Source of the DNA: Betaproteobacteria bacterium UKL13-2
Lineage (GTDB): Bacteria > Pseudomonadota > Gammaproteobacteria > Burkholderiales > Usitatibacteraceae
Length of the DNA stretch: 64,000 nucleotides
Assembly: GCA_001602455.1 (NCBI GenBank)
Contig: CP012157.1
Coordinates: 1,855,733 to 1,919,732 of the forward strand
Reading direction: 5' to 3'
Numbering within the stretch: the first letter of the stretch is position 1; each line of letters begins with the position of its first letter. Below the pieces are notes generated by a model. It worked only from the letters and a program-made list of their open reading frames with translations. It had not been told where the DNA came from and did not search any database. Both the position numbers and the translations under genes were made by a program. Below are positions 1 to 64,000 of the stretch, piece by piece.

Positions 1-2
1 CA

Positions 3-791
3 CTTGAAGCGCAGGTGAAGCACTATGAAGTTGATGTGATGAACTTGCAGCGTGCCGAGAAATTAGTGCCAGCCACTAACGAGAACGGCCTCATCGAAGT
101 GCATCTGGTGAATGGTGCGGTGCTCAAGACTAAGACGGTTATTCTTTCGACGGGTGCGCGGTGGCGAAACATCAATGTGCCGGGTGAAGACCAGTACAAA
201 AACAAAGGTGTTGCGTACTGCCCCCACTGTGACGGCCCATTGTTCAAAGGTAAACACGTTGCCGTCATTGGTGGCGGGAATTCAGGTGTAGAAGCGGCTA
301 TTGACTTGGCGGGTGTGGTCGGGCATGTGACGTTGTTTGAATTTGCTGAGGCATTGAAAGCCGATGCGGTGTTGGTACGCAAGCTGCAAAGCCTAGCGAA
401 TGTCACCATCCACACCAACGCGCAAACGACTGAAATCACCGGCAATGGCAGCCGTGTTAACGGTTTGACCTACAAAGAGCGTACCACCGGCGACATCAAA
501 CACGTAGCATTGGAAGGCGTGTTTGTGCAGATTGGTCTGGTCCCCAATACTGAATGGCTGACGGGCAATGTTGAGTTGAGCCGTTTCGGTGAGATTGTGG
601 TTGACGCGAAGGGGGCGACCAGTGTGCCGGGTGTCTTTGCGGCCGGCGATTGCACGGTGACACCGTATAAGCAAATCGTGATTGCGGCAGGCGAGGGCGC
701 GAAGGCGGCATTGAGCGCCTTCGACCATCTGATTCGCTTGCCAGTCGCAGAACGCCCGAAAATGGCGGCGGCAGCGACATCGGCGCATTAG
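3..791 (+). CDS. ahpF: Alkyl hydroperoxide reductase subunit F, C-terminal half (cut by window start)
   Basis: AhpF is a cytoplasmic FAD enzyme that carries electrons from NADH to the peroxidase AhpC. The reading frame is open to the left edge, so the N-terminal thioredoxin-like part and the first FAD segment lie outside the window; about 262 of some 520 residues are present. Seen directly: the redox disulfide CPHC within AYCPHCDGP (encoded near 219-230), the dinucleotide-binding motif GGGNSG just after it, and the closing FAD motif AAGDCT near the C-terminus. The CPHCDGP form and following LFKGK distinguish AhpF from plain thioredoxin reductase (usually CATCDG). The internal GTG at 15 is not a real start because the frame continues upstream. 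The next gene is convergent, with 158 bp between them and no clear terminator. Confidence 0.9.
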
Positions 792-949
792 ATTTGATGC
801 GGTCTTGTTCGAAGCGCCGGTCGAGCTTGCAATTACTCGCACCAATTGCCGATGCTTCTTCTCGTCTGAGTATTTCGCAACTCGCCGACCACTTCGAACG
901 ACATTGATTTGTATTCGGCGGGCACCCAATGACAACGCGGTTGCCCCTC

Positions 950-1573
950 TCAACCAAGTTGTGTGCTGCTGAGTAAAACGGGGAATGCTGTCGGTATTGC
1001 TTCCATTACCTTGAATGCCGCAAATGCATCATTCGCGGCATAGAGTAATTGTGGTGGCGTTAGACGAGGCAGCGACCAATTTGTCGTGGTCACGCGCTTT
1101 GACTTATGAAACTTTTGGTTCATCACGATAGCGACTGCTGCGCGCACGCCCGCAGTCTGTTTGTAACCGGCGTGGCGAAACAGGATATTGAGATCCAGCA
1201 GCGATTGCGCCTCGACTCCTAACTTATTCCGCATCTGCTTCCGATCAGACTCAAGACCAAATCCAACTTTCCGAACGGAAGGTGCCGTAAGGACTTCAAG
1301 CAAAGCCTCTCGCCCCGCAGTTTGATATAGCTGGAAAATATACGCACGGTCAGCGATTGCAAATTGGACAATATGCGGGCCGGTGCTGACTTCACCTTTG
1401 GTAAAGGTTGGTTTTGATTCGGTATCAAACCCCACCACTCCAGCAGCCAAAATATTTTTCGCAGCCTCTGCAAATTCAGCAGCCGTGACCGGCACCACGA
1501 TTTGACTCAGGGTGAGGCCGACGAATGGTTCCAGTAACGTCGTTTCAGCTTTGCGTGGTGTGGCTTGTCTCAA
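950..1573 (-). CDS. DEDDy 3'-5' exonuclease domain protein (RNase D-like)
   Basis: A 207-residue single-domain 3'-5' exonuclease of the DnaQ-like DEDD superfamily, expected to trim RNA or DNA 3' ends with two metal ions. The acidic motifs are visible: FDTE (ExoI, about residue 50), GFGLESD (ExoII, about 100) and YAANDAFAA (ExoIII, Y-x3-D, about 180), so it is the DEDDy subtype. There is no HRDC domain, so it is much shorter than true RNase D (about 370 aa). The start chosen is TTG at 1573, with AAGGA seven bases upstream; no ATG lies earlier in the conserved part. It stands alone, convergent with ahpF. Substrate cannot be told from sequence. Confidence 0.82.
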   Translation of the reverse strand: MRQATPRKAETTLLEPFVGLTLSQIVVPVTAAEFAEAAKNILAAGVVGFDTESKPTFTKGEVSTGPHIVQFAIADRAYIFQLYQTAGREALLEVLTAPSVRKVGFGLESDRKQMRNKLGVEAQSLLDLNILFRHAGYKQTAGVRAAVAIVMNQKFHKSKRVTTTNWSLPRLTPPQLLYAANDAFAAFKVMEAIPTAFPVLLSSTQLG

Positions 1574-2003
1574 CTCGATTCCTTAACCCGTGCGGAGAAC
1601 CACATATTTCGCGCAAGACATTCTTGAATATCCTCGCGGTGTGATGTGCGTCGCCAAGCATCGCGACAAACTCTCTGAGAAGTGGTGGCGTGTCGCGACG
1701 GGCGCGTTGGTCAACACGATTTTACGCGGTCGACGCCCGCAAATGGCAGCAAATGGCAGCAAATGGTAGCAAATGCTCGCCGCCGGTTTGGCTCAACCGG
1801 CCGATGGCACAAACCACTGCACCGCGTTAGCGCTCCACCGGTACCCGTGCCAAGAGCGGTGTCTGTGTACGTCGTGCCGTCGCCGACCGCTTAGGAACGC
1901 CAGCATATAACCAGCGAACAAGCGTGTGCCATCATGGGCAAACACGGCACGACAAGTTCAGGCGAGTGAAATTCTTTTGTGCTAACCGCGCTGCCTTTGG
2001 GCG
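1574..2003. other. Intergenic stretch with a 10-bp microrepeat and a possible dead reading frame
   Basis: No gene is called here. The sequence holds three and a half copies of the 10-mer AAATGGCAGC at 1741-1775. In plus-strand frame, about 1605-1770 reads as an open stretch (including LEYPRGVMCVAK and EKWWRVATGALV) that looks protein-like but has no usable start and ends inside the microrepeat. It may be a gene remnant, but I do not recognise the family. Confidence 0.3.
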
Positions 2004-2037
2004 AAAAAAAGCCCAACACTGATTTCCAGTGTTGGGC
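2004..2037 (-). terminator. Intrinsic terminator of the BON-protein operon
   Basis: A perfect 10-bp stem (GCCCAACACT, 2011-2020, with AGTGTTGGGC, 2028-2037) and a 7-base loop, followed on the minus strand by seven T (AAAAAAA at 2004-2010 on the plus strand). It lies about 120 bp beyond the stop of the minus-strand BON gene. A short ACTACA repeat at about 2065-2090 sits between. Confidence 0.85.
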
Positions 2038-2158
2038 ATAGCTCACTTCTCACCACACTCACTTCAACTACAACTACAACTACAACAACACCATTACGCT
2101 GGTTTGGTTGTCGCCAAACCTAATGGGGCGTTTCTATTCCTTTTGTCTGCGAGCTTCG

Positions 2159-2761
2159 TTATTTTTTCAGCTTCAGTTTGTTTTCCACCGCCGTCACACC
2201 TTTGATGTCACGCACGATAGAGGTTGCTCGGTCGATTTGGGTCTGATTTTCAACAAAACCAGTCAGTTGGACATTGCCTTTCCGTGTCACAACCGAAATA
2301 TCGAAACCCTTGACCACTGCATCGGCAATAAAGGCTGACTTCACGCGCGTGGTCAAAATGCTGTCGTCGACTTCATTTCCCACGCTCGTTGTTCCCGTCT
2401 TAACCGTCATCGCATTCTCAACTTTAGATACACCCTCAACCCGGCTGGCAACCAGAATCGCACGATCAACCGCGATTTGGCTGTCAACAAAGCCGCCGAG
2501 TTGCACGACTCCTTTTCGGGTCTCAACCTTGATGTCAAACCCTTTTACATCTTGGTCTCCAAGAAGTGCGGTTTTGACCTTACTGGTGATGAGCGCACTG
2601 TCAATTTCTGTACCGACGGTTGTTGCTACAGCGGGTGCTGCAACACTTGCCTTCGTCATCTCAGAATCTGTCCGATTGCAGCCAACGGTTAGAAGAATCG
2701 CGCTCGCCGCAAGAAAAGCTGCGATGCACTCTGTTGAAAACCCTACAGGCTTCGTCTGCAT
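2159..2761 (-). CDS. Lipoprotein with two BON domains
   Basis: A 200-residue predicted periplasmic lipoprotein of the OsmY/BON type. BON domains bind phospholipid surfaces and typically serve in envelope stress. From the ATG at 2761 the protein opens with a signal peptide ending in the lipobox LTVGC (Cys 28), then two tandem BON domains at about 50-115 and 125-195; they share the patterns VKTALLGDQDVKGFDI and VKSAFIADAVVKGFDI. A longer frame would start at 2800, but the ATG at 2761 overlaps the stop of the upstream gene (TAATG), a classic translational-coupling arrangement, so it is preferred. It ends upstream of a strong terminator. Confidence 0.85.
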   Translation of the reverse strand: MQTKPVGFSTECIAAFLAASAILLTVGCNRTDSEMTKASVAAPAVATTVGTEIDSALITSKVKTALLGDQDVKGFDIKVETRKGVVQLGGFVDSQIAVDRAILVASRVEGVSKVENAMTVKTGTTSVGNEVDDSILTTRVKSAFIADAVVKGFDISVVTRKGNVQLTGFVENQTQIDRATSIVRDIKGVTAVENKLKLKK

Positions 2762-3395
2762 TAGTTTTTGCCAAAGGCTAATTTGCTGTCTTTGACACAC
2801 TTGTCTTTCGCATCACCCGCAAAAGCGCTGCATTTCTCAATGGCTACGGCGTAATCTGCGTTTGTCTTTTCAACTGCGGCATCAGAGCGCGCTGCTGTTG
2901 TTTTTTCTGTCGCCACGTTACGAGCGTCGACGACTTTCATTTGTGCTTTTGCATCAGCCTTTGCGGATGTTTGTGTTGCCTTGGCTTGTTTGACGCATAC
3001 GTCTTTTAGATTACCCGCTTGTCATCACACTTTTCTCGAGAAACTGCGTAGTCAGACTCCGCTTTTGCAACGCGCACCTTATACCTTGTATCAACGCTAG
3101 GTTTGTAGGCATATTCCAGCTCGGCATACGCGACTTTCTCTTTACCTTTTGCTGCTGCCATACATGTGTCTTTGGCATTGTCAGCAAGTGACTTGCATGT
3201 AGCCTTGCCCACTTTATATTCAGCGGCGATCACGCCCTTCTGCGCGTCGTGAGCAGCCTTTGACATTGGCATGGACGGCGGCGTTGCCATCGAGGCTGGA
3301 TTGCTTTGCGCGATACACGTTGCGCTGGCCAGCGTAGTCATAAGCGCTGCTATGTATCTGATGGAGATAACTGGTTTATTTGCATGGGTTTTCAT
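2761..3395 (-). pseudogene. Secreted Cys/Ala/Lys-rich protein, split by a single-base frameshift
   Basis: From ATG 3395 (AGGA upstream) the frame encodes a signal peptide (about 1-29, ending TCIAQS) and an Ala/Lys-rich, probably helical body with spaced Cys repeats (KATCKSLADNAKDTC, SREKCDDK). It then meets a stop at about 3006 after CDDKRVI. Moving to the next frame at about 3018 restores the same pattern without a break: AGNLKDVCVKQAKA, then ADYAVAIEKC and FAGDAKDKCVKDS, ending at the TAA at 2761-2763. Loss of one A (GACAAGCGGG for an expected GACAAAGCGGG) explains it. The restored protein is about 211 residues and its stop overlaps the BON-protein ATG, so the two form one operon. Function is unknown; similar small exported proteins occur beside BON proteins in betaproteobacteria. 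The lesion could be a real mutation or a sequencing error. Confidence 0.8.
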
Positions 3396-3643
3396 TGCTG
3401 TTCCTAATTGTGAGTGTTGATGTTTCTTTATCATCTTGAGGTCCGATTGCCGTCGCATCGCCCCCCAAGTTGATCCCTAAGTCGGGCGCGCTTCCTCGAT
3501 CCGTGTTTGCTTGGCGGGCGCTGTTTGGTGCCAGTAAGTTCGAAACGCATGATTAATGAATTCGGGATTGTTATCTGTACGCTGTTGTACATACCGCCAA
3601 AACAAAACACGGCGGGATCGAGCCGGGGCGATGAAAGTAGCCT

Positions 3644-3955
3644 CTAGCCTGAATATTTCATGGGTCGCCTGATGTGTCGAAGGAGGTCGCCTCTGAACGA
3701 GTGGATAAGCAATTTGGTTCGTTCCACTTTTGCCGTGGATGCGGGCTGCACGTTCGCTCTCGGGCGATTGGACGGCAGATCGGACGGCAAACTGGACGGC
3801 ACCGTGTTTGCCATCGCAGTTGATAAAAACGCACCTTCCTCTCGTACTTATTTGGCAAACACGGCCCGCCATGCTGTGGTCGGTCAGGCAAAAAATCGCT
3901 CGCCCGTTCACCACTTACCCGCTTTCGAGCGCGCTCCCATGACATGTTCAGTCTC
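3644..3955 (-). repeat. R1 element copy a (near full length, about 311 bp)
   Basis: Left end CTAGCCTGAATATTTCATGG at 3644 and a decayed inverted right end near 3935-3955 (CCCATGACATGTTCAG). The interior matches the interiors of the copies at 20.7 and 31.7-33.3 kb, including the segment reading GCCATCGCAGTTGATAAAAA. Orientation is opposite to the 31.7 kb copy. Open frames that cross it are not genes. Confidence 0.85.
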
Positions 3956-4504
3956 GCGACTCTGGTATGTTTTATTCCCTGACTCGCAATATCAATGGCC
4001 TATATCGATAGTGTATTCAGGAGGCGAAGCCGCTCTTGAGGGCGCTGGGCTAAGCAGGTAGCTAATCATCTCAACAGTCCGAGCGCTCGGCATCTCCCTC
4101 GTGCTCTTTCGTGAAGATCGGCCTCTTTTTTTGCAGCCGATTCTTTATAGCGCGATCGACTGAGTCGATAAGTGGCGGCAGAGATGGCGTGCCTTTGTAG
4201 ATAAGTCGATCCATTACTTGTCCCATCATCGCGCGATGACACGCTGATGGTTTCAAACTAAATCGTGCCTCCTTCTCTCGCCCCTCATGTTCGGGTGGTC
4301 GATGCGACTGGGGTCGTAAATCGCTGGGCAAATTGATGCGATGCGTGGGTGTACCGTCGTCTAGGTGTTTTGTCTGTGCGATGAAGAACATATGTGAGAA
4401 ATTTTTATTTGCTGTATGTTTCACGCTCTATTAGCGCAGAGCGCCCATCATGTTTTGGGACAAGAGCTTTGTGCATATTTGTACGATAACGACGAGGATT
4501 TCTC
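3956..4504. other. Intergenic region upstream of the Crp/Fnr gene
   Basis: No recognisable gene. A minus-strand frame at 4071-4424 (117 codons) could encode a basic, Arg/His-rich hypothetical protein, but it has no domain, no clear ribosome site and no context, so it is not called. The promoter of the Crp/Fnr gene must lie in the last 150 bp. Confidence 0.4.
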
Positions 4505-5194
4505 ATGCCATCAAGGCGAAAGCCCATTGCAAACCGTCTGCTCATGTCGCTCCCTCCTGCGGATCAGTCGAGGCTTGCGGAACACATGGAAACCGTATCT
4601 TTCGCCTTTGGTGATGTACTTTACGAAGTCGGGGATCGGCTAAATTTTGTGTATTTTCCTGAGTCCATGTTGGTATCGAAAAGTCTCGTTGTTGATGACA
4701 AGCTGCCACTTGAAATTGCCATGGTTGGCTGTGACGGATTAGTTGGTTCCTCGTTGGCGATGGGGATGGCGGTCGCCTCCGTTCGGGTGTCGGTGCGCGT
4801 CGCAGGAACGGCGAAGCGAATGACGATTGAGCAATTTCAGCGCGAATTCAAAAATTCGACCACATTTCGAAAAGCTGTTCTTTGCTTTATCCACTCGCTA
4901 ATGCTTCAAGTTTCGCAGACGGCGGGTTGTAACCGCTTTCATGTTGTGGAGTCGCGACTCGCGCGCTGGCTGCTCATGACGCGAGATCGCGTCGGGGTCG
5001 ATGAATTCGCGTTGACGCAGGAGTACTTAGCACAAATGCTCGGCGTTCGGCGCGTGGGGGTGACGCATGCAGCGCAAATGCTGAAGTTGAGGAAGCTCAT
5101 CAGCTATTCGCGAGGGAGGCTTCAGATTGTGAATGGCCCCGGATTGGAAGCAGCCGCGTGCTCTTGCTATCACAAGATGAAGCAAGCTGAGTGA
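4505..5194 (+). CDS. Crp/Fnr-family transcriptional regulator
   Basis: A 229-residue DNA-binding regulator. It has an N-terminal cNMP-binding-like beta-barrel (about 25-130) and a C-terminal winged helix-turn-helix (about 150-215) with the recognition segment LTQEYLAQMLGVRRVGVTHA (169-188). The barrel lacks the cysteines of the FNR iron-sulfur type and the Arg/Ser residues that contact cAMP in Crp, so the effector is unknown. It resembles the many Burkholderiales Crp-like proteins with VGCDGLVG and QTAxCNRxHxxxxRLxRWLL motifs. Start at ATG 4505 with GAGG seven bases upstream. It is transcribed alone; the next gene is convergent. Confidence 0.88.
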   Translation: MPSRRKPIANRLLMSLPPADQSRLAEHMETVSFAFGDVLYEVGDRLNFVYFPESMLVSKSLVVDDKLPLEIAMVGCDGLVGSSLAMGMAVASVRVSVRVAGTAKRMTIEQFQREFKNSTTFRKAVLCFIHSLMLQVSQTAGCNRFHVVESRLARWLLMTRDRVGVDEFALTQEYLAQMLGVRRVGVTHAAQMLKLRKLISYSRGRLQIVNGPGLEAAACSCYHKMKQAE

Positions 5195-5254
5195 AGATCC
5201 AGCAAGGGGAAGTCTTCCGCGGCCGCAGCACGCGCCGCTGCCGGAGAAAAGCCC

Positions 5255-5998
5255 CTATTGGCGGCTAGAGGCGGCCAACAACTCTGTGACCGTCAAGAAT
5301 CGCCACTCGCCAGTCCCCAAGTTCGAAGGCAGTACAAGATTTCCGATTTGACTGCGGTGTAGCGCGGCAACATGATTGTCGACAGCAGATAGCATCCTCT
5401 TAACTTGGTGATACTTGCCTTGCGCTAATGTCATTTTTAGGTGACTCGGCGCAGTACGCTCACAGGCGAGTGCGCGGACTGGCGTAGGACTATCGTCGAG
5501 CACCACGCCATCGAGAAGGCGTCGGATCTGTTGGTCACTGATGGGCGAACTCGTTGTGATCTCGTAGACCTTGGGTACGTGGTGTTTCGGCGAGGCCATT
5601 TGGTGAATAAACTGTCCATCATCGGAGAACAAAAGTAACCCGGTCGTGTCTTGGTCCAATCGGCCAACAGACTGGACATCTCGTAACCGCAGCGGAGAAG
5701 GAAGAAGTGTATAGACGCTTGGGTGTGATTTGGCCTTTTGCGAGCATTCATATCCGGCTGGTTTGTTTAGCATCAGATATGCCTTGGCATGATATTCCCA
5801 CGCCTCGCCATTCACCGAGAACGTAAGCGGCCAAGCGCTTTCATCGGAAACATCAATCGTTAATGATGAGTCGTTAACCGTTTCACCGTTTATCTGGACT
5901 AAGCCCTCTATGACCAACACTCTGCAACGTTTACGCGTGCCAAATCCTTGGCTAAACAAAAGTTGCTCGATACTGATGATGTTTTTTGGGCGTGGCAT
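5255..5998 (-). CDS. rsuA: 16S rRNA pseudouridine synthase (RsuA family)
   Basis: A 247-residue enzyme that isomerises uridine to pseudouridine in rRNA; RsuA acts on U516 of 16S rRNA. An N-terminal S4 RNA-binding domain (about 7-60) precedes the catalytic domain. The catalytic Asp lies in GRLDQDTTGLLL, and the family motifs LMLNKPAGYECS and GKYHQVKRML follow the expected order. Length and the short form fit RsuA rather than the longer RluB/RluF proteins, though the RsuA/RluE subfamily split is uncertain without alignment. It stands alone between convergent and divergent neighbours. Confidence 0.82.
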   Translation of the reverse strand: MPRPKNIISIEQLLFSQGFGTRKRCRVLVIEGLVQINGETVNDSSLTIDVSDESAWPLTFSVNGEAWEYHAKAYLMLNKPAGYECSQKAKSHPSVYTLLPSPLRLRDVQSVGRLDQDTTGLLLFSDDGQFIHQMASPKHHVPKVYEITTSSPISDQQIRRLLDGVVLDDSPTPVRALACERTAPSHLKMTLAQGKYHQVKRMLSAVDNHVAALHRSQIGNLVLPSNLGTGEWRFLTVTELLAASSRQ

Positions 5999-6157
5999 GC
6001 AGCGTGAACTAGGCGGAGGGCAAACACATATTTTAGCGGTCGCGATTTTCGTCAGGCCAGGTCGCCTAAATTAGTGAGTTACCTGAAATAATGTGAGCCT
6101 CAACTGCGCAGGAAAGCGTTCCTGCGCTCGACAAATCGCACATTCTCAGTCAATCCT

Positions 6158-7660
6158 ATGGCAACTCAGCGCGCAACACCCGCCTACGACACTCTCGCGG
6201 GCACTTGGAAAAAGCTGCACCATTTCAGCCACCTTCAAGCACTCGCTAGTTGGGACCGCATGTCCATGATGCCAAGCGGCGGCAATGCGGCGCGTGCCGA
6301 GGCAATGGCAGAGATGGACGGGCTGCTTCACAGTATCCGAACCGATCCGCAACTCAGAAGCTACATTGATGCCGCAGAAAGTGAGCCCCTGGGAGACCTA
6401 GACAAAGCAAACCTGCGTGAAATCCGTCGTGATTGGCGCAGCGCAAATGCGTTGCCCGCAGATCTGGTGCAGCGTCAATCGTTAGCCAATGCAACCTGTG
6501 AGCATGCGTGGCGCGAGCAGCGTCCCGCCAATGATTGGCAAGGTTTTCTTGAGAATTTTCGCGCTGTGCTGAAATGCAGTCGAGCGCAAGCCGCTTTTCT
6601 TTCAAGTGAAACAGGCCTCAAGCCCTACGATGCCTTGATGGATTTCTACGAGCCGGGGATGACGAGCGAGAAGCTCGATGTTTTGTTCGACGATTTGCTC
6701 ACTTGGCTCCCCGATCTGGTACGCAAAGTGCGCCTAAAGCAAGCATCACAGAACGTTTTGCCGCCTGTGGGCCCTTTCTCGCGTGCAGCGCAGCACGCTG
6801 TCGGACTAGAGGTCATGACGTTGCTTGGTTTTGATTTTAATGCTGGGCGCTTAGACGAAAGCGCACACCCGTTCTGCGGTGGTGTTCCTGAAGATACAAG
6901 GCTCACCACTCGATATCGCGATGATGACTTCGTTGGTAGCCTGATGGGAACCATTCACGAGACGGGCCATGGCCGCTATGAGCAGAGCCTACCGCGTGAC
7001 TTGCTTGGGCAGCCGGTGGCATGGGCGAGGAGTGCCGGGATTCACGAGAGCCAAAGCTTGAGTTTCGAAATGCAGATTGGTTTGTCACGCGCCTTTGTTG
7101 GGCTAATGGCACCTGCAATCGTGAAGCATTTCGGTACGCAGCCTGCATTCGACGCTGAAAATCTTTACCAACACCTGATTCGTGTTCAGCCAAACTTCAT
7201 CCGTGTTGAAGCCGACGAATTGACCTATCCGCTGCACGTCATCCTAAGATACCGCATTGAACGTGATCTGATCGAGGGCCGTGTTGAGGCAGAAGATATT
7301 CCAGATGTATGGGACAAGGCCATGGCGGAATTGCTCGATGTTGACACCTGCGGTAACTATAAAAATGGGTGCATGCAGGATGTTCATTGGGCGGAGGGCT
7401 TGTTTGGCTACTTCCCCAGTTATACGCTTGGCGCGATGTATGCCGCACAGTGGTTTGCGGGTATTCGTCGACAAGTACCAGACTTCGACACGCGCATGGC
7501 CTTCGGAGAGCTGCATCTCGCGTTTGACTGGCTCAAGACGAACATCTGGGCGCATGGAAGTCGCTTGACCACTGAGGAGCTTGTCATTCGCGCGACCGGG
7601 ACGCCACTTGATGCCACCCACTATCGGCGTCACCTTGAAACGCGCTATCTTGGCGACTAG
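6158..7660 (+). CDS. M32-family metallocarboxypeptidase
   Basis: A 500-residue cytosolic zinc carboxypeptidase of family M32 (Taq/Pfu carboxypeptidase type), which removes C-terminal residues other than proline. The zinc motif HETGH is at about 267-271, and the third ligand glutamate lies in the GIHESQSLSFE motif some 30 residues on. The family block PNFIRVEADELTYPLH follows. Length matches the family (about 500), and no signal peptide is present. The stop codon TAG (7658-7660) is part of the CTAG at the left edge of an R1 repeat. Confidence 0.92.
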   Translation: MATQRATPAYDTLAGTWKKLHHFSHLQALASWDRMSMMPSGGNAARAEAMAEMDGLLHSIRTDPQLRSYIDAAESEPLGDLDKANLREIRRDWRSANALPADLVQRQSLANATCEHAWREQRPANDWQGFLENFRAVLKCSRAQAAFLSSETGLKPYDALMDFYEPGMTSEKLDVLFDDLLTWLPDLVRKVRLKQASQNVLPPVGPFSRAAQHAVGLEVMTLLGFDFNAGRLDESAHPFCGGVPEDTRLTTRYRDDDFVGSLMGTIHETGHGRYEQSLPRDLLGQPVAWARSAGIHESQSLSFEMQIGLSRAFVGLMAPAIVKHFGTQPAFDAENLYQHLIRVQPNFIRVEADELTYPLHVILRYRIERDLIEGRVEAEDIPDVWDKAMAELLDVDTCGNYKNGCMQDVHWAEGLFGYFPSYTLGAMYAAQWFAGIRRQVPDFDTRMAFGELHLAFDWLKTNIWAHGSRLTTEELVIRATGTPLDATHYRRHLETRYLGD

Positions 7661-8250
7661 CCTGAATAGTTCATGGGAGCGCGTTTGAAAGTCGGTGAGC
7701 GGGTGAGTTTGGCAAGCGACTGGGTATGCCAGTTGAACTCGTCACCTATACGGCGGCCGGAAAAGTCGTTGAAAGTATCGAGGCGGGCGAGTGGGATATT
7801 GCTTTTTTCGTAAGCGATCCAATCCGTGCGTCGGATGCAGAGTTTACCGCTGCCTATGAGGTGATTGAGGGGGCCTACATGGTTCAACGCGATTCTCCAA
7901 TTCGGCGGAATGAAGACGTTGACCGAGAGGGCACGCGAGTCGTGGTGGGCAAAGTATTCCAAGATTGCGGCTGCTCGACGGGTGTTTTATGGCGATCAAC
8001 CAAGCGATGGCGGTGCCAAAGGGGCGACTTGTAGGGGTGGCGTACCTATCCGCTTTCGTGGAAGAAATGAAAGCGAGCGCTTTTCTCGCAGCCGCGTTGG
8101 CGCGTCACAAAATTGAGGGGCGGCAGTTGGAGCATTGGCCAGTTCGATGGGTGGCTCGTCGCGTGGAAGCTAGGGCAATGCCCATTCGATGTCGTGGTTA
8201 ACAGCGCGCACACTTCGCGGCTTTTGAACGCGCCCCGATGAAATGTTCAT
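7657..8250. repeat. R1 element copy b, enclosing a dead gene
   Basis: Left end CTAGCCTGAATAGTTCATGG at 7657, with the following arm GCGCGTTTGAAAGTCGGTGAG. The right end at about 8220-8250 (CTTTTGAACGCGCCCCGATG then AAATGTTCATCGGC) matches the inverted right arm of other copies with some decay. In place of the usual interior there is a solute-binding-protein remnant. Confidence 0.72.
7706..8201 (+). pseudogene. Remnant of a family-3 extracellular solute-binding protein
   Basis: The frame at about 7706-7950 reads GKRLGMPVELVTYTAAGKV, EAGEWDIAFFVSDP and TAAYEVIEGAYMV, typical of the middle of an ABC-type amino-acid-binding protein (SBP_bac_3). After VVVGK the match stops; another frame from about 7962 resumes with LRLLDGCFMAINQAMAVPKG and AFVEEMKASAFLAAALARH, the C-terminal part of the same family. 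The N-terminal third including the signal peptide is absent, an internal part is missing and the frame is broken, so no product is expected. Both ends run into R1 repeat arms. Confidence 0.82.
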
Positions 8251-8267
8251 CGGCCATTTGAGCAAAC

Positions 8268-8298
8268 AAAAACGCCAGCCCGCAGGCTGGCGTTTTTT
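8268..8298 (-). terminator. Intrinsic terminator after the HiPIP gene
   Basis: An 8-bp GC-rich stem (CGCCAGCC, 8273-8280, with GGCTGGCG, 8285-8292) and a 4-base loop, with an A-run on the left and a T-run on the right. It can act in both directions; the minus-strand HiPIP gene ends 22 bp away. Confidence 0.85.
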
Positions 8299-8319
8299 CT
8301 TCACGAGACGTGACGTGAA

Positions 8320-8628
8320 TTACTTCTTCGCAACAGCGCCCCAGCCAGTGCAGTGGCCGTTCGGGCTGATCTCGGTGTCACCCGGCAGAATCTTGCAACC
8401 GCCAAGCGCCTTGGCATCTTTGCCAGCGACCCAGTGGGTGCAGTTAGAGCACTTCTGCGCAACGCCAGCAACGGTTTCAGGTTTGTCTTTGTACTTCAAC
8501 GCGCTGCGCAGCGCATCATTCTTGGCCGCATATGCGTTGCCAGTCATGGCAACAACTGGGATGCTGGCCAAACCGAGGGAGATAGTTTTGAGGACGCTAC
8601 GGCGTGAGGGGTTTTTGATTTCGTTCAT
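8320..8628 (-). CDS. High-potential iron-sulfur protein (HiPIP)
   Basis: A 102-residue periplasmic 4Fe-4S electron carrier. The N-terminus carries a Tat signal (SRRSVLKT, hydrophobic to about residue 34, cleavage near AYA), as expected for a protein exported with its cluster. The four cluster cysteines are at 60, 63, 78 and 93 (CSNC, GGC, HCTGW), the exact HiPIP spacing, followed by the terminal GWG. HiPIPs donate electrons to photosynthetic reaction centres or to terminal oxidases; no such partner is in the window. It is a single gene with its own terminator. Confidence 0.93.
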   Translation of the reverse strand: MNEIKNPSRRSVLKTISLGLASIPVVAMTGNAYAAKNDALRSALKYKDKPETVAGVAQKCSNCTHWVAGKDAKALGGCKILPGDTEISPNGHCTGWGAVAKK

Positions 8629-8761
8629 GAGTCTTACCAGTTGAGTAAGGCAACATAGCCAGCCACAATGATACCGGGTTTTGGCTACGCTGTTGAAGTC
8701 ATCAGACCTTTATCTCGTTGAATATAAATGGGAATTATTCTTGTTTGCGGTGGATGCGCGT

Positions 8762-8830
8762 TAGCCTGAACATTTAACGAGAGCACGCTCGAAGACAGGG
8801 CGAACGGGTGTCCCATCGAGCGCAAACGGG
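8762..8830 (+). repeat. R1 end, solitary and degenerate (copy c)
   Basis: TTAGCCTGAACATTTAACGAG starts at 8761 and is followed by a decayed arm (GCACGCTCGAAGACAGGGCGA). No matching right end is nearby. Confidence 0.55.
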
Positions 8831-8855
8831 CTGCGTGCGCAGATCCTGAAGTTGC

Positions 8856-8890
8856 AAAAATGCCCCAGCCAATGAGCTTGGACTGGGGCA
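8856..8890 (-). terminator. Intrinsic terminator of the molybdenum hydroxylase operon
   Basis: TGCCCCAGCC (8861-8870) pairs with the inverted segment ending GACTGGGGCA (8881-8890), followed on the minus strand by TTTTT (8856-8860). It lies about 30 bp beyond the stop of the large subunit gene. Confidence 0.8.
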
Positions 8891-8920
8891 GGTGGCGTGG
8901 GGCTGACGGGATGCGTGTGG

Positions 8921-11077
8921 TTATGCTTTTAAGTCATCAGTCTGGATCGGCATTTTGCGAATACGTTTACCGGTTGCCGCAAACACCGCGTTGGCGATGC
9001 TGGGGCCACAGGTTGCGGTCACGGGCTCGCCAATGCCGCCTGGCTTCTGGTTTGATGTCACCAAATGCACGACGACCTCGGGCATCTGCGACAGCCGCAG
9101 CACCGGATAGTTATCAAAATTGGTCTGCTCTACCATGCCGTTTTTGAAGGTGATCTTCGACAATAACGTCGATGACAAACCATACGCGACACTCGATTCG
9201 ACTTGCGCCTTGACGATGTCAGGATTGACCATCATCCCGCAATCCACGGCACAGATGACTCTGTGTACCTTGATCTCGCCATTCGTGACGGATATCTCGC
9301 TGACTTGCGCGACATATGTATCGTAACCTTCCATCAACGCCACACCTTGGAAGCGACCGTTGCCGAGCTTGCCACCGGTTTTCCAGCCTGCGTTTTTGGT
9401 TGCAATCTCGAGCACGTTGCGAAAGCGCGCCGCGTCCGAGCCAATCAAGAGCTTCATGCGGAAAGCCACGGGGTCTTGTTGCGTGCTCGCCGCCATTTCG
9501 TCGATGAAACTCTCGTTAGCGAATGCATTGAGCGCGTGTGAGACCGAGCGCCAGTAGCCTACACGTACACCGGTATCGTGAATAGTGGAGTCGACGCTCA
9601 TGTTCGGAATGGCGTATGGCGTGACGGAGGCTTCTGTCATAAACGGGTCGATACCGTTTTGCACGACCGGCGGAAACAGGCGAGAGGTCACTGATGGGGA
9701 TGTGAGCTTGAACGTCATTGCTGTCGGCGTGCCGCTCGCGTCAAGCGCGGCACTCATGGTGTTGAGACTCACAGGTCGGTAGAAGTCGTGGGTCATATCG
9801 TCTTCGCGCGACCAGATGAGCTTTACTGGTTTGCCCACGGCCTTTGAAATTTGTACCGCTTGCACAATGAAATCGACATCGATACGTCGGCCGAAGCCAC
9901 CGCCTAAGAAGGTGGTATGGACGGTCACTTTTTCCTTGGGTAGTCCCGTAATTTGCATTGCCACACCTTCGGCGAGCTGCGGAAATTGAGTCGGGCCATA
10001 GAGGTCGCAGCGGTCGGGTCGAACGTCTGCGGTGAAGTTCATCGGCTCCATCGTGGCGTGAGCCAAGAATGGCAGCTCATAAGTCGCTTCAACTTTCTTC
10101 GCTGCTGTGACCATGCTTGCGGCAGCATCACCGATTTTCTTGACCGACGCTGTCGGCTTCGTCAGTGCGTCGCGCAGGCTTTGCGAAATCGACGCTGAAC
10201 TGAGTTTCGCACCCTGGCCTTCATCCCAAGTCACTTTCAATGCGTCGCGCGCGACCTTTGCTTGCCAATAGGTTTGTGCGACGACCGCAACGCCATCGTC
10301 AATCTTCACCACAGCCTTCACACCCGGCATCGACTTCGCTTTGCTGTCATCGACACTCAAGGGTTTGCCGCCAAGCACGGGGCACTGAACGAGTGAGGCG
10401 ATCAGCATCCCCGGAAGCTCGACGTCAATGCCGTATTGCGCTTTGCCAGTCACTTTCACGGCAGTGTCCAAGCGCTTGATGGGCTTGCCGATGACCTTGA
10501 ACGACTTCGAGTCTTTTAGTGGTGGGTCTTTCGGTACTGGCAGGGTAGCCGCTTTCTCGGCGAGCTGCCCGTACCAAAGTCGTTTTCCTTGCGGGCCATA
10601 CACCGCGCCCTTGTCGGCGCGGCAGTCGATTTCATTGACTTTCCATTCGGCGGCGGCAGCCGAGATCAACATCATGCGTGCCTGCGCGCCGGCTTTGCGC
10701 AGGCTGATCCATGCATCGCGCACGCTGGTTGAGCCACCGGTGAGTTGCCCCCCAAGAAGGGCATTGATGTAAACCGGCGCGGCGGGTGCCATTTCAATTT
10801 GGACCGTGCGTAGATCGACTTCAAGTTCTTCGGCCACGAGCATGGGCATGGCGGTATAGGTGCCTTGTCCCATCTCAGCGCGATGACAAATGATCGTAAT
10901 TTTGTTGTCGGTGCCAATCTTGACCCACGCATTGGGCTGAACCACTTTCGGCAAAGCCTTAGCGGGCGCGGCGGCAAGCGCCGGCATGTAGACGCCGATC
11001 ACAAGCCCGCTCGCCGATGCGACGCCTGTGGCGACGGTGGCTTTGAGGAATGCGCGTCGTTTGAGATTCGTCGTCAT
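8921..11077 (-). CDS. Molybdenum hydroxylase large subunit, IorB/xanthine dehydrogenase family
   Basis: A 718-residue molybdopterin-cytosine-dinucleotide subunit of the isoquinoline 1-oxidoreductase (IorB) type, which hydroxylates N-heterocycles or oxidises aldehydes. A Tat signal is visible (LKRRAFLKATVATGVA, cleavage near ALAAAPA), so the complex works in the periplasm. Molybdopterin-contact segments are seen (GQGTYTAMPMLVAEEL, TFLGGGFGRR), and the catalytic base Glu lies in GGIGEPVTATCG near the C-terminus. The small iron-sulfur subunit gene is immediately upstream, with 2 bp between the frames. No FAD subunit or dedicated cytochrome c gene is adjacent, so the electron acceptor is unknown. 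The physiological substrate cannot be read from sequence. Confidence 0.88.
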   Translation of the reverse strand: MTTNLKRRAFLKATVATGVASASGLVIGVYMPALAAAPAKALPKVVQPNAWVKIGTDNKITIICHRAEMGQGTYTAMPMLVAEELEVDLRTVQIEMAPAAPVYINALLGGQLTGGSTSVRDAWISLRKAGAQARMMLISAAAAEWKVNEIDCRADKGAVYGPQGKRLWYGQLAEKAATLPVPKDPPLKDSKSFKVIGKPIKRLDTAVKVTGKAQYGIDVELPGMLIASLVQCPVLGGKPLSVDDSKAKSMPGVKAVVKIDDGVAVVAQTYWQAKVARDALKVTWDEGQGAKLSSASISQSLRDALTKPTASVKKIGDAAASMVTAAKKVEATYELPFLAHATMEPMNFTADVRPDRCDLYGPTQFPQLAEGVAMQITGLPKEKVTVHTTFLGGGFGRRIDVDFIVQAVQISKAVGKPVKLIWSREDDMTHDFYRPVSLNTMSAALDASGTPTAMTFKLTSPSVTSRLFPPVVQNGIDPFMTEASVTPYAIPNMSVDSTIHDTGVRVGYWRSVSHALNAFANESFIDEMAASTQQDPVAFRMKLLIGSDAARFRNVLEIATKNAGWKTGGKLGNGRFQGVALMEGYDTYVAQVSEISVTNGEIKVHRVICAVDCGMMVNPDIVKAQVESSVAYGLSSTLLSKITFKNGMVEQTNFDNYPVLRLSQMPEVVVHLVTSNQKPGGIGEPVTATCGPSIANAVFAATGKRIRKMPIQTDDLKA

Positions 11078-11079
11078 GA

Positions 11080-11601
11080 TTACGTTCCACTCTTTTTGGT
11101 TGACACATTGGCATTGGTCATGGCGCTGGCTTTGCTATTGCTACTACCCTTGCCCTTACCCGCCGCGGTGTGGATCGCAGCACGAATGCGCTGATAGGTT
11201 CCGCAGCGACAGAGATTGCCGCTCATTGCCGCGTCAATTTCAGCGTCGGTTGGTTTCTTGTTTTTGTTAAGCAACGCCACGGCCGACATGATTTGCCCCG
11301 ACTGGCAGTAGCCACATTGTGGGACATCATGCTCAATCCATGCCCGCTGCACAGGGTGCAAGCCTTTGGCAGAGATGCCTTCAATCGTCGTGATTCGTCG
11401 CCCCGCCACTGCCGATAGCGGCAAAGAACAAGAGCGAGTGGGCTCGCCGTCGACATGCACCGTACACGCCCCACAGAGGGCGGCGCCACAGCCGAACTTA
11501 GTGCCATTGAGTTTTAGATGATCGCGCAACGCCCAAAGCAAGGGTGTATCGTCGGCCGCGTCGACAGAGACAGCTTTGCCGTTCACAGTGAGTTTGACCA
11601 A
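11080..11601 (-). CDS. 2Fe-2S small subunit of the molybdenum hydroxylase (IorA type)
   Basis: Carries two 2Fe-2S clusters that take electrons from the molybdenum site of the partner encoded downstream. The N-terminal plant-ferredoxin-type cluster is CGAALCGAC plus a later Cys (RSCSLP); the C-terminal four-helix cluster is CGYCQSG and CRCGTYQRI. The start is taken as TTG at 11601 because a perfect GGAGGAATTACC stands just before it; the frame is open to an ATG at 11655, but that adds unconserved residues. The mature domain begins VKLTVNGK. The C-terminal tail ([12 protein letters not shown] onward) is low complexity and longer than usual. It has no Tat signal, so it is probably co-exported with the large subunit. 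Confidence 0.88.
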
Positions 11602-11697
11602 GGTAATTCCTCCGGTATGTAGTCGCAAAAAAAGGTTCATCGAATTTACGCCCATTCGACCTAAATGTAATGCTGCGTCGCATTATGAAAAATGGCG

Positions 11698-11775
11698 CTA
11701 ACCTGAACACTTCATGGAGGCGCGTTTGAAAGTGGGTGAGTGGACGAGCGATTTTTCGCCTGACCGATCCGGCTA
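11698..11775 (+). repeat. R1 end, solitary (copy d)
   Basis: CTAACCTGAACACTTCATGG followed by the standard arm (GCGCGTTTGAAAGTGGGTGAG, then GAGCGATTTTTCGCCTGACC). The element stops there without a right end, close to the 3' end of the minus-strand hydrolase gene. Confidence 0.75.
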
Positions 11776-11808
11776 ATCACCTCATGAATGAACGCATCAA
11801 TAGGTGCT

Positions 11809-12717
11809 TTAAGGGTTCCTCGGCTGAGCGAGGAATACATCGAGCGCCGCATTGAAGGCGGCGGGAACTTCGAAGTAGGGTAGTGCGCCAGTTTGAAATA
11901 CAGTAAACGACCAATTTGGTTTGGAATCGACAATCGTTTTACCACGATAGTCGGTGAAGTCGCCTCGCACCCCATGTGACATCCAAACCGGTAGTTTGAG
12001 GGCTTCATAAACATGATGAATATCGGCGCTGAACATCGCGGCGGAGAGGAAGCAAAGCGGCGCGTACTCGGCGCCCGGCTGCCGCGTCGAGATGACGTTA
12101 TAGGCCCATAGTGCTTCATCAATGTGATCACTGCCCCATGTGCGCCGCAGAAAATAGTGAATGACACGAGGATGAGTCAGCCCGCGAAAAATCGAACCTC
12201 CCCAGCCGGGGCCGGTCAGAAATTGATGCAAGCGCGGCAAGTAAAGCGTCTCGCCAACGGCCTTTCGGCGCGGCGATTTTCCGTTAAAGCCGGTAGGACT
12301 GACCAGCGCGAGTCGTGCAAACGCAGCGGGTGACTCCATTGCGGCGCGCGCCAAAAATTCGCAGCTTAGTGACGCGGCAAGAGCATCAATGGGCTGGATG
12401 CCGCAGCGCTGATGAATTTGTTTGACGAGGGCGTGCAGGGCATCGGTCATCAAGCGCGGTGTATAAGCGCGATCGCTGCGATCTGAAAAGCCGTAGCCCG
12501 GTAAGTCAATCGAAAACACCGTTCGCCGCTGCCGATAGTAATCATTCAACGGCCGCACTTCGGCCGCCGATGCGGCCGCGTTCACCGTGTGTACCAGCAT
12601 CAGCGGCGGGCCGCTTCCATCAACATAACAACTAATTTTGCCAGCGATGCTATCAAACTCGAAGCGTTCGCCAGACAGGGCATGGGGGAGGGCTTGGGGC
12701 AGGGTGGGCTGGTTCAC
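11809..12717 (-). CDS. Alpha/beta hydrolase
   Basis: A 302-residue cytosolic alpha/beta-hydrolase-fold protein. The strand/oxyanion region PPLMLVHTVNAAAS and the motif SIDLPGYGFSDRS are typical. The expected nucleophile is Ser 116 in LAASLSCEF: the elbow reads A-A-S-L-S rather than the usual G-x-S-x-G, a form tolerated in some hydrolases. The candidate acid and histidine near the C-terminus are not obvious, so activity is uncertain. The start is GTG at 12717; the ribosome site is weak. Substrate unknown. A solitary R1 end lies just past its stop and an R1 element just upstream. Confidence 0.72.
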   Translation of the reverse strand: MNQPTLPQALPHALSGERFEFDSIAGKISCYVDGSGPPLMLVHTVNAAASAAEVRPLNDYYRQRRTVFSIDLPGYGFSDRSDRAYTPRLMTDALHALVKQIHQRCGIQPIDALAASLSCEFLARAAMESPAAFARLALVSPTGFNGKSPRRKAVGETLYLPRLHQFLTGPGWGGSIFRGLTHPRVIHYFLRRTWGSDHIDEALWAYNVISTRQPGAEYAPLCFLSAAMFSADIHHVYEALKLPVWMSHGVRGDFTDYRGKTIVDSKPNWSFTVFQTGALPYFEVPAAFNAALDVFLAQPRNP

Positions 12718-12762
12718 AGAATGTCGTCGTTCCGGGGAAGAGGAGGTCAGCCATGACGATGG

Positions 12763-12906
12763 CTAGCCTGAGTATTTCACAGTTCGCCCGCTGCTTCGAA
12801 GCAGTTGACTCTGAACGATTGATAAACTAATTTAGATCGTTCCTCTTTTGTCGTGGACTTGGGCCGCACGTTTGAAAGCGGGTGACCTTCCAACTATTCA
12901 GGCTAG
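12763..12906. repeat. R1 element copy e (144 bp, internally deleted)
   Basis: Left CTAGCCTGAGTATTTCAC and right ACTATTCAGGCTAG are inverted ends with CTAG at both edges. The interior keeps part of one arm (CCCGCTGCTTCGAAG) and the segment TCGTGGACTTGGGCCGCACG. It sits between divergent genes, so it overlaps the promoter region of one or both. Confidence 0.8.
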
Positions 12907-12915
12907 ACTACAGCG

Positions 12916-13311
12916 ATGACACCACTTCGATTTCGCCTAATGATTGCCGCGTATTTAGTCGCGGTCGTTCTCGCCATTACAGGGCACATCGTGACGGCGA
13001 GCGACTTGCCCGCGCCGCTATGGGAGTTCGTTCGTGTCGCCGATGGCAGTACGTGGATGACGACCTGGGTGGGCGTGCTGTATTTGGTTTCGGCAACGGC
13101 AAGCACGATCGGGCTCTTATTGTTTAAGGCGTGGGCGCGGCGGCTCTTCACCATACTCGCGGTTCTCGGTGCGATGCCTTGGGATGGCCCAGTAGTCTAT
13201 CCGCCGCTTGAGTATTTATTCGTCAATCTTGAGTTCATCCTCGCAGGAGCCATCATCGCCGCCGCACATTGGTCGCCTGTTGGCACATTTTTTGGTGGAA
13301 AACCCAAGTAA
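12916..13311 (+). CDS. Small integral membrane protein, unknown function
   Basis: A 131-residue hydrophobic protein with about four predicted membrane segments (about 8-26, 50-72, 76-93 and 100-122) and short loops. The sequence WARRLFTILAVLGAM is seen in several uncharacterised four-helix proteins. ATG at 12916 follows directly on the R1 repeat, so any promoter or ribosome site lies within or next to the repeat. I do not recognise a named family, and no neighbour suggests a role. Confidence 0.55.
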   Translation: MTPLRFRLMIAAYLVAVVLAITGHIVTASDLPAPLWEFVRVADGSTWMTTWVGVLYLVSATASTIGLLLFKAWARRLFTILAVLGAMPWDGPVVYPPLEYLFVNLEFILAGAIIAAAHWSPVGTFFGGKPK

Positions 13312-13416
13312 AGACGAGCGTTTCGGGGCGAAAAGCCTTGGAAACCCTCGTCGTTACTAGCCTCGGTCAGGCGGACACGGCTCACTTTGGTCGCTGCGCT
13401 GGAACCCAGCCTTCTC

Positions 13417-15111
13417 TCATTCGATGTGTGCCGACGATTTGCCATCATAGGTGTCGCCGTTACCGCCTGCTGCAAATACGGTGAAGGCTACTGGTGCATT
13501 GCCCGCATTATCGATGATGGTCGGCGCGGTGAAGCCGCTGGCACGATTGAGTAGCCAAAGTGTCAAGGTTCCATCTGGACGACGCCAAACGACATCACAA
13601 ACACCGTTGCCATCAAAGTCCCCAGCCGCGTAAAACGTCCATGTTGGGTCTGAAGGAAGCAGGTTGAGATCAGTGGGCGCTAGCGCAAGTGGTGTCGAGG
13701 TGCATGATGCGTTTGGGTCGATGGGGTTGCCCGTGAATTCGGGCAGACTCAAGCCTACGCCCGTGAGCGCCTTCAGCATGACTTGCCCGGTAGATGGGTT
13801 GCGCATCAGGATATCGCCGCGCCCACTGCCGGAGAAGTCGCCAACTTTAATGACGCGAAATCCCGCCGGAATGCTTCCCGCAGACAGATTCGCACAGGTG
13901 CGGTTGGGTGTTGCCATCAATACGCGTATTTGGTTTTCCGGACTAATGTAGACCATGTCCGCTGCACCGTTGAGGTCGAAATCACCTGCACCCAACAAGA
14001 TCCAATCGAGCGGCGCACCTCCACGCTTGCGAACGACTGGTTCTTGGATGTTGTTGTTAAACCAAATGTAGGAGACGCCTGTGTCACGCGGGTCCGGGGC
14101 GAGATAGCGCCAGACAATGTCTCCCGCGCCATCACCATCAAGATCGCCTGCGACTTGCACATCCCACACTGGTTTGACCTGTCGCCACAAGCGCTCGGTG
14201 GATCGCTGAAAGTCAGTCCAGACGCGCACATCGGCAAGTGGTGTTTGTGTGGTGTTCAAAAACACCAAGTCAGATTTGCCGTTACCGTCTAAATCGGTCG
14301 CGGCGATCAAACGGAAATTCGCGCCTGGATCGTCCTGTGTGGTGAATTGAATTTTGTCGTTTACCAACCGCCCCACCAGCATTTGCGGCGACGCCAGACT
14401 GGTGTTACGCAGCAAAATATTCTGCCGACCATTGCCATCGATATCAATGACGCCTGGTTTGACGTTGGTTGTCTTGACGTTGGCGGTCTGCACCAGCGAC
14501 AAGTTCGCTTTCAGAATCGGTGCGCCATTGGCTGGCACGCTGGTCAAGGGTAACTCACTAAACGCACCACCAGCGTTCACAATTGGCAACGCGGCGATGG
14601 CGTCAACCACCGCCATGCTCTCGGTTGCCACTTGCCCGAATACGGTGAAACCACCGTTCTGACCATCAAGGATGGCAGCGTTGTTCGCCAGATTGATAAA
14701 CCATTGCGAGGTTGCACTATTGGGATCGCCACCGAGTTTTGCCATGGCGATGGTGCCCCGCAGATTGGAGCGCGTGGCGCTGAATTCATTTTGGATGGGC
14801 GCGCGTGCTGGCACGTCGGCAACTGACGTATTGCCACCAACCCAGGTGTAACCGCCCCCTTGAATCACAAAGCCAGGAACACTGCGATGAATCAACGAGT
14901 CGGTGTAGGCACCACTGCGGATATAGGCGAGAAAGTTTGCGACGGTGATGGGCGCCGCTGCGTCGTAGAGGTTGATATCGATGGCACCTTGGGTGGTTTG
15001 CAAGCGCACGGTGGTGGCATGTGCGAATGGCATTAACAAAGCGATGCATGTCGCCGCAAGGGCTGAAGAAAGAGAGCGCATTTGTTGGCGGCGCGAGTGT
15101 CGAGTTGTCAT
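13417..15111 (-). CDS. Exported cyclophilin-type peptidyl-prolyl isomerase fused to FG-GAP repeats
   Basis: A 564-residue secreted or periplasmic protein. From ATG 15111 a signal peptide (about 1-32, ending FAHA) precedes a cyclophilin domain (about 35-185) with recognisable family segments (IHRSVPGFVIQGGGY, GTIAMAKLGGDPNSATSQWF). The remaining two thirds are FG-GAP/VCBS-type repeats with Ca-binding-like motifs (DIDGNGRQN, DLDGDGAGDIVWRY, DFDGNGVCDVVWRRPDG). FG-GAP repeats fold into beta-propeller blades and often mediate extracellular binding. The C-terminal part is homologous to the tail of the nuclease at 41-47 kb. Some bacterial cyclophilins lack the catalytic Arg, and here HRSVPGFVIQ retains it. 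It stands alone. Confidence 0.85.
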   Translation of the reverse strand: MTTRHSRRQQMRSLSSALAATCIALLMPFAHATTVRLQTTQGAIDINLYDAAAPITVANFLAYIRSGAYTDSLIHRSVPGFVIQGGGYTWVGGNTSVADVPARAPIQNEFSATRSNLRGTIAMAKLGGDPNSATSQWFINLANNAAILDGQNGGFTVFGQVATESMAVVDAIAALPIVNAGGAFSELPLTSVPANGAPILKANLSLVQTANVKTTNVKPGVIDIDGNGRQNILLRNTSLASPQMLVGRLVNDKIQFTTQDDPGANFRLIAATDLDGNGKSDLVFLNTTQTPLADVRVWTDFQRSTERLWRQVKPVWDVQVAGDLDGDGAGDIVWRYLAPDPRDTGVSYIWFNNNIQEPVVRKRGGAPLDWILLGAGDFDLNGAADMVYISPENQIRVLMATPNRTCANLSAGSIPAGFRVIKVGDFSGSGRGDILMRNPSTGQVMLKALTGVGLSLPEFTGNPIDPNASCTSTPLALAPTDLNLLPSDPTWTFYAAGDFDGNGVCDVVWRRPDGTLTLWLLNRASGFTAPTIIDNAGNAPVAFTVFAAGGNGDTYDGKSSAHIE

Positions 15112-15345
15112 CGGGATACCGTTTTCTGAGTAATGCCTTGCCAAGTTTTCATCTGGCAAAAACCTTATGCACTTTAGCTGATGGATTCACAGATTCTACA
15201 GATTGCCGTGTGCTGGAGAATTTGTCCGGACAAATTCATTCGGCGGCATTCGCTTGAGTATCTAACCGCTCACCCGCAGCGTCGAGGTACGTTGATTTTA
15301 GTCGTGCGAAACAAATTGGCTCGCACCCATCAACCGGATGTTTTC

Positions 15346-16101
15346 CTACAAGCCGCGAAATTGTGATTGGTGAGCGCGAGAGACCTCAATTTTGTCCGGC
15401 AATCCCTTTAGCTTAATGGTCATTTTCTCTGCCTCGTCGCGCACCGCGAGCTCGATACGCCTGACGTTGACAACAGTGCTGCGATGAACGCGCCAGAACA
15501 TTTCGGGGTCCAGCTCGGCCTCTAGCTCGGATAACGGCTTCCGAATGAAGGCTTCGCTATTCATGGTGACCAATCGCGTGTATTTGCTATCGCTTTGGAG
15601 GTAGGCAATTTCTTCGACCATGATAAATCGTACTTGCCTGCCAACACTGGCTTGGATGAACTTCAGATAGCCCGGACTTGCGCTGCTTGCCTGATTGAGG
15701 GCTCGCGCAACGCGCTTCGTGACCTCGTTGCTTGGCGTGTGATCGGCGAGCCGTTGCTTGAGGCGTTGCAGCGTCTTGGCGATACGCGTTAAGCGGATTG
15801 GCTTCAACACATAATCGATGGCACCTTGGTCGAATGCTTGAATGGCGTGGTCGTCAAATGCTGTGACAAACACGAGCATCGTGTTGCCTGAAATTTGCTC
15901 CGCCGCCTCCAGTCCAGTCATGCGCGGCATTTTGATATCAAGAAATGCGATATCGGGTTTATGCCGTTCGACTTCGTTCAGCGCTGTGACACCGTCAGCA
16001 CATTCGGCAACGATATTGAGTTCTGGCCAAAGCTCCTCCAGCGCGTCTCTAAGTTCATCGCGCAGCAGCGGTTCGTCATCGGCAATCACGGCGGTGGTCA
16101 C
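15346..16101 (-). CDS. LytTR-family response regulator
   Basis: A 251-residue response regulator: receiver domain (about 1-120, phosphoacceptor Asp 55 in FLDIKMPRMTG, KP near 100) and a LytTR DNA-binding domain (about 145-248, YLKFIQAS through VHRSTVVNVRRIE). It is the partner of the LytS-type kinase encoded upstream. Translation now starts at GTG 16101, preceded by a strong AAGGAG. A third copy of the same N-terminal sequence begins with an ATG that overlaps the kinase stop (ATGA at 16348-16351), which looks like the ancestral start. Two 125-bp tandem units now separate kinase and regulator. Confidence 0.9.
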   Translation of the reverse strand: MTTAVIADDEPLLRDELRDALEELWPELNIVAECADGVTALNEVERHKPDIAFLDIKMPRMTGLEAAEQISGNTMLVFVTAFDDHAIQAFDQGAIDYVLKPIRLTRIAKTLQRLKQRLADHTPSNEVTKRVARALNQASSASPGYLKFIQASVGRQVRFIMVEEIAYLQSDSKYTRLVTMNSEAFIRKPLSELEAELDPEMFWRVHRSTVVNVRRIELAVRDEAEKMTIKLKGLPDKIEVSRAHQSQFRGL

Positions 16102-16226
16102 AATTCCGCTCCTTCAAAATACGGCAGTCCCTGCATGGACTGCCGGCTCGGCTGGCACCAAGCCAAAACTGTTTGGCTTGGCGAAACCCCAGCCTCGCTG
16201 TCATCAGCAATCACGGCGGTGGTCAC
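16098..16226 (-). CDS. Minigene 2 of the tandem unit (42 codons, begins like the response regulator)
   Basis: GTG 16226 with AAGGAG upstream opens a 42-codon frame that starts with the regulator sequence TTAVIADD, then diverges (SEAGVSPSQTVLAWC). It stops at TGA 16098-16100, overlapping the GTG of the response regulator (GTGA). It may be a leader that couples regulator translation to the kinase rather than a functional peptide. Confidence 0.45.
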   Translation of the reverse strand: MTTAVIADDSEAGVSPSQTVLAWCQPSRQSMQGLPYFEGAEL

Positions 16227-16351
16227 AATTCCGCTCCTTCAAAATACGGCAGTCCCTGCATGGACTGCCGGCTCGGCTGGCACCAAGCCAAAACTGTTTG
16301 GCTTGGCGAAACCCCAGCCTCGCTGTCATCAGCAATCACGGCGGTGGTCAT
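16223..16351 (-). CDS. Minigene 1 of the tandem unit (42 codons, coupled to the kinase stop)
   Basis: ATG 16351 overlaps the kinase TGA (ATGA). The frame encodes MTTAVIADD followed by SEAGVSPSQTVLAWC and ends GLPYFEGAEL. Its TGA at 16223-16225 overlaps the GTG of minigene 2. The first nine codons are those of the response regulator, which suggests that a foreign 98-bp segment interrupted codon 10 of the regulator and a 27-bp stretch was duplicated. Confidence 0.45.
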   Translation of the reverse strand: MTTAVIADDSEAGVSPSQTVLAWCQPSRQSMQGLPYFEGAEL

Positions 16352-17478
16352 ATCTCGATATCTTTCATGTTCGTCTGTCGTTGTCGTGCTGGTATGGTGA
16401 GTGAGACAATCACCCCCCGCGGCGCGTTAGGCCCGATTTCGAGTGAAGCGTCGGCGCCATATAGGCTGGCCAATCGCTCGCGAATGTTGATCAACCCGAT
16501 ACCCATGCCCTTTGTGTTGGCGCGACCAAAGCCAATACCCGTATCGGATACACTCACTCGAAGTTGCTCACCATGCGGTGACACGATTATGTCTGCCGCG
16601 ATGAAAATTTCGCCAGGATCGGCAGACGGTTCAAGCCCATGCTTCACTGCATTTTCGACGAGCGTTTGTAACAGCATGGGTGGAAAAATGAGTTGTCCGG
16701 TGTCATCATTGAGTTGCAGGTTGTAACGAAGTCGGTCGCCCATGCGAATCTGCATGATCGATAGGTAGCTGGCCGATAGCGCGACCTCTCGTTCGAGCGT
16801 CGATTGGGCCTGACGCATTCGTGGTAAGGCGACATGGAGATAGTCACTCAAGTGATCCAACATCTCGCGTGCGCGATCACCGTCGCGCTTGATCAATGAG
16901 CGCACATTGGCGAGCGTATTGAGTAAAAAATGTGGCTCAATCTGCGCCTGTAGCAGCCGGAGTTGCGCCTCGGCGGCGTGTTTGGCACTCTCCTGTCGCT
17001 GGCGCTCCATGGCTTGTTGTGCATTTAGTGCGATTGCCCGCTCGGAGTGGGCAAAATCGCGAACCATCAGGGTGCCACAGGACAGCAAGCCAAAGGTAAG
17101 TGCGGGCCACCAATGCGGCAGTAAGAGCGACCATTGGAAGGTGCCCATCCCAATCGCTTTAAACCAGATGAGGCTGCCGATAAAGGCACCCGATGCGGAG
17201 CCGAGGACCAGCGCACCAACCGCTAGCCGAATTTCTGCGCGAGCACCCTTCCAGTAGTTGAGTAAGGTGAGCGCCGCCGTCGCAGCGGCGTAACCCAACC
17301 AGAGCTGGAATGCCATGAGCAGCCAGTCCTGGGCGGCGTACACATAAAGCATGGCACCCGCCAACAAGCCCACCAGGGTAGGCCAACGGAGCAACCCAGC
17401 GAGGGTGAATTGCGCCAGCATACCGCTGGGCGCCGCTGCTTGTGGCGCGACTAAATAGCGATATAACCATTGGTTCAT
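16348..17478 (-). CDS. LytS-type sensor histidine kinase
   Basis: A 376-residue inner-membrane kinase. About four hydrophobic segments lie in the first 140 residues, followed by a linker rich in Gln/Glu/Ala and the His_kinase domain of the LytS/YehU type with the phosphoacceptor His 183 in QIEPHFLLNTLANV. The ATPase part has the N-box LVENAVKHGLEP and G-box DTGIGFG, then GIGLINIRERL. No extracellular sensor domain is seen, so the membrane part or a partner must sense. The start ATG overlaps the stop of the upstream gene (ATGA), and its own stop overlaps the next ATG, so the three genes form one operon. Confidence 0.9.
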   Translation of the reverse strand: MNQWLYRYLVAPQAAAPSGMLAQFTLAGLLRWPTLVGLLAGAMLYVYAAQDWLLMAFQLWLGYAAATAALTLLNYWKGARAEIRLAVGALVLGSASGAFIGSLIWFKAIGMGTFQWSLLLPHWWPALTFGLLSCGTLMVRDFAHSERAIALNAQQAMERQRQESAKHAAEAQLRLLQAQIEPHFLLNTLANVRSLIKRDGDRAREMLDHLSDYLHVALPRMRQAQSTLEREVALSASYLSIMQIRMGDRLRYNLQLNDDTGQLIFPPMLLQTLVENAVKHGLEPSADPGEIFIAADIIVSPHGEQLRVSVSDTGIGFGRANTKGMGIGLINIRERLASLYGADASLEIGPNAPRGVIVSLTIPARQRQTNMKDIEI

Positions 17479-18038
17479 TTCGCACGCTCCGGCGATTGTG
17501 GAGGCGGCGGCTGATCCTGCGCGTTGCCGATCTCCAATGGCACCAAATACGGACGGATCATGGAAATCGTCCCGCTGCCCTCCAAGGCGATTCCGCCAAA
17601 AATGGTTGAGGCATCTTCAGGAACCTCGACCTTAACGACGATCGTTACCCAGTCGCTGGTGCCCGTCAGAGGCCGGTCTTCCATGTCGTCAATTCGCCAG
17701 CCCATCTGGCCCGGCTTATCGACTCTGAGCCACAGGCGTGCTCTGTCCGAAACATTCTCAACTTTCACTTGCGCGAACAGACGAACCGCCTTGCCGCGCA
17801 GGCCATCCAGCGGAAAATTGAATCGTGCCGCAACGTAACCGGGGGCCGCTGAGGTGCAACGCAGCGTCACTGGGCGCGGAGACGTCAGGGATGGGCGCTT
17901 GCCCGCAAATGCTTTGCAGTTTGCGGTGTCGGCGCGCGTGCTGGCCCATCCCCAGCCGTCAGGTAACGGCTTTTCGCCGCTCCATTCCTGGGCGGCCCAA
18001 GCGATCAGGCAGGCTAACAAAAGAATCGAAACACGCAC
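17475..18038 (-). CDS. Exported protein with a carbohydrate-binding-like beta-sandwich domain, first gene of the LytS/LytTR operon
   Basis: A roughly 187-residue protein if it starts at GTG 18038. A hydrophobic N-terminal segment (ILLLACLIAWAAQEWSG) acts as signal or anchor. The body (about 75-170) contains LRGKAVRLFAQVKVENVSDR, LWLRVDKPG, RPLTGTSDWVTIVVKVEVPE and a GSGTISM close, a pattern seen in beta-sandwich domains attached to LytTR and kinase systems and resembling galactose-binding folds. The frame is open to 18368, but that extension is Pro/His-rich and crosses a G-run, so it is not trusted. The ATGA overlap with the kinase suggests it is the sensor or ligand-binding partner of that kinase, which itself lacks a sensor domain. 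Confidence 0.68.
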   Translation of the reverse strand: MRVSILLLACLIAWAAQEWSGEKPLPDGWGWASTRADTANCKAFAGKRPSLTSPRPVTLRCTSAAPGYVAARFNFPLDGLRGKAVRLFAQVKVENVSDRARLWLRVDKPGQMGWRIDDMEDRPLTGTSDWVTIVVKVEVPEDASTIFGGIALEGSGTISMIRPYLVPLEIGNAQDQPPPPQSPERAK

Positions 18039-18457
18039 GTCAGCGAATAAAAGATGGCGATGAGAGTCGTAAGGATAGTCGAGACGAGCGCGGGTTGAAA
18101 CGACTGCGGGATAAGCGGCGGTTTGACGCGACGAACAGCGCACATCGTTTTGGTGGCACGTAAGCCCCACTTGATGAGCCAACGTAGCATCGGTTTTTTT
18201 GGGGGGGTGGGGGTTTTGGGGGTTGTGCCGATGTGGTGCCGGTGTTGCACCATGAGGTGCTGTGCCTCTATCCGGTGGGCGATCGGCGGAATCGTCTCGC
18301 CCGACCGGCCACCTCGCACGGCAGTCGGCGTTACGGCCACAGTCTGGGTTCGACATTCCGCAGTTCATCGCGCTTTTACTTAATTTCGTCTACTGTGGAT
18401 TGAGCTGGCTTCCCACAATGCGCAAACTCTCGCCACCCCTTAAACTGGAGTCAGTCA
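18039..18457. other. Divergent promoter region with a G-run
   Basis: Separates the LytS/LytTR operon from the subtilase gene. It contains a plus-strand G-rich tract at 18201-18222 (runs of seven, five and five G split by T or TTTT) directly after seven T. Such a tract could form a G-quadruplex on the plus strand. No gene is called. Confidence 0.5.
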
Positions 18458-20305
18458 ATGAAGCTACGTCCCATCGCCGCGATTGTTTCAACACTACTGG
18501 CAGGTGTTGCCTGCCCTGCCATCGCCGCGCCTACGTCGGTCGAATTTTCGGTCGCATCGCCCATTATTCAAGCCGAACGCAAGGTCATTGCCAGCGCGGA
18601 TCAGCTTCCGCGCAGAAGTTACCAAATTAGCAAACTGCCGAGTGAGCTGATTGAAGCGCCGAAATCAGAGTTGGAGGCGGTTATTGCAGCAGTTGATAAA
18701 GACTTAGCCGCCGATCTGGCGGAGTTTGATATTCGCGACCGTGCCACCAGAACGGGCATGATCGGTGCTCGCGCACAGATCGCCATCTATCGCGGCGATT
18801 TTGCAAAAGCGATTCAGTATCTGCGCGATATCCGCAGCCAACAGGAAAAGGAAGCCGACAAACTCATGAGCGGGGTTTCTGCTGAAATCATCATGGGTGT
18901 GCGGCAAAAGGGTGGTAGCGACGAAGCGCAAAAAGCGGCCGTGAAAGCCGCCGTTGCTGAGGCATGGGGAAAGATGCCTTGGAGTGTGGTGGGCGATGCA
19001 ATGAAAAACACCAAGGGTGGCTTGGAACTCATGTCCAAAAATGTCACCATCGGTTCGATCAAAAGTGGGCTTGACCCTGCGGTGACGAACCTGAAGTTCA
19101 ATGTGCCTGTAAGTATCGTTACCTCAATCGTTAGCGTTCGCAACGCCTTTGATCACTCCCTGCCATTTCGTGATGACATGGTCGCCGTGTTGCAGAACAT
19201 CGTCGATAAAAATCAGGTCGCGAAGGTTGATGTCTGGAGCGAGCGTTTGGTTAACTTGCCGGAATCCGCAAAGGGTAAGCCAGTCGTCATCGGCATTTGG
19301 GATAGCGGTACCGATGTTGATTTATTCAAGCCAGCGGCGATGCGCGGCATCGCTTTTGATAAAGACGCGAATCCAACGACCTCTCTGGTGCGCCCGATGG
19401 GTGAAGCGAGTTCGCGTATGGCGAGTCTGAAGCAATACATGAAGGGTTCGCTTGATCTGCGTGCCGCAATCGACTCAGCCGATGCGCGTGCGCTCAAACA
19501 GCGTATCGGCACGCTCAAGCAGGACGAAGTGAAACAGTTTCAAGAAGACCTCTCAGCACTCGGAATGTGGGCGCATGGCACCGCCGTTACGGGTATCGCC
19601 GTCGAGGGGAATCCGTTCGCACGCATCACCGCAGTGGCGATGCATTGGGATAACGCGGTTATCCCGCAACTGCCGACCGAAGCCTCTGCGAAGCGCACGG
19701 CTGCCGCCTATACCGCCGCAGTGGAAAGCTTCAAAAAAGCCGGCGCACGAGTCGTCAACATGAGCTGGCGTTACGGCTCGACCGCGTATGAGGGTGCGCT
19801 GGCGTTCCACAACGTCGGTAAAAACGCAGAGGAGCGCAAGTCGCTCGCGATCAAGTTGTTTGATATCGAAAAAGCAGCGCTTCACAACGCAATTAAGAAT
19901 GCACCAGAGATCTTGTTCGTGGCTGGGTCGGGAAATGAAGACAACAGCGCCGACTTCGCACAGTACATTCCGGCGGGCTTTGAACTGCCAAACCTTATTA
20001 CGGCGGGTGCGGTTGATCAGGCTGGAACTGAGACAAGCTTTTCGACCTTCGGTAAAACGGTGGTGGTACACGCAAATGGCTTCGAGGTGAATACCTATAT
20101 TCCAGGCGGCGAGAAGCTAAAGTTTTCTGGCACGTCAATGGCATCGCCGCAAGTTGCAAACCTCGCTGGGAAGCTGTTTGCGATGAAACCGGAACTCACG
20201 CCGGTTGAAGTCAAAGCGCTGATCCTGAGGGGCGCTGAGCGCAAGGGGCGTGTGAATTTGATCAGCCCGAAGCTCACCCTGAAGGAAGCAGGAATTTCAA
20301 TGTAG
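18458..20305 (+). CDS. Exported S8 (subtilisin-type) serine protease
   Basis: A 615-residue secreted protease. ATG 18458 has GGAG upstream, and a signal peptide ends near AIAAP (about residue 26). A helical, unassigned N-terminal region of about 245 residues comes first, then the peptidase domain with the triad Asp about 282 (GIWDSGTDVDLF), His about 372 (WAHGTAVTGIA) and Ser about 559 (SGTSMASPQVANLAG); the oxyanion Asn lies in VAGSGNEDNS. The long N-terminal region is larger than a usual I9 propeptide. An insertion of about 80 residues lies between Asp and His. It ends shortly before an R1 repeat. Confidence 0.92.
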   Translation: MKLRPIAAIVSTLLAGVACPAIAAPTSVEFSVASPIIQAERKVIASADQLPRRSYQISKLPSELIEAPKSELEAVIAAVDKDLAADLAEFDIRDRATRTGMIGARAQIAIYRGDFAKAIQYLRDIRSQQEKEADKLMSGVSAEIIMGVRQKGGSDEAQKAAVKAAVAEAWGKMPWSVVGDAMKNTKGGLELMSKNVTIGSIKSGLDPAVTNLKFNVPVSIVTSIVSVRNAFDHSLPFRDDMVAVLQNIVDKNQVAKVDVWSERLVNLPESAKGKPVVIGIWDSGTDVDLFKPAAMRGIAFDKDANPTTSLVRPMGEASSRMASLKQYMKGSLDLRAAIDSADARALKQRIGTLKQDEVKQFQEDLSALGMWAHGTAVTGIAVEGNPFARITAVAMHWDNAVIPQLPTEASAKRTAAAYTAAVESFKKAGARVVNMSWRYGSTAYEGALAFHNVGKNAEERKSLAIKLFDIEKAALHNAIKNAPEILFVAGSGNEDNSADFAQYIPAGFELPNLITAGAVDQAGTETSFSTFGKTVVVHANGFEVNTYIPGGEKLKFSGTSMASPQVANLAGKLFAMKPELTPVEVKALILRGAERKGRVNLISPKLTLKEAGISM

Positions 20306-20313
20306 TTGTCACA

Positions 20314-20649
20314 CCTGAACATTTGATGGGGGCGTGTTTGAAAGCGCGGGTGGGCGAGCGTTTTTCTACCCGGCCGACCGAGGTATCGCGGGCTATATCT
20401 CGGTCGGCGTCGACTTACCTAAATGCGTCCTCAATCGCACGGCTTGTGGGCGATGTGCGAGCCTCAGCGCTGGGAATCAACATAGGCGCAATTTGCACAT
20501 GACCGAGAAGGCTGCGGTTGGTGCAAAACGGACTTGGCCCTGCACAAGCATGAGGAAATCTTGCGCGGCGAGGTGTGTGTCTGGGAGGTTGAGACGATCT
20601 GCGCTAATACTGGCCAGATGTGACGCTACCCGTGAAGTATTCAGACTAA
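20314..20649. repeat. R1 element copy f (diverged, non-standard interior)
   Basis: Left end ACCTGAACATTTGATGGGG with the standard arm (GCGTGTTTGAAAGCGCGGGTG), and a right end at about 20630-20649 (ACCCGTGAAGTATTCAGACTA). The interior does not match the other copies. It includes a plus-strand open stretch ending at the TGA near 20624 that reads CGWCKTDLALHKHEEILRG, which could be a captured gene fragment. Confidence 0.6.
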
Positions 20650-20685
20650 TTTATTTGATTCATGGGTGTCCCGTGCGGTGCTGGA

Positions 20686-20908
20686 CTAGCCTGAATATTT
20701 CATGGGTCGGCCGTTGCTTAGAAGGTCGTTGCCTCTGGGCGAGTGGACGGCACCGTATTTGCCATCGCAGTTGATAAAAACGCGCCTTCCTCCCGTACGT
20801 ACTTGGCAAACACGGCTCGCGATGCTGTGGTCGGTCAGGCGAAAAATCGCTCGCCCGTTCACCTACTGACCCGCTTTTGAATGCGTCCCCATGAAATGTT
20901 CAGGCTAG
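20686..20908 (-). repeat. R1 element copy g (223 bp)
   Basis: CTAGCCTGAATATTTCATGG at the left and CCCATGAAATGTTCAGGCTAG at the right are good inverted ends with CTAG on each side. The interior matches copy a but is shorter (about 90 bp missing). Confidence 0.92.
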
Positions 20909-20993
20909 AATAGGCGATACCGTGCCTGATTAGGGCGGATTAGATGGTTCGTTCTGATGCGGTATAGAGCATTTACTGCCCCGCCTACTGCGA

Positions 20994-22196
20994 GTGAAAA
21001 TATTGAGCAAGTCCAAGCAGCCCTCTGATGCGCATGGTTTAGTTACCGACCTACAAGGCGCTAGCAGGCTTGCTGTGGCGACCGTTTCAGGTATCGTTGA
21101 CGTGGTCGATTCCATGCACAGAAACATTCGTGGCTTGTCGCCGATTGTCGGGGCAGGACAGGTGGGGCCGACGACTGGAATCACTGGGTTTGTGTACAGG
21201 CGCATTCGCGGTGTTACCCATACCATCGGCGGCGGCATTGATGCGGCGTTGACTCGGCTTGCAAGGGGCTCACCGCAAAGATACAGATCACGTAATAGCG
21301 CCGCCACCCGCGCAGCCCTTAACGGTCTGTGTGGTGATTATCTCGCCGACAAAGGAAATCCACTCGCCATTCGAATGTCACTTTATTCAGGGGATTCTGC
21401 GGTTTCGCTAGATCGGGATGCGCTGTCTGCTCGTTTCAGTCAGGGAGAGTTTGTTCACACCGGTCGAATCGTCGTCATGATTCACGGACTATGTATGAAC
21501 GACTTGCAATGGGCCACGTCCGATCACGACCACCGTTCGCCGCTCGCGACGACGCAGGAGTCGACTGTTCTTAGCTTGCTGTACAACTCCGGGCGACACG
21601 TTTATGAGAACGGCCTCGATTTGGCGGCGATGTTAGAAGTGCTGTACCTGAACTGGCCGGTGCCGATCATTGAAGTCGTTTTTGTTTGTCACAGTATGGG
21701 TGGCTTGGTGGCGCGTAGTGCGGCTATGCAGGCGGAGAACGGCAGGATGAAGTGGCGATCAGCCCTAAAGGCGATCGTGTTCTTGGGGACGCCACATTTG
21801 GGGGCACCACTCGAGCAAGGCGCCGCGTTTATGCTGCGCTTGCTTTCTGCTAGCCCTTATGCAGCGCCGATTGCATCGGTGGGGATGGCGAGAAGTGCGG
21901 GAATTAAAGATCTACGATATGGCCGGGTACAAAAAACGAATTCGCTGGCAAGCGCGGCCCGTATAAAACCACCGGATCGAGTCCGTTGCCTTTTGATCGC
22001 CGCCACGGTCTCGGCGCCGTTTAACAAGGTGGGTGCTGAAACGAAGCGTTGTCGCGGGGATGGCCTTGTGCCCCGTGGAAGCGCGCTAGGCTTGGGCGTT
22101 TCAGCGCTAGATCAGGCTACTTTCTTTAATATGAATCACTTTGAGTTGCTCAGCAGCAGGGCGGTATGTGACAAAATCATCTCGTGGCTAGCCTGA
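20994..22196 (+). CDS. Lipase/esterase-like alpha/beta hydrolase
   Basis: A 400-residue cytosolic alpha/beta hydrolase of the triacylglycerol-lipase/PGAP1-like type. The motif RIVVMIHGLCMND carries the HG oxyanion element, and the nucleophile is Ser about 234 in CHSMGGLVARSA; the phrase VFLGTPHLGAPLEQG is typical of this group. Asp in GDGLVPRGSA and His in NMNHFELL are the likely rest of the triad. The N-terminal 130 residues are less conserved and contain a segment like those of PHA-associated or lipase proteins. The start is GTG at 20994. The last two codons and the TGA stop come from the left end of an R1 repeat. Confidence 0.82.
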   Translation: MKILSKSKQPSDAHGLVTDLQGASRLAVATVSGIVDVVDSMHRNIRGLSPIVGAGQVGPTTGITGFVYRRIRGVTHTIGGGIDAALTRLARGSPQRYRSRNSAATRAALNGLCGDYLADKGNPLAIRMSLYSGDSAVSLDRDALSARFSQGEFVHTGRIVVMIHGLCMNDLQWATSDHDHRSPLATTQESTVLSLLYNSGRHVYENGLDLAAMLEVLYLNWPVPIIEVVFVCHSMGGLVARSAAMQAENGRMKWRSALKAIVFLGTPHLGAPLEQGAAFMLRLLSASPYAAPIASVGMARSAGIKDLRYGRVQKTNSLASAARIKPPDRVRCLLIAATVSAPFNKVGAETKRCRGDGLVPRGSALGLGVSALDQATFFNMNHFELLSSRAVCDKIISWLA

Positions 22197-22364
22197 ACAT
22201 TTCATGGGGCGCGTTCGAAACCGGGTGAGTGGCCGTCTAATCGCCCGAGAGCGAACGTGCCGCATGGGTTCATCACAGAAGAGCAACAATCAAAATTGGT
22301 TTACCAATCGCCAAGAGGCAACGTCCCTTGGAGCAGCGGGCGACCCGTGAAATGCTCAGGCTAG
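22188..22364 (+). repeat. R1 element copy h (177 bp)
   Basis: CTAGCCTGAACATTTCATGG at 22188 and GTGAAATGCTCAGGCTAG ending at 22364. The interior keeps the right arm (AATCGCCAAGAGGCAACGTC) but has lost the GATAAAAA part. The preceding lipase-like gene ends inside the left terminal repeat. Confidence 0.92.
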
Positions 22365-22431
22365 AGACACAAAGACATCGCTGAAAATCGCGAGACGATG
22401 CTGACAATCGTAGTTTCTTTCGAGGATTCCT

Positions 22432-22578
22432 ATGGCAAAACCGAACTATCAGTTTGAAAAACGTCAGCGCGAGCTTGAAAAGAAGAAAAAGAAAGAAGAA
22501 AAACTCGCGAAACGTTCTGCGCCAACCGACACTCCGCCGCCGAATCCAGAGCCATCAGCAGACCCCGCGCAGCAATAG
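22432..22578 (+). CDS. Small basic protein of the MAKPNY type (48 aa)
   Basis: A 48-residue protein from ATG 22432 (GAGGA seven bases upstream) to TAG 22578. It starts MAKPNYQFEKRQRELEKKKK and is rich in Lys/Glu, then has a short Pro/Ser tail. It is probably a charged helix with a flexible tail. Small proteins with this opening are common in Burkholderiales genomes; the function is unknown. It lies between two R1 repeats. Confidence 0.72.
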   Translation: MAKPNYQFEKRQRELEKKKKKEEKLAKRSAPTDTPPPNPEPSADPAQQ

Positions 22579-22586
22579 TGTCCTTA

Positions 22587-22656
22587 CTAGCCTGAACATT
22601 TCATGGGCGCGTTCGAAAGCGGGTGAGCGAGCGACCCGACGAAATACTCAGGCTAG
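22587..22656. repeat. R1 element copy i (70 bp, ends only)
   Basis: CTAGCCTGAACATTTCATGG and GACGAAATACTCAGGCTAG enclose only some 30 bp. The right CTAG (22653-22656) contains the TAG stop of the minus-strand RND transporter gene. Confidence 0.93.
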
Positions 22657-25600
22657 CCCGGTTTCGGGTCACCCTCAAGCCTCAACGGGCCCTTGCCGGA
22701 CCAGCGATCTAGCGCTAGGTAGATTACCGGCGTAATGAAGAGTGTAATGACTTGAGAGAAGATGAGTCCGCCCACAACCGCGAGCCCGAGTGGCTGGCGA
22801 AGCTCTGCACCGGCACCTAGGCCAAGCGCAATCGGCAGGGCTCCCATCAGCGCGGCGAGTGTGGTCATCATGATGGGGCGAAATCGCAGCACGCATGCGG
22901 CTCGAATTGCATCCTCGGGTCTCATGCCTTTTGTTCGCTGTGCGTCTAGTGCGAAGTCGATCATCATGATGGCGTTTTTCTTGACGATACCGATCAGCAT
23001 GATGATGCCGATTGTGGCAATGATTGAAAGATCCATATTGAAAATCCACAGCGTCACCAAAGCGCCGACCGCCGCAGATGGGAGACCCGCGAGAATGGTG
23101 AGCGGATGGATGTAGCTTTCATACAGCACGCCTAATAAGACGTAGATGACCAAGAGTGCTGCCACGATCAGCACAACCTGACTACTCTGCGATGATTGGA
23201 AGGCTGCGGCATCGCCACCCCATGCGGTGAGAACGGTCGGTGGCATCTTTAGCTCATTTCGGAAGGCTTCGATCTTCTTCGCGGCATCGCCCAGAGGGGC
23301 GTTTGCTGCAAGGTTGAAGGAAACCGTCAGCGCCTCAAGTTGACCTGCGTGGTTGATGGCAGTGGCACCAACTTCACGCTTCGCAGCCCCCAATGCTGAT
23401 AGCGGGACAAGCTTACCGGACTTCGATCTGACGAAAATCTTTGCGAACGCGCTCTCATCTGCACGATCCTCGCTGCCGACTTGCATGATGACTTGGTAGC
23501 TGTCAACCGAGGTGTAGATGGTGCCAATTTGTCTTTCGCCAAACGCCGAGTACATTGCGGTGCGGATATCGGCTACATTGACCCCCATTGCGTTTGCACG
23601 TTCACGGTCAATTTCGAACCGGGCTTGGAGACCCTTGAACTGCGCGTCACTGGTCACATCGCGAAAGATAGGGTCAGTACGCATCAGCGCCATCATTCCG
23701 TCAGCAGCGCGCCTCAAATCTTCTGCGTTCACACTTTTTAGGGTGTACTGGTAGCGCGCTTTACTTGGCCTTCCGCCGAGTCTCAGGTTTTGCAACGGAT
23801 TGAAGAACATATTGAGCCCCGGTATGGCGCGCGTTTCTTTACGCAGACTCTCCACCACTTTATCCATCGGAGGACGTTCTCCGCGCGGCTTTAATGAAAT
23901 AAACACGCGCCCTGAGTTACTGTCGGTTGCCGTCAGAATTACAGTATCTACGGCTGGGTTTGCGCGGATGACATCATTTGCTTTCTGTAGCAGTATCGAT
24001 ACTGCCGGGTACGAAATATCCTCCACGGCCTCGGCAGTCGCCAGAATTTGCCCAATGTCTTCGTTCGGAAAGAAGCCTTTAGGCAGTACATAGAACAGCC
24101 AAATGGATAGTGCGAGCGTACCGACTGCGACCAGCATCACCGATTTTCTATATCTTAGGCAACGATCCAGATTGCGCTCATAGAGGCCGAGTACCCATTG
24201 AAAAATGCGCTCGAACCAAGCCGTGATTCGCATCGCACGATCCGTTTCCGCGTGTGGCTTCAAGAAGCGGCTTGCAAGCATTGGGATGAGCGTCAGCGAT
24301 ACCATTGCCGACACCAAGACCGAAATACCCACGACGACTGCAAACTCATGAAAAAGCAAGCCAATTACGCCGGGCATGAAGAAGATCGGAATAAATACTG
24401 CGACTAGCGAAACCGAAATGGACACAATCGTAAAGCTCATTTCACGTGCGCCCCGCAATGAAGCCTCAAAAGGTTCCATCCCTTCTTCCATATGTCGGAC
24501 GATGTTTTCTAAAACGACGATGGCATCATCAACGACGAGCCCCACCGCAAGAGTGATGGCCAAGAGTGACACGTTATCAAGGCTATAGCCCAACCAAAAT
24601 ACGATCGCTAAAGTCCCAAAAAGCGAAATCGGGAGCGATAGCGCGGGGATGAACGTCGCCATGGCGTGCCGCAAGAACAGAAAGATCACCAGCACGACGA
24701 GTACGACGGTCAGCCCAAGCGTCAATTGAACATCATGGATTGACTCTCTAATTGACTGGGAGCGGTCATTGCGTAACTTGAGCTCAACCGACGAGGGCAT
24801 TTGCTCTACAAGCTTCGGCAGCATTGCCTTCACTGCATCGACCGTGGCTACAGTGTTGGCGTCTGGCTGGCGCTGGATCGCCATGCTGATGGCTCGCTCA
24901 CCGTTGGCCCAGCTTGATGTTTTGATGTTCTCGACGCTGTCTTCAACCTGAGCTAGGTCTGAAAGGCGGATAGGATTGCCTGTAGGTGAGTTTGCGATAA
25001 TCAATTTCGCGAAATCGGCTGCTCTCGTCAACTGCTTATTTGCCGTAATCACCAAGGTTTGCCGCGGCCCCTCTAACGTGCCGACTGGTGAATTTGCGTT
25101 CGCCGTGCGAATTGCCGACGCCACGTCTTCCATCGTTAGGCCGCGAACTGCAGCGGCCTCAGGGTCCACTCTTACCCGTACTGCAAACTTTTTTTGGCCG
25201 TTGATATTGACCTGGGCGACGCCGGGTAGGGTGGACAGCGATGGGGCGATCAGGTTGTCGGCATAGCTGTTAAGGTCGGAAAGGGACATTGATGGTGACA
25301 TCAAAGTCAAAAACAAAATAGGTGCATCCGCCGGATTGACTTTTCGGTAGGACGGGAGCGAGGTCATTTCGAGCGGGAGCGCACGTTGTGCCCGAAGCAG
25401 TGCCGCTTGGACATCCACTGATGCGGCGTCAATATTTCGATCTTGGTCAAACTCAAGTGTGATCTGAGTATTGCCGAGGCTGCTCGTGGAGTTCATTGCC
25501 GCGACGCCTGCGATGGTGGAAAACTGACGCTCAAGCGGCGTTGCGACAGAGGCTGACATGGTTTCTGGGCTTGCTCCAGGCAGAGAGGCAGAAACTTGAA

Positions 25601-25733
25601 TGGTTGGTGTATCGTATTGCGGAAGTGCTGAGATGGGAAACTTGGAATAGGCCAAGACGCCAGCGACGACGACGGCTGCGTTAAGCAGCACCGTCATAAC
25701 AGGTCTTCTGATGCATAACTCAGAGATATTCAT
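22653..25733 (-). CDS. RND efflux pump inner-membrane transporter (HAE1/AcrB-MdtBC type)
   Basis: A 1026-residue proton-driven exporter forming the inner-membrane trimer of a tripartite drug efflux pump. It has the full RND layout: TM1 at about 12-30, a large periplasmic porter domain, TM2-6 with the proton-relay Asp pair in AVGLVVDDAIVVLENI, a second porter/docking domain from about 540-850 and the last five TM helices (VLLGVLYESYIHPLTI, GIVKKNAIMMIDFA). The short form and NISELCIRRPVM opening match MdtB/MdtC-like members. The adaptor gene is 12 bp upstream in the same operon. No outer-membrane factor is adjacent. The stop codon lies in the CTAG flank of an R1 repeat. Confidence 0.94.
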   Translation of the reverse strand: MNISELCIRRPVMTVLLNAAVVVAGVLAYSKFPISALPQYDTPTIQVSASLPGASPETMSASVATPLERQFSTIAGVAAMNSTSSLGNTQITLEFDQDRNIDAASVDVQAALLRAQRALPLEMTSLPSYRKVNPADAPILFLTLMSPSMSLSDLNSYADNLIAPSLSTLPGVAQVNINGQKKFAVRVRVDPEAAAVRGLTMEDVASAIRTANANSPVGTLEGPRQTLVITANKQLTRAADFAKLIIANSPTGNPIRLSDLAQVEDSVENIKTSSWANGERAISMAIQRQPDANTVATVDAVKAMLPKLVEQMPSSVELKLRNDRSQSIRESIHDVQLTLGLTVVLVVLVIFLFLRHAMATFIPALSLPISLFGTLAIVFWLGYSLDNVSLLAITLAVGLVVDDAIVVLENIVRHMEEGMEPFEASLRGAREMSFTIVSISVSLVAVFIPIFFMPGVIGLLFHEFAVVVGISVLVSAMVSLTLIPMLASRFLKPHAETDRAMRITAWFERIFQWVLGLYERNLDRCLRYRKSVMLVAVGTLALSIWLFYVLPKGFFPNEDIGQILATAEAVEDISYPAVSILLQKANDVIRANPAVDTVILTATDSNSGRVFISLKPRGERPPMDKVVESLRKETRAIPGLNMFFNPLQNLRLGGRPSKARYQYTLKSVNAEDLRRAADGMMALMRTDPIFRDVTSDAQFKGLQARFEIDRERANAMGVNVADIRTAMYSAFGERQIGTIYTSVDSYQVIMQVGSEDRADESAFAKIFVRSKSGKLVPLSALGAAKREVGATAINHAGQLEALTVSFNLAANAPLGDAAKKIEAFRNELKMPPTVLTAWGGDAAAFQSSQSSQVVLIVAALLVIYVLLGVLYESYIHPLTILAGLPSAAVGALVTLWIFNMDLSIIATIGIIMLIGIVKKNAIMMIDFALDAQRTKGMRPEDAIRAACVLRFRPIMMTTLAALMGALPIALGLGAGAELRQPLGLAVVGGLIFSQVITLFITPVIYLALDRWSGKGPLRLEGDPKPG

Positions 25734-25745
25734 GGCCGTCTCCGA

Positions 25746-27044
25746 TTATTTTTTAGGGGGGAGCGATTCCGACTTTTTTTCGGAATTGGGCGGGCTCGCC
25801 GTGGGCTTATCCGCGGGACTGGCCTGCGTGTTGGCGGATTTACCTTCTTGCTCGCCGCCTTTGCCATCATCTTTCTTCGCGCCTTTGGGAATGCCTTCGA
25901 CGACGGTGCCGTTCGGGCGCACATTTTGTGCGCCTTCGAGCACGATGCGCGTTCCAGGCGCAACCCCGCTAATTGCTGCGAGTCCATTTTGAATCTGTAA
26001 TACGTCCACTGGCTGAATGGTGGCTTTGTTTTCGGCAGATACCACATAGACATACTTCCGGTCTGGGCCCGTTTGAACGGCCTGTGCGGGAACAACGCTC
26101 GTGCCTTCGATGGTACGCGTGGGCACGGTGATGTTCACAAACATACCCGGCCAGAGCGCGAGCTGCTTGTTTCCAAAGACGGCCTTCATCGGAATGGTGC
26201 CGCTGGCGGTGTCAATGGTGCTTTCTACGAAGCTAAGTTTCCCCGTTAGCTTCTGCGTTGCTGGCGCTGGAATTTCTGCGGTGACGCTAAGGTCTCCAGA
26301 TGAAAGCGCCTTTTGAATGAAGGGACGTTCACGCTCGGGAATCGAGAATGAAACACCGATCGGATCAATCTGGCTGATGGTCACGAGAGCGGGCGATGCT
26401 GTAGCCGGTTGTACGAGGCTTCCTATACGCACATTGATCGCACCAGTCCGCCCTGCAAACGGTGCGCGAATCTCCGTTAACGATTTAGCGACGCGCGCGA
26501 CTTCTGCCGACGCTGTATCCACGGCTAGCTGCGCTTTCAGCAATTCAAATTGATTCATTGCGGCATCTAAGCCGGCTGCTGAAATGAACTTCTGTTCAAA
26601 AAGCTCACGCTGGCGTTTGAGATTACGCTCTGCGTTCGCATAGTCGGCTCGAGACTTGAGCACCTGCGCGTCAGCACGCTTTTGCGTCGCCTCCTCTGTA
26701 CGGTTATCCATGGTGAATAGCAATTCTCCTTGTCGTACCGTTGCCCCTTCTTTGAAATGTATTGCCCTGACCGTCGCACTAATTTGAGAGCGGATTTCAA
26801 CCGATTGCAGTGCCACCACCGTTCCATTGGCGATCACGCTGACCGGCAAATCCTGCTTCTTGACAACCGTCGTTGTGACGCTGACGGGGGCACCACCGGA
26901 GCGAGTCGCGCTGATGCCAGGCGCGGCGGCACCGGTAACGGGACTTTCTTGTTTCGCGCCCCACCACCGCCACCCGATTGCACCGATAACGACGATGATG
27001 ATCAAGACAAAGATGGCGACTTTGCCGCTATTGCATTTATGCAT
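25746..27044 (-). CDS. RND periplasmic adaptor (HlyD/AcrA-MdtA family)
   Basis: A 432-residue membrane-fusion protein that joins the RND transporter to an outer-membrane channel. One N-terminal membrane helix (about 9-26, IFVLIIIVVIGAIGW), a barrel-sandwich hybrid domain (KKQDLPVSVIANGTV, HFKEGATVRQGELLF), a helical hairpin (about 110-180, ADAQVLKSRADYANAERNL), beta-barrel and membrane-proximal domains follow. The C-terminus carries an unusual low-complexity charged tail from about 385 to the end (Lys/Ser/Pro-rich, ending LPPKK). It is the first gene of the pump operon; substrates are unknown. Confidence 0.93.
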   Translation of the reverse strand: MHKCNSGKVAIFVLIIIVVIGAIGWRWWGAKQESPVTGAAAPGISATRSGGAPVSVTTTVVKKQDLPVSVIANGTVVALQSVEIRSQISATVRAIHFKEGATVRQGELLFTMDNRTEEATQKRADAQVLKSRADYANAERNLKRQRELFEQKFISAAGLDAAMNQFELLKAQLAVDTASAEVARVAKSLTEIRAPFAGRTGAINVRIGSLVQPATASPALVTISQIDPIGVSFSIPERERPFIQKALSSGDLSVTAEIPAPATQKLTGKLSFVESTIDTASGTIPMKAVFGNKQLALWPGMFVNITVPTRTIEGTSVVPAQAVQTGPDRKYVYVVSAENKATIQPVDVLQIQNGLAAISGVAPGTRIVLEGAQNVRPNGTVVEGIPKGAKKDDGKGGEQEGKSANTQASPADKPTASPPNSEKKSESLPPKK

Positions 27045-27389
27045 ATCTTTAAACTCTCGTTATCGTGTGCTTTGCGGAGCGTGTTACGGTCGAGACCGGC
27101 AACCCACTTATTCTCACCGAGAAGAATTTTACTTCGACTCGGGGCTGTCTCGCGCCGTTTCAGTGCGTTTGATAATGCCAATTCAATCTCAGCGTTTTAG
27201 ATTGTTTTTACTTGTAACATTTTTCGGGGGCGGTTCATGTGCCAGCAATCTATTGCTTTGACGCCGGTTGACCGGCGCGGAGGAATCTGCTTTTACGGTG
27301 CCAATCTCAAGTATCGGTCTTGTGCGGCCTAAGGTTGGTTCGGTGTACGGCGATGATCTGTTGACGCAAACCTGAACGAATGAGACCCC
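27045..27389. other. Intergenic region between the pump operon and rhlE
   Basis: About 345 bp. It must hold the promoter of the minus-strand pump operon. A fragment of repeat family R2 (CGGAGGAATCTGCTTTTACG) is at 27276-27298. No regulator gene adjoins and no gene is called. Confidence 0.5.
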
Positions 27390-28751
27390 TCAGCGTGCGC
27401 GCTGTCGTGCTTTAGTGGCTGGTACTGAGCCAGTGGTGCCACGATGGTTCTTGCCTCGTTCACCGCTAACAGCTTGAGTGGCTTTGGATTTGCCGCTACC
27501 GGCACTTGCAACAGACCTGCCCGTGCTGCGACCGCCATCAGCATTGTTTTTGCGTTGTGGTTGGTGGCCGGCCGACCTTAACTGGATCGGTTGTGGTTTT
27601 GCCGTCGGATCAGGCTCAAAGCCTGGCACGACTTCGATTGGGACGTCGCGCTTGATGAGGCGCTCGATATCGGCAAACATCTTCTTCTCGTCAACGCAAA
27701 CGAGGGAGACGGCCTCGCCCGTGGCACCCGCTCGCCCGGTGCGGCCGATACGGTGTACGTAGTCTTCTGGCACATTCGGAATCTCAAAATTGACTACGTG
27801 TGGAAGTTGGTCGATGTCGATCCCGCGTGCGGCAATATCAGTCGCCACGAGTACGGTAAGATCGCCAGCTTTGAACTCAGCGAGGGCGCGAGTTCTGGCA
27901 GCCTGACTCTTGTTTCCGTGGATTGCCAATGCCGTGATGCCAGATTTGTTTAATTGTTCGGCCAGACGATTCGCACCGTGTTTCGTGCGCGTGAAGACAA
28001 GCACCTGATGCCAGTCATTCTGCTTAATCAAGTATGTTAGTAGCTCGCGTTTTTTGTCGCGATCTACTGGGTGGACTTTTTGGACGATCATTTCGACGGT
28101 CGAATTGCGGCGCGCAACCTCAATCAGGCCGGGCTTATTCAGCAAACCATCGGCTAACTTTTTGATGTCATCGGAGAAGGTTGCGGAAAACAGCAAGTTC
28201 TGGCGCTGTTTTGGAAGCAAGGCCAGAACTCGCTTAATGTCATGGATGAAACCCATGTCGAGCATACGGTCTGCCTCGTCGAGAACCAGGATCTCGACAC
28301 CAGATAAATCGACCGTTCTCTGCTGGTGATGGTCGAGGAGACGACCGGGTGTCGCAACCAAAATATCGACGCCACGTCGGAGTTGTCCGATTTGTGGGTT
28401 GATGTTGACGCCACCGAACATCGCCATCGACTTGAGGCCCGTGTACTTTCCGTACGTCGTGACGCTTTCTGCGACTTGAGCAGCCAATTCGCGTGTCGGT
28501 GTCAGTACGAGAGCACGGATAGCGGGTTTGCGCGTTGTCGTGGATGTTGCCGCAGCGCTCATTAGCCGCTGCAAAATGGGCAGCGTAAAACCAGCGGTCT
28601 TACCGGTGCCTGTTTGGGCACCAGCGAGTAAATCCCCGCCGTTTAGCACGGCCGGTATTGCCTGTGCTTGAATGGGGGTAGGTGAGGTGTAGCCGTGCTC
28701 TGTTACGGCGCGAACAATCTTCTCGGATAAGCCGAGTGCAGAAAAACTCAT
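27390..28751 (-). CDS. rhlE: DEAD-box ATP-dependent RNA helicase RhlE
   Basis: A 453-residue cytoplasmic RNA helicase. All core motifs are present: Q-motif [22 protein letters not shown], Ia PTRELAAQV, Ib [30 protein letters not shown], and [12 protein letters not shown]. The C-terminal tail is basic and Gly/Ser/Lys-rich, as usual for RhlE, whose roles include ribosome assembly and RNA turnover. The start is taken at ATG 28751 ([11 protein letters not shown]), where family members begin; the open frame runs to 29147 but its extra residues come from a microrepeat region. Confidence 0.92.
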
Positions 28752-29163
28752 GGGGTACTTTCGAAACGCCGATTCTGCCGACACTTGCAATTGGGATGCA
28801 GTACGTCGCCAGTCTAGAAACGGTCCGGCCGCAGGTTGCTGCGACCACTTTGAAGGGGGCTCTACGAGGGGACTGGAACAGGGTAGAGGATAGTCAGACC
28901 GTACTATAGCAGGATCAGTTGCTAAGCCCGTTAGACTTGTGTTGATGGTTGACGATATGTCGCCCCGTTTTATGATTCCCCATAAAAAGACGAAAACTTC
29001 GGTATTGTTTGCACGTTCCGGGCAAAATTGAGTCTGATCAATTAAACATGGGATTAAATGCGTAACCAAACGCATAACTAAACGCATAACTAAACGCAAA
29101 CACGCAGTTAAACGCGCAGTCAACCAAACGCGCTTTGTTTTGCGCAACGTTCAAGGACTCGGA
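28752..29163. other. Divergent rhlE-gloA upstream region with a 12-bp tandem repeat
   Basis: Contains the promoters of rhlE (minus) and gloA (plus). A degenerate 12-bp direct repeat (AAACGCATAACT) runs from about 29068 to 29125, changing to AAACGC-bearing variants just before gloA. No gene is called; a long rhlE-frame extension through it is not believed. Confidence 0.6.
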
Positions 29164-29598
29164 ATGAAATATCTGCACACGATGGTTCGTGTCACGGATC
29201 TGGCGCAGTCACTCGACTTTTATTGCAACAAGCTTGGGCTACGTGAAACTCGGCGGAGCGAGAGCGTTAATGGACGCTTTACCTTGGTATTTCTGAGTGC
29301 GCCGGGCGACGAATCGGCGGCAATTGAATTAACCTACAATTGGCCCACAGAGAATGGACGCGCCGAGGCGCTAGGTTCCGCCAGAAATTTCGGTCATATT
29401 GCCTATGCGGTCGAACATATTTACACCACCTGCCAAAGGCTAATGGATAGCGGTGTCGTGATTAACCGACCACCGCGTGACGGAAGGATGGCCTTTGTAC
29501 GTTCGCCGGACAACATTTCGATCGAACTGTTGCAGGCCGGTCTTGCGCTGCCCCCCTCAGAGCCGTGGCTGTCAATGCCAAACACCGGTTCATGGTGA
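29164..29598 (+). CDS. gloA: Glyoxalase I (lactoylglutathione lyase)
   Basis: A 144-residue cytosolic metalloenzyme that converts the methylglyoxal-glutathione hemithioacetal to S-lactoylglutathione. It has two beta-alpha-beta-beta-beta modules with the metal ligands His 5 (KYLHTMVRV), Glu in AIELTYNW, His in NFGHIAYAV and Glu in ISIELLQ. Start is ATG 29164, with AAGGA ten bases upstream. The short form matches the Ni-type bacterial enzyme. The partner gloB is not in the window. Confidence 0.92.
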
Positions 29599-29695
29599 CG
29601 GTTCTCGTCATAAAGAGCTTGCATCAATATCAATCCGAATCGCTTTTTGGACTTCGGTTGATGTCGTAATTTTTAATTCAACAATGGAGAAGAGC

Positions 29696-30568
29696 ATGCC
29701 CACGTACCGCCCACAACAGTTCAATTTACGTACCGCTATTGCAGCCATGATGTCGATCGCCGCCGTTGGCGCTGGCCAGTTTTATGTGCCGTCTGCCACC
29801 GCGCAGACGGCACCGGTTGCACCGCAGAAGGAGGCGGGGGTGGTTGCCGCAATCGACAAGGTTCTAGCAGGCGCACACCGTTCCGATATCAATCGCGCGC
29901 GTGACGTTTATCGCCATCCAAAGGAGACGCTTGCCTTCTTCGGTGTTAAGCCGGAATCGACTGTCGTTGAAGTTTCCCCAGGTGCTGGTTGGTACACCGA
30001 GGTTCTCGCGCCATTACTCCGCGACAAAGGTCAATACAGCGTAGCGTTCCCCGCGGCATCCACACGCGGGCTTGAGAATTTCAAGAAGAAGTTGGCCGAG
30101 CACCCAAATCTTTACGATAAGGTTGTCATCACGCCCTTTGGCACTCCAGATAAGCTTGATATCAAACCGCAAGGCGGGGCAGATGTTGTGTTGACCTTTA
30201 GGAACGTACACAATTGGCTGAACGATGGGATGGCAGAGAAGTTCTTCAAGAGCTTTTATGATGCGTTGAAGCCGGGCGGCGTGTTGGGTGTGGTCGAGCA
30301 CCGCGCGAAGCCGGGAATCACGATTGAGCAATCGAAGAAATCGGGCTATATGACCGAGGCGCATGTGATCGAATTGGCCACTGCGGCTGGCTTTAAGCTA
30401 GATGCAAAGAGTGAGGTGAATGCGAATCCCAAAGACACCAAGGATTACGAAAAGGGTGTTTGGACACTTCCTCCCGTGCTCACTGAGGGCGACAAGGATA
30501 GGGCAAAGTATCAGGCGATTGGTGAATCTGATCGAATGACGCTCCGCTTTGTAAAGCCAGCCAAATAG
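29696..30568 (+). CDS. Exported class I methyltransferase-like protein
   Basis: A 290-residue protein with a cleavable signal peptide (about 1-38, cleavage near ATAQTA) before a Rossmann methyltransferase-like domain. The SAM-binding motif is VVEVSPGAGWYTEVLAP, and motif IV-like VLTFRNVHNW and LKPGGVLGVVEHRA follow. Proteins of this kind are annotated as periplasmic methyltransferases, though SAM is not expected in the periplasm, so the true activity is unclear. The start at ATG 29696 has GGAGAAG eight bases upstream; an ATG at 29684 is also possible. Confidence 0.8.
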   Translation: MPTYRPQQFNLRTAIAAMMSIAAVGAGQFYVPSATAQTAPVAPQKEAGVVAAIDKVLAGAHRSDINRARDVYRHPKETLAFFGVKPESTVVEVSPGAGWYTEVLAPLLRDKGQYSVAFPAASTRGLENFKKKLAEHPNLYDKVVITPFGTPDKLDIKPQGGADVVLTFRNVHNWLNDGMAEKFFKSFYDALKPGGVLGVVEHRAKPGITIEQSKKSGYMTEAHVIELATAAGFKLDAKSEVNANPKDTKDYEKGVWTLPPVLTEGDKDRAKYQAIGESDRMTLRFVKPAK

Positions 30569-30682
30569 ATGAGATCGCCTCGCCTGTACACTTTATGGGG
30601 CGTGTATGGGGTAACTGCGGTGGGGCAACTGCGGTGGGGCAACTGCGGGGTAGTGGGCGCGGTGTACCGCCACCGCGACGTG
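30569..30682. other. Intergenic direct repeat
   Basis: Three near-perfect copies of the 14-mer GGGGCAACTGCGGT lie at about 30615-30655, between the methyltransferase-like gene and an FG-GAP remnant. Confidence 0.6.
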
Positions 30683-30842
30683 CGACGGTGAAGTCGGCAA
30701 ACTTGAGGATGAATTTAGACGAGGCTGGGCTGAACCCCTTCCACGCGGTGACGCCACCGAACTCGCCCTGCGCTGTGCTGTGGAACAGCAAGTCCGATTT
30801 GCCGTTGCCGTTGCCATCAATGGCGATGCCGCCTCGCTTGGA
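30683..30842 (-). pseudogene. Remnant of an FG-GAP repeat protein
   Basis: On the minus strand this reads IDGNGNGKSDLLFHSTAQGE, then FGGVTAWKGFSPASSKFILKF, a single FG-GAP blade like those in the cyclophilin fusion and the nuclease. It has no signal peptide, no catalytic domain and no proper start, so it is a leftover. It is related to the tail modules of the genes at 13.4-15.1 and 41-47 kb. Confidence 0.7.
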
Positions 30843-30914
30843 GAAGGAAGGTCGCAACCGTTGCACGCCCTCTCTTCGTGGGAAAATCTGATTTTAGTCA
30901 GATGGCTGCTCGTC

Positions 30915-31739
30915 GTGTCCGCCGAATCATCGTCACCACAAATTCACACCGCTTTTTATAAGTTCGTCAACATCGATGATTTGGAGGCGTTTGCCTCTTT
31001 TTTTCGCGAAATTACCGCATCGATAACCGGCAGCATCTTGCTCGCACATGAAGGGCTAAACGGTATGGTGGCGGGTTCAATTGAGCAGATTGATGCTTTT
31101 GAAATAGCGGTCAGAAATGATGCGCGGCTAGAAGAAAAATTTAGTGACATTGTCTTCAAGCGTAGCCCATGCAAGACGGTGCCGTTTCGAAAAATGAAAG
31201 TCCACGTCAAGGCCGAGATTGTGCCCTTGGGCATTCCGGATGTAGACGGCCGAAAAACGGGTACAAACGTGTCACCGGCGGATTGGCGCAAGCTAATCGC
31301 GCAAGATGATATTGTCGTCTTGGATAATCGGAACAGTTTTGAATTTCGTCTGGGTCGCTTCAAGAATGCGATTGACCCAGGGGTAGTCAATTTTCGCGAT
31401 TTTCCAACGTACATCAAGGAGCATCTCGACGAGTGGAAGCGCGATGGCAAGAAGGTTGCGATGTATTGCACGGGTGGCATACGATGCGAAAAGACGAGCG
31501 CATGGATGCAAGGAATGGGTGTGCTCGTATATCAATTGGAAGGCGGCATTCTTAACTACTTTAAGGAAATGCCGGATGCCGAGGAAGATTGGGAAGGCGA
31601 GTGCTTTGTATTCGACAATCGAATAGCGCTGAATACAAAACTTGAAGAAACCGACACAACGCTAGAAGACGTCTATGTGAATGAGCCAGATGGCGAGTGG
31701 CGCTTGCGTCGAGCAAAGCGCTTAGACGAGGCGGGCTAG
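30915..31739 (+). CDS. trhO: Rhodanese-family tRNA uridine hydroxylase TrhO (YceA type)
   Basis: A 274-residue cytosolic protein. TrhO enzymes hydroxylate U34 of certain tRNAs to make 5-hydroxyuridine, using prephenate-independent, oxygen-dependent chemistry. An N-terminal acylphosphatase-like domain (about 11-105, YKFVNIDDLEAF, LLAHEGLNGM) precedes a rhodanese domain with the active site CTGGIRCEKTS (Cys 185 and Cys 191) and motif VVLDNRNSFEF. The C-terminal Cys-rich extension of E. coli YceA is absent, a common short variant. Start is uncertain: GTG 30915 is used because the frame upstream runs into the FG-GAP remnant. The stop TAG is part of the CTAG at the edge of an R1 repeat. Confidence 0.85.
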   Translation: MSAESSSPQIHTAFYKFVNIDDLEAFASFFREITASITGSILLAHEGLNGMVAGSIEQIDAFEIAVRNDARLEEKFSDIVFKRSPCKTVPFRKMKVHVKAEIVPLGIPDVDGRKTGTNVSPADWRKLIAQDDIVVLDNRNSFEFRLGRFKNAIDPGVVNFRDFPTYIKEHLDEWKRDGKKVAMYCTGGIRCEKTSAWMQGMGVLVYQLEGGILNYFKEMPDAEEDWEGECFVFDNRIALNTKLEETDTTLEDVYVNEPDGEWRLRRAKRLDEAG

Positions 31740-31810
31740 CCTGAACATTTCATTGGGGGCGCGTTTGAAAGCGGGTCAGTAGGTGAACGTGCGAGCGATT
31801 TTTTGCCTAA

Positions 31811-33083
31811 GGAAACGCCGATTTATTCACAACCTCTGCCAACGGCAAGCATAGTAGAAACGTTTTTGCTGCAAGCCCACACAACCTGACAGCGCCATGG
31901 ACAACAAATCTACGAAGCCACAGCAAATGAGTTTTGCCCAAGTCGAATACAGCGCCAAGAAGAAGCTCACGCGGCGCGATATCTTTTTGGCCAAGATGGA
32001 ACAGGTTGTGCCGTGGGAGAGACTCATTGCCGTGGTGGAGCCGCACTACCCGAAGAGCGGCAGACGTGGCCGCCCGCCGATTGGCATTGAACGCATGCTG
32101 CGCATGTATTTTATTCAACAGTGGTACGGGTTAGCCGATGTTGCGGTAGAAGACGCGATTTACGACAGCCAAGCGCTACGCAACTTCTGCGCCATTGATC
32201 TTGCCGTATCCAGTGTGCCTGACAGCACCACACTCATGGACTTTCGTCACCTGCTCGAAAAGAACGCATTGCCGCAAGCCATGCTCAAGGAGGTCAATGC
32301 ACTACTCAAAGAGCGCGGGTTGCTCATGAGTCAAGGCACACTCATTGACGCCACCCTGATCGCCGCGCCCAGTTCCACCAAGAACAAGTCACGCAAGCGC
32401 GACCCAGAAATGCATCAAGCCAAGAAAGGCAACCAATGGCACTTTGGGATGAAAGCACACATAGGCGCGGATGAGCAGTCAGGCTTGGTGCACACGGTGG
32501 TGAGTACAGCCGCGCATGAGAGTGACGTCAGTCAGACGGCCAATCTGATGCATGGTGAAGAGGCGTGCATGGGTGCAGATGCGGGCTACGTTGGCGCGGC
32601 AAAGCGCGAGGAAGTCGTCGCCAAGCTACAAGGACGTGCGGTTGAGATGAAGTGGCGCATTGCCAAACGCCGCAAGCCGCTCAAGGAGATGGCGGCGTGC
32701 TGGCAAAAGGATCTGGCGCTGGCCTACGAGAAGCTGAAGGCCAGCATTCGCGCCAAGGTAGAGCATCCGTTCCATGTGGTCAAGAATATCTTCAAGCACA
32801 AGAAGACACGCTACCAAGGCATTGCCAAGAACGATGCACAGCTTAACGTGCTGTTTGCCTTGAGTAATTTGTATATGGTGAGGGGGAAGTTGTGTCCGTA
32901 GTGGGGCAAGGCGGCGAATTGCCGCAAAAAGGCAGCCAAATGGCAACTAAACACGAGAGGTGCGCAGCAAAAGAGGCATCAATACGCTGCGTAAGAAAAA
33001 ACTGAGCAACAAAACAGCGGCGCAGAGGTGCGTTTGGCGCTTTTATACAGTGACGCTCAAAAATTCATTAAATCGGCGCTTCC
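31811..33083 (+). mobile_element. IS5-family insertion sequence (1273 bp, intact)
   Basis: Inverted ends GGAAACGCCGATTTATTCA (left) and GGAAGCGCCGATTTAATGA (right, complemented). CTAA is repeated on both sides (31807-31810 and 33084-33087), the 4-bp YTAR duplication expected for the IS5 family. One intact transposase is encoded. The target is an R1 repeat. Confidence 0.95.
31897..32901 (+). CDS. IS5-family transposase
   Basis: A 334-residue DDE transposase. The catalytic residues are Asp in GTLIDATLIAA, Asp in GADAGYVG and Glu in RAKVEHPFHVVKNIF (the IS5-type Y/R-x-E region). An N-terminal helix-turn-helix region (about 55-110, GRPPIGIERMLRMYFIQQWY) binds the ends. No frameshift or stop is seen, so the element may be active. 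Confidence 0.95.
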   Translation: MDNKSTKPQQMSFAQVEYSAKKKLTRRDIFLAKMEQVVPWERLIAVVEPHYPKSGRRGRPPIGIERMLRMYFIQQWYGLADVAVEDAIYDSQALRNFCAIDLAVSSVPDSTTLMDFRHLLEKNALPQAMLKEVNALLKERGLLMSQGTLIDATLIAAPSSTKNKSRKRDPEMHQAKKGNQWHFGMKAHIGADEQSGLVHTVVSTAAHESDVSQTANLMHGEEACMGADAGYVGAAKREEVVAKLQGRAVEMKWRIAKRRKPLKEMAACWQKDLALAYEKLKASIRAKVEHPFHVVKNIFKHKKTRYQGIAKNDAQLNVLFALSNLYMVRGKLCP

Positions 33084-33325
33084 CTAACCGACCACAGCAT
33101 CGCGAGCCGTGTTTGCCAAATACGTACGGGAGGAGGGCGCGTTTTTATCAACTGCGATGGCAAATACGGTGCCGTCTGATTTGCCGTCCAATCACCCGAG
33201 AGCGAACGTGCAGCCCACATCCACCGCAAAAGAGAAACGAGCCAGATTGGTTTGCCAATCGCCCAGCGGCAACGTCCTTCGACGCCGCGGGCGACCCATA
33301 AAATATTCAGGCGAGGCGCTCTAGC

Positions 33326-34249
33326 ATGACCGTGCCACTGCCTGTTCGGGACGGGGTAGGTCCTAGTGTCATTGTGCTTCCGCGTGGTCACTGGCACACA
33401 ATTCTTGATTTTCTTGACGAAAAGTTTCCGCAGGTATCAAGGCAAGAGATCGTGGCGAGAATGCAGCGTGGCGACATACGCGATGCGAATGGTGCGGCGG
33501 TCTATGCGGACGCGCGATACCGCGCTGAGATAAAGCTTTACTACTACCGCGAGATCATTGATGAGATACGCCTTCCATTCATGGAAGAAGTGGTGTTTGA
33601 AGATGAACTGCTGGTGGTGGCGGATAAACCTCATTTTTTGCCCGTAACGCCGGGAGGACGCTATCTTCAGGAGACGCTGCTGGTGCGCTTGAAGCGCAAG
33701 CTCGGTATTGATGCGCTTGCCCCCATGCACCGCATCGATAGAGAAACGGCAGGCTTGGTTGTGTTCACAAAGCAGTCGGCCACACGCGGTCGATACCAGT
33801 CGCTGTTTGAGCGACGTGAAGTTTTCAAAATGTATGAAGCTTGGGCTGGCTGGCGCGAAGGTCTGGCGCTGCCCATGATATATCGAAGCCGAATCGAGCA
33901 AGGCCACCACTTTATGCAAATGCAAGAGTCTGACTCGCCAAGTGAGCCCAATAGTGAGACGTTGATATCTTTAATTGATCGCGCGGGACCTTTTGGTCGC
34001 TATGCCTTAACCCCGAAGACGGGAAAGAAGCATCAATTGCGATTGCATCTCGCGGCACTCGGGATTCCGATCGTCAATGATCAAATCTACCCAATCCATC
34101 GACCCTCTGTTGAGGAGGATTTTTCTAGGCCACTACAACTCCTCGCTGCACAAATTTCGTTCAATGACCCAGTTACTGGTGCGCCGCGAGAGTTTTCGAC
34201 CAAGATCAAACTCGCCGGGCCGACATCGTTGCTCGGGCATCGCAAATGA
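33326..34249 (+). CDS. RluA-family pseudouridine synthase
   Basis: A 307-residue RNA pseudouridine synthase. The catalytic Asp is in MHRIDRETAGLVV (about residue 137), with the family blocks VVADKPHFLPVTPGG and GKKHQLRLHLAALGIPIVND. No S4 domain; instead the N-terminus has an HWHTILDFLDEKFP-type segment seen in the group of RluA-like proteins similar to YqcB/TruC or a 23S-specific enzyme. The target RNA is not determined. It starts 12 bp after an R1 right end, so the promoter may lie within the repeat. It leads a same-strand run with the next three genes. Confidence 0.85.
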   Translation: MTVPLPVRDGVGPSVIVLPRGHWHTILDFLDEKFPQVSRQEIVARMQRGDIRDANGAAVYADARYRAEIKLYYYREIIDEIRLPFMEEVVFEDELLVVADKPHFLPVTPGGRYLQETLLVRLKRKLGIDALAPMHRIDRETAGLVVFTKQSATRGRYQSLFERREVFKMYEAWAGWREGLALPMIYRSRIEQGHHFMQMQESDSPSEPNSETLISLIDRAGPFGRYALTPKTGKKHQLRLHLAALGIPIVNDQIYPIHRPSVEEDFSRPLQLLAAQISFNDPVTGAPREFSTKIKLAGPTSLLGHRK

Positions 34250-34284
34250 TTGACGGTTCAGTTTCCTGCTAATCTATCCACGAT

Positions 34285-35571
34285 ATGTCGATACCGATAC
34301 CGATACTAACGCGCCGTGAGGGCTACTCTCCAATCAACTTCTGGGCGCCATCGCTGGCAGGTGCGCAACCGCGGGGACTCTGTACCGATTGCGGGATATC
34401 AAGAACGGCGGATCATAAGCGATGCGGTCAAGCTTGCCAATTCATCGCCCCCGATTATCCAAGCATGGAAGCGAGTGTCCATGGACGTGCGCGAGACGCG
34501 GCCAAGCCAGATGAATTGTTTTTTGGGCCATTTCGCCGAATGGTACGCGCGGCACTCACACCACCCCTTGAGGGCGCACAGTGGACCGGCATTACGACCA
34601 GAATCGCCGAGCGCCTTCTGGAAACCGGTGCTGTCGACGCAGTGCTCACCATGGCTCCCGACCCGAACGACCACTGGCGGCCGATGCCGGTCATTGTGAC
34701 AAAAGCCGAAGGTATGAAAGAGTGCCGTGGCATGCGTATGGGCTACGCACCGCTATTGGCGCTATTGGAACCCGTTGCTGAACGTGGCTTCAAACGTATT
34801 GCGGTGATTGGTATTCCATGTCAGGTCTATGCGCTGCGTGCCATTGAAGCGCAGCTTGGACTCGAAAAACTCTTTGTGATTGGCACGCCGTGCTCGGACA
34901 ACACCACGACCGAGCGCTTCCATGAATTTCTTGATCTCATTTCCGACGAGCCTGCAAATATCACCTATCTCGAATTTCGCGCGGATTATCACGTCGAGAT
35001 TCGCTATTCCGATGGTCGGGTGAAAGCGATTCCATTCTTGATGCTGCCGTTGTCCAAATTACCCAATGACTTCTTCCCGATGACCTGTCGCACCTGTGTC
35101 GACTACACCAATGTATTGGCCGATATTACGGTCGGATATATGGGGGGGGAGGGGCGCCAGTGGTTGATTGTGCGTAATACTCGTGGCGAAGAACTGCTGA
35201 GTCTGCTTGGCGATGAGGTGTCGTTAGCGGTACCGGGCAGCGCGGGCAAACGGCAGGGGCCCGTGAAGGGATTTCTTGGCAATGTCGAGCGGGCGGCGGG
35301 CGGCTTGCCACTGCGGGCGATGCCGAATTGGCTGAGGCCGATTGTGGGTTGGCTAATGCCCAAAGTTGGGCCGCGCGGACTAGAGTTTGCGCGGGCTCGT
35401 GTTGAGATGAAGGCAATCGAGACCGTGTTGCACCTGCGCCGTGAACACGCGGCCAAAATCAAACATATGGTTCCGGCGCATATCTGGACACTGGTTGCCC
35501 CATATGGTCTTGTGCCCGTGCAGGGTGAAACTAAATCGGCGCGTGCGTCGAGTGAGTCCGCGTCCACATGA
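34285..35571 (+). CDS. BciB/FrhB-type iron-sulfur flavoprotein
   Basis: A 428-residue protein of the coenzyme F420 hydrogenase beta-subunit superfamily, closest in motif pattern to ferredoxin-dependent divinyl chlorophyllide 8-vinyl reductase (BciB) and plant HCAR. Seen: N-terminal Cys cluster GLCTDCGISRTADHKRCGQA and CQF, HGRARD, EGAQWTGITTRIAERLL, RPMPVIVTK, GIPCQVYALRAIEAQLGLEK, IGTPCSDN, and MTCRTCVDYTNVLADITVGYM. These cysteines carry two 4Fe-4S clusters beside FAD in BciB. No bacteriochlorophyll genes are in the window, so a role in bacteriochlorophyll synthesis is unproved; other family members reduce unrelated substrates. The ATGA overlap with the next gene and the 35-bp gap to the previous one indicate one operon. 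Confidence 0.78.
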   Translation: MSIPIPILTRREGYSPINFWAPSLAGAQPRGLCTDCGISRTADHKRCGQACQFIAPDYPSMEASVHGRARDAAKPDELFFGPFRRMVRAALTPPLEGAQWTGITTRIAERLLETGAVDAVLTMAPDPNDHWRPMPVIVTKAEGMKECRGMRMGYAPLLALLEPVAERGFKRIAVIGIPCQVYALRAIEAQLGLEKLFVIGTPCSDNTTTERFHEFLDLISDEPANITYLEFRADYHVEIRYSDGRVKAIPFLMLPLSKLPNDFFPMTCRTCVDYTNVLADITVGYMGGEGRQWLIVRNTRGEELLSLLGDEVSLAVPGSAGKRQGPVKGFLGNVERAAGGLPLRAMPNWLRPIVGWLMPKVGPRGLEFARARVEMKAIETVLHLRREHAAKIKHMVPAHIWTLVAPYGLVPVQGETKSARASSESAST

Positions 35572-36188
35572 ATCGGCGATGTTTGTTTTTGTTCAGTGCG
35601 GCCTTGCTCGGTATGGCGGGCTGCGCATCGGTAACGGAAATGGAAACGAAGTCCCAGCCCAAGCTACAAATCATCTCGGTTGGTGACTGGGGCGGCACGC
35701 CAATGGACGCCACCAACATCGCGAACGCACGGCGGCATGTGCCGAGGCTGATTACGCTCCATCATGGCGGTGTCGCGTTCCTTCGTGACAAAGATCCCAA
35801 GCAGTACTTACGCAACTTGCAGTCTTGGTCGCGTGGAACACGCAAGTGGGCTGATATCCCGTACCACTACCTAATCGATTTGGATGGCAATGTTTATGAA
35901 GGTCGCGACATCAATTTTGCGGGCGATACAAATACCGCATATGATCCAACAAGTCATGCGCTAATCGTGGTGTTAGGAAACTTCGAAGAGGTTGCTCCGA
36001 ATCCAAAGCAGCTCGATGCTGCCACGGCAACGATGACCATGCTTGCGCGTCGGTTCCAGATCGGGCCGGACAAAATTGCCGGGCACAAAGATTTTTCAGC
36101 CGATACGGCATGTCCGGGCAAATCGCTCTATCCTTATTTGCAGAGCGGCTACTTCCGCGAACGCGTCGCTGCAAATCTGGCAGACTGA
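35568..36188 (+). CDS. PGRP/Amidase_2-type peptidoglycan amidase lipoprotein
   Basis: A 206-residue exported lipoprotein (lipobox GMAGC, Cys 19) with an N-acetylmuramoyl-L-alanine amidase type 2 fold that cleaves the amide between MurNAc and the stem peptide. Zinc ligands: His in LITLHHGG, His in IAGHKDFS and Cys in ADTACPGKSLYP; the Tyr/His pair PYHYLIDLDGNVYEGRD is the usual substrate loop. It resembles the PGRP subgroup rather than AmpD by its HYLID and HALIVVLGNFEE features. It overlaps the preceding gene by 4 bp (ATGA). Confidence 0.87.
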   Translation: MNRRCLFLFSAALLGMAGCASVTEMETKSQPKLQIISVGDWGGTPMDATNIANARRHVPRLITLHHGGVAFLRDKDPKQYLRNLQSWSRGTRKWADIPYHYLIDLDGNVYEGRDINFAGDTNTAYDPTSHALIVVLGNFEEVAPNPKQLDAATATMTMLARRFQIGPDKIAGHKDFSADTACPGKSLYPYLQSGYFRERVAANLAD

Positions 36189-36325
36189 CCACGATATCTA
36201 TTCACGATACCTATTGTTCCCAGGGAGCAGGTCGGGTGAGATAATTCGCTACTTATCCCATCATGCTTGGCAGATTCGGGGCAATCTACGAATATCGCCC
36301 ACATTGTTTTTTATCTGGAGTTCAA

Positions 36326-38206
36326 ATGGTCGATTCACCGTATAAACCACCAACGTCAGTCATTGCCCGTATTTGGGGGTGGGTTGACGGCACGCGGCGG
36401 TTCGCGCTCAATGCCTTGTTTTTAATCATTGCGGTGGCGTTCATCATTATTGTATTTTCTCCAAGCGGGGTCAAGGTTCAAGAAAAGACCGCATTGGTGC
36501 TTAATTTGGACGGACAAATCGTCGAACAAAGAAGCGGCGGAGCGCGGGAAAAGTTGATGGCGTCGGTGAATAGCGATGGGGAAGGGCAAGTGCAACTGCG
36601 TGACGTGGTGAATGCGCTTGATACCGCCGCAAAAGACCCAAAGATTGAGCGCTTGGTGCTGGTTCTCGATGAATTTCCGGGGGCAGGCTTGACAACCTTG
36701 CGCGAAGTCGCTGCGGCGATTACACGTTTTAAGGTCAGTGGTAAACAGGTTACCGCGTGGGCTGGCAACTACAATCAAGCGAGTTATTACTTGGCAGCGC
36801 ATGCCGATGAGATCTACTTGCACCCCATGGGCGCGGTCTTGATGCAAGGTTATGGCCGGTACCGGAACTACTACAAAGAAGCGCTTGATCGCGTGGGCGT
36901 CTCGGCCAACGTCATCCGTTCGGGTGAGTACAAGAATTTTGGCGAACCGTACTTCACCACCGGGCCGTCCGAAGAAACGATGGAGTCGGACAAATATCTC
37001 TATGACGCGCTATGGTCAACATATACCAGTGACGTTGAGAAAGTACGCAAACTTCCCTTAGGTACAGTTGACAAAGTCATTGAGGATGTCATTTCGCGCT
37101 TGAAGGCGGCGGGAGGCGATGCGGCAAAGATGGCACTCGATAACAAGTTTGTGACGGCGCTAAAGACGCGAGATGAGCTGCGTGCAGTGATGATTGAGCG
37201 CGGCGCAAAAGACGAAGACAAGAAATCGTTTAGACAGATTTCGATGTCTGCCTATTTATCCACGGTCAAACCGCAACTGAGCGGTGATGCCATCGGGGTG
37301 ATTGTTGCCGAAGGAGAAATTAGTGAGGGTATTGAAGCACCAGGCAAGATTGGCGGGCGCTCGACCGCAGATCTCATTCGAAAAGCGCGTGAAGACGAAA
37401 AAATAAAAGCAGTGGTGATTCGGGTTAACTCGCCCGGAGGGAGTGCCTACGGCTCTGAGCTGGTACGACGTGAGCTCGAACTGACCCGCAAAGCCGGTAA
37501 GCCAGTGGTCGTGTCGATGGGCAATGTTGCGGCTTCCGGCGGCTACTGGATATCAATGGCTGCGGATGATGTGATTGCCGATAGTGCAACCATTACGGGT
37601 TCTATTGGCGTTTTTGGGATGCTGCCAACGGGCGAGAGGGCAATGGAAAAACTCTCGCTCTACACGGGCGGCTACAGCACAACGTGGCTCGGTGCAGCGA
37701 TGTACGATCCCCGCCGACCACTTGATCCGCGTATGGCCGAAATCGTAAAACTTTCGATTGATCGAATCTATTCTGAGTTCACGCAAAAAGCAGCGGAAGC
37801 ACGCAAAACAACTCAGGATAAGATCGATGAAGTCGCGCAGGGTCGCGTGTGGACAGGAGCGCAAGCCAAAGACCGTGGTTTAGTGGATCGCACCGGTAGC
37901 TTCGCCGATGCAGTGAAGTCTGCGACTTCGCGTGCGAAGTTAGACGAAGGGGTACGGTTGACTTATATCGAAGCCGATCGCGGTCGGCTGGAGATGTTCC
38001 TTGAGCGCTTTGCCACGCGGATTTCGGCCGATTTCGCAAGATCACTCACACGGGTGTTCGACCAGTCGCTTGCGAGCAGTATCGTGTCGGGGAGTGTGGT
38101 CGCCGAGGCACAGCGTGACTTGGGCTGGTTGGCTGAGATCGCCGAACGCGGTAAGACGGGGTACCCATTCGCTGCGGTTGCGCATTGTTTATGTGGCAAG
38201 GACTAG
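36326..38206 (+). CDS. sppA: Signal peptide peptidase SppA, 67-kDa type
   Basis: A 626-residue membrane-anchored serine protease that degrades cleaved signal peptides. One N-terminal TM helix (about 25-45) and two tandem ClpP-like domains are visible. The Ser-Lys dyad spans both halves: Lys 203 in RSGEYKNFGEPYF and Ser 404 in NVAASGGYWISM, matching the spacing of E. coli SppA (K209/S409). ATG 36326 with GGAG upstream is preferred to an open frame from 36263. The TAG stop belongs to the CTAG at the edge of a solitary R1 end. Confidence 0.93.
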   Translation: MVDSPYKPPTSVIARIWGWVDGTRRFALNALFLIIAVAFIIIVFSPSGVKVQEKTALVLNLDGQIVEQRSGGAREKLMASVNSDGEGQVQLRDVVNALDTAAKDPKIERLVLVLDEFPGAGLTTLREVAAAITRFKVSGKQVTAWAGNYNQASYYLAAHADEIYLHPMGAVLMQGYGRYRNYYKEALDRVGVSANVIRSGEYKNFGEPYFTTGPSEETMESDKYLYDALWSTYTSDVEKVRKLPLGTVDKVIEDVISRLKAAGGDAAKMALDNKFVTALKTRDELRAVMIERGAKDEDKKSFRQISMSAYLSTVKPQLSGDAIGVIVAEGEISEGIEAPGKIGGRSTADLIRKAREDEKIKAVVIRVNSPGGSAYGSELVRRELELTRKAGKPVVVSMGNVAASGGYWISMAADDVIADSATITGSIGVFGMLPTGERAMEKLSLYTGGYSTTWLGAAMYDPRRPLDPRMAEIVKLSIDRIYSEFTQKAAEARKTTQDKIDEVAQGRVWTGAQAKDRGLVDRTGSFADAVKSATSRAKLDEGVRLTYIEADRGRLEMFLERFATRISADFARSLTRVFDQSLASSIVSGSVVAEAQRDLGWLAEIAERGKTGYPFAAVAHCLCGKD

Positions 38207-38245
38207 CCTAAACATTTTATGCGGGCGCGTCTGCGCGGCAGAAAC
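38203..38245 (+). repeat. R1 end, solitary (copy k)
   Basis: CTAGCCTAAACATTTTATGC followed by GGGCGCGTCTGCGC, a mutated left end with no right end. It supplies the stop of sppA and abuts the R2 array. Confidence 0.75.
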
Positions 38246-38264
38246 CGGAGAGCGGGAACCACCG

Positions 38265-39229
38265 GATGATTCGGCCACTCAACACGAACAAATCATCCCC
38301 CGCTCCCGCGGCGGCGGGAGCCCAATTTTGTTGGCCGAATTGTTGGCAGAACCAATCCCTCAACTTACAAGCGGATGAGATTCCTCGTCGCCCGAAGGGC
38401 TTGCGTCGGAATGACAAGCGGGGGCGAGGAGTTTCATACGGCAGAAACTGAATGTGGCATTACTTCACCACTTTGTAAAAGTGGGCGGTGAAACGCAATT
38501 ATCCGTCGCTGCGCAAAGGCAACCACCCCCCACGCATCGAACCACCCGAGCACCCATGCACCCACGCTGTCATTCCGACCGCAGCGTAGCGTAGCGGAGG
38601 AATCTGCTTTTCCATCCTCAACAGAAAATCCCTCGTGCAAGGCGCAGGCACAAACGGATGAGATTCCTCCTCGCCCGATGGGCTTGCGTCGGAATGACAA
38701 GCGGGGGCGGGGGTGCGAGGACACGCGGATGATTCAGCCACTCAACACGAACAAATCATCCCCCCGCTCCCGCGGCGGCGGGAGCCCAATTTGTTGGCAG
38801 AATTGTTGGCAGAAGCCACCCCTCAACTTACAAGCGGATGAGATTCCTCGTCGCCCGAAGGGCTCTGTCGGAATGACAAGCGGGGGCGAGGAGCCTCATA
38901 CGGCAGAAACTGAATGTGGCATTACTTCACCACTTTGTAAAAGTGGGCGGTGAAACGCAATTATCCGTCGCTGCCCAAAGGCAACCACCCCCCACGCATC
39001 GAACCACCCGAGCACTCATGCACCCATGCACCCACGCTGTCATTCCAACCGCAGCGTAGCGTAGCGGAGGAATCTGTTTTTCCATCCTCAACGGAAAATC
39101 CCTCGTGCAAGGCGCAGGCACAAACGGATGAGATTCCTCCTCGCCCGAAGGGCTTTCGTCGGAATGACAAGCGGGGGCGGGGGTGCGAGGACACGCGGAT
39201 GATTCAGCCACTCAACACGAACAAATCAT
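38265..39229. repeat. R2 array I: two tandem copies of a 463-470-bp composite unit plus a partial one
   Basis: Units start at GATGATTC on 38265, 38728 and 39198. Each contains GCTCCCGCGGCGGCGGGAGC (inverted repeat), ATTGTTGGCAGAA, AGCGGATGAGATTCCTCGTC, GCCCGAAGGGCTTGCGTCGG, CATTACTTCACCACTTTG, and a GTCATTCCGACCGCAGCGTA segment. The last phrase belongs to a widely seen bacterial intergenic repeat. The third copy is cut off by an IS1380-family element after AAATCAT. Open frames here are not genes. Confidence 0.9.
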
Positions 39230-40868
39230 CCTATTTCCGGCAGTTGACATTGCGTAAACCGGCTGCAAGCTAGACTAGACGCCAATTTCAATGGATTTAT
39301 TGGAGTCACCAAATGGGTGAAGCAAAAAGGCGTCAACTTGCTGTCCAAACGCAGGCACTGGAGGCCATGGTCGTGGATACGCCGGGCGGGCGAATTCATG
39401 TGAAGTGGGACCATGGTGCCAGCGCCACACCGAATGCACAGTTGACCTTCTTCTCCGAGTTCTTGGCCACCACGGGTGTGTACAGCTCCTGGGTCGATAG
39501 CTGCCCATTGACCTACACAAGCCCCAATGCACCCAGCAAACAGGATATCTTGGGCACATGGCTGCTGGCGATACTGGCAGGGCACAACCGCTACGCCCAC
39601 ATCACCGGGCTGCGCGGCGACGCGGTGAGCCCGCAGATTCTGGGGATGAAGAAAATCATCAGCGAAGACGCGCTGCGCCGCGCACTGTCGCGTATGAGCG
39701 CCGAGCAAAGCCAGGCCTGGCTTGCCCCCCAGCTCATGGGTAGTGTGCAAGCGGCACTGAGCACCCCTTGGATCCTGGATATCGACACCACCATCAAGCC
39801 GATGTTCGGAAAACAAAGCGGAGCTGAGGTCAGCTACAACCCACACAAACCCGGTCGCCCGAGCCACGCACTGCACACATACTGGGTTGGCAACCTGCGC
39901 CTGGTGCTGGATGTTGTCGTCTGCCCCGGCAAAGAGCACAGCGCGGCCAAAGCGCGGCCTGGTCTGATCAGCGTACTGGAAAAGCTCACGCCCCAGCAGC
40001 GTCCGGCCTTGGTCCGAGGCGACTGCGGCTTTGGCAACGAACCCTTTATCGCCGAGCTGGAGGAGCGAGACCAGCCCTACCTGTTCAAGCTGCGTCAGAC
40101 TGTGGGTGTCAAGAAATTATTGGCACGCCAATTCGCGCGTGATGACTGGAGCACACCCGGCCCCAGCGAGCAAGGCTGGAGCGCAGTCGAAGATACCCTC
40201 AAACTCTCGGGCTGGGACAAATCACGTCGGGTAGTGATCTTGCGGCGTGCCGTCAAAGCCGATTTGGCGCTGAGTCGAAAGACCAAGAACGAGCCGGGCG
40301 AGCAGATTGAGTTGCTGATGCCGGACAAGGATGTTCAGGTTTGGGAATACGCGGTGTTGGTGACAAACAGCGCCTACGCATTGGACGCGTTCGGTCAACT
40401 CTATCGGGACCGGGCTGACTGCGAGAACGGATTTGACGAGCTCAAAAATCAGTGGGGATGGGGTGGCTTCACGACCCAGGACATTGAGCGCTGCCAGACC
40501 AGTGCTCGCGCTGTAGCGCTGGTGTACAACTGGTGGTCCTGGTATTGCCGGGCGGCCAAGCCGGGTGCACGCATGGAAGCCATAACCAGCCGAGCGTTAT
40601 TGCTTGCCAGTGTGGGGCGCGCTGTCAAACATGCGGGACAGACAACGCTGTATCTGACGCCGATGCATGCTGCCAAGGACAAGTTGCTCGCGCTCATCGC
40701 CAACATTCGTGCGGCTTTAGGTCATGTCAGGGATATTGCGGAGCAGTTGCCTTTTACGGATCGATGGAAGACATTTCTGGACTACGTAGTGGCCAAAATC
40801 ACGCGCCCACTGCCACCTTGGCTACCGTCAGCCCAACTTACAGCGGCAGGGTAACTGCCGGATTTAGG
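39230..40868 (+). mobile_element. IS1380-family insertion sequence (about 1.64 kb)
   Basis: Inverted ends CCTATTTCCGGCAGTTGAC (left, 39230) and CCTAAATCCGGCAGTTACC (right, complemented, ending 40868). One transposase gene. It sits in an R2 unit, but instead of a short duplication, about 33 bp of R2 (ATGATTCAGCCACTCAACAC onward) appears on both sides with one difference (AAATCAT versus AAGTCAT). Confidence 0.88.
39313..40854 (+). CDS. IS1380-family transposase
   Basis: A 513-residue DDE transposase of the IS4/IS1380 group. The catalytic residues are Asp in WILDIDTTIKPMFG, Asp in LVRGDCGFGNE and Glu in ENGFDELKNQWGWGGFTTQD, the last being the signature of IS1380. The frame is intact from ATG 39313 (GGAG at 39302). 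The element may be active. Confidence 0.94.
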   Translation: MGEAKRRQLAVQTQALEAMVVDTPGGRIHVKWDHGASATPNAQLTFFSEFLATTGVYSSWVDSCPLTYTSPNAPSKQDILGTWLLAILAGHNRYAHITGLRGDAVSPQILGMKKIISEDALRRALSRMSAEQSQAWLAPQLMGSVQAALSTPWILDIDTTIKPMFGKQSGAEVSYNPHKPGRPSHALHTYWVGNLRLVLDVVVCPGKEHSAAKARPGLISVLEKLTPQQRPALVRGDCGFGNEPFIAELEERDQPYLFKLRQTVGVKKLLARQFARDDWSTPGPSEQGWSAVEDTLKLSGWDKSRRVVILRRAVKADLALSRKTKNEPGEQIELLMPDKDVQVWEYAVLVTNSAYALDAFGQLYRDRADCENGFDELKNQWGWGGFTTQDIERCQTSARAVALVYNWWSWYCRAAKPGARMEAITSRALLLASVGRAVKHAGQTTLYLTPMHAAKDKLLALIANIRAALGHVRDIAEQLPFTDRWKTFLDYVVAKITRPLPPWLPSAQLTAAG

Positions 40869-40997
40869 ATGATTCAGCCACTCAACACGAACAAGTCATC
40901 CCCCGCTCCCGCGCCGGGCGGGAGCCCAATTTTGTTGGCCGAACTGTTGGCAGAAACAATCCCTCAAATTACAAGCGGATGAGATTCCTCGTTCGCA
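40868..40997. repeat. R2 partial unit between IS1380 and the nuclease gene
   Basis: Starts GATGATTCAGCC and runs through AGCGGATGAGATTCCTCG to the stop codon of the nuclease gene at 40998, so the repeat abuts that gene's 3' end. Confidence 0.88.
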
Positions 40998-43900
40998 CTA
41001 CGGCTCCACCGGCACCAAGCCATCAGGGGCGGCACCAGCGTCCCCATAAACATATGGGAACGTGATGTTGGTCGGGTTGGTCAGCCATACCACCAACTTG
41101 CGATCCGGCTTCATCCACACAAAGTCCATCGCGCCGTTACCATCAAAATCACCTGCGGCATAGAGCTGCCAGGTCTTGTCGGTGGCAATCATGTCGTAGG
41201 TGGCTTTGATTTGGGTGCCGTTCATGAGCCACACCTTGATGTTGCCGTTGGTGTCGCGCATGACGATGTCACCCTTGCCGTCGCCGTCCATGTCGCCGAG
41301 TTTCAAGATGGTGTAACCGGCTGGCATCTGTCCGACCAGGGTGTTGACCCACGTACGGCCAGCTTGCCCCATGAGCGCTCGGACTTGATTGGTGGGGCTA
41401 ATCCATACGATATCGCCACGACTATCGGCATTGAGGTCGATGATGCCGGCTATGCTCCAATTCAAGGGCGCACCGCCGCGATGCTTGACTTCATTGACGT
41501 TCGGGTCGACCTTGGTCTGAACACCATCGACCATGCTCTCGCCGCCGCCCATGAACCATGCGAAGGTGACGCCGGAATCGTTGGTGCCCGGCTTCGTGTA
41601 GCGCCATAAAATATCGGCCTTGCCGTCACCATCAAGATCGCCCACCGCGTCGACGACCCAGTCGAGCTTGGCGTTACGTACGATGGTGCCTGCAACGGGT
41701 GGCAGTGTTTGGTCAATGCGTACGTTCTCCAATGCGTTTCTGGAGATTAGTGCCGATTTGCCGCTACCGGTGACGTCCCCCACACCGAGTAGTGTCCAAT
41801 CGCCGCCGACATCATCCACCGTGGAGAAGACGATCTTCTGGCCATCCCAACGGCCAACCTGTAGGGTGGTTGTCGCGGCTTTCGGCGTGGGTTCATCGGA
41901 CGCGGTGGTTTGCGAGACTGTACCGCGCAGCAATACGTTGGCAAAGCCTGCCCCGGTGAAATCAAATTGACTGCTTATGGCGAGCGGGATCACCTGCGCT
42001 GCAAAGCGTGCCGTCAGCGGCGCACTTGGGCCAGCCGCGCTGGTGGCGACGACTTGGCAGGTGTAGGCGCGACCAGTCGGAAGTGCCGGTAAGGCGAATG
42101 TACTGCTGGTGGTGTTTTGCGTGGCGATGGTTGCGCCGGTCGAGTCGGTGCAGCTCATTTGGTAGCCCGTAATCGGGGCGGTGGTGGTCCCACCGCTACC
42201 AGACCCGGCACCGCCGCCAGCGAAGTTACAGCTAATGACACCGAGTTTCATCACACAGTTACCCGCAGACGGGGCAGATGGTGGTTGTATCGCGGGGATA
42301 GCAGCACTTACCGTGATCAATAGCCCAGCCGATACCGCTTGGTTGTATTTGCTGTCGGCGGCTTTAGTCGCCGTGATGGTGCAAGTGCCTACGGCAGCCG
42401 CCGTCAGGGTGGTGCCACTAATGGTGCAGTTGGCGCTGCTTGAGGCGTACGTCACTACGCCGACACCTGAGCCACCACTGTTGCTTAAGTTCGTCGTGCC
42501 ACCAATTGTGAGCGTCGTATCTGCTGCCGTGACGGTGAAGGCCGCTTGCGCTGCTTTCAAATTCAATCCCACCAATAACGGATCATGATCCGACGCACGG
42601 TAAGGCGTCGCGGTGTAGTAATCCGGCGATGTGCAGCTCGATGTGCAATTGGGGTTCGCCTTACGCTCCACGTTATAGTCCAGCGCAAGTGGTTCCTCAG
42701 AATTGATATGCCAATCGTCGGCACCCGTCACGACGGAAAGCATCGCTGGGGTCACAAATGCGTGATCGAGCGCACCGAGATTGCCGTCAAAGAGGAAGGA
42801 GTAACTGTTGCTGATCACAGACGTGAGGCCCCCCGCACGAAGAATATCAAGCGGGTCCTCTTCACCATATGCGTTGTAGTCGCCAACAGTGATCAGCTTA
42901 GCGGGGCCGGTGCTAGTTAATGTGTTGATGAAATCCAGCAGTGCGGTCGCTTGCACGCGGCGGGTTTGATTACTCAGCCCTTGACCGTCACCTTGGTCGG
43001 CGTCACCCGAAAGCCCAGCCGAGGAGCCCTTCGACTTAAAGTGGTTCACGACCATTGTGAATTGCTCATCATTCGAATTTAGCTTAAACGTTTGCGCGAC
43101 TGGTGCTCTCGCGGATTGAAACGCGATGTTACGGATGGTCTGAGGCGCACCGACGGGCGTTACCGCACCGGGTTTATAAATAATAGTGACTTTGATTTCA
43201 TCGGTGGAGCCGTAAACCGGCGCCGGGGCAGGCCCTGCAGTGGCACCTGCTGGCCCCCATGTGCCTGCGTTCGTTGGGTCGGCGATGAACGCCCATGTAT
43301 TGGGCGCCGTCGCGGCGTTTAAGCCATTCACCAAATCCCGAATCGCGGAGCTTGCCCCCGTGCCATCGTTTTCCATTTCCATAATACCGAGCACATCGGC
43401 GTTTAGCCCGGTGATCGCAGCAATCAATTTTGCACGCTGCCGAGCAAACTCCGCACTTGAATCCGCACCGCGCGAGGTCGGGAAACCGCCTCCCGAACCA
43501 TTGCCGTTGAAGTAATTCAGCACGTTCATGCTGCCGAGTTTGACATTGCCACCGACGGCTGGCGGCGTTGTTGGCCGAGCGGCGAATGTGAAGTTTGGCG
43601 CGACTGTCGGATACAAACGGTAGGCACCAAAACCGACACCCATGATACCAGTCGCGTTCGATACCGTGCTACCAATACGCATTGTGTTGTTTACGCTATC
43701 CCAGTACGGAATGGTCGCGGGGTAACTCACCGTACTCGCGTCATCGAGAACGATGCTGCGCCGCGCATTAAGTGATGCTTGCGTCGTAACAGCCGCGACG
43801 TTGCTCGTGCCAGTGCTTGTTGTGCCGCTCGGCAGGCTATCGTTTGGATCGACAAAATTAGTTGGCGTAAACACGCGTCCGTCAGAACTAAGCGTTAGCT

Positions 43901-46900
43901 CGCCATATTGCGCCAGTGAATAGTTATCTGTCACTGTCAGCGTTTGCGTGAATTGCACACGCATCCCCTCATACCGCTCGAGGTCAGTCGTATTCGCTAC
44001 CGGCAGACTAACGGTCACCAGCGACGGCAGTGTGTTGGCAGTTGACGTCACCGCAACGATCGGCGAGCCGCTAATCTGGGTAAGTGTATTTGACGCCGTA
44101 CCAAATTCGGCTACCGTGCCAGTCACATTGACGCGGTCGCCCACATTGACTGTTGGGGTTGCTGTCTGGTTATTGGTATAGATAAAGATGGCTTCAGATG
44201 TTGCAGGATTGCTATCTTGCTCCGCATCCGGTACTTGGATGTAGAAGCCGCCCAGTTTATTCGGGCCTTCGAAATTGGCCGTCACGATACCGCTGACGGT
44301 GACCGTTTGGCCAACATACGGGCTGGTGGCACCAGTACCCTGCACCGCGTTAATCGGCAAGGTTCCAGAGACGTTGCCGAGCGCGACCAAGTCGCTACGC
44401 GCTTTCTTGAAGCGAGATTGACCGAGATCTTTTGCGGCAATGGTGTCGTTGTAATAGACCGTATCGCCGTTATCCGAAACGAGTTGAAGTTGTGTTGTGG
44501 AAGTGAGTGTCGTAGGCACTTCGACAATAGACTCAAAACTGCCGCCGCTATTGAGTGCCGTCAGATTCGCCGCACGGAGCAGCGGCGCACTGGTGGCCAC
44601 GCCATCCCATGTGTAGAGCGCAAAATTATTCGGCGGCGTTCCAATTGCACCCGCAACTGGGCCCGCAATGATGACGTATTGATTAGACGCATTCTTCTGT
44701 ATCTCGCGAATGCCGCGCCCACCCAAGTCAAGCTGAATTGGCGCACCGAACGTTGCTGGGCCAGCGGCTGGACTCGCGCCGACCAAAGCAACAAAATTTG
44801 TGACTGGGACAAGCAGCGCTTTGGTGCGACCAACCGCTGGCGAAAGAGGCGCACGGAAAGCAATGTAGGCGGTGGTGTTATCCGGTGCCATCACCAAGCC
44901 TTCGATGTTGAAGCCACTGCCATCGGGTGCTTCGGGAATGACACCTACCGTCGTACTCGCGCCGAAGCCAAAGTAGTTGGCACCCAAGCCATGCGTATTG
45001 TTTGTATCCCAAGCGAGGAGGTCAGTTTTAAGACCCCCGTAATAGCCGATAAAGCTCAACGTGGCTGCCACACCTGCGCCAGAAATATCGGTGGCAAACA
45101 GCCTTGAGCGATTTGGCCTCGATGCCCCTTCTGAGGAGTTGGAATGCGATCCAATCCAGTAAATCCGGCTACCAACTTTCGTGGCCGCTTCGATGTCAAC
45201 TTCTCGAGGACCACTTCCACCGATGTCGGTGAGGGACAACGCGCTCGTATAGTCAAAGGAATTGAGGGCGTAGCCGCTATTTTGGCGATTGTAGAGGCGC
45301 AACGCTTGGTTCTCATCATCGGCAACCAACATGCAGCTCGCATCGAGCGCGATGGCCGTCGATGCATCGCTAGCGCCGTAGTGGTAGCGGGATGTTGACG
45401 GTGTACCTGATGCTGCAGATGCAGCGTAGTTCAGCACTTGCGTTGCTGTCAGAGACCCGTCAGAGACCTGGATGGTGATGTTGCTATAGCCGACGGTGGC
45501 CGGTGTAATCGAGGCAGTGACGCTGCCACTAACGTTGCTCAGGCTGATATTGGCAAGCGGGACGACCGTTGTGTTCGAAGAGCTGAGTGCCGTCACCGTC
45601 AGTGAGCCTGCGCTCGACTCGGCATCGCTCACCACGAACACAACCGATGGATTCGTAGGATCACTGATGACGCCGGATAGCGCTGGAATCGTACCGATGG
45701 TCGGCGCGGTATTGGTCGCACCAATATTGGTCGTTAGCGTTTGCGTCGAGGCATTATTGGTCTTGTTTGATTCTGTGACAGCGCTAGTCGTATCAACAAG
45801 CGCTGCCCCCGAGTTGAGGTTGATCGTTGTCGCCGATGCCGCATTGACGGTAACCGTGAGGTTGACCGACTGCCCTGCGGTGATAGCGCCACCCGCAAAC
45901 GTCACAACACCGGAAGAATGCGAGCCGGTAAAGCCCCCAGCGGCACCATTGCCCACATAGGTGACGCCGCTCGGTAGCGCAAAGGTCGCGGTCACGTTCG
46001 TCGCATTCGTGCCACCTGTGTTGTTGATGGTGAGGGTGTAATTGAAATTACCGATAGGCGATGATGAAGGCGCTGCAACGCTGATGGTGAGATCAGCGGG
46101 TGTTGCGATTGAAGCTGGAGCGAGAGCCACGCCGCGGAAAGCGGTATTGGAGCCGGCGGTCGCGAGCAGCGTTGGTGATGTGCTGTTGAACGTCACGTTG
46201 TAGCCAGCCGAATCTGCGAGGGATACTAGTTCGCCGCCACCGGTCGCGCCTGAACCGCCTTTACGCGTCGCGTAGAGCGTTACCGTCGTCGTTGGCCCGC
46301 TGCCGCTAATGATGCCTGTCAAGCCGCGGTACGTATCTGCTGCTACGCCAACAGTCCCCTTCAAAGTCCAAACTCCAGCGACCAGCGCATACTTCTGAAG
46401 TCCGGCTGTGTCATCTGCGACGTATAGCGTGTCAAGTCCAGCAACCCCGCTGTCCAGATCAGCAAGAAAGAAGCTGTTCGGACTACCTGTCGTTGGAAAA
46501 CCGGGCAAATTCGTAATCGTTTGTCCAGTTGTAGTCGGAGCGCCTGTCCCGATTGAACCGACCCGTACCGTGCCGGACGATGTCGACGTATAGAGTTGCC
46601 CGTTAGCCAACTGCAACTGGCGCAGATTCGTGACGGTCGTCGACAATTGCGTCGAAGTGCCGGTCGATCCCTTCGTCATATAGCGAGCGCCGCCCGTGCT
46701 GCCCGTCGCCCAAATGTCAGTGCAGTTGGTTGATACCGCAGATCGTGAATTTCCAGCGGGGGCAAAGTCGGACGGGCTAGTAGAAGTATCAATGGTGCCG
46801 CTCGAATCGATGATACCAACCGAACGACGATCTGCACTCGAAGTTAAGCCGGTGGTCGGTATCGCCGCGTCATAACCGACTAGAACCAAACACGTACCGT

Positions 46901-47192
46901 CTAGAGATCGCGTAATCAATCCGTCGGAGGTCGCTGTGCCGCTCGCGATCAAACGCTTATTCGACCCGCTCACGCTTGTCGGCATCGCGATCGACTGTAC
47001 AAGCGTTCCCGTCGGCGTGTATTCGTCAATAAACACCGGATTCCCGGTGTTGACTAGTGAACCGCTGCCACTGCCAACCCGATATACCGCGATATTGCCA
47101 GGTGTAAACGCAGCGCCATGTGCGAGCGCCGCAAAAACAAAAAGAACGAGCGCCAATATGCGTTGGGTAATCGATGTCATGTTGGTATCCAT
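40998..47192 (-). CDS. Very large secreted nuclease (ExeM/NucH-like) with FG-GAP tail
   Basis: A 2064-residue exported protein. After a signal peptide (about 1-27) come a beta-propeller-like start region, a DUF11/CARDB-type domain (about 360-485), a DUF3616-like domain (about 595-900: DASCMLVADDENQALRLYNR), an OB-fold (about 955-1090), an endonuclease/exonuclease/phosphatase domain (about 1214-1535: MNVLNYFNGNG, IMEMENDG, VVNHFKSKGS, YRASDHDPLLVGL) as in ExeM and NucH, an Ig-like segment, a fibronectin type III-like segment (about 1640-1720) and FG-GAP blades (about 1740-2064: GDLDGDGKADILWRY, DMDGDGKGDIVMRD). It probably degrades extracellular DNA; the tail may bind surfaces. It has no visible type IX or GlyGly-CTERM signal. 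The tail is homologous to that of the cyclophilin fusion. ATG 47192 could be replaced by the downstream ATG at 47180. Confidence 0.86.
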   Translation of the reverse strand: MDTNMTSITQRILALVLFVFAALAHGAAFTPGNIAVYRVGSGSGSLVNTGNPVFIDEYTPTGTLVQSIAMPTSVSGSNKRLIASGTATSDGLITRSLDGTCLVLVGYDAAIPTTGLTSSADRRSVGIIDSSGTIDTSTSPSDFAPAGNSRSAVSTNCTDIWATGSTGGARYMTKGSTGTSTQLSTTVTNLRQLQLANGQLYTSTSSGTVRVGSIGTGAPTTTGQTITNLPGFPTTGSPNSFFLADLDSGVAGLDTLYVADDTAGLQKYALVAGVWTLKGTVGVAADTYRGLTGIISGSGPTTTVTLYATRKGGSGATGGGELVSLADSAGYNVTFNSTSPTLLATAGSNTAFRGVALAPASIATPADLTISVAAPSSSPIGNFNYTLTINNTGGTNATNVTATFALPSGVTYVGNGAAGGFTGSHSSGVVTFAGGAITAGQSVNLTVTVNAASATTINLNSGAALVDTTSAVTESNKTNNASTQTLTTNIGATNTAPTIGTIPALSGVISDPTNPSVVFVVSDAESSAGSLTVTALSSSNTTVVPLANISLSNVSGSVTASITPATVGYSNITIQVSDGSLTATQVLNYAASAASGTPSTSRYHYGASDASTAIALDASCMLVADDENQALRLYNRQNSGYALNSFDYTSALSLTDIGGSGPREVDIEAATKVGSRIYWIGSHSNSSEGASRPNRSRLFATDISGAGVAATLSFIGYYGGLKTDLLAWDTNNTHGLGANYFGFGASTTVGVIPEAPDGSGFNIEGLVMAPDNTTAYIAFRAPLSPAVGRTKALLVPVTNFVALVGASPAAGPATFGAPIQLDLGGRGIREIQKNASNQYVIIAGPVAGAIGTPPNNFALYTWDGVATSAPLLRAANLTALNSGGSFESIVEVPTTLTSTTQLQLVSDNGDTVYYNDTIAAKDLGQSRFKKARSDLVALGNVSGTLPINAVQGTGATSPYVGQTVTVSGIVTANFEGPNKLGGFYIQVPDAEQDSNPATSEAIFIYTNNQTATPTVNVGDRVNVTGTVAEFGTASNTLTQISGSPIVAVTSTANTLPSLVTVSLPVANTTDLERYEGMRVQFTQTLTVTDNYSLAQYGELTLSSDGRVFTPTNFVDPNDSLPSGTTSTGTSNVAAVTTQASLNARRSIVLDDASTVSYPATIPYWDSVNNTMRIGSTVSNATGIMGVGFGAYRLYPTVAPNFTFAARPTTPPAVGGNVKLGSMNVLNYFNGNGSGGGFPTSRGADSSAEFARQRAKLIAAITGLNADVLGIMEMENDGTGASSAIRDLVNGLNAATAPNTWAFIADPTNAGTWGPAGATAGPAPAPVYGSTDEIKVTIIYKPGAVTPVGAPQTIRNIAFQSARAPVAQTFKLNSNDEQFTMVVNHFKSKGSSAGLSGDADQGDGQGLSNQTRRVQATALLDFINTLTSTGPAKLITVGDYNAYGEEDPLDILRAGGLTSVISNSYSFLFDGNLGALDHAFVTPAMLSVVTGADDWHINSEEPLALDYNVERKANPNCTSSCTSPDYYTATPYRASDHDPLLVGLNLKAAQAAFTVTAADTTLTIGGTTNLSNSGGSGVGVVTYASSSANCTISGTTLTAAAVGTCTITATKAADSKYNQAVSAGLLITVSAAIPAIQPPSAPSAGNCVMKLGVISCNFAGGGAGSGSGGTTTAPITGYQMSCTDSTGATIATQNTTSSTFALPALPTGRAYTCQVVATSAAGPSAPLTARFAAQVIPLAISSQFDFTGAGFANVLLRGTVSQTTASDEPTPKAATTTLQVGRWDGQKIVFSTVDDVGGDWTLLGVGDVTGSGKSALISRNALENVRIDQTLPPVAGTIVRNAKLDWVVDAVGDLDGDGKADILWRYTKPGTNDSGVTFAWFMGGGESMVDGVQTKVDPNVNEVKHRGGAPLNWSIAGIIDLNADSRGDIVWISPTNQVRALMGQAGRTWVNTLVGQMPAGYTILKLGDMDGDGKGDIVMRDTNGNIKVWLMNGTQIKATYDMIATDKTWQLYAAGDFDGNGAMDFVWMKPDRKLVVWLTNPTNITFPYVYGDAGAAPDGLVPVEP

Positions 47193-47640
47193 CTAAGATC
47201 AATGCGGTTGGATGTCGAGATTGAGCGGCGTTAGAAGAACACACACAGCGCAATTTATTGAGTACGCAACATTACTTAGCAGAGGTGACAGAACGAAGAC
47301 ACGAAGCGTTGTTGCCAAAAAATAACCAAACCACAGCAGCCAAATGATCTTAGTCTGCATATTTCATGCGGGGTGTTCGAAAGTGGGTGAGTGGGCGAGC
47401 AATTTTTGGCCTGACCGAGATGATCCGGTGATACAAAACGGCCACAACCAGTCACGCTGTCGTTTCAACCGGAGCGCAGCATAGCGGAGGGATCTGCTTT
47501 GACGGTATCAACCTTGAGGTTGCCATTGGTGTGGGCTCATCAGCGTAGGCTCACTACCTTCCGGAACGTTTTTTGAGACGCCATATTTGCTACTTGTCGC
47601 GGCCGGTGCGAAGCGCTTCCCTCTTTTCTAAAGAGGGATT
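47193..47640. other. Upstream region of the nuclease gene
   Basis: About 450 bp with a solitary R1 end (47350-47425) and an R2 fragment (GCGCAGCATAGCGGAGGGAT at about 47472). No gene is seen; the nuclease promoter is expected in the first 150 bp. Confidence 0.5.
47350..47425 (+). repeat. R1 end, solitary (copy l)
   Basis: TTAGTCTGCATATTTCATGC followed by the usual arm (GTTCGAAAGTGGGTGAGTGG, GCGAGCAATTTTTGGCCTGA). The right end is absent. Confidence 0.7.
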
Positions 47641-48480
47641 GAGGGAGATTTTTGTTGGCTAACTCGCGAAGGCAACCACCCCTCAACTTACAAACGGATG
47701 AGATTCCTCGTCGCCCGAAGGGCTCTGTCGGAATGACAAGCAGAGGCGATGGCTGCGCCGGGCGGGAGCCTAATTTTGTTGGCAGAAGCAATCCCTCAAA
47801 TTACAAGCGGATGAGATTCCTCGTCGCCCGAAGGGCTTGCGTCGGAATGACAAACGGTGGCGGGGGTGCGAGGACACGCGGATGATTCGGCCACTCAACA
47901 CGAACAAGTCATCCCCCCGCTCCCGCGCCGGCGGGAGCCCAATTTGTTGGCAGAATTGTTGGCAGAAGCAATCCCTTAACTTACAAGCGGATGAGATTCC
48001 TCGTCGCCCGAAGGGCTTGCGTCGGAATGACAAGCAGAGGCGAGGGATGCGCTGGGCGGGAGCCCAATTTGTTGGCAGAATTGTTGGCAGAAGCAATCCC
48101 TTAAATTACAAGCGGATGAGATTCCTCCTCGCCCGAAGGGCTTGCGTCGGAATGACAAGCAGAGGCGAGGGCTGCGCCGGGCGGGAGCCCAATTTTGTTG
48201 GCAGAATTGTTGGCAGAAGCCACCCCTCAACTTGCAAGCGGATGAGATTCCTCGTCGCCCGAAGGGCTCTGTCGGAATGACAAACGGTGGCGGGGGTGCG
48301 AGGACACGCGGGTGATTCGGCCACTCAACACGAACAAATCATCCCCCCGCTCCCGCGGCGGCGGGAGCCCAATTTGTTGGCAGAATTGTTGGCAGAAGCA
48401 ATCCCTTCACTTACATGCGGATGAGACTCCTCGTCGCTCGATGGGTTTGTGTCCGAATAGCAAGCGGAGGCCAGCCACGC
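47640..48480. repeat. R2 array II: six subunit copies of about 110-180 bp
   Basis: The core GGATGAGATTCCTCGTCGCC occurs at about 47697, 47810, 47990, 48114, 48241 and (with changes) 48420. Between cores are GGCGGGAGCCCAATTTGTTG, TTGTTGGCAGAAGCAATCCC and, twice, the GATGATTCGGCCACTCAACA segment that starts a long unit in array I. It lies between two divergently oriented minus-strand genes (nuclease promoter side and TonB receptor 3' side). Frames here are not genes. Confidence 0.9.
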
Positions 48481-48508
48481 GAGTGGTGCAGGGCGATGAA
48501 GTGTGACC

Positions 48509-48541
48509 AAAAAAACGGCATCCACTTTCATGGATGCCGTT
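48509..48541 (-). terminator. Intrinsic terminator of the TonB-receptor gene
   Basis: An 11-bp stem (AACGGCATCCA, 48514-48524, with TGGATGCCGTT, 48531-48541) and a 6-base loop, followed on the minus strand by six or seven T. The receptor gene stops 42 bp upstream. Confidence 0.87.
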
Positions 48542-48582
48542 CTGGTGTGCCGCCTTATCGCCTGCGGAAGCTCAACCGCACT

Positions 48583-51378
48583 TCAATTGAATTTATACGT
48601 CGCTGTAAATCCCCAGCTACGTCCAAGCACATTGTAGGTGTCGGCGAAGGTATTGAAGGTGCTCGGATTTGTTGGTGTCGGCGGTTTTTTATCACTGATG
48701 TTGTCGATGCCAGCATTGACGCTCAGGCCCTTGACAGGCGTGCGCCACGAGACGTTCAGATCAAAATAATCCTGCGCGCTGATGCTGCCCGTACTGCCGA
48801 AGGTGCTGTCGTTCACCTTGCCGATGCGTTTCCAGCCGAGTTGCGCGGTGAGCGTGTTGGCTTCCCAAGTGAGCGATGCACGATGGCGGTAGCTCGGTGC
48901 GACGAGTGAAACCGCATCGGACGAGCAGCGCGAACCGTAGGTACCTTTGCAATCGATCGGGTCGAGCACGGCATTGCGCTGGATCGTATATTTGCGGACG
49001 AACGCACCTTGGTATTGCCACTTGAGTGTTTTGCCGGGAAGCCCGTCAACCATGCGATGGCGGAAGCTCAGATCGAGATCGAAGCCTTCTTGCTTAATAA
49101 AGGCCAGATTACGATCCACCGGAAAGCCGTCCTGAATGCGCCCGGTGGTGGGGTTACGCGTGACGGCTTGGCATAGCGGATTGCCAGCCGATGGGTCGGT
49201 GATATAGCAGCTTGTTAAGGCATCAATTGGCTGAATCTGGCCGACAGCGTCTTTGATTTCGATCCGGTAATAATCAACCGCGAGAGAAAAATCTTTTAGC
49301 GAGGTTGGTGTTAACACGGCACCCAGAGTGCTTGTTTTGCCTTTTTCCGCACGGATGTCAGGGTTGCCACCAAAAAAGTAGCCGCCTGGCAAATTCGCGG
49401 CGTCGAGTGAATTGTATGAGCCTACTGCCGGCGCATTAAAGCGGCGGCATTGTTCCGCGTTGCCCGTACCCAGTACGCATGGGTCGCCCGCATAGCGTGG
49501 GCGCAATCGCGCGACGGTGACTAAGCTGGAAAAAGGAATCGAGAAAATCGGATTCGCAAATTCGCCGAAATTGGGTTCACGCACGACGTTCTGACGTGTG
49601 GTGCGAAGGCGGAAGTCATCGCTGATTGACCACGATGCGCCGAATTTGTCGGTGTCGTAAGTATTTGCGGCACCAACCGATTTGGTGTACGCCGAGCGAC
49701 GCTTCGCACCTTCAATCGAGAGACTTTTGATAAACGGCAAATCGCTCAGGAGTGGGACCAAGACCTCACCGTAAACTTCGCGTGCTCGGAAGTAGGGCGG
49801 GACACCTGGGCCAGACTCGACACCTTGGCTAAACGACTGACCGAGATTCGCGTTGTAGTCAAAGGTGCCAGTCTCGCGACGGATCTCCGAACCCAAGGCA
49901 AAGCCGATTGGGCCGGCGGGCAGTTTAAACATGTCGCGGCTGTCACCGGAGACACTGGCGGCAATGACATTTTGCTTTCGCTCGCGATCGCCATATTTGA
50001 ACTGCTGTGCCAGACCAGATAAATCCGCGCCGGGGCCAAAAATATCGATGGTATTCACCAGCGTCGGGAAGCGCGCCGCCACGCCGTCACCATTGACGAC
50101 GATAGACTCCTTCGACGTCCCTGTTTGTGCGTAAACATCCCAACTGATTGCGTCTGTGAATGACCCTTTCAACCCGACTTGCGCTTGGAATGTGGTGCGA
50201 TCATTCTCCGCTGTCTTCACGCCGAGCTCGCCAAGTGAGCGATTGACGCGCACCTGCGCCACGCCATTGACGAACGTCAGCAGTGGACGCGCCTCAGCGG
50301 GGATAAAGGTATTGCTGCTATTGATGCCGACCACCGAGTTCACGACACCCGGCACCTGCCCCGAACGTGGGGCGCCGGTGGTTTTGACATTCGAATACAT
50401 CACACGACCATAGCCTTGGATCGAATCAGTGAAATCGTATTTGAAAAACGTCGAAGCGTTGACGCGCTTCATCGGCTGGATCAACAGGTAGCCTGGTGTG
50501 TAGTCGGTGGTCTGCGGGGTCAACGTGAAACGATTGGCGTCGTCAACCGAGAAAATCCGACCGCTGGCGACATCGGTGAAGTTACCGCCACTGCCCGCGA
50601 CCAAGCCCGGATTGAGTAGCGCCCAATCGCGCTTACCCGCCAACAACTCTTTGCGCTCAGTGTATTCCGCATAGCCCACTACACTGCCGCGATCAGCGAA
50701 CTCAGACCCGAAGGTGACGTTCGCGCCGTATTGCGAGCCGCCGCCTTTGGCACCGCGATAGTTGGTCGAGGTTTGCAGGCCGCGGAAGCGGTCATTCATG
50801 ATGAAATTGACCACCCCAGAAATCGCGTCTGCACCATACACAGCGGCAGCGCCACCGGTGAGGACATCGACGCGTCGAATCAGCGGTGCAGGAATCGAAT
50901 TGACATCGACGGCATTACGAAAACTAAACGGTACCGCACGAGTACCGTTAATCAATACCAGAGTGCGGCTTTGGCCGAGGTTACGCAAATCAAGCGTTTG
51001 CGCACCGAACGCGTCACTACCTGCGGAAGTGCTGTTCACCCCTCCCGCGAGCTGTGGCAGCTTGGTCGAAAAATCTTCTACCGTAATCGCACGCACGATG
51101 GCGATATCGGCAGCGTTGAATTGACTGACCGGGCTGGTCTCAGTAAGACTTGCTGCGGGAACGCGGGTACCGGTAATGACAATCGATTCGACTTTTTCGT
51201 CGCCCTTTTTGGCACCTGTGGGCGTCGCGGGGTTGGCGGATGCGGCAGGCGCGGTTTGAGCATACGCTGGGGCGAGCGCTAACGGCGAAAGGGCTAATGG
51301 CGAAAGGGCAACCAAGATGGCCGCCGTCATTGACTTCCGACGGAACATGGGCTGATTTAGTGAGTGTAACGGAGACAT
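48583..51378 (-). CDS. TonB-dependent outer-membrane receptor
   Basis: A 931-residue outer-membrane transporter. A signal peptide with a small internal duplication (LSPLALSPLALAPAYA) ends near residue 40. A TonB-box-like VESIVITGTRV is followed by the plug domain (about 80-200; RTLVLINGTR, VDVLTGGAAAVYGADAIS) and a 22-strand barrel (about 250-931), ending GFTATYKFN. It belongs to the large oligopeptide/sugar-type receptors common in Caulobacter-, Xanthomonas- and Sphingomonas-like genomes rather than siderophore receptors, but the ligand is unknown. ATG 51378 has AAAGG upstream. Its promoter region holds a 12-bp tandem repeat. Confidence 0.92.
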   Translation of the reverse strand: MSPLHSLNQPMFRRKSMTAAILVALSPLALSPLALAPAYAQTAPAASANPATPTGAKKGDEKVESIVITGTRVPAASLTETSPVSQFNAADIAIVRAITVEDFSTKLPQLAGGVNSTSAGSDAFGAQTLDLRNLGQSRTLVLINGTRAVPFSFRNAVDVNSIPAPLIRRVDVLTGGAAAVYGADAISGVVNFIMNDRFRGLQTSTNYRGAKGGGSQYGANVTFGSEFADRGSVVGYAEYTERKELLAGKRDWALLNPGLVAGSGGNFTDVASGRIFSVDDANRFTLTPQTTDYTPGYLLIQPMKRVNASTFFKYDFTDSIQGYGRVMYSNVKTTGAPRSGQVPGVVNSVVGINSSNTFIPAEARPLLTFVNGVAQVRVNRSLGELGVKTAENDRTTFQAQVGLKGSFTDAISWDVYAQTGTSKESIVVNGDGVAARFPTLVNTIDIFGPGADLSGLAQQFKYGDRERKQNVIAASVSGDSRDMFKLPAGPIGFALGSEIRRETGTFDYNANLGQSFSQGVESGPGVPPYFRAREVYGEVLVPLLSDLPFIKSLSIEGAKRRSAYTKSVGAANTYDTDKFGASWSISDDFRLRTTRQNVVREPNFGEFANPIFSIPFSSLVTVARLRPRYAGDPCVLGTGNAEQCRRFNAPAVGSYNSLDAANLPGGYFFGGNPDIRAEKGKTSTLGAVLTPTSLKDFSLAVDYYRIEIKDAVGQIQPIDALTSCYITDPSAGNPLCQAVTRNPTTGRIQDGFPVDRNLAFIKQEGFDLDLSFRHRMVDGLPGKTLKWQYQGAFVRKYTIQRNAVLDPIDCKGTYGSRCSSDAVSLVAPSYRHRASLTWEANTLTAQLGWKRIGKVNDSTFGSTGSISAQDYFDLNVSWRTPVKGLSVNAGIDNISDKKPPTPTNPSTFNTFADTYNVLGRSWGFTATYKFN

Positions 51379-51503
51379 AAGCTGCCTTTCTTTTAGGGAT
51401 GTTGGATAGGCGAGTTGGTGGAACTGGCGCGTGAAATAGTGTTAACTGGTTCGCAAGTGGTATGGTACCTTACTTCACTTATTGCTTGCAATGCTCAGGA
51501 AAT

Positions 51504-51583
51504 TGGTATTAAAGTGGTACTAAAAATGGTACGAAAAATGGTACGAAAAATGGTACGAAAAATGGCACTAAAAATGCGATGAA
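51504..51583. repeat. 12-bp tandem repeat in the divergent TonB receptor-anmK promoter region
   Basis: About six degenerate copies of GAAAAATGGTAC, the central three being perfect. It lies between the TonB-dependent receptor (minus) and anmK (plus). Confidence 0.9.
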
Positions 51584-51642
51584 AACCCATCGTGCTAAGT
51601 TCGCTTAGCGACCAGCGAGGAGCCGCAAGGTTGAACCCTATT

Positions 51643-52851
51643 ATGAATAAAAATCTCAAAACGCTTTGCCACATCGCTCATAAACCGAGTCGTCGCATCA
51701 TTGGTTTGATGTCCGGGACTTCGCTTGATGGACTCGATGTCGCGCTTTGTGAAATTAGTGGCGCGGGGGAGACGACTGAGGTCACGCTAGTACACTTTGC
51801 CACGATCGACTACACCGACGATACAAAGAACGAAGTTCGCAAAGTGTTCGCAAAACGCGAGATTGATTTTCAGCACTTAGCCATGCTGAACGAATGGATC
51901 GGCAACCTGCACGCGCAGATAGTGCTTGATTGTCTTAAGCATTGGCAGATCGCACCGACCAGTGTTGATGCGATTGCCTCGCACGGGCAAACAGTGATGC
52001 ATGCGCCGAAGGCATTGCACCGGCAAGCAAAATTTCCGAATGCCACTTTGCAGATTGGCGACGGCTGTCATATGGCGGTGAAAACTGGCATCACCACGAT
52101 ATCGGATTTTCGTCAAAAGCACCTTGCAGCAGGCGGCGAGGGCGCGCCACTTGCGGTGTACGGCGACTATTATTTGTTTGGCAAGCGTGGTGAGAATCGT
52201 ATCTTGCTGAATATGGGCGGGATCGCCAATTTCACCTACCTGCCTGCCTCCATGCGCGCAGAGGAGGTATTTGTGACCGACACCGGGCCTGGAAACACCT
52301 TAATCGACGCCGTCACGCGCCAGTATTTTCCACAACTAGCGTTTGATCGAGATGCGGCGCTCGCGAAGCAGGGGATTGTGCATTTACCCTTACTTGCGGC
52401 ACTCAAAGAAAACCCATTTTTTAGTCAGCCGTTCCCGAAAACAACCGGGCCTGAGTTGTTTAGTGGTGCCTACGTTGATGACGCTAAACGCGCTTGCGGC
52501 GATATCAATGTTTCTGCCAACGATACGCTCGCCACGTTGACTCGATTTAGTGCTGAGACGATTGCTGAAGCGATTCATCATGCCGTTGCCAGTACAGGCG
52601 TCGCGCTATCGGATTTCACCATCTATCTTTCTGGTGGTGGCGCGCACAACCCACTTTTGGTCGGGTGGCTGCAAGAATTACTTGCCTGTCGTTTTTTAAC
52701 GACCGATGCGTTAGCGATTTCAGGAGATGCAAAGGAGGCGGTTTTGTTTGCAGTGCTGGCAAACGAAACCATTGCAGGCGGTCAATCTGAATTTGGATCG
52801 CGGCGGGGTATTCCCTCGGTGGCGATGGGGAAAATTTCTTTTCCGAGTTGA
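51643..52851 (+). CDS. anmK: Anhydro-N-acetylmuramic acid kinase
   Basis: A 402-residue cytosolic ASKHA-fold kinase that opens and phosphorylates anhydro-MurNAc to MurNAc-6-phosphate in cell-wall recycling. Signature elements: IGLMSGTSLDGLDVALC (phosphate 1), ASHGQTVMH, TLQIGDGCHMA, ILLNMGGIANFTYLP, VTDTGPGNTLIDAV and LSGGGAHNPLL. The start is taken at ATG 51643; the frame runs further up, but the ribosome site is weak either way. The stop is followed by an R3 repeat. Likely functional partners are the downstream convergent symporter and the exported amidohydrolase. Confidence 0.92.
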   Translation: MNKNLKTLCHIAHKPSRRIIGLMSGTSLDGLDVALCEISGAGETTEVTLVHFATIDYTDDTKNEVRKVFAKREIDFQHLAMLNEWIGNLHAQIVLDCLKHWQIAPTSVDAIASHGQTVMHAPKALHRQAKFPNATLQIGDGCHMAVKTGITTISDFRQKHLAAGGEGAPLAVYGDYYLFGKRGENRILLNMGGIANFTYLPASMRAEEVFVTDTGPGNTLIDAVTRQYFPQLAFDRDAALAKQGIVHLPLLAALKENPFFSQPFPKTTGPELFSGAYVDDAKRACGDINVSANDTLATLTRFSAETIAEAIHHAVASTGVALSDFTIYLSGGGAHNPLLVGWLQELLACRFLTTDALAISGDAKEAVLFAVLANETIAGGQSEFGSRRGIPSVAMGKISFPS

Positions 52852-52979
52852 TCGAGTTCGAATTGGTTTGCCGGTCGGCCAATCGGGCAATCGCTCTGAA
52901 GCAAGCTACTTCGAAGCAGCGAGCGCTGTCACGCACATTTTTGCTTGAAGATGCCCGCCAATAGGCGAGTTTGCGTTCT

Positions 52980-53113
52980 GGGCACTTCTATAAACCTGCT
53001 GCGTGGGCGAATTTCGCGCCTGCGGTGCTCGCCGTACACTGGGGACGTGTCCCGTGTTTGCCAAACCGGTCGGCACGAACTTCGCCCGCTCGCGACGGTT
53101 TCGACAAGTTCCC
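52980..53113. repeat. R3 element copy 1 (about 134 bp)
   Basis: Ends GGGCACTTCTATAAACC and (complemented) GGGAACTTGTC, flanked by TTCT on both sides. The interior shares TGCTCGCCGTACACTGGG and CGTGGGCGAAT with the copy at 55.9 kb. The minus-strand symporter gene stops 4 bp beyond. Confidence 0.75.
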
Positions 53114-53116
53114 TTC

Positions 53117-54595
53117 TCAGCGTAGCGGCGCCACAAGCCTTGGCGGCCGCTGCGAAATCATCCATAACAACACAAACGTCAGCGCGCCATTGATCAGCAA
53201 TAGCTCGATGCCTATTTGGTAGCCGCCCGGATTTTTGGCTAACTCGCGTTGCAATATCCAGCAAATCAATGGGGCAACAAACGCTGCGCCGACTAAGCCT
53301 ACGTTGTTGTTGATCGTGCGTTTGGTCAACATCCCAAAAGCGAACAACCCGAGCAACGGCCCATAGGTGTAGCCGGCAATTTTCAGAATTGTGTCGATGA
53401 TGGAGCGGTCGTCGATCCACTTAAAAATCATCACAATCACAAAAAACATCAGCGCAAAGATAACGTGGGTGGTGTGGCGAATCTTGGTTTGATGCCCCTC
53501 GCTGAGGTCTTGTTTACGAATGCCAAGGATGTCGATACAAAACGACGATGTCAGTGCCGTTAGCGCACCGTCAGCGCTTGGAAACAATGCGGAGATGAGC
53601 GCGATAAAGAAGATGATCTGCACCCACTGGGGAAAATACTGCATCACCACTGTCGGAAAAATCTGGTCACCGGTGGCGCTAATACCTTTGGCTTGCGCAA
53701 ATAGATAGAGCAAGGCGCCGAGGATCAGAAAGAGGAGGTTCACAAGCACCAAAACAAGGCTGAACAGCACCATGTTTTTCTGTGAGTCGCGTAAGTTGGG
53801 AACACTGATGTTCTTCTGCATCATTTCTTGATCAAGTCCTGTCATCGCGATGGCGATAAACGCCCCGCCGACAATTTGTTTCAGCCAAAAGCCAGCCGAT
53901 GCCGGGTCTGTGTTCCAAACGCGGGTGGCGTCCGTCGCCACCAGGGTTGATGCCAAACTACTCAAATCCAGCTTGAGTAAGTCCATCAAAAAGAACACGC
54001 AAATGAGGAGGCCTCCCAACATGCAGGCGGTCTGGAGCGTGTCGGTGAAGACGATAGTCTTGACGCCGCCCTGAAAGGTGTAGAGCCAGATCATCAGCAG
54101 TATGACTGCCGTCGTTAGCCAGAACGGGATTCCGATTGGCTGGCCGACCAACAAGTGCAGAACATTGACGACGAGGTAAAGGCGAGCCGTGGCACCGAGC
54201 GTGCGTGACAAGATGAAAAATCCCGCGCCAGTTTTATGCGCAGTGACGCCAAATCGCTGATCGAGGTAATCGTAGATTGACGTTAAGCGTAGCCGGTAGT
54301 AGAGCGGCAACAGTATCGCGGCGACCAGCATAAAGCCGATCCAGTTGCCGATCACTACTTGAAGATACCCAAAGCCATTGCTGCCAACGGTGCCGGGCAC
54401 GCTGATGAAGGTAACGCCGCTTAGTGCCGTGCCGACCATTCCAAAGGCAACCAACAGCCAGTTGCTCTTTCGGTTGCCAATAAAGAAGGTGTCGTTGGTC
54501 GCTCGCCGTGCCGTGAACCAGGCCAGCACCAATAGTAGGCCGAAATACGTGCCGATGATGCCAATCAACACGTAGGATGCGTTCTCAGTTGCCAT
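53117..54595 (-). CDS. Sodium:solute symporter (SSS family)
   Basis: A 492-residue inner-membrane symporter with about 13 TM helices. Family blocks: RRATNDTFFIGNRKSNWLLV (N-terminal), GTALSGVTFISVPG, and the sodium-binding region FIALISALFPSADGALTALT. Substrates of this family include sugars, amino acids and sialic acid; the neighbours (anmK convergent, an exported amidohydrolase 27 bp upstream on the same strand) suggest uptake of a cell-wall-derived or peptide product, but this is inference. It probably shares a transcript with the amidohydrolase. The stop TGA directly borders an R3 element. Confidence 0.9.
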   Translation of the reverse strand: MATENASYVLIGIIGTYFGLLLVLAWFTARRATNDTFFIGNRKSNWLLVAFGMVGTALSGVTFISVPGTVGSNGFGYLQVVIGNWIGFMLVAAILLPLYYRLRLTSIYDYLDQRFGVTAHKTGAGFFILSRTLGATARLYLVVNVLHLLVGQPIGIPFWLTTAVILLMIWLYTFQGGVKTIVFTDTLQTACMLGGLLICVFFLMDLLKLDLSSLASTLVATDATRVWNTDPASAGFWLKQIVGGAFIAIAMTGLDQEMMQKNISVPNLRDSQKNMVLFSLVLVLVNLLFLILGALLYLFAQAKGISATGDQIFPTVVMQYFPQWVQIIFFIALISALFPSADGALTALTSSFCIDILGIRKQDLSEGHQTKIRHTTHVIFALMFFVIVMIFKWIDDRSIIDTILKIAGYTYGPLLGLFAFGMLTKRTINNNVGLVGAAFVAPLICWILQRELAKNPGGYQIGIELLLINGALTFVLLWMISQRPPRLVAPLR

Positions 54596-54622
54596 AGGTC
54601 GCTCTAATCACTTAGCTGTTTA

Positions 54623-56122
54623 TTACGGTGCTTTGTAGATGGTGCCGTCTTTCATGACAAATGCCATTTTGCTCATGACGCTGACATCTTTTGATGGGTC
54701 GCCCGAAACGGCTACGATATCCGCTAGTTTTCCGGCGTCGAGGCTGCCAAGCAGGCTCGCCATTCCCATCACCGTCGCGCCGTTCAATGTTGCGGCACGG
54801 AGCGCCTCAAGTGGAGGCATTCCCCCCTCAACCATGTATTCGAATTCGCGCGCATTCTCGCCGTGCGGCGCAACACCTTGGTCTGTACCGAAGGCGATCT
54901 TGACCCCCGCTTTGTAGGCGCGGCCAAAAGTGCCCTGAATCAAGGGGCCGATGGTCGCCGCTTTGGGCCGTACGATTTCAGGAAAAAATCCTGCGATCTT
55001 TGCTTTTTCCGCAACATAGCGGCCCGCGGAAATGGTGGGGATCATCCATGTGTTGTTTTGTTTCATCAAGCTGATCGCTTCGTCATCCATATACGTTCCA
55101 TGCTCGATGGTCTGGACGCCGGCGCGGATAGCACGTTTCATCCCTTCAGCGCCATGCGCATGGGTGACCACCGGCATGGAATAGTCCTTTGCAGTCTTTA
55201 CGATTGACGCCAATTCTTCGTCGGCCAGTAATGGCGCGTCGCCGCTCTTCGCCAGTGACAGGACGCCGCCTGTTGTCGCGATCTTGATGAGATCGAAGCC
55301 TTCCTTGTAACGTTGCCGAACCATACGGCGGGCGTCATCCGGGCCATCAGCGAGATTGGCACCGCCGGTCGCCATCAGGTCGGCTCTTAGCCCGTTGGTG
55401 GGATCGCCATGCCCGCCGGTTGACGAGACGCCACCTGCGGCTTGGATTCGAGGGCCTTTGACAATTCCTTGATTGATTGCGTTTCGGAGCGCGACGCTGA
55501 CGCCGGGAGGGCTGCCGAGGTCGCGAACCGAGGTGAAGCCGGCCATGAGTGTTTTTTCTGCGTTGGCGACGGCACGAATGGCGTAGTCCGGTGGGTTAAA
55601 CGAAAACGCTTCTGAGGCGTAGTTTGGCGCGATACTCGAAGAGAGGTGTACGTGCAGATCAATTAGTCCTGCGAGGCAGGTTTGGTTCTTTAGGTTAACG
55701 ATACGGCTGTTCGCTGGTGAGACGTAGCCAGACTCAATCCGCGTAATTTTCTTGCCTTCCACAATGATCGATTGCTCTGTGTCGAGCTTGAGCGCGTTTG
55801 CATCGAAAACTTTTCCGCAATGCAGCACCGTTTGTGGCGGCACAGCGTGCGCACTGGCAACGAGTCCGAGCGTCAGCGCAACGCCTAGGGAACTTCTAAA
55901 GACCGTCAAGAGCGGGTGAAGTTGGCAGTGAGGAGCGGACACGTACCCAGTGTACGGCGAGCACCGGAACTGACAGATTCGCCCGCGCAGTAGGCTTTTA
56001 GAAGTTCCCACTAGTGCTGTTCCCAATGCTGTTCGAAGAGCGGGTATCGAGCCATTTTTTGCCACAAGTAGTAGGTATACAAGTGATCTCGCGCGCTGTG
56101 AATCAAGGTTACGACGGAACAT
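54623..56122 (-). CDS. Exported amidohydrolase (imidazolonepropionase/prolidase-like) with an R3 insertion in its signal peptide
   Basis: A 499-residue metal-dependent hydrolase of the amidohydrolase superfamily. Metal-binding motifs: LIDLHVHLSSS (HxH, about 155), VVTHAHGAEG, TIEHGTYMD and GTDQGVAPHGE. Related exported enzymes act on Xaa-Pro or other dipeptides; the substrate here is unknown. ATG 56122 follows a perfect GGAGGA. The first 36 codons lead to ALGTA, then codons from an R3 repeat, then LGVALTLGLVASAHA. Removing the repeat and one CTAG joins ALGTA directly to LGVALTLG, a normal signal peptide core. Whether the present signal works is unknown. Confidence 0.87.
   Translation of the reverse strand: MFRRNLDSQRARSLVYLLLVAKNGSIPALRTALGTALVGTSKSLLRGRICQFRCSPYTGYVSAPHCQLHPLLTVFRSSLGVALTLGLVASAHAVPPQTVLHCGKVFDANALKLDTEQSIIVEGKKITRIESGYVSPANSRIVNLKNQTCLAGLIDLHVHLSSSIAPNYASEAFSFNPPDYAIRAVANAEKTLMAGFTSVRDLGSPPGVSVALRNAINQGIVKGPRIQAAGGVSSTGGHGDPTNGLRADLMATGGANLADGPDDARRMVRQRYKEGFDLIKIATTGGVLSLAKSGDAPLLADEELASIVKTAKDYSMPVVTHAHGAEGMKRAIRAGVQTIEHGTYMDDEAISLMKQNNTWMIPTISAGRYVAEKAKIAGFFPEIVRPKAATIGPLIQGTFGRAYKAGVKIAFGTDQGVAPHGENAREFEYMVEGGMPPLEALRAATLNGATVMGMASLLGSLDAGKLADIVAVSGDPSKDVSVMSKMAFVMKDGTIYKAP
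55885..56014. repeat. R3 element copy 2, in frame inside a signal peptide
   Basis: A 122-bp element at 55889-56010 with inverted ends GGAACTTCTAAA, flanked by CTAG at 55885-55888 and 56011-56014. Element plus one CTAG is 126 bp, exactly 42 codons, so the reading frame of the host gene is kept. Confidence 0.93.
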
Positions 56123-56266
56123 CGAGGGTCCTCCCGCGGCAAAGCGTGTTGTTGGATTATTTCTAAACTATTCTAAAGGATGTCCAGCATGAACGAAGTG
56201 CGATGTCAGGTCCGATGTCGGGTCGGATGTGAGGGAGATGGCTGATTTATACTTAGACCATAACAA

Positions 56267-56288
56267 GCGGCGCGCTCGAGCGCGCCGC
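56267..56288. repeat. Perfect 22-bp palindrome
   Basis: GCGGCGCGCTCGAGCGCGCC then GC, fully self-complementary, lies in the divergent region between the amidohydrolase and the proline-rich protein. It has no T-run, so it is not an ordinary terminator; it could be an operator, a protein-binding site or a hairpin. Confidence 0.85.
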
Positions 56289-56379
56289 CACTCTCGGGGC
56301 ATTAAAACTTGTTTCTCGCTCGGCAAACTTACTGACTCGCCGATCTCACCGTTTTCTCGCGTTCACGGCTATTGACAGC

Positions 56380-57267
56380 ATGCGTTCCAAGGCAATATCC
56401 GTTTCTGCGCTCGCCAATGTATTGTTGGATACGCAGCAAGATCGGCAGACTCATCCCGACTGGGAAAGCGATCCTAGGCTGCACCCGCGCCGTCACTTGC
56501 GGCGCTTGGCGTTTGTCGTCGCGCTGTCGTTGCTGACACACACGCTTTTGATACGGTTTTTGCCAAGCTGGCAGCATACGCTTGAGCAATCAGCAACGCC
56601 TGTCACTGGGCCGCTTCAGGTCACGATGACGCCGCCGCCGGCAACCGATCGGGCACCACCTCCGGCACCGGCGCCAGCAATCAAGACTCCACCAAGAACA
56701 GTCATTGCAGCCAACAAGCCTTCACCGAATATGCCGCCGGCATTCGTGCCGCCAGATCCGCCACCGGAAATTTCGCGGCAAGATCCATCGTCACCGCCGA
56801 TGGATTTCTCGGCTGCATTGGAAGCAAGGCGGGCACTGCGTCAGGCTGAGGAAAATTACTACGCGCAGCAAAACGCGGATGCGCGCCGTGGAGAGCGCGA
56901 GCTGACGGCAGGAGAGAAATCAGAGGCGGCATTTAAGCGAAACGCACAGACACTGGGTCAAGCTCGCGATGGTACGAGTGGGGTTTTCCAAATCAAGAGC
57001 AAGGGCACGCGCTATGCCGCATTTTCATTCCGCGGATGGACCAATGATCGCGCGAATGCAAAACAACAGCTTATTGAAGTTGACGCAGGCCTTGGTGGCA
57101 ATGTTGAACTTGCGATTGTGCGTCGGATGATCGACTTGATTCGCGAGCATTACCAAGGCAATTTCAATTGGGAGTCACATCGCTTGGGTAGAGTGGTGAC
57201 CCTGTCTGCGCGTAAGGAAGATCAAGCCGGCTTAGAAGCTTTTTTGATTAAAGAGTTTTTCGGCTGA
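56380..57267 (+). CDS. TonB-like membrane-anchored protein, proline-rich linker and conserved C-terminal domain
   Basis: A 295-residue protein: a short cytoplasmic start, one TM helix (about 43-60, LAFVVALSLLTHTLLI), a long Pro-rich periplasmic linker (about 75-150; PPPAPAPAIKTPPR) and a C-terminal domain (about 200-295; GTSGVFQIKSKGTRYAAFSF, VDAGLGGNVELAIVRRMIDL, NWESHRLGRVVTLSAR). The layout resembles TonB, but the C-terminal sequence belongs to a distinct conserved hypothetical family of betaproteobacteria. No ExbBD genes are adjacent. The function is unknown; a role in energising or bridging the envelope is possible. Confidence 0.7.
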   Translation: MRSKAISVSALANVLLDTQQDRQTHPDWESDPRLHPRRHLRRLAFVVALSLLTHTLLIRFLPSWQHTLEQSATPVTGPLQVTMTPPPATDRAPPPAPAPAIKTPPRTVIAANKPSPNMPPAFVPPDPPPEISRQDPSSPPMDFSAALEARRALRQAEENYYAQQNADARRGERELTAGEKSEAAFKRNAQTLGQARDGTSGVFQIKSKGTRYAAFSFRGWTNDRANAKQQLIEVDAGLGGNVELAIVRRMIDLIREHYQGNFNWESHRLGRVVTLSARKEDQAGLEAFLIKEFFG

Positions 57268-57414
57268 TGTGTCCTATAAAGGCGGCAAATCATTAAATTG
57301 TGCGCCGTTCACAGCATTTTTTAGAGTTTTCACATTGCTGAGTTTTTCCATAATGACGCAAGGAAATCGGCCGTCTATCAGTGCCGGATTCAAGGTCACT
57401 GGAGGGAGAAGCAG

Positions 57415-59829
57415 ATGAAACGAATCTTACCAAGCAGCGTATTGTCACCGGCGGTGGCCGTGGCTGTGCGCTTTGGTATGCGTACCAAATTGATTCTTCT
57501 GGGATTTTTGCTGTTGTTCCCATTATTGGCGCTAACTGCATATTTGATCAGCGTGACGCGGGCTGATGTTGCGACGACCAAAGCAGAAATCAAGGGCGTC
57601 CGTGCGGTTGAGGCCATCACTTCTGCGGTCGCCTTAGTACAGGAACACCGAGACCAGTTGAATATCCTCCTCGCCGGTAATCTAAGTATCGAGCCAGACC
57701 TTTCGGCGACACGCTCAAAACTTGTCGCCGCCATGTCTTTTGCTGAACACGAGATTGATGCTACGCTGGGGCACGACCTTGCACGCGAGTGGCGGAAGCG
57801 TCAGGATTCAGTTGGCAGACTTGCTCAAATTCGCGACGGCGCAGATCGCAAATACAGTTCCGCAGCGCATCGCGATGAGATTGAGCAAATGCGGCATTTT
57901 GTTTTTCGATCAGCAGAATCTTCGGGTTTGCTTCTGGATCATGTGGCACCAAGCTATTTGCTGATGGACATGATGGTCGAACGTGTGATTCCCTGGGCTG
58001 AGCTGATGGCGCACATACGAGGTCGTGGTGCGGGACTACTCAATCATCAAGAAGGGGGCGAAACAGAAGCGATAAGCTTGCTTGATTTGGCATTTCAACT
58101 TGAGCAAATGACCGATGATATTTCGCTAAAACTCGATGCGCTCAAACGAACGGGCGAGGAGGTACCTAAACGATGGGTTAGCGCCCAACAAAATGCCAGA
58201 GCACTGTCTGCGGCGACAAGACAAGCATTCGCGAGCTATCCGCCAACAGGCGATTCAAAGGCGTTTTTTGCGGCTGGCACGGCTTCAATTAGCGCAGTTT
58301 TTGATTTTCGATCGCAAGTCGCACGCAGGCTGGAGTCGATTCTTGAGGGACGCGTGGCCGACGCCGAAAGGCTGCTGGTGACGAAACTTGGATTTTGCTT
58401 TCTGACGATTGGCTTGCTGACCTACTTCTTGGCAGGATTTTATCGAGCAAGTCTAGACTCATTGGCCAACCTCAGCGCTGCGATGGCCACCGTTGCCACT
58501 GGCGACCTCAGTGTAAAGGTTGAAATCGCGGGACGCGACGAAATTGCGCGGACAGGGCAAACGCTGGAAAGAATGGTGAGCCAGTTATCCGAATTAGTTG
58601 CTGAAGTCCGGAGCAATGCAGAGTTGATCGGTACAACTGGTCGCAAGATGGTTGACGATAATCAGTCACTTTCTGATCGTACACAAAGCCAGACGCGTAA
58701 TTTAGAAGAAGCTGCAACGAGTATCCGCTCTGTATCGGAAATGGTGGCACAAAATGCCGCTGCCGCCTCGCATGCCAGCGACCTCGCTCACTCTTTGGTC
58801 AGTACGGCCGGGACAAATCGCAAGTCGATTGATGCACTCTCAACGGGTATGGAAGAGTTACAGCAAACCTCGCGTCGAATGAATGATATTTTGGGTGCCA
58901 TTGACAGTATTGCCTTTCAGACTAACATTCTCGCGCTCAATGCGTCAGTGGAGGCTTCTCGAGCGGGCGATCACGGCAGAGGATTTGCAGTCGTCGCATT
59001 TGAGGTTCGCCAACTCGCGCAGCGCTGTCAGGGCGAAGCGTCTGCTATCCGCAAACTTATCCAAACCTCTGCCGATAATGTTGACCGGGCGGTCGGCGAT
59101 TTGAGCGGTGTCAGGCGAGGGGTAGATGACATGCTCGGTGGTATTCAAAACGCGAGTATTGGACTTCAAAAGATCGCTGCAGGCAGCATGGATCAAAGCG
59201 TTTCGCTCGAACAGGTTGTCCAATCTATCGGTAGCCTCGACGAACTCGCCCAACAGAACGGAGACTTGGTCACCCACACATCCGAGCGCGCATATCGTCT
59301 GCTTGATCGTGCAAGTGCGCTTGAGAACTCGGTGAAATCATTTCGAGTCCGTCAGGGTACAGCCGCCGAGGCGAAGGCATTAGTCGAGCGTGCTGCCAAG
59401 CACATTGCTGACCTTGGATGGTCTGGCGCGATACTTGATTTCCAAGATGCGACAGGTAAGTTCATTGATCGTGATCTGTATTTGTTTAGTTTTAACCGCG
59501 ATGGGGTCTTCCGTCTCTCCGGTCCAGCGAAGGAAAAAATTGGCAAGAACGTCTACGATATCGCAGGGCAGGTGCAAGGCCGCATCCTGCTCGAAGGCGC
59601 TCGTCAGGCGGCCGATCAGGGAGGGGGCTGGGCCAACTACGCAATCACGAATCCGCTAACCGGCGCGATCCAACCAAAATCTTCATGGATCGTCCCCTTA
59701 GATAATGGCTGGCTGTTAGGATGCGGTTTCTACGTGCGCGAGATCGATAAAACAGATGGAGCCATTGGCATTGGCGCGTCCGATTCGGGGGCAAGTGGAC
59801 GGGCAAGTTTCCAGCGCGTCGCGGCATAG
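57415..59829 (+). CDS. Methyl-accepting chemotaxis protein with a C-terminal Cache domain
   Basis: An 804-residue chemoreceptor. TM1 is at about 24-46 and TM2 at about 325-345, with a helical periplasmic domain between. HAMP (about 340-390), the MCP signalling domain with hairpin tip AIDSIAFQTNILALNASVEA (about 495-515) and then, past the signalling domain, a Cache-type domain (about 650-785: ALVERAAKHIADLGW, DRDLYLFSFNRDG, PKSSWIVPLDNGWLLGCGFY) follow. Cache domains normally face the periplasm, but here the position implies the cytoplasm. ATG 57415 has GGAGGGAGAAG immediately upstream. No che genes are nearby. Confidence 0.92.
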   Translation: MKRILPSSVLSPAVAVAVRFGMRTKLILLGFLLLFPLLALTAYLISVTRADVATTKAEIKGVRAVEAITSAVALVQEHRDQLNILLAGNLSIEPDLSATRSKLVAAMSFAEHEIDATLGHDLAREWRKRQDSVGRLAQIRDGADRKYSSAAHRDEIEQMRHFVFRSAESSGLLLDHVAPSYLLMDMMVERVIPWAELMAHIRGRGAGLLNHQEGGETEAISLLDLAFQLEQMTDDISLKLDALKRTGEEVPKRWVSAQQNARALSAATRQAFASYPPTGDSKAFFAAGTASISAVFDFRSQVARRLESILEGRVADAERLLVTKLGFCFLTIGLLTYFLAGFYRASLDSLANLSAAMATVATGDLSVKVEIAGRDEIARTGQTLERMVSQLSELVAEVRSNAELIGTTGRKMVDDNQSLSDRTQSQTRNLEEAATSIRSVSEMVAQNAAAASHASDLAHSLVSTAGTNRKSIDALSTGMEELQQTSRRMNDILGAIDSIAFQTNILALNASVEASRAGDHGRGFAVVAFEVRQLAQRCQGEASAIRKLIQTSADNVDRAVGDLSGVRRGVDDMLGGIQNASIGLQKIAAGSMDQSVSLEQVVQSIGSLDELAQQNGDLVTHTSERAYRLLDRASALENSVKSFRVRQGTAAEAKALVERAAKHIADLGWSGAILDFQDATGKFIDRDLYLFSFNRDGVFRLSGPAKEKIGKNVYDIAGQVQGRILLEGARQAADQGGGWANYAITNPLTGAIQPKSSWIVPLDNGWLLGCGFYVREIDKTDGAIGIGASDSGASGRASFQRVAA

Positions 59830-59873
59830 CGATGGCAATGCAGCCGTCTGCACCCTAGCGGTATTGACGCTCG

Positions 59874-60350
59874 TTATCGGGGCGGATGCATCTTTATCGC
59901 CAAGCAGGTAAGCCCAGCGGTGACGCCTGCGAAACACACCAGTGACCAAACTGACACCGGTAGGCCAAGTGTAAAGAATCTGTCTGAGCAGCCACCATTG
60001 GCAAATAGATACTCCGGCCACCAATCCGCCATCGGCAACTGATTGACAAAAATGCCGATGGGGTCGCGCTGACACGAGGTCATGCTGCCCCCCTTGAGAA
60101 CCTGCCACAAGGCCAAACCACCGCCGCCCGCCGCGATGAAGGTGGCAATCCACAAAATGGCACGCCTGGGCAAAATGGCACCAACCAGTGCGGCCACCCC
60201 AAGCAGAAAGTATGCGTAGCGTTGCAGAATACAAAGTGGGCAGGGCTGCTGCTTTTCCGGCCCGTGTTGCAGGTAGAACGCGTACACCAGCAGCGCAAAA
60301 CAAAACAATGCGATGGCGGCCAAAATGGTTTGTGTTTGCGACTTCTTCAT
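59874..60350 (-). CDS. dsbB: Disulfide bond formation protein B
   Basis: A 158-residue inner-membrane protein with four TM helices that reoxidises DsbA with quinone. The periplasmic redox cysteines are in order: Cys 37/Cys 40 (PCPLC) and Cys 93/Cys 121 (SCQRDP, GGCSD). The quinone-binding Arg is in CILQRYAYF. It is downstream of the large glutamate dehydrogenase gene by 12 bp, an unusual pairing that may be one transcript. It converges on the chemoreceptor gene, 44 bp away. Confidence 0.93.
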   Translation of the reverse strand: MKKSQTQTILAAIALFCFALLVYAFYLQHGPEKQQPCPLCILQRYAYFLLGVAALVGAILPRRAILWIATFIAAGGGGLALWQVLKGGSMTSCQRDPIGIFVNQLPMADWWPEYLFANGGCSDRFFTLGLPVSVWSLVCFAGVTAGLTCLAIKMHPPR

Positions 60351-60362
60351 CTGAGCGCGATC

Positions 60363-63300
60363 TCAGGCGAGCACACGAAGTTCCCGCAGCAGCACCGACA
60401 ACATGGCGAGATCGGTATCGCGTGCCGTCTTAAGATCATCCATGACCTCGTACATGTGCGCGAGCGCTTTCGCGTGGTGCGTCTCCCAAACCGTGAGCGC
60501 CTGCTGCGCGCCTTCGAGCGAATTCGCGTCAGGCGACAGTTGCAGTACGCTCTCGGTGAGCTGGCGTTGCAGATTGGCTAAATCATCCCGCATTGACGCC
60601 CTGGCCATCGCCTGCCAATGAGAGTCCGTTGGTAGCTTACCAACTTGCGCGGCCACCCAGTTGAGCGATAACTTGCCCGCCAGTGTGAAGTAAACTGCCG
60701 CCGCCACAGTCACAGGTCGTTTCAACTCGCTTGAGGCCTCGACGATGTCTAACAGCGAGTACATGGCGTCGGTATGGGCGATGGCGTTGGCCAATTCGCG
60801 CGGCACGCCTTCTGCAACGAGACTGTCACGTTTGTTTTGCGATGTTGTGGCGTCTTCGGTTGCGAGCAAGGTCTCGAGTTGACCGCCCACAGAAGCAACC
60901 CCCGGCGCAAAGAAGGCCAATACATCGGTGATCGGCATACGCTCGCCGCGCCGACGCAGGAACCACAGCGTAGAACGCAGCACCAATCTACCGACTTCAA
61001 TCAGCATCGCGTTTTGGGTGGCGGCCGACACGACGTTATCCAAGTGGTCAATTTGCTGCCAGATAGCGTTGAGTCCCAATACATCACGACTGAGAATGTA
61101 CGCACGTACGACCTCAGGTGCCGTGGCACCGGCTTCCTCGCACATTCGATGTACAAACACGCTGCCAGTGCGGTTGATGGTTGAATTTGCAACGTCTGTG
61201 GCGATGATCTCGCGTTTCAGTGGATGCGCTTGCATGATGCCTTTGAAGCGCACTTGGAGGGGTGTCGGAAAGTAGGAGACGAGCGCCTGAGCGACATAAG
61301 GATCATCCACCAAATCTGAAGCGAGCAAATCGTCAAACAATTCCATCTTGCTATAGGCGAGCAAGACGGCGCGTTCTGGTGCGGTGAGACCGAGCTTCGT
61401 CTCTCGGCGTTCGGCGAGGGCGTCATCGTTCGGGAGGAACTCTACTGCGCGATTTAGACGCCCCGCTTTTTCTTGATGACGCATAAAACGCGCTTGTGCA
61501 TCGAGCATTTTGTCAGCGCGCACACCGGATACAGACAACGATTGGGTCTGATAGTAATTGTCCTTCAGAACCAACTTGCCTACTTCGTCGGTCATTGCTG
61601 CAAGAAGCGGCTCACGCTCGTCAGGCTTCAGCAATCCGCCATCGACTGCCGCACCTAGAAGAATCTTGATGTTGACCTCGTGGTCCGAACAATCCACACC
61701 AGCCGAGTTATCAATCGCATCAGTACAAATACGCACCCCGGCAAGTGCCGCTTCGACGCGGCCGAGTTGCGTGGCACCGAGATTGCCGCCCTCGGCAACG
61801 ACTTTGCAACGCAGTTGGTCGCCGTTGATGCGGATTGCATCGGTTGCTTTGTCACCGACCTCACCGTGCGACTGGCGGCTGGCTTTGATGTACGTGCCAA
61901 TACCACCGTTGTAGAACAGATCGACTGGTGCCTTGAGGATGGCACGCATCAATTCCACGGGCGTCATCGCAAAAATCGTGGCATCAATGCCAAGCACTTG
62001 TTTGACTTCGGGGGTGAGGTCGATCGACTTCGCAGCGCGCGCGTGGACACCGCCACCTTTGGAAATAATCGCCTTGTCATAGTCTTCCCAAGATGAGCGG
62101 GGTAGTCCAAACATGCGCTCGCGCTCGGCAAAACTCTTGGCTGCGTCGGGAGTTGGATCAAGAAAAATATGCCGGTGGTCAAACGCAGCGACCAATCGAA
62201 TATGCCGGGAGAGCAACATGCCGTTACCGAATACGTCGCCCGACATATCACCAACACCGACCACCGTGAAGTCGGTGGTTTGTGTGTTGACACCGATTTC
62301 GCGGAAGTGGCGTTTTACACTCTCCCACGCGCCTTTCGCGGTGATCCCCATTTTTTTGTGGTCGTATCCGGCCGAACCACCGGATGCAAACGCATCGCCA
62401 AGCCAGTGGCCGTATTCGGCGGAGATAGCATTGGCGTAGTCAGAAAAGGTTGCCGTACCTTTGTCTGCGGCAACCACAAGATAGGGGTCGTCCGCATCGT
62501 GTCGCACAACATTACGCGGCGCGACAACCTTGCCTTTGACCAAGTTGTCGGTGATGTCCAGCAGGCCACGCAAGAAGGTTTTGTAACATTCGATACCCTC
62601 CTTGAGATAGGCTTCACGGTCGTTAGATGGTGGTGCCGCTTTGAGGACAAACCCGCCTTTCGAGCCAACCGGCACGATGACAGCATTCTTGACCATTTGC
62701 GCCTTAACGAGCCCAAGTACTTCTGTTCGGAAATCTTCTGGGCGATCCGACCAGCGCAAGCCGCCCCGAGCGACCTTGCCACCGCGCAGGTGAATACCCT
62801 CGACGCGCGGGCTATAGACAAAGATTTCGTAGAGCGGCTTAGGCTCCGGCAATTCGGGAACGCTGGCACACTCTAATTTGATTGAGAGGTAAGCTTTGTG
62901 CTGATGAAAGTTGGTTCGCAGAGTGGCTTGAATGACCGCCAGAAAGCGCCGCAGGATGCGGTCCTCATCGGCATTGGAAACGCCATCTAATGCCGTATCA
63001 ATCTCGGCCGCCATTGCGGCAATGCGCTTGCTGCGGTCGCCTTCCTGTGCCGGGTTAAAGCGGATGTGAAATAGCGCGACCAGGCTGCGTGTGATGTTAG
63101 GGTGGGTCGAGAGCGTTTGTTCAAGATAGCTCTGGCTATAGGTGAATCCGGTCTGTTTCAGGTACTTGGCGTATGTTCGAAGAACCAAAACATCTTCGGC
63201 GGCCAACTGCGCGACGAGTGTCAGACGATTAAAACCATCGTTCTCGATCGTCTTGGCCCACGCGCGCAAGAATGTCGCCTCAAACTTCGCTGTAGCGCCG

Positions 63301-64000
63301 ACAATGTCCAGTACCGGGAGGTTATGCGTCAACGCATACTCGTGGATGTGAATGGCGGGGTGGTCGTTGCGTTCGATTGTGTACGATCTCTCGTTGGCCA
63401 CCTTCACGCCCATGTTCTCCAGCATCGGTAATGCTTTTGACAGCGTGATTGGAGATTCGAGGTGGTAGGCGCGGAAGCGAAGCTCGTGTGCGCCATCCTC
63501 GCTCGCGTAGAGCGTCACATTTAATGGCGCCTCTTTGGTCAGATTCCGCGACGCATTGAAGTCATCGATTGCCTGCGATGGGCTGGTGTCTTCGCGATAA
63601 GCGACCGGGAAGGGCAGTACGAATTCATGTCGAGCGGCATTAGCGGCGTCTTCGCCTAGCGCCTTTGCCACGTCGGCGAACACGCCTTCTTCCCAACGGC
63701 GGGTGAGTGCAATGATCTCGGTTTCTAGGGCGTTCGTGTCAAGTTCGCTAACGCTGCCGGGGTTTGTCCGAATGAGCATGTGAATGCGGGCGAGTACGGA
63801 CTCGGTGAGTTGAACATTGAACTCCGCCGAGGTTCCGTTTAAGCGCCGCTTCAGGAGTTCCTGGAGCTTCACGCGAATCTCTGTGTTGTAGTTTTCTCGC
63901 GGCAGGAAGATTAGGCAGGAATAGAAACGTGCGTAAAGATCTCGGCGAATGAACAGCTTCGTGCGTGCGCGCTCGCCAAGGCGAAGGATGCCCATCGCCG
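60363..64000 (-). CDS. NAD-specific glutamate dehydrogenase, large (about 180-kDa) type, cut by window end
   Basis: Oxidative deamination of L-glutamate to 2-oxoglutarate with NAD. The C-terminal 1212 residues of the 1600-aa L-GDH180 family are present and the frame runs on past 64000. Seen: [20 protein letters not shown] near the cut, [20 protein letters not shown], the catalytic Lys region [20 protein letters not shown], the nucleotide-binding [18 protein letters not shown], and the characteristic C-terminal all-helical domain. The ATG at 63995 is internal. It shares a transcript with dsbB. Confidence 0.94.
   Translation of the reverse strand, partial: [1211 protein letters not shown]

Follow-up and report, generated by a model that had tools for sequence, protein, structure and literature searches.

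Mobile elements composed of two hairpins occur in mitochondrial genomes, and genomic islands that sit in tRNA genes come with a directly repeated gene end while the gene itself remains intact. PMC2229807 describes Rickettsia palindromic elements (RPE) as palindromic sequences of 105-146 bp that contain open frames and lie inside conserved protein genes. Correia/NEMIS, ERIC and YPAL are described there as small elements that are non-autonomous and have structured transcripts; some contain open frames and affect neighbouring mRNA, and YPAL is located near dyad symmetry (PMC2229807). For REP/REPIN sequences, PMC3733652 gives the tags GTAG or CGTC.

The DNA analysed here, referred to as the window, is a 64,000-nucleotide stretch of Betaproteobacteria bacterium UKL13-2 (contig CP012157.1, positions 1,855,733 to 1,919,732). 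On its minus strand, where all features named in this paragraph lie, is an operon whose upstream gene (16348..17478) encodes a sensor histidine kinase with matches to the His_kinase (PF06580) and HATPase_c domains, and whose downstream gene (15346..16101), with a GTG start, encodes a response regulator (RR) with matches to Response_reg and LytTR. Between the two are 125-bp units A (16227..16351) and B (16102..16226), which are identical at 124 of 125 positions and differ only at base 1, so that the 42-codon frame is led by ATG in unit A and by GTG in unit B; Tandem Repeats Finder reported a period of 125, 2.2 copies and 99% matches. Each unit begins with a repeat of RR codons 1-9 (T copy 1, 16325..16351; T copy 2, 16200..16226), and the second of these differs by one mismatch (26 of 27 nt identical) from the RR's own codons 1-9 (16075..16101). 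Both encoded peptides begin (M/V)TTAVIADD, in agreement with the shared start noted in the first-pass annotation of this DNA, and the minigene had no Pfam match. The remaining 98 bp of each unit, which we term element E (copy 1, 16227..16324; copy 2, 16102..16199), contain hairpin 1 (16275..16319 in copy 1, where it includes the conserved GGGGTTTCG segment; 16150..16194 in copy 2), hairpin 2 (16247..16271 in copy 1, with the loop ATGCAG; 16122..16146 in copy 2) and a Shine-Dalgarno-like tail, GAAGGAG (16234..16240 and 16109..16115). In both units, the gap from AAGGAG to the next start is 7 nt, which for copy 2 is the RR GTG. The hairpins have predicted folding energies of -27.7 and -17.5 kcal/mol, and the kinase/RR junction as a whole folds with z = -6.9 (0/100 shuffles equally stable), so the earlier description of each unit as carrying its own AAGGAG and two stable hairpins held for both. 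The proposed chain of stop/start overlaps was likewise present at all three joints: the kinase stop overlaps the ATG of unit A by 4 bp (ATGA, 16348-16351), the stop of unit A overlaps the GTG of unit B (GTGA, 16223-16226), and the stop of unit B overlaps the RR start codon (GTGA, 16098..16101). Kinase and RR therefore show the overlap expected of translational coupling, which in the window passes through the chained units. As unit B is a copy of unit A, its overlap is not independent evidence.

We found that the 98 bp beyond the copied RR start are a member of a family of mobile double-hairpin elements, E, rather than an insert private to one operon as first supposed. Exact patterns and BLAST of the 98 bp had given no other strong match in the window's genome (G000), and the hairpins were considered unique to this junction, hereafter locus a; covariance models overturned this candidate, and since they located further copies of E, we rejected the hairpins as a unique local feature. 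Searching 399 genomes of the order with a covariance model (R1) gave matches in 32 at an E-value of <= 0.1, including genomes of other families, although weak matches may be due to chance, and identified two further loci in G000, one at the start of a LytTR RR (locus c) and one at tRNA-Phe (locus d). A second model (R2), built from 20 rows, gave 91 matches at an E-value of <= 0.1 in 11 of 28 family genomes: 44 in G012, nine in G008, eight each in G000 and G010, six in G002, four each in G007 and G014, three in G009, two each in G001 and G006, and one in G005. R2 had no match in G003, G004 and G011, which belong to the same genus, nor in any of the 14 genomes of genera g2 and g4. In a sample of the phylum, 4 of 398 genomes matched at an E-value of <= 0.001, the window's genome included; for the order and phylum samples, filtering was stricter and few candidates were scored in each genome. 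Within the window, the model matches were the two known copies of E only. Several of the 44 matches in G012 lie, by eye, within other small palindromes, and the copies of that genome perhaps represent a burst of copying. Plasmids searched by blastn with the G009 unit gave no match, and viral contigs gave one exact 18-base match, around which the second hairpin was absent by eye. Rfam 15 had no match at gathering score in the window, and permissive hits on 16000-16450 were far under the cut-off. A literature search, partly with over-narrow queries and hence weak evidence of absence, found no description of E.

The two hairpins are conserved as structures. Across 96 matches (93 distinct rows), 93.5% of cells were paired versus 62.7% in shuffled alignments, and 666 double-change cells were counted versus 191, with 0/500 shuffles reaching the observed value; slid structures used as a control gave 32-45% paired. 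Fitting to the model biases this alignment towards it, whereas a 4-row MAFFT alignment and its RNAalifold structure predate any covariance model. Between locus a and a second junction, locus b, six of the 28 stem pairs have changed on both sides and two on one side, and none is broken. In the consensus of E, the left end reads GTGAG, GGGGTTTCG precedes the inner stem of hairpin 1, and the hairpin 2 loop contains ATGCAG. Base pairs are confined to the two separate hairpins, with none linking both ends, the exact ends of E not being fixed. The Shine-Dalgarno-like AGGAG is found in the tail at loci a, b and c. Since empty orthologous sites of locus c are without it, the AGGAG arrived with the insert. 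With dispersed copies, empty orthologous sites and a conserved fold, E has the properties of a small mobile palindromic element of the general kind.

We compared the window's junction with those of related genomes. The locus a operon was present in 3 of 12 genus-mates, with RR identities of 79, 79 and 60%. In G009 and G008, the kinase and RR are joined by a plain ATGA overlap with zero units, which is the arrangement that had been proposed as ancestral. In G007, the RR GTG is preceded by a single 41-bp unit that consists of a 24-nt copy of the RR start and 17 nt ending in AGGAGCGAAATT; this remnant has a 14-codon frame and a GTGA overlap with the RR, and the hairpins are absent. Locus a therefore carries two long units in G000, one short remnant in G007 and none in G009 or G008, and the units of G000 and G007 differ in length by 84 bp, which is divisible by 3. 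BLAST of the 98 bp against the 28 family genomes identified locus b, a second LytTR kinase/RR junction, in G007 and G009. G009 has a single unit of 124 bp there. G007 has two complete units next to a further one that is cut by the contig end, and another contig of G007 begins inside a unit directly before the RR. The units at locus b each copy the start of the locus b RR, not that of locus a. The kinases of the two loci are 40% identical and the RRs 46%, and the E sequences are far closer, with ~76% of E shared, the most alike pair among the RR loci. No orthologue of locus b was found among the G000 RR loci compared (identity at most 48%). Since orthologous sites are empty at loci a and c, the units were gained by insertion. 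The earlier proposal of insertion and tandem duplication fits the orthologous junctions, and the expected variation in unit number among relatives was seen at both loci, with at least two units in G007 against one in G009 at locus b.

In total, eight LytTR RR loci from seven genomes, one of the loci being degenerate, have E at codon 9-10: loci a and c in G000, locus b in G009 and G007, G001:C92, two at G008:C251, G006:C259 and G012:C4. In the G008:C251 pair, one copy is at the contig end, with its RR beyond the contig, and the other is degenerate (E-value 0.04). Pfam searches of the E-bearing loci, the window included, confirmed eight RRs and eight kinases, one HATPase_c being slightly under the cut-off. 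At locus c, E is present in G000 and the sites are empty in G007, G009 and G008, where the RRs are 90-91% identical. No kinase match was found on the G006:C259 contig, nor, by eye, in its ORF list of 3 kb. As no kinase was seen beside this RR, the target of E appears to be the RR start instead of the operon junction. By a rough estimate, ~0.1 copies would be expected at RR starts by chance versus the eight loci observed; the estimate assumes 27 RR genes of 150 bp per genome, where 27 is a scoring cap and not a count of LytTR genes. In a midpoint-rooted tree of E, made from short, structure-fitted sequences, the RR-type copies are scattered and their common ancestor spans 62 of 96 tips, and G012:C4 shares 86% identity with a copy that, by eye, lies away from an RR start. 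Since the RR-type copies are scattered on the tree, several independent insertions at one codon are likely, and repeated targeting is suggested. The site at G012:C44, in another gene, reads GATGAT/GAAC and resembles the RR site GATGAC/GAAC, which hints at a sequence preference of E insertion. Hairpin loops were considered as a general target and rejected, as several tRNA sites fit and the RR starts do not. Two E-like remnants that are not model matches, at G004:C205 and G009:C55, lie by eye upstream of RRs without a gene-start copy.

Copying of an adjacent gene end extends beyond the RR loci. For a test of flanking direct repeats, we used 90 copies: the 91 R2 matches, from which the second unit of the window and the truncated G007:C74 copy were removed, and one copy of G034; four were dropped for short flanks, and 86 were tested. 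A direct repeat with a score of >= 16 flanked 26 of the 86 copies, compared with 4 of 1720 places drawn at random from these loci (Fisher p about 2e-32, with tandem-array neighbours being non-independent). In 25 of these 26, the left repeat stops no more than 5 nt from the boundary of E used in the test; in the other, G006:C232, the distance is 30 nt. The repeats range from 16 to ~60 nt, the limit of the test, are usually a gene end, and in a few cases proved longer in a wider test. The other 60 copies had no flanking repeat at this threshold and so do not fit a fixed-length target-site duplication. The repeated segments include RR starts and parts of tRNA genes for Phe, Ala, Ser, Gly, Lys and Arg, and others are presumably 3' ends of protein genes, judging by protein similarity. 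Among the RR and tRNA genes checked, intact genes stand beside the copies of E, as tRNA genes found by ARAGORN or as full RR frames. At locus d (G000:C1:515400-515630), two tandem 145-bp units, each made of the 5' part of tRNA-Phe and E, are directly upstream of an intact tRNA-Phe gene. The 3' end of one protein gene, which we take to be ilvC, is hit at the same position in two genomes of different families (G008:C55:21743 and G034:C1:1477009) by copies of E with different sequences, and the gene end is repeated at each.

These features can be set beside those of known systems. The two mobile hairpins resemble the mitochondrial double-hairpin elements, which are found in other genomes and are not known to have gene-end repeats. 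Like tRNA-gene islands, E combines a gene-end repeat with an intact gene, but it is ~75-100 bp, has no integrase and is also found at gene starts. The classical MITE hallmark of a fixed-length target-site duplication was not observed. E shares with REP/REPIN sequences, which are mobilised by a RAYT transposase, the short palindromes, the many copies and some tandem arrangement. The REP/REPIN tags are GTAG and CGTC; by eye, most copies of E begin with GTGAG, and the locus b tail does contain GTAG. No E was found in the Y1 transposase loci searched: as a candidate mobiliser, Y1_Tnp was assessed at 30 of 38 loci in the genus, ~2.6 kb each, with 0 matches to E. IS200/IS605-type Y1_Tnp frames lie on G000:C1 at 48094, 401867, 734399, 919548, 932816 and 3096877, four of them of 247 aa. 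RPEs resemble E as small palindromic elements with open frames inside conserved genes (PMC2229807), but they become an in-frame part of the gene product, while E mostly ends its own frame beside an intact gene and read-through may occur at locus c and G001. The hairpin MITEs Correia/NEMIS, ERIC and YPAL are small and structured like E, whereas in E no base pairs join the two ends and its repeats are long, variable and restricted to a subset of copies.

The first-pass annotation had also held that insertion and duplication preserve an unbroken stop/start chain, and this stood in part. At four of seven loci (a, c, G001 and G012:C4), the window included, there is a 4-bp overlap between the end of the minigene and the RR start. 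At locus b, the stop begins 4 nt before the RR GTG, and at G008:C251 and G006:C259 it comes early; the minigene/RR overlap is therefore not general. On the kinase side, locus a has a 4-bp overlap and locus b has GTGA, whereas at locus c the kinase TAA is 5 nt before the ATG and does not overlap it. Read from the copied start codon, the frame closes no later than the RR start at a, b, c, G001, G006 and G012:C4. The RR's own frame also continues open upstream through E at two of them, c and G001:C92 (a 298-aa open frame, and a GTG-started frame of 296 aa at G001), where an N-terminally extended RR may conceivably be made. Over an 83-nt core of E in 79 copies away from RRs, counted from the model boundary and ignoring small indels, frames 0, 1 and 2 were open in 64, 16 and 57 copies and the reverse frames in 69, 64 and 69; the minigene frame is the one open in 57 of the 79. 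Since the frames of E are mostly open, no selection on the peptide is needed for an open minigene, and we rejected a peptide function because E is stop-poor in most frames and the minigene has no Pfam match. At a chance of p = 0.24 per locus, overlaps at four of seven loci have a probability of 0.06, or 0.02 for five of eight when the G007 remnant is included, both values being post hoc and from related loci. Because an open frame is for the most part a property of E itself, the overlaps do no more than suggest selection.

Taken together, we consider it very probable that the units are insertion products of a small mobile double-hairpin element that left a whole RR gene downstream and were later duplicated in tandem. 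The 98-bp E with its Shine-Dalgarno-like tail follows the ninth codon of a repeated RR start; as the first 27 nt of the RR are on both sides of E, the complete RR gene stays downstream. The RR-start fragment and E together form the 42-codon frame that finishes on the RR start codon. This unit would then have been doubled in tandem, the likeliest route being slippage or unequal recombination between its direct repeats. Ribosomes arriving from the kinase would traverse the minigenes in turn and initiate anew at every following start, aided by the tail of E, such that the regulator is still made, and the hairpins with the added termination and re-initiation would probably shift the kinase:RR ratio. 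The recurrence of E at codon 9-10 of LytTR RRs and at tRNA genes may reflect target preference together with the survival of insertions that spare the gene. A more specific and tentative version, which we think could be right but would not favour, is that E represents a new kind of non-autonomous element and homes replicatively to conserved gene ends (LytTR codon 9-10, tRNA arms and housekeeping 3' ends), copying the adjacent end so that the host gene is rebuilt at once, with the ribosome-binding tail giving rise, at regulator starts, to expandable chains of coupled minigenes.

It is also conceivable that the chained minigenes are a selected device, in which unit number and overlaps tune translation of the RR relative to the kinase and E has been domesticated. 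The variable unit number, the presence of E at RR starts far above the rough chance estimate, the 84-bp difference in multiples of three at locus a, and the overlaps at 4/7 loci (5/8 with the remnant) are all consistent with this. However, the same frame is open in most copies elsewhere and the overlap probabilities are post hoc; the overlap is missing at G008:C251 and G006:C259, a like architecture occurs at untranslated tRNA genes, and several orthologues of loci a and c are empty, and we therefore regard a selected device as unlikely. A comparably low probability attaches to site-specific integration by a tyrosine-recombinase-like enzyme, with the carried gene end serving as the attachment core as in tRNA-gene islands. 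Although this would suit the unbroken RR and tRNA genes that adjoin copies of E, the tRNA targets, the tandem arrays and the common 3' position in the presumed ilvC of two families with different E, it does not sit well with a repeat that varies by locus and is lacking from most copies, nor with a 98-bp element without an integrase gene.

Less probable still is a single ancestral insertion into a LytTR gene that spread by gene duplication, with the differences among loci arising as losses through direct-repeat recombination. The three orthologues of locus c with empty sites, the mixing of RR-type with other copies on the tree of E, and the far closer relationship of E than of the kinases and RRs between loci a and b argue against this, while the constant position at codon 9-10 and the ~76% likeness of the a and b units in E are what such a history would leave. 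An artefact of assembly would produce two near-identical 125-bp units, and the arrays of G007 and G008 are at contig ends, but the window's genome is one 3.39 Mb contig and diverged gene-start copies are present at G007 locus a, G007 locus b and in G008. Since related tandem units also occur elsewhere (G007, tRNA-Phe of G000 and G008), an assembly error is extremely improbable.

The insertion of E followed by tandem duplication changes how the junction is to be read, from an operon-specific duplication of minigenes to one case of a hairpin family entering gene ends while the genes stay whole. The E family accounts for the odd chained minigenes of a two-component operon, and a tiny hairpin element can evidently occupy needed genes without breaking them. 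Because one codon has been hit repeatedly, how a small non-autonomous element chooses its target becomes open to direct testing. That RR dosage is set by unit number, as suggested by the first-pass annotation, is a good hypothesis, for which the series of 0, 1 and 2 units provides a natural experiment on the kinase:regulator ratio.

Other repeats are present in the window. Two tandem arrays, at 38263-39231 and 47925-48283 (periods of 470 and 125 bp), have a common segment near GGGAGCCCAATTT and GTTGGCAGAATTGTTGGCAGAA and, by eye, no sequence kinship to the units containing E. Short tandem repeats are found at 51511-51585 (12-bp AAAATGGTACGA) and 30607-30648 (14-bp TGGGGCAACTGCGG).
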